From a virus: a DNA stretch of 26,054 bases. How positions within the stretch are numbered: the stretch's first letter is position 1; every line of letters begins with the position of its first letter. Under the pieces are notes generated by a model. That model worked only from the letters and a program-made list of their open reading frames with translations. It had not been told where the DNA came from and did no database searches. The DNA is taken from positions 1-26,054 of the IMG/VR virus record IMGVR_UViG_3300009496_000062; one strand, 5' to 3'. A program made the translations under genes and the position numbers. Shown in pieces: positions 1-26,054 of this stretch.

Positions 1-3000
1 CTGTAGTTTTACTTTCAGCACCTAAAGCATCTGCTTCACGCTTTAAAAACTCATTAATGTTTTTACTATTATATTTACCAGTTAAAACAAAGTCTACAAA
101 CTTAATAGGATCATTTAAAGATTCTTGATATTCTTTTTCTGTAAGTTCTTTAGTACTTTGCTTGTCACTAGATTTTCTTTGTGCTTCAGATTTTAAATTA
201 TTAAATGCTCCGTTTTCATTAAGTTGTATAAACTCATTGATAAACTCCTTCATTTCAGACAAAGGAATTTCTTTACCTTGAAATATTTCATCAAATATTG
301 CGTCTCTATAACCGGGTCTTTTAGACATTTCCTCTTTAACAATGTCAAGTATGCCTCTATTTTTTAAAGCTTTTTGAAGACCATTTATATAATCTCTAGC
401 TTCTTTATTAACTTTGTTAGTTGCTTGTTTTTTAGTTAGCTTTTCATCTTTCATTAAAGATTCTACTCTGCTAGCCATAGCTTCACTACCTAATCTTCTT
501 TCAAATGGATGATGCCATATTTCATGTACCTCTGTTCCACCAACATTTTCTCTCGCTGTAGCATCTGTATTAATTAGAGCTATAGACTTACCATTAACAA
601 CACCTTGATAACCAAAACCAGTTGAACTAAAATTACCACCATTATCTTCCATGAATTTCTCCATTTCAGCATCGTTCATTTTTTTAATTTCAAAACCTGC
701 TTTCTCGTACTCTTCAATTTTTTCTAACTCTTTACCTGCTCTTTCTACTTTAGCAGCTTCAAGTAATTGCTTTTTAGATCTTAAGTTGACATCTAGTTGA
801 GCATCTATTTCTTCTATTTGAGTTTCATAATCAGCTTTGTCTATACGTTTAGCTTCATAATCTTTCTTTATTTTTTCCTTAGAAGATTCTAATCTACTTT
901 CTGTTATAGATTCGTCTATATACTTTTGGAAATTAGCATTAGTTAAGTCTCCTTGAAAATGTCTTTTAGCTACGTCTCTCATTGAATAACTAAAATCTAC
1001 AACTTGTTGAGCTTGAGCAGCGTCTAATCCATAAAACTCTAACATTTTAACACCAGACGTTCCGTCACTAGTGAAAGATGCAGCTTCTATAACAGACAAG
1101 TTCTTAGCATTAAAACCTCCTACGGATATAGCATAAGCAGCTTGCTCTAATTCCTTGTAACTACCCATAACTGCTGGATTTGCTAAATCTTTAGCTAAAA
1201 CATCTAAAGGTATTTTTAATTTTAATCTATTAGCATTAAATTCTAACGCAGATATTTCTTGACTTTTTTGAGACTCGGATTTATTACTGTTGTTTATTTC
1301 TTCTTTCTTTAATTCTAAAGCTTCATCAACTCTTTCAGAAAAAGCTTCTTCACCTTGGCTATACTCTTCACTTTTATCAGAAACAGTTTTCATGCCAAGA
1401 GATCTTCTGAGCTTGTTCCACTGAGGGTTGTTTCCTCTTATTAAATCTACCTCTGTTCTAAACCTCTCTATAGTCTGTTTACTATACTTGTCTGGTCTAG
1501 ACATACCTAAAAACAATAAAGCTCCGCCTAACTCCATTAAATGATCAGGATTGGTAACATCGTTTAAAGCTTGAGCAACGGTTTTATCACCTGCTAAAAC
1601 TGCACCAACATTATCAGCCGTGCTTATAGTCATAGCACCACCAGCAGCTCCAGTTACTTTACTTCCAGCAGCTATTGTGGTTCTACTTAAAGACTTAACT
1701 GATCTATCAATCAAACTACCAGTATATTTTAAAGCTCCAGCTTCTGTAGATGCTGTAGTAGGAAAAGCATAAAAATATTCTAAAGCATTTCTTTGCGCAT
1801 TAGAACCTGTTTTGTAAGTATCTACAATGGCTTTATTAAACTTGCTAGAAGCTTGTGCACCTTTTAACCTTATAGCACTAGCTGTTAAGGCAAATAATTC
1901 TGGATTTTCTATACCTGGTCCAAAATCTAAAGATCTTTCCATTGCATTACTACCTTGCAAGCCTACGTACTCTGTCATTACAGCGCTGCCATAAGTAGCG
2001 ATGTTCTTAGCCATGCTGCTTGATACTCCACTTCTTAGTAAAGTTCTAAAAGTAGCAGCTCTTAAAACCGCAGGGCCAAATCCCACACCACCAGTTGCTA
2101 AAGTTGTTAAATATATCTCAGCTCCCATTCTCATTAAGCCAGGTATCATTTCACCAGAGCTTTTCCACAGATCGTGTTCTATATGATGTAGATTAGCTTT
2201 GTCTTTATCTGTTTTCTTGATACCATAGACATCCTCTAAGATGTCAAAACCTAATTCACGTTGTTTATCTTTAGTTAAACCACTGTTCATACCTACAGCT
2301 TCAGGAGTGGCCTCTACCACACCTTCTAAAAATCTACCAACACCACTTTCTGTTTTACCAAAAGAAGTTGGATCTGCATTTAAACTCTGCGCAAGGAGTA
2401 AGGTAGACCTATACTCAAGTAAATCATTATATTTTTTCACTAAAGGATCTTGACCACTAGCATCACCATATTTATCGAATAAATAACTGTCTGTTGTTGA
2501 GACTGGTAATGGAGTTAATAAATCAGGCATTTCACCTGTTTCAATCCATTTTTCTATTTTTCTAAAATCTTCATAAGCACTTCCTTCTGCTCCTACAAGT
2601 TCTTGGCCTGCAGCTCCAAACATTTGTAAAATACTACCTTCATTAAGTGTCTCGCTTAAACCTTTTCTTTTTATTTCTTTAGCTAAATTTAATAATTCAG
2701 TATCTGTATCTAGTAACTTTTCATCTAACTTGTCTGGAGCATCTAAAAGTAAATCTTTAACAATGTTTTTAGCGTTTGAATTTAAATTATCTAATTGTTC
2801 TTGTCTATCTTTTCTTACAAACTTATCACCTTGTTTTAATAAGTTAATTTCATCATCATCTAAGAAACTTCTAACTTTATCTAAATACTCTTTATATTTT
2901 ATTGTTTTTTCTTGCCCTTCTTCTAATTTCTTTATTTCAGCTAGTTCAGACTGTAGTTCTTCTATTTTATCTTTACTTTTACCTTCATAATAAGGTAGTT

Positions 3001-4399
3001 CAGCTTTTAAAATTCTATCACCATCTTCTTTAGCTTTTTTTGTTTTAATATCTTGAACAGTCAAAGCTATTACATCTTTTTCCGCTTGTAATAAAGCTTG
3101 CTCTTTACTCAGTGTATTACCTTCAGCATTTAACAATTGTTCTTGTCTTTTTAATACCTGCTCTTGGTTAACACCAGCTTCTATTACCCCTTGTTTAATA
3201 TCATTATCTACTTGTTCTTTACTTCTTTGGTCAACAAGTTCGTTATAAGCCTTAGTAATTAATGGTCCTTCAGTATTTTCTCCCCATGTTTGTGAACCAT
3301 CTAACCAAGCTCTGACATTATTTAATTTTTCTTGGTAATCTGCTTTAGGGCTAATGCTTTGACCTTGACTGTTTACACGCGCGGTGTTTTCAGCAGAGGA
3401 TATAACTTCTTTTGGCATGCCTAGACTTTCTAAAGTTTCTATGGTTTTGTTTATATCACCATCTAAGTCATCACCAATTATATTAGGGTTAAAATTGTTA
3501 TTAGAAACTAATGATTTAACTTCGTTTTTAAAATCAAAGTTTTTCTTAGCTTTTTTATTTTGAATAGACTCTTGCCAAGCTATATTCATTTGTCCAAACT
3601 CAGTGTCAACAGCTAAATCTATAGCTTCATCTAACGATGTTACATTTGGATTTGATCTCATTATAGATATTGCTTTTTGAGTTAAACCAGGAGTAACTTG
3701 CATTTCTACATCTTGACCTTGTTCATTTTTAACCACATAATCTGGACCTAGAGTTCTTATATCATCAGAGTTTTGATACTTGCCATCTTTGTATTTAGAT
3801 TTATTGGCAAACTCTAGAAAATCTATATAGTTATTTCTACTTTCTTGCTCTCTATTTTCTGGATCTACAACTGTATACTCACCACTTGAACTTCTTTTAC
3901 CAGCATTGTAATCTGTATTCATCTGCCATCTAAATACTTCTCCATCTTCATTAGTTACATCTAGCATATCATTAGACACACCACCATTCATTATAGGCGT
4001 GTCAAAAGTGAGATTAGGATATTGAGAAGCTAGCTTTTTTTCTAAATTCTCTTCAGCATTATCAAAAGCTGAATTTTGCCCTTTCATGTTAAAGTCGTTG
4101 TAAGATATATCTTTACTAAACTTTGATTTAGTTGGTTCGGTAGTTTGAAAAACATCTTGTTCTTTTACCCCGTAATCTCCAGATATAGAAACTTCTTCCT
4201 CTGGTTCAACATATGGTTCGATGTTTATACCTACAGCTTTGTTAAACTCTGCATAATCATCACCTAATTCTTCAGAGTGAGTTTCAAATAACATTCTTGA
4301 GTAGTCTTCATTACTCATGGCGGTTTTAAAAGCATCATAATCATTTCCTACTTCGTCGCCGTAAGCAGAGAATAATAACTGTAAATAGTCTTCGTTCAT
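1..4399 (-). CDS. Giant internal virion (ejection) protein with HExxH zinc-peptidase motif, C-terminus outside window
   Basis: I translated this frame by hand: it is open from the ATG at 4399 to the left edge, 1466 codons without a stop, so the protein is truncated only by the window. It starts 6 bp after the previous gene. Visible parts are two 28-residue tandem repeats (residues 2-57), long charged coiled-coil stretches (about 400-580 and 1167-1250), hydrophobic Gly/Ala-rich segments (about 747-785 and 907-966), and near residue 1292 the motif VHEIWHH in a context typical of zincin metallopeptidases (HExxH, H1292, E1293, H1296). Size, position last in the tail/ejection block and hydrophobic segments suggest a counterpart of T7 gp16: carried in the capsid, ejected into the envelope. 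The peptidase activity is inferred from the motif; the third metal ligand is not identified. Confidence 0.8.
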   Translation of the reverse strand, partial: MNEDYLQLLFSAYGDEVGNDYDAFKTAMSNEDYSRMLFETHSEELGDDYAEFNKAVGINIEPYVEPEEEVSISGDYGVKEQDVFQTTEPTKSKFSKDISYNDFNMKGQNSAFDNAEENLEKKLASQYPNLTFDTPIMNGGVSNDMLDVTNEDGEVFRWQMNTDYNAGKRSSSGEYTVVDPENREQESRNNYIDFLEFANKSKYKDGKYQNSDDIRTLGPDYVVKNEQGQDVEMQVTPGLTQKAISIMRSNPNVTSLDEAIDLAVDTEFGQMNIAWQESIQNKKAKKNFDFKNEVKSLVSNNNFNPNIIGDDLDGDINKTIETLESLGMPKEVISSAENTARVNSQGQSISPKADYQEKLNNVRAWLDGSQTWGENTEGPLITKAYNELVDQRSKEQVDNDIKQGVIEAGVNQEQVLKRQEQLLNAEGNTLSKEQALLQAEKDVIALTVQDIKTKKAKEDGDRILKAELPYYEGKSKDKIEELQSELAEIKKLEEGQEKTIKYKEYLDKVRSFLDDDEINLLKQGDKFVRKDRQEQLDNLNSNAKNIVKDLLLDAPDKLDEKLLDTDTELLNLAKEIKRKGLSETLNEGSILQMFGAAGQELVGAEGSAYEDFRKIEKWIETGEMPDLLTPLPVSTTDSYLFDKYGDASGQDPLVKKYNDLLEYRSTLLLAQSLNADPTSFGKTESGVGRFLEGVVEATPEAVGMNSGLTKDKQRELGFDILEDVYGIKKTDKDKANLHHIEHDLWKSSGEMIPGLMRMGAEIYLTTLATGGVGFGPAVLRAATFRTLLRSGVSSSMAKNIATYGSAVMTEYVGLQGSNAMERSLDFGPGIENPELFALTASAIRLKGAQASSKFNKAIVDTYKTGSNAQRNALEYFYAFPTTASTEAGALKYTGSLIDRSVKSLSRTTIAAGSKVTGAAGGAMTISTADNVGAVLAGDKTVAQALNDVTNPDHLMELGGALLFLGMSRPDKYSKQTIERFRTEVDLIRGNNPQWNKLRRSLGMKTVSDKSEEYSQGEEAFSERVDEALELKKEEINNSNKSESQKSQEISALEFNANRLKLKIPLDVLAKDLANPAVMGSYKELEQAAYAISVGGFNAKNLSVIEAASFTSDGTSGVKMLEFYGLDAAQAQQVVDFSYSMRDVAKRHFQGDLTNANFQKYIDESITESRLESSKEKIKKDYEAKRIDKADYETQIEEIDAQLDVNLRSKKQLLEAAKVERAGKELEKIEEYEKAGFEIKKMNDAEMEKFMEDNGGNFSSTGFGYQGVVNGKSIALINTDATARENVGGTEVHEIWHHPFERRLGSEAMASRVESLMKDEKLTKKQATNKVNKEARDYINGLQKALKNRGILDIVKEEMSKRPGYRDAIFDEIFQGKEIPLSEMKEFINEFIQLNENGAFNNLKSEAQRKSSDKQSTKELTEKEYQESLNDPIKFVDFVLTGKYNSKNINEFLKREADALGAESKTT
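4229..4396 (-). repeat. Two tandem 28-residue repeats at the N-terminus of the giant protein
   Basis: Residues 2-29 and 30-57 align without gaps. Shared positions include NEDY at the start of each unit, a Leu-Phe pair at unit positions 8-9, Glu at 15, Gly at 17, Asp-Tyr at 19-20 and Phe at 23. The DNA copies have diverged, so the duplication is old or under protein-level selection. The units are acidic and aromatic, and may form a paired helical module that docks on a partner in the virion; that role is inference. Confidence 0.8.
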
Positions 4400-4405
4400 A
4401 TTATA

Positions 4406-6901
4406 TTATACTTTAAACTTAGCAAGTTGTTCTTTTGTTAAAGTGTATCCATAACCTTTAGCAATATCTTCTACTCTTCTTTTATATTGTTTTTGTAACC
4501 CTTTTTCATTTGGTTCACTATTCGCATATAAATCCACCCATTGATCAAACATTTTTTGATCATCTATATTTTTAAACTTAGCTTTATTATCGTTGTATTT
4601 AGTAGTTGTTTTATTGTAATCTCTAAGATATTCTCCTCTTTCACTAGGCTTGATTGCTCCAGACGCTAATAGCATAGTAACTCTAGGATCCCAACCTATA
4701 TTAACATGCTGCATTCTCATCATTGCTTGCTGTCCATCAGATAATCCATCATAAACTTTTCCACCTAAATCTGTTTTCAAACCTTTTTTAGGTTGATCAC
4801 CTCCCCAATACGTAGCCTTTTTACCGTCTTTATTAACTCCTTCTTGTACTTGGTCTTTACTATTTAAGTAATATTGAAAATCATAATCTTTATAATCTGT
4901 TAAACCATAAGTATTATCACCTGATCTACCACCATAAATAACTTCAGAGTTTCTCATTAAATCTTCTTGCTTTTTATTTTCAGATTTAAAGTCTCTACTT
5001 GACTGTGTTGTTGCTTTTACTTCAGGAGTAGGTTTAACTTCAGGAGTAGGTTTAACTTCAGGAGCAGGTGCTTGAGTTGTTTGAGGTTGTTGTGATTGCT
5101 TCCAGTTATCATACTCTATTCTTCTTTTATCCATCATTGGTAAACTTTCATAGTTTATATTTGGATCTGGAACAAAATTACTTTTAGCCTCTACTTTTGG
5201 TTTAGGTTGATTGTTTTTATTAAAACTAGCAGCATTTAGTGGGTTGTTTTGTTTAACAGCAGGAGTAGTTTGTTCTTCTTCTTTAGTAGAAGTTTCGCCT
5301 TGTAATTTGTAAGTTTTGTTGTTTATGCCAAAGTCTCTTCTAAGAGTGTTCATATCATTAGCATTACCAGTATTATAACTTCTTACCGCATCTCCTACAA
5401 TAATATCGTTTGTTTTAGGATCTCTAGAGATTTTCTTTAAGGTTATAGAGAAAGTACCATCTCCATTATCCTCTGTGTCCATTCTGCGGTCTTTTGGTTC
5501 ATCGCCTGTGAACTCTAAAATACTACCACTACCTTTATTGCTATTACTCATTTTAAAGTTCTTAAGATCATCTAAAATCTCGGCAACATCGCTTTCTGAT
5601 TTAGCATTAGCAAACATATTATCAAAATTAGTAACAAACTCCTTTTCATTATTTGCAGCTTTAAGTTTAGCTATACCTTCGAGTTTACTAATATTAAATT
5701 TTTCTTGAGCTCTTCTCTCAGAACTAGTTTGTGAACTAATACTTTGTGTTTTGTCTATTCTATCTGGCTTTAACAAGTTTGAAGACTCGTCATAATACTT
5801 GAAATAAGCATCAGCTGCTTCTCTTTGTATGTCACTATTGTCCCACATGCCTATAGCTGACTGAACAGCTAAACCGCTTGATAAATCTAAATCATTAGTA
5901 CCTCCTAAACCATCGCCACCTAGTATTTTACCTCCAGTTTGTTGATCTAGTTTTTCTAAAGAAGCCAAAGCTTTAGGATCTCCAGCTTTAGCTTGTTCAA
6001 ACAAACCATTTATTATTACAGGGTAATTATCAGTCATTATCTTTTTATCATCCATTAAAGCTCCAGCGTTTGATCCTGCTAGATTTTGCTTATATAGATT
6101 ATTAGCTTCTGTATAGTCTTCATAACCTTTTTTATTATACTGATTGCTGTTGTCAGCAACTTTTTTAATATAGTCATCGTATTCCATGTCTTTAGCTATA
6201 CCTGCTTGAAATTCTTTTCTCAAACCAGATGGATCACCGTAAGTATTAACATTAATATCACCACTTAAAGCACCTTTAGTAAAATCAACAGCATCAACCA
6301 TTAATGGATTATTTGTTTTTTTACCATTTTTATCCAACTCCATTACACGACCGCCTTTAGCATCATATACCTCAAACTCTACATGGCCAGTTTTTTCGTT
6401 ATAAACTTTCTTAGTTGTACCACCGTTTTCCATTACTTGCATAACGTAGTTTGGTGTTCTAGCATTTAATGATCCCGGTGCGAATAGTTTTTTACCACCA
6501 GCTTCATTATATTTTTCATTCATGCTCGTCCATGCTCCACCAACTTCTGATAACTGTCTAGGTACATTTTTTAAACTCTCTAATTGTTCTCTACACTCAC
6601 TAGTTTCACATCCTAAAAGTTCATAATACTTATTATGCATATTGTGTAAAAAAGCTTTAGTATCTTTAGCATAGTCACCTTTTGGCTTATATTTTTCTAC
6701 TTGCTGATACCACATCTCGTCACCCATAGCTCTTTTCTTCTGCTGTTCTTCCAATATTTCCATATTAGCTTCTATGTTAGCAGCTTGTTGAGCATTAATA
6801 GCATCGAACTCTTCATTAAAATCTTGATTAAAGTTCTTTACCTGCTTGTTAATTTCAGCGTTAGTTTGGTTTATCTGTATTCTTGGATTTTCGTAGCCCA
6901 T
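4406..6901 (-). CDS. Large internal virion protein, 831 residues
   Basis: Not recognised at family level. It is hydrophilic and has a Gln/Asn/Glu-rich helical N-terminus (residues 1-75), a cysteine pair at C98 and C103, a mixed middle region, a Pro-rich linker with three PEVK-type repeats near residues 611-628, and a compact basic C-terminal part containing LSDGQQAMMRMQHVN followed by GWDPRV. It has no signal peptide or membrane helix. It lies between the glycine-zipper protein (15 bp upstream) and the giant protein (6 bp downstream), the position of T7 gp15 relative to gp14 and gp16, so I infer an ejected core protein. The C-terminal segment faintly resembles the Leu-x-x-x-Gln region of phage lysozymes, but no catalytic residues can be assigned. 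Confidence is high for the gene and moderate for the role. Confidence 0.75.
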   Translation of the reverse strand: MGYENPRIQINQTNAEINKQVKNFNQDFNEEFDAINAQQAANIEANMEILEEQQKKRAMGDEMWYQQVEKYKPKGDYAKDTKAFLHNMHNKYYELLGCETSECREQLESLKNVPRQLSEVGGAWTSMNEKYNEAGGKKLFAPGSLNARTPNYVMQVMENGGTTKKVYNEKTGHVEFEVYDAKGGRVMELDKNGKKTNNPLMVDAVDFTKGALSGDINVNTYGDPSGLRKEFQAGIAKDMEYDDYIKKVADNSNQYNKKGYEDYTEANNLYKQNLAGSNAGALMDDKKIMTDNYPVIINGLFEQAKAGDPKALASLEKLDQQTGGKILGGDGLGGTNDLDLSSGLAVQSAIGMWDNSDIQREAADAYFKYYDESSNLLKPDRIDKTQSISSQTSSERRAQEKFNISKLEGIAKLKAANNEKEFVTNFDNMFANAKSESDVAEILDDLKNFKMSNSNKGSGSILEFTGDEPKDRRMDTEDNGDGTFSITLKKISRDPKTNDIIVGDAVRSYNTGNANDMNTLRRDFGINNKTYKLQGETSTKEEEQTTPAVKQNNPLNAASFNKNNQPKPKVEAKSNFVPDPNINYESLPMMDKRRIEYDNWKQSQQPQTTQAPAPEVKPTPEVKPTPEVKATTQSSRDFKSENKKQEDLMRNSEVIYGGRSGDNTYGLTDYKDYDFQYYLNSKDQVQEGVNKDGKKATYWGGDQPKKGLKTDLGGKVYDGLSDGQQAMMRMQHVNIGWDPRVTMLLASGAIKPSERGEYLRDYNKTTTKYNDNKAKFKNIDDQKMFDQWVDLYANSEPNEKGLQKQYKRRVEDIAKGYGYTLTKEQLAKFKV
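5019..5072 (-). repeat. Three tandem 18-bp repeats encoding a PEVKPT linker
   Basis: On the plus strand the unit acttcaggagtaggttta occurs at 5019-5036 and, identically, at 5037-5054; a diverged third copy follows at 5055-5072. It encodes repeated Pro-Glu-Val-Lys-Pro-Thr in the 831-residue protein, a flexible extended linker between its middle region and its C-terminal domain. Two identical copies suggest recent slippage, so copy number may vary between related phages. Confidence 0.9.
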
Positions 6902-6916
6902 AATATTATTTATTTT

Positions 6917-7633
6917 TTATTCTCTAATTGATCCTTGACCAACGAATTCATTATAGCCTACAGCATTAGAACCAGCCTGTTCTAAGTATTGATCATATTG
7001 ACCTTGCATTTGTGTTGTATTTACAGCACCAGCAATATTACCTACACCACTAACAACACTACCAGCTATATTACCGTAAGCTTCCCATTTAGCTTGTTCA
7101 GCAGCAAAACTTTGAGCTTCAAACTTATCTGCTAAATTCTGCGCTCTATTAAGTTTTTGTAATTCTCTACTTTCTTGATATTGCCAAGCAAATTTTTCGC
7201 CTTCAGCTATTTGTTGGTTAATAACTTGTTGTGAATTAGCTATGTTTACAGCATTTTGTCTTTCTTGTTTTTGAATATCTGCTGATATACCTTGCTTAGA
7301 TTTAAGAGCCATTTGAGCTAATGCTGTAGCACCAGCTGCTCCACCACCTGTTTGTAGAATAGTGTCTAAAGTGTTAGCTAATGCTTGATCTGCTTCTTCA
7401 GCTTGAAACTTAGCGGCTTGTGTAGCAACACCAACTTTTTCAGCTTCGTTGGTTAATCCAGCCATTGGGTTTATTACTTCTTGTCTAGAGTCTTCAAGAG
7501 TTTTTATCATTGCTTCTTGTTCTCTTAGTTTTCTCTCTGCCTCACGTTGGTCGTTACCAGCTTTTACAGCGGATGCTATACCCATACCCGCTCCTACTAC
7601 TGTTCCAACTACGGCTGCTGTTACTAATGCCAT
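6917..7633 (-). CDS. Glycine-zipper internal virion protein, T7 gp14-like
   Basis: This protein of 238 residues starts with a hydrophobic Gly/Ala zipper (residues 2-25, with AAVVGTVVGAGMG) and has a second one near residues 187-203 (GNIAGSVVSGVGNIAGAV). Between them lies a long Glu/Gln/Ala-rich helix, probably coiled coil. This architecture, small size and place just upstream of two very large internal proteins match T7 gp14, the first core protein ejected, which forms a channel in the outer membrane. The sequence shows the zippers and helices; the pore role is by analogy. It follows the GNAT gene by 6 bp. Its start at 7633 is preceded by the AT-only leader seen at the other genes. Confidence 0.75.
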   Translation of the reverse strand: MALVTAAVVGTVVGAGMGIASAVKAGNDQREAERKLREQEAMIKTLEDSRQEVINPMAGLTNEAEKVGVATQAAKFQAEEADQALANTLDTILQTGGGAAGATALAQMALKSKQGISADIQKQERQNAVNIANSQQVINQQIAEGEKFAWQYQESRELQKLNRAQNLADKFEAQSFAAEQAKWEAYGNIAGSVVSGVGNIAGAVNTTQMQGQYDQYLEQAGSNAVGYNEFVGQGSIRE

Positions 7634-7639
7634 ATTTAT

Positions 7640-8041
7640 TTATTTTATAAGTTTTACAAATTCAAATGATGGCTCTTCGTCTTTATGCCACCCTAATTTT
7701 TTATACGTTTCTCCAAGTTTCTTGTGTCTGCAAATAGAAAATAAAAACTTATATCCTAAGCTTTTAACCATTTTTTCAGCTTCAATAGTCATTAATTCTA
7801 TAGCTTCTTGTCTATCTTCTTCTCTATAGTCTGGATCCGATATGATCCATTCATATAAAGCTACATCTGCATTTGTTAGATACACAAAAGAAGCCATTAT
7901 TAATTTATCATTAGAAGTTACAACTAAACCTGTTTTAGGTAAAAACCCTTCACCCGGGTCAACCCAATCAGGCCAAGCTTCCCACCATTTTCTTATTGTA
8001 TCTAAATCTTCTTGTTGTAATTGTCTTGTATTTAATTTCAT
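7640..8041 (-). CDS. GNAT-fold (acetyltransferase-like) protein in the ejection module
   Basis: This 133-residue protein has the alternation of a small GNAT domain: an N-terminal helix with a Trp-rich WWEAW patch, a strand with FLPKTGLVV, then ASFVYL, YEWIIS, a long helix (RQEAIELMTIEAEKMVKSLGY), a strand FLFSIC and the C-terminal YKKLGW signature common in GNATs. The acetyl-CoA pyrophosphate-binding loop (usually R/QxxGxG/A before the long helix) is not evident: the equivalent stretch is DPDYREEDRQEA. It may therefore be non-catalytic or bind another ligand. From memory, small GNAT-like genes beside internal-protein genes are common in marine podoviruses. It sits 6 bp from both neighbours, so it is co-expressed late, which fits a virion-associated or morphogenetic role better than early host takeover. 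Confidence 0.7.
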   Translation of the reverse strand: MKLNTRQLQQEDLDTIRKWWEAWPDWVDPGEGFLPKTGLVVTSNDKLIMASFVYLTNADVALYEWIISDPDYREEDRQEAIELMTIEAEKMVKSLGYKFLFSICRHKKLGETYKKLGWHKDEEPSFEFVKLIK

Positions 8042-8047
8042 ATAATA

Positions 8048-10324
8048 TTATTGTGATGATACCACAAATTTACTTGATACGCAGTATAACTCTTTAACTC
8101 CACCAAGTTGAGTAGAATCATCTGTGCTTAATTTAACTGTCGTATAAAAACCTTTTATACCGCTCATTGAGTTACCAAAAACTACCTCACCATTAAAAGG
8201 TTGTGAAGCATTAACCAAGTTAGCTACATACTTGTTTTCTTTTAAATAAAATCCAGCATGTTGTTGCATTTGAGTATTAGGATCTGTATATTCTCCCTCT
8301 TGCAAGCTTGGAATAGCATTTACTGTATCTTGAGCTGGGTAGTAAGTACCTGTAAAAGTATTAAACAACGCCGCAGTACTATCTGACACAAAATACTCTA
8401 CTTGCCAACCACTACTACCTTCGTATCCTATTGTTTGAAAGTTTTTAGAAATAGATGGCTTAGGATTAAATATAAACTCTATTGAAGATTTATATTGTGT
8501 ACCATAAAAATTACCATGATTTAGTTGACCTCCTTGATAATGTTGGTATAAGTCGAAGTTATCAACAGTGTAAAATTCATTTTTTAAACTACCTATTACC
8601 GTAGGATTATAACTATAAAAACTAACCCAACCATTTATACTTTCATCAAAATTAAGAGTGTTAAAAGTGTTATATGTTCTAAACTGATCTGTATAATCAA
8701 AATTATCACCAACTTCTCTACCTTCTGAAACCGCAGCACATGGTTGTGTAACACCATCTTTTATAGATAATACATAATTTTTATTATGATTATCAAAACC
8801 ACCTAACAGCTCATCATAAACATAACTTATAAATGAAACCGGGTAGTTTTTTACTATATCACTATATGATTCAGTGTTAAAAGTATCTGGTCTCCAGGGA
8901 AGTGAAACTGTTATAAGATTACCTTGTACGTTTGTAACAAATAATCCAGGAACTTGTATATTATTTATTTGCATAGAAGAACCTACAACTATATTTTCAA
9001 CGCCACACTCTGCGTTTACAACTAAAAAATTATTAATATATTGTTCAGGTAATAAACCTTCGTCAAAGTACTTAAAAGATAAAGATCTTCTTAAAGGTTT
9101 GTCATCTATAGTAGAAAACCTATCTCTAAAATAATCAGTCATACCATATGAAGATATTTCAGTTAAACCGTCTCTAGACAGTCTCATCACAGCATTTCTA
9201 TATTTATCTGTAAAATATTGTCTAAAACCAAATTGAGCCCACGACTCAGGATTCTTACTTATACCAAATTCACCAGTATATGGAACAATTTGACCTATAA
9301 CCATTTTAGTGGAAGAAACAGGTGTTCCAACACCTTCAGCGGAGTATATTGCATCTTTATCTATCAATGCTTTACTAACTTTGTTTTCTTGAAATATAGT
9401 TAAGTTTGTATCGTAAGCATAAAGCTTTTGAATAGACCCATTTTCTGGATCAACACTTTTTGTTATTGGATTTGCTGTGGAAAAAACATTTGTATTGTTT
9501 ATACCAGTTAATGAGTTGAATATTCCAGAATAAATCAATGAAGAACTTCTAACTGTTTGTTGATTATCTTCTTCAACAGTATAGGCTTTAACACCAAAAT
9601 CCAAAGTGGTGTTATTGTATCCACCAAATATTCTAGCTTCTTCAATTGCCCATTGTCTCTCCTTGCCTAATTCTTCATTAGGATTTCTACTAACCAAACT
9701 CCCACCACAAGATGGTAAGTCTTGACTGCCTTGAGTAACAGTTCCGCCCTCTACAGGAGAAGATCCACCAAATGATACATCTAACACTATGGTATTAGCA
9801 TCTGGTTTTTCTAATATTGTATGTTGACCATTGTATTGTGGATTTGTTGGTGTTGTGGATGTTTGTTGTACGTTAACAATATCACCTACAGAAAAATACG
9901 CATCAGATCCGTTACCCGGTGCTGTGCTTGTTAAAGCAACTTTTCCACCATTAGTTGGTGATGGAGGTAACCCTTGTGAAACTCTATAAGCACCATTTTG
10001 AGCATTATCATAAAAATTCCAAACTACAGGAGCATAATCATTCCAATTTCTTCCTCCCCAAGGAAAACATGGATATGGCATTAACACATCAGGGTTTTGA
10101 CCTGAAGAATCAGGTTTAAATAATTTACTACCCCAAGGTAAACCAGGCCATGTTGGTATTACATAACGACCCTCAGTAGTTCCAATAGAGCTTTCAGAAC
10201 CTCCAACTTTAACTTCAGTTGTTACTGTAGAAGCATAATCACCTGTGGAAGTTTTGTCTGTGCTTCCCACTACTTTTTTTAACCAAAAAGCGTTGAAATA
10301 TTTAATTGGTATTTGATAAGCCAT
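8048..10324 (-). CDS. Tail stabilisation/nozzle structural protein, 758 residues
   Basis: It is beta-rich and contains stretches I recognise from tail proteins of environmental Bacteroidota phages: NAFWLKKVV near residue 11, IPTWPGLPWG near 56, a small SH3-like insert with VGDIV near 147-195, RIFGGYNNTTLDFGVKAY at 231-248, YDTNLTIFQENKVSKALIDK at 304-323, and GISKNPESW leading to FTDKYRNAVMRLSRDGLTEI at 371-390. The last two look like beta-propeller blades, as in T7 gp12 or P22 gp10-type stabilisation proteins that form the short tail tube. It follows the 1741-residue protein by 29 bp in another reading frame. I infer a tail nozzle or tail-hub component; the exact family needs a profile search. 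Confidence 0.7.
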   Translation of the reverse strand: MAYQIPIKYFNAFWLKKVVGSTDKTSTGDYASTVTTEVKVGGSESSIGTTEGRYVIPTWPGLPWGSKLFKPDSSGQNPDVLMPYPCFPWGGRNWNDYAPVVWNFYDNAQNGAYRVSQGLPPSPTNGGKVALTSTAPGNGSDAYFSVGDIVNVQQTSTTPTNPQYNGQHTILEKPDANTIVLDVSFGGSSPVEGGTVTQGSQDLPSCGGSLVSRNPNEELGKERQWAIEEARIFGGYNNTTLDFGVKAYTVEEDNQQTVRSSSLIYSGIFNSLTGINNTNVFSTANPITKSVDPENGSIQKLYAYDTNLTIFQENKVSKALIDKDAIYSAEGVGTPVSSTKMVIGQIVPYTGEFGISKNPESWAQFGFRQYFTDKYRNAVMRLSRDGLTEISSYGMTDYFRDRFSTIDDKPLRRSLSFKYFDEGLLPEQYINNFLVVNAECGVENIVVGSSMQINNIQVPGLFVTNVQGNLITVSLPWRPDTFNTESYSDIVKNYPVSFISYVYDELLGGFDNHNKNYVLSIKDGVTQPCAAVSEGREVGDNFDYTDQFRTYNTFNTLNFDESINGWVSFYSYNPTVIGSLKNEFYTVDNFDLYQHYQGGQLNHGNFYGTQYKSSIEFIFNPKPSISKNFQTIGYEGSSGWQVEYFVSDSTAALFNTFTGTYYPAQDTVNAIPSLQEGEYTDPNTQMQQHAGFYLKENKYVANLVNASQPFNGEVVFGNSMSGIKGFYTTVKLSTDDSTQLGGVKELYCVSSKFVVSSQ

Positions 10325-10353
10325 AATATATAATCACTTTATTTTTTAATTTT

Positions 10354-13300
10354 TTACGAGTTCAACCTTAAAGGTGTATTTGTTCTAGTGCTCCACCATG
10401 GTAAATATACAGGTACATCCCACTCTACGAAAGCGCCATCGCCACCTGCATCGGTTGCTCTTACTGTAACAACATATCTACCACCTGGTAAACCAATACC
10501 AAAATCATTAGGACCATCCCAAGCTTCAGAAACGCTACCTACAGGTCCAGCGTGAATTTTAGCTTTTGCTTTTCGATAGCCAGGTTGTATTTGTTCAGGT
10601 TGTATAAAAAACGTTTGACCATTTGTAGAACTACCATAACCAGAGTTGTTAATACCTCCTAAATAAAACAAATGACCCATGGCATTAGCTACTTGAGATG
10701 CGTTAGGTAACCATTCACCAATAGTTTTTGCAGCATTTGAAAAGAATGGAAAAAAGTCATATTGATCAGAGTCACCGCAATTGACTAAACTTGTATAAGC
10801 AGCGTGTTGATTGTTAAACTGATAAAAAGTGTTTGCGCCGTTTCTTATTTTCATAAAATCTGGAGCAGATGATAGATTACCACTTTTGAAGTCTGCATAA
10901 AGAGTATCTGGATCAGTTTGAAGTAAACCATTTATATCTGGCCAATAGTGGTGAGCATATGCTGATGGTGCATCATTAGTGGTATAGTTGTTATATTTAA
11001 TACCAACTATTTGTTCTCCAAGTTTATTCTCTGGATCTAATTGACTTTCTCCTTGAAAACCACCTCTAGTAGAATTAGAACTATTATCCCAGTATATTGG
11101 ACCCTTTGGTAAATATTTTAATATAGAATTTCTATCGTTTGTATTTAAGCTGTTTATTACAGTCTCAGGTATTAAACCGAATATAACTTCACCACCAGGT
11201 TGAATATCAAAATACTTAGATCCTGATGTTTTAGGTACACCTTGAGGGAAGGATGTTCTTGAAGGCATTTCCCAGTAACGAGGCTGGTCAAAAGGAAATT
11301 TTGTTACAAAGTTTTTATCTCCAAAACACTCCATAATTTGTGCAAGGCCAGAGTTGAACCTGGGTGGTATTTCATTACCATGCGGCATCATCATACTAAC
11401 TTGGTACATTCTAGGAATAGACCACTGTACTTCTAATGCAGTTCCTATGCCTGATGGTGAACCACTTATATTTGGCCAACTTTCACCTATTTCACTACCA
11501 AATTCTCCATTCATAACAGCAAAAGAACCGTCCCAATCAGCGTCACCTGTGTTTGTTTCTACAGTTTTGGTAAATGCAGTTTCTTGAAGTATAGAACTAT
11601 TAAACTTTATATCTGGCTGACTTGAAAAACCTTGAGATCCTCTAAAGTATTTAGGCATTTTTAATTTATCATTACTATTACCAGGAACTGGATATATATC
11701 GTTATTAACAGGGTATAAACTAGGGTCTGGTGCATATATTTTTTGAGAATATGTACAACTATTTAAGTTACTGTCACCTGGTTGGTAAGTAGTTGGCCTA
11801 AATCTGCCATCACCATTTTTGTCAGCTTGAGTACCGGGTAACGTTGGCCCACCAAACCACCCAAAATCGTACATTCCTGATTGTCTAATTTTACCACTGT
11901 CTTCATTTGTGTCTATACAACAAGGAGAAGACTCATTGAAATATGGAGCAGCATTAATATACTTCACTGTGGTTGGCTCTATAACTCCAAAATTAACTAC
12001 ACCATTTGCAAAAGAAGATTCAGGGTCAACGTAACTTCTCCAATCTATAAACATATTAGATTCCAATCTAAGACCAAACTTTTGACTACCTTCAACAGCT
12101 TTTAAAGACATTGTTTGCGCATTTTCTCTTTGTGACTGAGTGTCTAGACTACCTCTTAAGCATATAGATTCTTTTACATCTACCCAGTTTATTTCAACAA
12201 CGTTATTATTACTATCAATAGCTTCTAATCTTTCTACTGGTGGCTTGTTATTTAAAAAACCTGTTAAAAAGGTTGTAGCTACAGCCCCTGTTGTTGTGTT
12301 TTTTACTTCAAACTCAAAATCGTATTGGTTTTTTAGTTGATCTTGCCAATGTAAAAATCCTGGATTGGTTGGGCTTGATGAAGCTATTTTTAATTCAACC
12401 TCACCAAAACCTAATTGAACTAGCTCAAATTGATCAAGACAAGGAACATTATCACCTCTAGTAACACCAACTAAAGATATTTCTGAAGTACCAACTAACA
12501 CTAAACCGGTTGGACCAATTGCAGAAAACTGTCCAGATATAGAGGCACCATACGGATCACCTTCACTCCAACTTATAGAAACTGGTGAAATACCAGACGG
12601 AGCTGTATTATCTGTATTTTTAATATTATCGTTTAACTCACTTATTAAACCACTAGTAGAAGTTTCCCAAAATATATCTAATAAGCTTTCTACAGGTTTA
12701 GTTTCACTAACACTAAGCACGGGTCCAATAGCGAACTGAGTGTTATTAACATCTATAAGTGGAGGTAGTAATGGATCATCAGGATTTGGTTTACTATCTG
12801 TACTAATGCAAGGATTGACACTGTCACCAGCTACTATACCAAACCTTTTATCTGTACTTATTCTAGCTACAAAAGGATCGGTTTCTGCTTTGTATATTGA
12901 ATTGGGTAGTATAGGATAAGCAGGATTAGTTATTAAATTACCTAAGTCTAATTTTGACATATTTGATATTGTAACAACTTTATCTCCTGTTAAAGAGGGT
13001 GAATAAGGTTGACTAGAGTATTGTTGTTGATCTAAATTATCTTTAAATAATATACCTTCTACTCTATGAAATAGTCTTTCTGAACTTCTAAAAGACTTTT
13101 GCTCAGGACCAACTTCGTTTAAGTCTCTAGGTATTTTATTGATATTATCTCCAATTAAAGTTAAATGAGATGTTGCTTTATCTTGCCCTAAAGGATAAAT
13201 CATTTTAGGAGTTTCACCATATAACTCATCAACAGCGCCATCAACGTTTTGATTACATGGGTAACCAGCTAAAGCACTAGGCATGTAAACATTATAATAT

Positions 13301-15579
13301 TCTTGTTCTGTTTGTTTTACAACTATATTGTAACTATACCAACCTAAAGGTCTGTCAGCGGGGCAAACCGCATTACCTGTAAAAGTTTGATCATCCCAAC
13401 CATTACACGGGAGCCCACTAGAAAAATCAGCTACTACATTCATTCCGTTTTCCCACCCGTTGTTAGAAGAGTTAACTACAATTTCAGATATTTTTCCTTC
13501 AGCATCGCTATAAGCTTTTATAGATGCTTCCGCGGTCGCTTCACCAGCAAGAGTATTTTTTACTAAAATATTGCAATCATCATTTGGTGGAAAAGTGCCT
13601 GTAAGACCTACGTTTAATAATACACTTTGTAAAGTTCGATCATTAACAGAATACACACCAGGATAACCATCTTGACTTGGTTCTTCTGGTATCACGTTGT
13701 TCCATGTAATACTTAAATTGTCTCCTGGCCAAGTGTTAGCATCTTCGTTAGGTATTTGGTCCTTGTCATATATTATTAAACTATTAGAATTTGCGTAGTT
13801 ATGGAATATAGTTGAGTTCTTTTTTGCACTTGGATTTTCTTGAAAATCTACTAACTCAGAAAGTATTACATTTGATTTTCTACCGTACCTATCAGATAAC
13901 ACTACTCCAACTTGATATGTTCTATTTTGCTTTAGAGTATGGTTTTGATATTCTTTTCTAATATAACTAGTTTCTTCATTTAATCCAACTTCTCCTAAAT
14001 CGTAAGGTATAAAAGGTTTTTGCCCAACTGAAAGGTGGTAGTCTAACCTTTCGGGTGAAGCGTGTTTTTCAACAAAATTTGCATACATTAATCTATTTCC
14101 AGATACTTCTTGAGCTAGAGCTTTAAGTGGTACAACATCACTTACTCTAGTTACTTGATCTGTAGGTAGAACTCTCCAAGGTTTCTTACTTTGATAATCA
14201 TATAGTAAGTATTCACTATCTACATTTTTAAATTGTGATAAACCAAGTGTTTCAACAACATACACGTTGTTACTAGAAGAGTCTTTTATTAATATATCAA
14301 TCTCTATAACTTTTAAAGTTTTGTTTATTTCAGACCAATTTATATATTCTGGAAAACTAGAATTATTAAGATTACCTGCGGTTGGTGCTATTAAACATAC
14401 TTCAATATTAGTTACTTTGTTCTGCATGAAAGGAACAACAGTAGAGTCAAAAGTTTCTGCTTCTTGACCAAAAATAGAAGTATTATCTGTACTATTGGTT
14501 TGCGTTCCCGTATATTTGTTACCTATAAAATAACCATCTTGTTGAGGTATAAAAGCTGTTTGTGTGAAAGGAGCTATTAAAGAGTATTCATTATTGTCAA
14601 ATTTAAACCTATAACTAAATCTAACAAATCTTTCTTTTAAGTATTCAGGATCACCCGGCCAATTTACTGCATATTCTGGATTTTTAAATTGAAAATATAA
14701 TATTGTACCTGTAGATATTGTGCTAGGTGGCGTTGGAGTAAGATGTATAGTTGTATCATTAACACCTAAAGTTATAGAATCCACAGTAGTACCATCTGGA
14801 ACACCATCACCAGTAACTAAACATCCATTTGGATTTCCAATATATCCAGGTGTTTTAGGCATGATATTTGAATAATAACCATCAAGAACAATTTCTGAGT
14901 TTGGAATTCCATTACCTGATACTTTAGCAGCGGTGTGTATAGGTAGATACTCGCTAGTTGTGTCAGTCATTGTAGACTCCCATTTAATTCTAGGTGGCGC
15001 ATTGCTAGGTAAATATTTCATCAACAATGGAGCTGTGTATGGATAGTATTTAGCTACTGATATTTGATCTTCAGTTGTATAGTAATTAGAACCGGCTAAA
15101 TTAATATCTATTTTTCTAGGTTGATTTCTATTATCTGTAAAAAACAATAGATTTTCTAATAAATTCACCCCAATAATTGGGTGTGTTTGAGAGAAGTTTA
15201 AGAAATCACCTTCTACTAATATTGAAGATACTTGTGTTTGTACATTATAAGAAACTATATAACAAGCAACTCCTGGAGAGTTTATAGCTTCATTGTCTAA
15301 CTGGTTTGGTGAAGAATCGCTATAATTAGTTAAAAATAAAAATATACGATTACTATTGTCGTCAAAATAACTTCCAATTGTTTTTAAGTCTCTATCGCTT
15401 AAACCAAAGTCTGTAAGTTTTACATTACCTAAAACTGTTTCTAATGCTCCAACATCGTCTCCTTCTGATCTACTTACTTGAATGTTTTCACCATCTCTAT
15501 ATTGACCATTGGGTAATATTCTACCATCCATATCCTTGTTCATTTTGGACTGGATGAATGTATTTTTAGCTTCTGGCAT
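10354..15579 (-). CDS. Giant tail stabilisation protein, 1741 residues
   Basis: The N-terminus (FIQSKMNKDMDGRILPNG, residues 8-25, then EGDDVGALETVLGN) matches the conserved opening of the stabilisation proteins of crAss-like and related phages. Residues 131-162 carry a propeller-blade signature with LLFFTDNRNQPRKI. Residues 250-296 form a beta insert (VTGDGVPDGTTVDSI, then STGTILYF). The rest is Ser/Asn/Gly/Pro-rich beta structure, ending in an Ig-like piece (RYVVTVRATDAGGDGAFVEW). There is no signal peptide, transmembrane helix or enzyme motif. At 1741 residues it is the largest complete gene here and would form the outer tail. It could also hold the receptor-binding region, since no tail fibre is visible. 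It starts 4 bp after the ring-protein gene. Confidence 0.75.
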   Translation of the reverse strand: MPEAKNTFIQSKMNKDMDGRILPNGQYRDGENIQVSRSEGDDVGALETVLGNVKLTDFGLSDRDLKTIGSYFDDNSNRIFLFLTNYSDSSPNQLDNEAINSPGVACYIVSYNVQTQVSSILVEGDFLNFSQTHPIIGVNLLENLLFFTDNRNQPRKIDINLAGSNYYTTEDQISVAKYYPYTAPLLMKYLPSNAPPRIKWESTMTDTTSEYLPIHTAAKVSGNGIPNSEIVLDGYYSNIMPKTPGYIGNPNGCLVTGDGVPDGTTVDSITLGVNDTTIHLTPTPPSTISTGTILYFQFKNPEYAVNWPGDPEYLKERFVRFSYRFKFDNNEYSLIAPFTQTAFIPQQDGYFIGNKYTGTQTNSTDNTSIFGQEAETFDSTVVPFMQNKVTNIEVCLIAPTAGNLNNSSFPEYINWSEINKTLKVIEIDILIKDSSSNNVYVVETLGLSQFKNVDSEYLLYDYQSKKPWRVLPTDQVTRVSDVVPLKALAQEVSGNRLMYANFVEKHASPERLDYHLSVGQKPFIPYDLGEVGLNEETSYIRKEYQNHTLKQNRTYQVGVVLSDRYGRKSNVILSELVDFQENPSAKKNSTIFHNYANSNSLIIYDKDQIPNEDANTWPGDNLSITWNNVIPEEPSQDGYPGVYSVNDRTLQSVLLNVGLTGTFPPNDDCNILVKNTLAGEATAEASIKAYSDAEGKISEIVVNSSNNGWENGMNVVADFSSGLPCNGWDDQTFTGNAVCPADRPLGWYSYNIVVKQTEQEYYNVYMPSALAGYPCNQNVDGAVDELYGETPKMIYPLGQDKATSHLTLIGDNINKIPRDLNEVGPEQKSFRSSERLFHRVEGILFKDNLDQQQYSSQPYSPSLTGDKVVTISNMSKLDLGNLITNPAYPILPNSIYKAETDPFVARISTDKRFGIVAGDSVNPCISTDSKPNPDDPLLPPLIDVNNTQFAIGPVLSVSETKPVESLLDIFWETSTSGLISELNDNIKNTDNTAPSGISPVSISWSEGDPYGASISGQFSAIGPTGLVLVGTSEISLVGVTRGDNVPCLDQFELVQLGFGEVELKIASSSPTNPGFLHWQDQLKNQYDFEFEVKNTTTGAVATTFLTGFLNNKPPVERLEAIDSNNNVVEINWVDVKESICLRGSLDTQSQRENAQTMSLKAVEGSQKFGLRLESNMFIDWRSYVDPESSFANGVVNFGVIEPTTVKYINAAPYFNESSPCCIDTNEDSGKIRQSGMYDFGWFGGPTLPGTQADKNGDGRFRPTTYQPGDSNLNSCTYSQKIYAPDPSLYPVNNDIYPVPGNSNDKLKMPKYFRGSQGFSSQPDIKFNSSILQETAFTKTVETNTGDADWDGSFAVMNGEFGSEIGESWPNISGSPSGIGTALEVQWSIPRMYQVSMMMPHGNEIPPRFNSGLAQIMECFGDKNFVTKFPFDQPRYWEMPSRTSFPQGVPKTSGSKYFDIQPGGEVIFGLIPETVINSLNTNDRNSILKYLPKGPIYWDNSSNSTRGGFQGESQLDPENKLGEQIVGIKYNNYTTNDAPSAYAHHYWPDINGLLQTDPDTLYADFKSGNLSSAPDFMKIRNGANTFYQFNNQHAAYTSLVNCGDSDQYDFFPFFSNAAKTIGEWLPNASQVANAMGHLFYLGGINNSGYGSSTNGQTFFIQPEQIQPGYRKAKAKIHAGPVGSVSEAWDGPNDFGIGLPGGRYVVTVRATDAGGDGAFVEWDVPVYLPWWSTRTNTPLRLNS

Positions 15580-15583
15580 TTAA

Positions 15584-16912
15584 TTAGTATTTAATCCACT
15601 TAGCTTTGCCTCTCATAACTTGGACAAACTCTTTGGGTTTTATATTTGATAATCTTATTTTTGCATTACGCAATTGAGCTCTTCTGTCTTTTTTAAATCT
15701 AGCAACTAGATACTCGGGAACATTTTTCCTGCTTGCTAATATGCTATAAGCTATATGCATATATAAAGCTTCTTCTGCTAACTTAGGTATTTTAGTATCT
15801 TGATCATAAGCTAAACCGTCAGATATATAATCTAATATTATTAATTTACCACTTAGATTACTGCTAAAAGATATTTTACCCTCACGCGTGTTCATTGTAA
15901 ACCATCCGTTGTAGTTGGCTAGCTCAGGTTGTAGACCAAACCTTTGACCTAATAAAGCTATTTCTCTAGTTGCATATATACTGTTTCCAATACCATCTTT
16001 AAATATAGCACCTTCAGTAGGTTGATCATTTGGGTTGTTATTTTGCCATTGACCTTCTGTTATAGACGTTCCTTCTAGGTTTTCACCAAATTGATCTTGA
16101 ACAGGTATACCATACCCAGAGCTAGGGAAATTAAAACCGAAAGGGTTATTAGTTGTATTAGTATCTTGTATAGGTGACTCTGTAGGATTACCAGTTATGT
16201 TAGTTGGGTATATAGGATGTTTTATACCTGATCCATCTATCCAAGCAACACCTACATAATTAACGTAATCTTGAGGAATTATAACTGATAAGCTAGGTGG
16301 TATAGTTAACTCCATTGATTTTACACTTCTTAATGTATCATACGAAAACTCTTGCAAACCTCTTTTAGCATAAAACAATACATCAGATCTTTTAACTTTA
16401 CTTATTAATTTATCGTTACCAACATAACCTATCATGAAATTATTAACTAATTCAAATATAGATAAATATTGATAATCACCATAGTTAGGTGCACCATCAA
16501 CTAGTTGAGACTTTAACTTTACTCTAACGTAGTATCCGTCTGTAACAGCATCGGGATTGTTAAATTTTAAAACGCTAAAAGATTGTGTATTAGAAAATCT
16601 AGATATAGTAAAACCACCGCCCGTTCCATTTGGTCCAGCTGGGGAGTTAACGCCTCCAGTCCCGTCCCATAACTCATAAGGAGAAATACCGTCAGGACTA
16701 ACTTCTACGTAAAAATTGTTTAAATGATATTGATAGTTACTAGGGTCCCAAGAATCTAAAGAACCTATTTCTAGTACTTCATCAAATGTGTAAACCATAG
16801 TATCTAACACTAAGTTAGTATAACTAGCTATGTTGCTTTGAGTGCCTACGTAGTACTGTTGATTGGTTTCTTTTATTGAACCACCGTTGGGAGTATTATT
16901 TAAAAATGACAT
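15584..16912 (-). CDS. Ring/adaptor protein with extra N-terminal beta domain, 442 residues
   Basis: The core begins near residue 147 (DYQYLSIFELVNNFM), continues with KRSDVLFYAKRGLQEFSYDT (174-193) and LTIPPSLSVIIPQDYVNYVG, and ends with a basic helical tail (RFKKDRRAQLRNAKIRLSN). I recognise this as the head-to-tail ring (tail tubular A or gp4-like) type found in podoviruses of Bacteroidota. The first 145 residues are a separate beta-rich domain with Gly/Asn loops and no obvious counterpart in the usual ring core. It lies 6 bp from the smaller ring protein and 4 bp from the stabilisation gene, as expected for a connector cassette. The role is from family resemblance and context. Confidence 0.72.
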   Translation of the reverse strand: MSFLNNTPNGGSIKETNQQYYVGTQSNIASYTNLVLDTMVYTFDEVLEIGSLDSWDPSNYQYHLNNFYVEVSPDGISPYELWDGTGGVNSPAGPNGTGGGFTISRFSNTQSFSVLKFNNPDAVTDGYYVRVKLKSQLVDGAPNYGDYQYLSIFELVNNFMIGYVGNDKLISKVKRSDVLFYAKRGLQEFSYDTLRSVKSMELTIPPSLSVIIPQDYVNYVGVAWIDGSGIKHPIYPTNITGNPTESPIQDTNTTNNPFGFNFPSSGYGIPVQDQFGENLEGTSITEGQWQNNNPNDQPTEGAIFKDGIGNSIYATREIALLGQRFGLQPELANYNGWFTMNTREGKISFSSNLSGKLIILDYISDGLAYDQDTKIPKLAEEALYMHIAYSILASRKNVPEYLVARFKKDRRAQLRNAKIRLSNIKPKEFVQVMRGKAKWIKY

Positions 16913-16918
16913 ATCTTA

Positions 16919-17722
16919 TTAGCTTTTTTGATTAACTTCAGTGGCTTGAGCTTGAGCTGCGGCAGCTTGAATTATTTGTGGATCTCTTATAACTACTCCA
17001 GAATACATTAATATTCTTATTATTACTTCCGTTTGCTCAGTGCTGTCTATTTCAAAGTTTTGAGAACCAGTATTTGGAATTACCGACCCAGAAGAATTTG
17101 GTGTTTGATCCCATATATATTGACCAAGATTACCTACACTATATGCCCATATAACATCTAATGGTTTTCTAATGTAAGAAACGCTTATATCACTTATTAT
17201 TTCTTCAGGGTAAACATATATTCTTATACAGTCTGAACATAATACAACTAAGCTTTCAGTAGGTTCGGTAGGACTAACATTGCCTTCTTGTATATATAAT
17301 GGATATTTTACACTTGGACGAGTCAGTTTAGACATGTTTAAATGTAAATATTCACCTCTATTAGTCATTTGCAAATGTTGTTCATCCTTATACATTATAG
17401 TACCTATACGATGCACATCTGCGGGTAAATAAAAATAAGGATTAGCTATAGGTCCATTAATATCTTCACTATAGTAACTTGCTTGAGAAAATGTTTTAAA
17501 TATAGATATTTTTTCTTCTATATTATCTACTCTATCTGCATACTCGTCTTGAAGACCAGGTCCTCTAAGTTGTTGATTTAAATCTTCAAAGTATTGTTCA
17601 AATATTTCCAACTGTACTTGAGTGGCTATTTTGTTAAACTCATTAGGAGTAATATAGCCTCTTTGTTCTTTATTAAGTAGTAATAAGACTGTTTGATATA
17701 CTGTGTTTACGTTTATAGCCAT
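16919..17722 (-). CDS. Ring/adaptor (tail tubular A-like) protein, 267 residues
   Basis: The start, MAINVNTVYQTVLLLLNKEQRGYI, with TPNEFNKIATQVQLEIFEQYF (residues 25-45), is a helical hairpin typical of podoviral ring proteins that dock below the portal. It is followed by a beta sandwich with YFYLPADVHRIGTIMY (97-112), LVVLCSDCIRIYVYPE and SVSYIRKPLDVIWAY (182-196). The C-terminus is a short Ala/Gln helix. Length and gene order (ring, ring, stabilisation) support a head-to-tail connector that joins the portal to the tail nozzle. Its start lies only 17 bp downstream of an intrinsic terminator hairpin, so it probably depends on read-through transcription. Confidence 0.75.
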   Translation of the reverse strand: MAINVNTVYQTVLLLLNKEQRGYITPNEFNKIATQVQLEIFEQYFEDLNQQLRGPGLQDEYADRVDNIEEKISIFKTFSQASYYSEDINGPIANPYFYLPADVHRIGTIMYKDEQHLQMTNRGEYLHLNMSKLTRPSVKYPLYIQEGNVSPTEPTESLVVLCSDCIRIYVYPEEIISDISVSYIRKPLDVIWAYSVGNLGQYIWDQTPNSSGSVIPNTGSQNFEIDSTEQTEVIIRILMYSGVVIRDPQIIQAAAAQAQATEVNQKS

Positions 17723-17739
17723 TTTAATATTTTTGTAAT

Positions 17740-17765
17740 AAAAAAGGCGGCCGCATAGCCGCCTT
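17740..17765 (-). terminator. Intrinsic terminator after the 249-residue gene
   Basis: On the minus strand an 8-bp stem, AAGGCGGC with GCCGCCTT, closes a 6-base loop and is followed directly by a run of T (six in all, counting two in the stem foot). It sits 16 bp beyond the stop codon at 17781 and 17 bp before the next start at 17722. It is GC-rich in an AT-rich region, which supports a selected structure. Confidence 0.9.
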
Positions 17766-17780
17766 AATTATAATCACTTG

Positions 17781-18530
17781 TTATTTTAGTTTTTTCTCTA
17801 TAGATTTATAGATTTCAATACCTTCATCTGTTTTTAAATAAACAGCAAATGCTGAATATGGATGTTCGTCAAAAGGTACTTGCATTAATTTCTTGCCATT
17901 ACTAGCCCAACTAAACGTTCTTTGATCTTGAGACAGTTTAATTATTTTAGCTTCTGCAGCTTTTATAGCAAAGTTTCTAAGTTCTACGTTTTCATCATTT
18001 ACTAACTCTAAGAATAAAACAGGATTTCTTTTAGCAAATATATATAAATCTCTTTTTACTTCGTTAGAACTCATCCCTGATACCCTAGAACCTATTTCAA
18101 CTCTAAGTATAGCTTCACAATGGTCAATATCTAAATCTCTAGCAGCTGATAATGCAGCAAACTCAATTTCTATATGTTCTATTTCATTAGTTGCTTCAAC
18201 TTTACTGTCTAGTTCTTTATATTTTTTATCTTTTGCAGGATGATATATGGATAAAAGTTTTTGTAGAGCTTGTTTTTCTTTTGGCACCATTAATGTTCCA
18301 TTTCTAAACACTATGTGTTCTAATGTAGCCATACCGTCTTGCTCGTCTACAAAAGGACTATTTTGATTAGTAGCATATCTTAACTCTCTTTGACTTCTTG
18401 TTTCTTCATCAAAATGAAGAAGTGGAAATCTTCTTGAGTGTTTAGATGGTAATGTATAAGTTAGTGGAGATCGGTTATCACTTAAGTAGTAATTTCTATC
18501 TTTAATCTCCCATGTTTCTTCGTTTTTCAT
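17781..18530 (-). CDS. Conserved-looking protein of unknown function, 249 residues, between two terminators
   Basis: I do not recognise this family. It is a soluble, charged, mostly helical protein with no signal peptide, membrane segment or clear catalytic motif. Visible pieces are HSRRFPLLHFDEETRSQREL (31-50), a Glu/Lys-rich helix (about 85-130), RDLDIDHCEAILRVEIGSR (130-148) and a helical repeat-like stretch ending in NVELRNFAIKAAEAKIIKL (180-198). The position between head and tail genes suggests a virion or head-completion protein. It is bracketed by intrinsic terminators: one ends 22 bp before its start and the other begins just after its stop. The AT-only leader has no Shine-Dalgarno sequence. 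It could equally be a non-structural late protein. Confidence 0.65.
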   Translation of the reverse strand: MKNEETWEIKDRNYYLSDNRSPLTYTLPSKHSRRFPLLHFDEETRSQRELRYATNQNSPFVDEQDGMATLEHIVFRNGTLMVPKEKQALQKLLSIYHPAKDKKYKELDSKVEATNEIEHIEIEFAALSAARDLDIDHCEAILRVEIGSRVSGMSSNEVKRDLYIFAKRNPVLFLELVNDENVELRNFAIKAAEAKIIKLSQDQRTFSWASNGKKLMQVPFDEHPYSAFAVYLKTDEGIEIYKSIEKKLK

Positions 18531-18552
18531 AATATATAATATAATTGTTTTT

Positions 18553-18574
18553 AAAAAAACCCCGCCGAAGCGGG
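18553..18574 (-). terminator. Strong intrinsic terminator with UUCG tetraloop after the head genes
   Basis: The minus strand reads CCCGC, TTCG, GCGGG and then seven T. The loop is the extra-stable C(UUCG)G tetraloop, so this is a canonical Rho-independent terminator for leftward transcription. It lies 23 bp past the stop of the small head gene (18597) and 22 bp before the next start (18530). The spacing leaves little room for a new promoter. The position between capsid and tail genes is like that of Tphi after gene 10 in T7. Confidence 0.95.
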
Positions 18575-18596
18575 ATCTTGTTATTGTTTGTTTGTT

Positions 18597-18944
18597 TTAA
18601 CCCTGGCCTGCGCTGCCTGCGCCAAACTTTACATCTACACCGCCAACCGAAGTTGGTAAACCAACACGTATAGCAGGGCCAGATGCTCCATTTGCTAACT
18701 CAATAGCAGCATTAATTAATCCTCTTACATTAGGATCATCAATACTAGATGTATCGCCATAACTTACAGTAGCATTGAGAAAGTCAGGGTTTGGCTGTGA
18801 CAGGCCATTACCTGAACCAGCTCCATTACCGATTCCATACACTATAACAATTGAAGTGCTTGTTGCATTTCCAACATGTACTATATTTTCAGCAGGAAGT
18901 AAATCTACTTCACCACCTGCTTTTTTAAATGATATATATCCCAT
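18597..18944 (-). CDS. Small Gly/Ala-rich head-associated protein, 115 residues
   Basis: This is a short beta-rich protein with VDLLPAENIVHVGNA (13-27), TSIVIVYGIGNGAGSGNG and a glycine-rich C-terminus (GGVDVKFGAGSAGQG). It has no cysteine and no charged clusters. It directly follows the major capsid gene and precedes a strong terminator, so it belongs to the highly expressed head unit. A capsid decoration or head-completion protein is a reasonable inference, but no family signature is visible. The start at 18944 follows an unusual run of ten A on the coding strand, TAAGAAA then ATG, and no Shine-Dalgarno sequence. Base composition at its 3' end is more GC-rich than its neighbours. Confidence 0.65.
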   Translation of the reverse strand: MGYISFKKAGGEVDLLPAENIVHVGNATSTSIVIVYGIGNGAGSGNGLSQPNPDFLNATVSYGDTSSIDDPNVRGLINAAIELANGASGPAIRVGLPTSVGGVDVKFGAGSAGQG

Positions 18945-18951
18945 TTTCTTA

Positions 18952-18961
18952 TTTTTTTTTT
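18952..18961 (-). promoter_or_regulatory. A10 tract in the translation leader of the small head gene
   Basis: Ten consecutive A on the coding strand end 7 bp upstream of the ATG at 18944, and the leader holds no Shine-Dalgarno sequence. Bacteroidota favour A-rich, unstructured leaders for initiation, so the tract may boost translation of this presumably abundant protein. The function is inferred; homopolymer length is also a common sequencing-error site, though here it lies outside coding sequence. Confidence 0.45.
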
Positions 18962-18974
18962 AAGTGTTAACAAA

Positions 18975-18996
18975 GTGGAGAGCGTTAACCCTCCAC
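18975..18996 (-). terminator. Hairpin after the capsid gene, possible attenuator
   Basis: Between the capsid stop (19017) and the next start (18944) the minus strand can form a 6-bp stem GTGGAG/CTCCAC with a 10-base loop containing GTTAAC. Only TTTG follows the stem, a poor U-tract, so full termination is doubtful. It may be a leaky attenuator or a 3' structure that stabilises capsid mRNA. A second GTTAAC lies 12 bases beyond the first on the plus strand. Confidence 0.4.
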
Positions 18997-19016
18997 ATTT
19001 ATTTAATAATTGTATA

Positions 19017-20456
19017 CTATGCTGTAAATAATACGAAGTTATTAGCAGCTTGAACACATAAACATCTCTCAGATAAGTAATGAACTTCCATAGCATCTAA
19101 AGATGATGTATAAGCACCACCAACAGAACCAGTAATCCATGACTTCATTCTACGATCATCAGTTTCAGAAGCTCTATATCTTACATGTAAGAAAGGACGT
19201 CTGATATTTGATCCTAACATTTGATCATATACAGTAGATGTTCCAGCTGGTATCAACACACCTTTGATGTTGTCAACCATACCTCTAGTAGAAGCATCAT
19301 TTAAGTATTTCCAATCAGTTTTATAGAAGTCATAAGAACCTCTTCTAAAACCTGAAAAACCAAAGTTAAGAGCCATTTCAGCTTCGTTATCGAATAAACC
19401 GAAAGAAGCAGCTTGAGTAGAAGCAAAACTTCCACCAGCCATAGCAGCGATCATATCATCAAAATCAAGAGCAGTAGCTCTATCTAAGAATAACATGTTT
19501 TCTTCAATAGCACCTTGTAAGTCTAATTCTTGTAGTATAGCATCAAAATCTGTTAATGCACCTGTTCCAGGGGCTGGAGCGCCAGCAAAACCTTCATATA
19601 CATTACCTCTTTCTTCTATAGCAGAGAATAAACCTTGTGTACCTTTACCAGCCTCAGTTGCTGCGGCTAAACCAGCAACACCAGAACCAGCAGCGGCAAG
19701 TTCACCTTCAACCATCGCCATTTCAAGATAATCTTCATATCTTAATCTAGTTTCTGATTCAGCTTTCATATACCATAAAAACCCAGATGTTCCGTCTTCA
19801 GTAGCAACTTCAACCCAACCAATTTGAGCAGTATCAGAACCATTTACTAAATACTTATCTTTAATGATAATAGGTCTGTTACTAAATTGAGTTAATACTG
19901 GAGTTACAGAACCTTCCATACCAAGTGATCCTTTAGCAAAATCAGAACCATAAACAAATACTTTAAGACCTGTTGTTCCTAAAGCATTAAAGTCTGCAGC
20001 AGTATAGCAAGCTCCATCAAAAGTTAGTGTATTTGCATTACCTGGATTAGGAGCATCAGTAACTAAACCTTTTAAGGTTTTCTCATTTGCTGGGTCATAA
20101 ACTACAAAAGTTTGATTTTTTCTAATTACTAGCTCATTATCACCTCCTAGAGTCACGGTGAATGTCTCACCATTACGTGACACTGTATCGTAACCTAAGT
20201 GTAATCTATTTTGTTCAGACCAAATTACTTGATCTGATGTCATTGGCATCTCAGCGCCAACCATTCTTAAGAAGCCTGATAACGTTCTGTTACCAAATCT
20301 CTCTACTTCTTGTTCGTATAATTCAGGTAAATACTGTTGTGCAAAATCAGCAAAGTTATCTCCATCTTTATCATTCCACTGTAAGTAGTTTGTAGAGAGA
20401 ACTGACTGATCTTGAGTAGGTGTTAAACCTGGACCTACGCTTGTGAATCCCGCCAT
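19017..20456 (-). CDS. Major capsid protein, HK97-fold type
   Basis: This protein of 479 residues has the opening FTSVGPGLTPTQDQSVLSTN, an acidic helix (DNFADFAQQYLPELYEQEVE, 34-53), an elongated beta region (FTVTLGGDNELVIRKNQTFV), an Ala/Gly-rich helical middle (about 238-262), and a C-terminal domain with RRPFLHVRYRASETDDRRMKSW. It lies directly after the scaffold, as expected for a capsid gene, and has the length of crAss-like and related HK97-fold capsid proteins. It builds the icosahedral shell. No delta domain or maturation protease site is obvious, so assembly is probably scaffold-driven. The fold is inferred from order, size and resemblance; the gene itself is certain. Confidence 0.8.
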   Translation of the reverse strand: MAGFTSVGPGLTPTQDQSVLSTNYLQWNDKDGDNFADFAQQYLPELYEQEVERFGNRTLSGFLRMVGAEMPMTSDQVIWSEQNRLHLGYDTVSRNGETFTVTLGGDNELVIRKNQTFVVYDPANEKTLKGLVTDAPNPGNANTLTFDGACYTAADFNALGTTGLKVFVYGSDFAKGSLGMEGSVTPVLTQFSNRPIIIKDKYLVNGSDTAQIGWVEVATEDGTSGFLWYMKAESETRLRYEDYLEMAMVEGELAAAGSGVAGLAAATEAGKGTQGLFSAIEERGNVYEGFAGAPAPGTGALTDFDAILQELDLQGAIEENMLFLDRATALDFDDMIAAMAGGSFASTQAASFGLFDNEAEMALNFGFSGFRRGSYDFYKTDWKYLNDASTRGMVDNIKGVLIPAGTSTVYDQMLGSNIRRPFLHVRYRASETDDRRMKSWITGSVGGAYTSSLDAMEVHYLSERCLCVQAANNFVLFTA

Positions 20457-20478
20457 AATTTATTATTTTAAGTTTTAT

Positions 20479-21630
20479 TTATCGTTTTTTTATTTTAAGT
20501 TTACTAGTATTAACACCGTTTACCGCTTTTAATTTAAACCCTTTTATATGAACATCTTCAGGTGCACTTTGTCGCGCATCTTTGTTTATATTTTTAGATT
20601 TAGCAACTACATCTTTAACAGCATCGGCCTTGCCTTGCTCATAAAAATGTTGTGCTATATTATCAGCGTTTCTTGCAGTGTAAATAGCTTTGTGATAGCC
20701 TTTAACATCGACAACCTCTCCTTTATCATTTAAGAACTTCTTAACTACATTTGAAATGTCAGATTGAGCATTAGCAACATCTTCTGGATTATTAATACCA
20801 TATCTAAACTTTTTTTCTCCTAAACTGAATTCAAAACCTTTGAAATCAGAGAAATAAGTCTTAGTATCGTCTTTAAACATCTCATGTCGCTTTTGCGCTA
20901 CCTCTTTGTCTTTGGAAAATTTATTGAAAAACTCTCTCGCTTTTGTAAGTTCATTGTTTACTGTAGGCCTCAACTTGATTTCTTCGTAATACTTATCTTT
21001 TAAACTATCTAAAAACGTTTTTGCTTTTGCAACCTCTTCCTTTTTTGCGAGTTTTTTACGACGTATATCTCGCTCTTCGTCGTAATCTTCTTCCACCTTA
21101 AAATTCTCTTCCATTATAAAGTCAATTTCATCAGGTTCTAAGTGTGGTTTAGTATTTTTATAATATTCTTTTAACAGAGCATCATCATCAACATTATTAT
21201 AATCAGCATTTAATCTAATATAATCCTGCATGTTACCGCCTGTTTCTTCCATAAACTGAACTAGTTTATTAACACCTTCTGGTAATTCTTGTTTCTCTTC
21301 AACAGCTACCTGAGGTTCTTTAATATCTTCTTCGTTTGATATTTCCTCTATTACAGGTTTTGTATTTTCCTCAACTAGCTCTTCGGCATTCCGTATTTCT
21401 TCAACCACTTTTTCGCCACTTGCCTCGTTTTTCTTTTCTTCGACAATAACATCGCTATTGCTTGTTTCTTGTGTTTGAACGGCATCTTCTTCAGTTTTTG
21501 TTTCTTTCTTATTTAGATCTATTCTAGCTGCAGCTTTTGAGTTGTTTGCTAGTTTTCTAGGTCTACCTTTTTTCTTTTTCATTTTAAACTCACCTTCTTG
21601 AGGCGTGTTTTCTACTTTGTTATTTTCCAT
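20479..21630 (-). CDS. Scaffolding protein with AT-hook-like motif
   Basis: This is a 383-residue, highly charged, largely helical protein just upstream of the capsid gene. Residues 18-26 read KKKKGRPRK, which contains the Gly-Arg-Pro core of AT-hooks. Then comes a long acidic, disordered-looking stretch (about 43-115), a conserved-looking helical region (VNKLVQFMEETGGNMQDYIR, 120-139, then DDDALLKEYYKNT), a coiled coil (about 185-250), and a very basic C-terminus (FKLKAVNGVNTSKLKIKKR). Acidic middle plus basic tail is typical of phage scaffolds, whose C-terminus binds the capsid protein. It is 22 bp from the capsid gene and 38 bp from the portal gene. The role as scaffold is inferred from position and composition. 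Confidence 0.75.
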   Translation of the reverse strand: MENNKVENTPQEGEFKMKKKKGRPRKLANNSKAAARIDLNKKETKTEEDAVQTQETSNSDVIVEEKKNEASGEKVVEEIRNAEELVEENTKPVIEEISNEEDIKEPQVAVEEKQELPEGVNKLVQFMEETGGNMQDYIRLNADYNNVDDDALLKEYYKNTKPHLEPDEIDFIMEENFKVEEDYDEERDIRRKKLAKKEEVAKAKTFLDSLKDKYYEEIKLRPTVNNELTKAREFFNKFSKDKEVAQKRHEMFKDDTKTYFSDFKGFEFSLGEKKFRYGINNPEDVANAQSDISNVVKKFLNDKGEVVDVKGYHKAIYTARNADNIAQHFYEQGKADAVKDVVAKSKNINKDARQSAPEDVHIKGFKLKAVNGVNTSKLKIKKR

Positions 21631-21668
21631 GATATGATATTATATAATTATTGTGTTATTGTTGTTTA

Positions 21669-24077
21669 TTACATTTTCGGAACTTGACCTCCTAGTTCTT
21701 CTGTTAACGGTGGTCCTTGGTTTTGAGTAGCAAAGTCAGTTGGTAATAAACCATCTTGTCTCTGCTGTATCATTGAGCTTTGTTGAGTAGCTTCCATTTT
21801 AGATCTTTGATCTTTACGATCTTCAATCATCTGCTCTCTATTAACATCTTTTTGTATATTTATTTGAGCTAATTGTTTGTCAAATTCAAACTTCTGTTGA
21901 GCTATTGTTAATTGATTCTGCAGCTCAGCACTCATTTGTTGAATTTTAAAATCAGATTTTCCTTTTTCTAATTGAAGTTCTGTTTGTGCTATAGCCTCTC
22001 TTTTTTGTACTTCATACATAGCTGCTTTCTCAGCTGATTCAGCATTAGCTTGTGCTTGAGACTGTATCATCCTTTGTTGAGCTTCTTGATCTTGTTTAGC
22101 TTTTTGTCTTCTTTTAAGTTTTAACAACTGGTTAGCTAGTCTAAGATTGTGTATATTTCTTATATCAATAGCATCTTCAAGGTTTATTTGATTACCCTTT
22201 AAGGCTATTTCAATGTTTTGCTCTAATATTTGTTTATCTTCTTCGTCTGGTTCTAAATCTAAATAAATACCAAAATCATAAAGATGTAAGTCTTTTATTT
22301 CTTCTAAAGTAGCAACATTATACAAACTTATACTATTAACTAATGATTCGTTAGTTAATTCAAACTCTAAAGAATCTGCAACTCTTAAAGCTACGTTTTC
22401 ACAAGTTTTTAACGTAATATATAAACCTGCATCTAGTATGTGTCTAGTTGCAACATTTGATTGAGCAACAGCTAGTTTTTGTAAACCTAATAAAGCATCT
22501 TTATCTGGATTACTCCCATCTCTAGCTTCATTAAGACCCGTCACATCCCTTATCATTTGTAAGTAATATTGATAAGTTTGTATTAAACTTTGTATTTTAG
22601 CTTGATGAGCTGACGTTTGTAACTCTTGTATTGGTACTCTACCAGGGTTCATGTCACCATCCTGCGTCATCGATCTACCTACAATACTACCAGTTTGGAA
22701 GTACATGTTTAAAGCTTCACGAGGATTATAGCTAGTTCCATTACCTAAATCAACCTCTGCTAAGCCATCAACATCTAAGTAAACACCATCAGGAACCATC
22801 CTAGCTAAAACTTGTTGTAACTTAAGTGATGTTAATTGTATCATGTCACCAAAAGTTATCATACGTTCAACTAAAGAAGTAATTCTACCCTTGTACATTG
22901 AAGGAGCACACAAAGTATAATTCATATTTACTTTACAAAGGTTTGAATTAGGTCTAGTCATATTTTCTGCAACCTTCCAATCCAGCATTATTGGATGCCC
23001 TAATATTTTTGCACCATGGTAAAGAACCTCTATAGATCTACTTACTCTCTCAAAGCCATCGTTTGGTGGCGGAGCGAAAGAATCTGGCTTTTCTAAAGCT
23101 TTTTCTAGTCCATTAGCTGTTTTCTTTATTTTAAAAACCTGATCACTATAAGTTTTGTATTCAAAATATAAAACCTGTATCGTGTCGCTATCTCTATTAC
23201 CTCTGTAAGATCTTCTGTAGTTAGTATTACCAGGCATTTTTTGAATGTTCTCTAACTCTTCATCTGTTATGTCTGGAAACTGCTTCTTAAGTTCTGGTAA
23301 TGAAATATTTTTTACTTCACCTACGTAGTATATATCTTCAAAATTAGGATCATCAGTGTATGAATAAACAAGGTTAACTGGGTCAACATAATCAACAACA
23401 ACACCTTCTGATTTATTCCAGGTTGTTTTAACAGCACCAATACCAAGTTCAACTAAATCTCTATAAAGCCTACGTTTAGTTAGTTCGTATTTATTTCTAT
23501 CTAAAGTATTATTAATAACTTCTTCTTCAGCTATTTCTACAGACTGCTTATAGTCTAACTGTAAATGTATTTCAAGTTCTTCTTCGTTTTCTGGAGGGTT
23601 ACTCATATCTTTTACTTCAGATATGTCAACTCCCATTTGAGCTTTAACCTCTTCTATAAAGTCTCTAGTAACTATATTTTTATGCAATTTTTCAGCATAG
23701 GCAGTTCTTTTTCTTTGAGAAGCTGGATCCTGAGCATAAGCTTTTATGTCATATATTTTTTCTGACATACCATTAACAACTATATCTACAAACTTAGGTA
23801 TAATAGCCACAGGTGTCCAATCTAGGTTTAAGTAAGATAAATCACCATCAATAGCCATTTCATCTTTGTACTTCTGTATAGATTGTTCTGCTCTTGCATA
23901 TAATCTTCTTCTATGAAATACGTTATAATTATTTGTGTATCTAGCTCCGCCAACCCCAGCAGCCCACCACTCGTCTTCAATGGCTCTACCTACTTGCAAA
24001 CCATAGTCAAGTGTCATTTTCTCTTCTTGTGGAACTACCTGATCAGGAAAGGAACTTTGTGTATTAGTGTAAATCAT
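21669..24077 (-). CDS. Portal protein
   Basis: At 802 residues this is a large podovirus/crAss-type portal. Visible parts: clip and stem region with VDIVVNGMSEKIYDIKAY (97-114), an alpha/beta core (GAVKTTWNKSEGVVVDYVDP, then NLVYSYTDDPNFEDIYYVGE), the segment SMYKGRITSLVERMITFGDM, and a Gln/Glu/Lys-rich coiled coil near 650-770, which would make the C-terminal barrel or crown. It forms the dodecameric vertex through which DNA is packaged and ejected and to which terminase and ring proteins dock. It begins 3 bp after the terminase stop, so the two are probably translated from one message. I am confident from order, size and recognisable sequence. Confidence 0.88.
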   Translation of the reverse strand: MIYTNTQSSFPDQVVPQEEKMTLDYGLQVGRAIEDEWWAAGVGGARYTNNYNVFHRRRLYARAEQSIQKYKDEMAIDGDLSYLNLDWTPVAIIPKFVDIVVNGMSEKIYDIKAYAQDPASQRKRTAYAEKLHKNIVTRDFIEEVKAQMGVDISEVKDMSNPPENEEELEIHLQLDYKQSVEIAEEEVINNTLDRNKYELTKRRLYRDLVELGIGAVKTTWNKSEGVVVDYVDPVNLVYSYTDDPNFEDIYYVGEVKNISLPELKKQFPDITDEELENIQKMPGNTNYRRSYRGNRDSDTIQVLYFEYKTYSDQVFKIKKTANGLEKALEKPDSFAPPPNDGFERVSRSIEVLYHGAKILGHPIMLDWKVAENMTRPNSNLCKVNMNYTLCAPSMYKGRITSLVERMITFGDMIQLTSLKLQQVLARMVPDGVYLDVDGLAEVDLGNGTSYNPREALNMYFQTGSIVGRSMTQDGDMNPGRVPIQELQTSAHQAKIQSLIQTYQYYLQMIRDVTGLNEARDGSNPDKDALLGLQKLAVAQSNVATRHILDAGLYITLKTCENVALRVADSLEFELTNESLVNSISLYNVATLEEIKDLHLYDFGIYLDLEPDEEDKQILEQNIEIALKGNQINLEDAIDIRNIHNLRLANQLLKLKRRQKAKQDQEAQQRMIQSQAQANAESAEKAAMYEVQKREAIAQTELQLEKGKSDFKIQQMSAELQNQLTIAQQKFEFDKQLAQINIQKDVNREQMIEDRKDQRSKMEATQQSSMIQQRQDGLLPTDFATQNQGPPLTEELGGQVPKM

Positions 24078-24080
24078 TTA

Positions 24081-26054
24081 TTATATTATTTGTGAAGTTA
24101 CTCCGTCGTTGTCATATCTTTTAAAACCTAAATCCATGCTCTTAACTTGTCTTTTCAAGTTTGGTTTGTATTTATTTTTATTACAAGCCATTATTGCTAA
24201 ACCAGAGCTAATAGAAGCATCATGTTTAGTTCTTTTATTTATATCGAATTGAGACCAATCTTCTAAAGTGCGTTGATGATACATGTCTCCATAACCAGAC
24301 TCACGTAGACCTACAAAGTCTTCTATATAAGCCTCAATAGCTGCAGCATGAACTTGTTTAATGTCTTCACTTGAGTTTGGTATACCACCTATTTCTTTTT
24401 CCGCTATAGAAAGTTTATTCCAAACTTTATCTGGTCTGTTAATACTAAACTGCCTATAGCCTCTTCTTTTTAAATAGTACAACAACCTTGGTTTGTTATT
24501 TTCAGCTAGTATAGGCATACCATAAAAAACTAAAGCCATAAGAACATCTTCAAAAAATATTTCAGCTGTTTGTGGTCTAGCTATATATTCTAAAAAAAAG
24601 TGATTTGGTGGAGCATCTTCTAAAGAGAATTTAGTTAGTCCATGTAACGCTCCTTTAGAACCGCGACCGTCAACAGTACCGCTAATATCATAAGAATCAC
24701 AACCAAATGCTCCAATGTGTTCGTTACCTGGGTATTTAACTCCATTTTTATTTATTACGTTATTTTGTAAATCTAATGGAGGAACCCAACTAACATTAAA
24801 TCTACCATTTTTAGAAGGTAAAAAAACAACACTAGTATCCTTAACACCTTTTAACCATTGAAAATTACCAACAGTCGTTTGTACTGTATTATTTAATTCT
24901 TCATTAAAATCTATTTGTTCGTATATTTTAGTTAGATTAAATAATGAAGATTTAATTTCGTCTCTGAAAGCGTGTTTTTCAGTTCTTGGAAATTGCCTGT
25001 AATATTCATTTAAACTGTCAGGATCGTCTTTTAACCCGTCAACTTCGTTTTCCCAGTGCTCGATAACTCCTGTTTCAACTTCAATACCATCAACTCCGAA
25101 TGTTTTATTTTTTGGCGTAACGAATACAGGTGATCCAAAAGTATCCATGAATCCTTCGTAGTTCCACTCCATAGGGATGAATAAAGAATACAGTCCAGAA
25201 GCTGTTTGTCCGTTTTTATTTCTTCTTGTAACGTCTGAACTGTCGTATAATTTCTTAAAGTTGTTTCCACCTTTTTCTAAAGCATTTGAAGTTGAACCCA
25301 TCATACATTTACCTACGATCCTACGACCTAGTCTTAATGTAGTTTTTGTAACCCTCCAGTTATTTAATATGTTATCAGGTCTCTCCCATTTACCACTTTC
25401 ATCATGAGCTAATAGCTTTAGCTTTTCACCATCGTAAGAGTTGTCACCTGTGTTTTTCCAGTCAATAGTTGTATCTAAACCTCTTAACTCTTTTAGCTTT
25501 ACATTATCATCTAGTTTACGTCTAGTAAGCTTTGAAGCTGGAACCCTATATGCCAACTCAGTCTTCGGCCGATCCATACCGTCTTGAATTGGCTTGAAGA
25601 AAAATGGATAATTAACGGATATTGGTACAACTTTATCTGTAAACATTTTTTTTGCGTCTGATCCAGTTTTTGAAAGTATACCGAACCTAGCATCTGAAGA
25701 TATTGTTGCTTGGTTAACAAGTTCTGATGATGACATAAACGAAAACCCAGATCGTCTGTTTTTAAGGTAGCACATCCCGTAACACCTGTTATCTGCTTTA
25801 CATGCTTCCCAAAATATAAAGAACAATCTATTTGCTTCCCTGTAGTCTGCTGCACCAACGTCAATCTTTGACCATTGTAAGTACATGTAATGAGTACCAG
25901 TAATATAAGTAGGAATATTGTTATTATAAAACCAGTAACCTTGTTCTCTTCTTTTAAACTCTTCATCTATGTAATCGTACCACTTTTCTTTAAATTCAGT
26001 TGGGTATTCTTCCCAGTCAAATCTGCTTTTTATTCTACTTAATTCTTTCGGGTA
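24081..26054 (-). CDS. terL: Terminase large subunit, N-terminus outside window
   Basis: The frame is open from the stop at 24081 to the right edge, 658 codons. An internal Met at 25886 is not the start, because the codons upstream read the conserved QGYWFYNNNIPTYITGTHY. The ATPase domain shows an atypical Walker A at visible residues 99-106 (RRSGFSF), Walker B with LLAHDE at about 214-219, and the coupling motif MMGSTSNA. The RuvC-like nuclease domain shows an acidic residue in GAFGCDSYD (D453), one in LAENNKPR (E518) and one in KHDASISSG (D612), the expected catalytic triad order. It is the packaging motor and the headful or site-specific cutting nuclease. The sequence resembles crAss-like and related Bacteroidota phage terminases. 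The small terminase is not in the window. Confidence 0.93.
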   Translation of the reverse strand, partial: YPKELSRIKSRFDWEEYPTEFKEKWYDYIDEEFKRREQGYWFYNNNIPTYITGTHYMYLQWSKIDVGAADYREANRLFFIFWEACKADNRCYGMCYLKNRRSGFSFMSSSELVNQATISSDARFGILSKTGSDAKKMFTDKVVPISVNYPFFFKPIQDGMDRPKTELAYRVPASKLTRRKLDDNVKLKELRGLDTTIDWKNTGDNSYDGEKLKLLAHDESGKWERPDNILNNWRVTKTTLRLGRRIVGKCMMGSTSNALEKGGNNFKKLYDSSDVTRRNKNGQTASGLYSLFIPMEWNYEGFMDTFGSPVFVTPKNKTFGVDGIEVETGVIEHWENEVDGLKDDPDSLNEYYRQFPRTEKHAFRDEIKSSLFNLTKIYEQIDFNEELNNTVQTTVGNFQWLKGVKDTSVVFLPSKNGRFNVSWVPPLDLQNNVINKNGVKYPGNEHIGAFGCDSYDISGTVDGRGSKGALHGLTKFSLEDAPPNHFFLEYIARPQTAEIFFEDVLMALVFYGMPILAENNKPRLLYYLKRRGYRQFSINRPDKVWNKLSIAEKEIGGIPNSSEDIKQVHAAAIEAYIEDFVGLRESGYGDMYHQRTLEDWSQFDINKRTKHDASISSGLAIMACNKNKYKPNLKRQVKSMDLGFKRYDNDGVTSQII

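Follow-up and report, generated by a model that had tools for sequence, protein, structure and literature searches.

The gene at the left edge of the window (the whole 26,054-nt stretch analysed here, positions 1-26,054 of the IMG/VR record IMGVR_UViG_3300009496_000062) appears to encode a giant modular, polyvalent-type cargo protein of an uncultured Elemovirus-related phage, and residues ~1235-1440 of this protein (80..697; all window features described here lie on the minus strand) very probably form a zincin-like metallopeptidase domain. The reading that best explains the observations as a whole, with a rough probability of 0.45, combines this zincin domain with virion delivery and self-processing of the giant protein. 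The gene product, P0001, is represented in the window by its N-terminal 1466 amino acids, encoded in a stop-free frame (2..4399) that continues past the left edge.

As the preliminary description had stated, residues 1292-1297 read HEIWHH (509..526) and follow IALINTDATARENVGGTEV (residues 1273-1291; 527..583), which was confirmed by translation; the preceding stretch is predicted to form a strand, a helix and a loop leading into the active-site helix. H1292 (526-524) and H1296 (514-512) would bind zinc, while E1293 (523-521), the predicted catalytic base, would activate water for proteolysis. The composition of the 1466-aa protein (nine histidines, three of them within HEIWHH) gives a probability of 0.0047 for an HExxH motif, and a value of ~0.005 for one protein is not tiny across many proteins. 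Nevertheless, the best 80 of at least 529 relatives hold 77 HExxH motifs against 0.42 expected from shuffles, so chance is refuted as the origin of HEIWHH and keeps a practically negligible probability. The relatives were selected through the conserved C-terminus of the protein, and a scan with this part confirmed at least 529 relatives of the giant gene among 599 matching stretches.

The motif is retained in close as well as distant relatives; its loss in homologues, which would have spoken against the original proposal, was not the pattern found. HE[IV]WH is kept in all seven sequences of the closest set and stands at residues 1282-1358 in all six related loci, among which full-length proteins of 3289, 3218 and 3367 aa occur. 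Across 79 aligned proteins, 78 conserve the first His, and the Glu, the second His and a downstream Glu are present in every sequence; few further columns in the motif region pass 50%. Mean column identity of the zincin domain in the family alignments is ~14-16%, with H, E, H and the downstream Glu invariant or nearly so, and dN/dS between the window and the related locus L003 (~0.28) indicates purifying selection. Nearly all 80 relatives retain the metal-binding motif although the domain around it has changed almost completely, which makes an active role of the zincin-like domain in the infected cell likely. The three exceptions are L016, which reads HEILGH (HExxxH), L020, which reads EELFH, and L089, in which HEIYH lies in an upstream reading frame separated by an apparent frameshift in an A-tract. 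The split of the L089 giant gene (L089:7802-7863), located just after the sigma-like region described below, is probably an error and possibly real; natural processing was considered as its cause and rejected in favour of a probable frameshift.

The same conservation bears on the improbable alternative that the fold has been retained as a structural or binding module, either catalytically inactive or with some other HExxH chemistry. One relative (L020) has naturally lost the first zinc histidine (EELFH) with its downstream EE intact and may be an inactive version, and HExxH also occurs in radical SAM enzymes, as mentioned in the report on the N4 virion RNA polymerase (PMC12633501). A purely structural role, however, would not be expected to give the pattern seen, in which nearly all 79 sequences retain H, E, H and the downstream Glu but little else.

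Structure prediction agrees with a zincin assignment. An AlphaFold model (428 aa, mean pLDDT 83) of the locus L002, which shares 99% identity with the window in the zincin region, shows a helical hairpin and three strands; the long hairpin immediately precedes the zincin domain (residues ~1157-1235; 695..931). In this model, HEIWH occupies positions 151-155 of a helix starting at 148 and interrupted at 155, i.e., at the second His, and E244 (E1385 of the window) falls within the helix 239-254. A compact relative of 203 aa (L044; pLDDT 88.5, pTM 0.82) has HEILH within the helix 76-91 and the Glu within the helix 136-152. Both models therefore have three strands followed by one helix that carries HExxH and a later helix that carries the Glu, a layout described for the metallopeptidases of polyvalent proteins (PMC5512222). 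The clustering of H1292, E1293 and H1296 on one predicted helix, on which the preliminary description had staked its proposal, is borne out, with the interruption at the second His in the window-like model.

Database comparisons are less decisive. A Foldseek search of the L044 model against solved structures placed one gluzincin at ranks 1-4, below significance (E 0.12-0.46), while that of the 428-aa L002 model returned no zincin, helical proteins dominating the matches. A sequence profile aligned two small zinc endoproteases over the motif, likewise not significantly (E 1.5). A family profile from which the window clade was left out detects the window domain at 22 bits, with shuffles scoring below 0. 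A profile search against Pfam zincins had been suggested as a check. Searches of Pfam, PHROG, NCBIfam and PDB sequences gave no peptidase match, either for the window protein or for the full-length proteins closest to it, and PF18818 (MPTase-PolyVal) matched none of 26 records at E values up to 1. The zincin active site proposed earlier is thus upheld by its helix, its conservation and a Glu candidate, but by no significant Pfam or structure match.

The third zinc ligand is most probably E1385 (245..247), located in MKEFINEF on the predicted helix 1380-1395, as judged by alignment to the invariant Glu of the family and by the helix in the model. In the family, an EE pair often occurs at this site, with the Glu in its second position, and most members have the Glu 52-72 residues past the first His; the window spacing of 93 residues is longer than usual, and the neighbourhood of E1385 shows the F at +5 and the G at +12 of the family. 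E1357 is a rival candidate, being likewise invariant among the seven closest sequences, and in a leave-one-out profile alignment the family Glu did not fall on E1385. The third ligand that the preliminary description asked for consequently has a candidate, although this candidate has a rival and lies outside positions 500-660, to which that description had confined the motif.

The remainder of the protein can be described from its full-length relatives, in which several unrelated predicted domains share one chain; the window portion reaches the zincin only. The modules run from a hypervariable N-terminal part through the zincin, a sigma-70-region-2-like domain and a HAD-like domain to a conserved C-terminus. 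The majority residue accounts for ~67-83% per column over residues 2400-3200 and ~10-33% before, i.e., hypervariability of the N-terminal two thirds (window 2-4399 and the relatives) contrasts with ~70% conservation over roughly the final 800 residues; choosing loci through the C-terminus favours high conservation there, and the contrast within each protein is nevertheless real. The sigma-like domain follows the zincin directly, ~100-230 residues past the Glu (L002:9093-9302; residues ~1560-1660 of L003). A profile of this region matched sigma factors of several groups in 13 of its 14 PDB matches (best E 0.011), Pfam Sigma70_r2 was found in two members, the best Pfam E was 0.00066 and another member fell below the curated cut-off, and the L002 model gave weak Foldseek matches to sigma-E region 2. 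The near-identical L002 carries this region (37 bits), and the window ends before it. Sigma region 4, sought by eye, was not established.

Further downstream lies a strongly conserved HAD-like domain with a DFDDT motif (residues ~2395-2650 of L003), which matches DUF2608, presumably a member of the HAD clan, in 9 of 18 members (best E 4.8e-7). A PHROG match of the full protein to a 'polynucleotide kinase' was reread as arising from this HAD-like phosphatase part, and a profile of the part against the PDB gave nothing convincing. Additionally, an EH pair at L003 alignment positions 2177-2178 (GHEEHTLPFGEF in L003) is kept in 76 of 79 sequences and is perhaps a nuclease-like motif.

The virus itself can be placed through its packaging genes. 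The terminase large subunit (24081..25886) and the portal protein (21669..24077) match the PHROG families phrog_6681 and phrog_6547, respectively, and the closest named phage record for both is MW202828 (67% and 49% identity), followed by Elemovirus, Cellulophaga phages of Pachyviridae and Pervagoviridae, and Tenacibaculum phage Gundel_1. A muzzle-like gene (8048..10324) carries the crassvirus muzzle C-terminal domain PF25729 (E 2.5e-9), and an 831-aa gene without a family match (4406..6901) stands immediately upstream of the giant gene. The matches of the terminase, portal and muzzle-like genes identify the window as part of the genome of an uncultured virus with relatives among flavobacterial phages, a marine bacterial virus whose host is suggested by these relatives; some related contigs measure 59-66 kb. 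Searches of phage records by tblastn with the giant protein and its C-terminal part gave no matches, and a scan of genome contigs gave no relative.

Gene order (after the muzzle-like gene) and synteny with virion proteins of Cellulophaga phages suggest that the giant protein is a cargo or ejection protein. The records of the syntenic giant proteins phi18:3 gp123 and phi40:1 gp101 list them as virion proteins detected by MS/MS, and synteny with them is the one line of evidence for virion carriage of the window protein; sequence homology to these two was not found, and both are devoid of HExxH. The earlier designation as an ejection protein therefore stands in terms of gene order and synteny but not of homology. 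Its comparison with T7-type internal proteins is not supported, since the related phages belong to Elemovirus, Pachyviridae and Pervagoviridae, and no evidence was found of a replaced muralytic domain that would favour the idea of a peptidase taking the place of a lytic transglycosylase. The zincin lies between unlike modules, is retained almost universally in the clade and is missing from some syntenic proteins, which speaks for a cargo function rather than for a part required in ejection itself.

A mechanism can be proposed on this basis, in which the giant protein would be packed in the virion and pass via the portal and tail into the host. There, the most probable substrate of the zincin would be its own giant protein, cut at or shortly after entry, which would free the modules including the sigma-70-region-2-like domain directly after the zincin and the HAD-like domain. 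Such self-processing, tentatively preferred here at somewhat under even odds relative to all alternatives combined, is favoured by the position of the zincin between unlike modules and by the published model for polyvalent-protein metallopeptidases (MPTases), which are proposed either to process their own chain, whether before entry or after it, or to target proteins of the host (PMC5512222). Against self-processing, the N4 virion RNA polymerase (vRNAP) also has an HExxH domain but is reported to be packaged without processing (PMC5512222).

In the main rival reading, the zincin would be an injected effector working in trans, with a protein of the host as its substrate, such as a component of defence or transcription. 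Host-directed MPTases are allowed by the same model (PMC5512222), and divergence of the domain (16% mean column identity) around a fixed active site would be expected if targets differ between hosts; moreover, the syntenic proteins of phi18:3 and phi40:1 mark HExxH as dispensable for ejection as such. However, the N-terminal two thirds diverge similarly, so the divergence is not specific to the peptidase, and no target is indicated; this alternative is consequently regarded as possible but distinctly less likely. Maturation of virion proteins in the head before release, in the manner of a prohead protease, has a precedent in the MPTase-carrying DdrB of phage P1, which is processed before packaging (PMC5512222). 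It is nonetheless a poor candidate, as the syntenic giant proteins in related phages have no HExxH and the zincin diverges far more than the conserved C-terminal part. Returning to self-processing, a more specific and rather unlikely version is a virion-delivered zincin-sigma fusion, in which the zincin would free the sigma-region-2-like domain, and this domain would bind host RNA polymerase and direct it to phage promoters.

Giant phage cargo proteins with a zincin are a known theme, and the window family escapes the Pfam model for such zincins. The giant protein fits the concept of the 'polyvalent protein', best known from the N4 virion RNA polymerase. With the phage-type polyvalent proteins (PMC5512222) it shares a giant multidomain chain, a mid-chain zincin adjoined by unrelated domains, and a predicted layout of HExxH, a Glu on a later helix and a three-stranded core; it differs in being unmatched by PF18818 and in its sigma-region-2-like and HAD-like neighbours, the word 'sigma' being absent from that paper. 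The combination of zincin, sigma-like and HAD-like domains was not found in the searchable open literature.

Among individual phages, the nearest counterpart is gp18 of the Elemovirus Flavobacterium phage elemoF 6-3D (NC_055853), the product of a syntenic gene (3694 aa) annotated as a structural protein. It has a homologous zincin (HEIFH at 1543; 32 bits against the family profile for the full protein; hhalign E 4.5e-6 over 132 columns), whereas its C-terminal part is not detectably related and the protein is without the DFDDT motif. Comparison by hhalign of the other giant-protein regions with Elemovirus, phi18:3 and phi40:1 gave no convincing homology. The giant protein of MW202828 (L096:741-12320) has two HExxH sites, at residues 1615 and 2500; the two score ~10 and 20 bits against the family profile; shuffled controls for such scores of outside relatives reach at most ~2 bits. 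N4 gp50 (Schitoviridae) is likewise a giant ejected protein of ~3,500 aa with an HExxH C1 domain (PMC12633501), but it carries an RNA polymerase and lacks strong homology, matching the family profile weakly (15.6 bits; hhalign over only 17 columns, P 0.003); a scan of viral contigs with the N4 vRNAP domain recovered N4 itself alone. The crassvirus cargo proteins (phi-crAss001 gp45-gp47, gp49 and gp50; PMC10172136) are similar in being large head and tail cargo of a muzzle phage, linked to the window virus through the muzzle-like gene alone. They differ in that the large proteins are related to RNA polymerase and that neither peptidase nor zinc is mentioned there; a literature search found no paper on a zincin in crAss-like phages.

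These observations place a conserved peptidase-like site in a probable cargo protein of a widespread group of uncultured phages, with at least 529 relatives, and directly beside a sigma-like domain. Furthermore, a cultured Elemovirus growing on Flavobacterium sp. BAL314 would allow the targets of polyvalent metallopeptidases to be tested directly. If true, the zincin-sigma fusion would be a counterpart, using the polymerase of the host, of the virion RNA polymerase strategy of N4.
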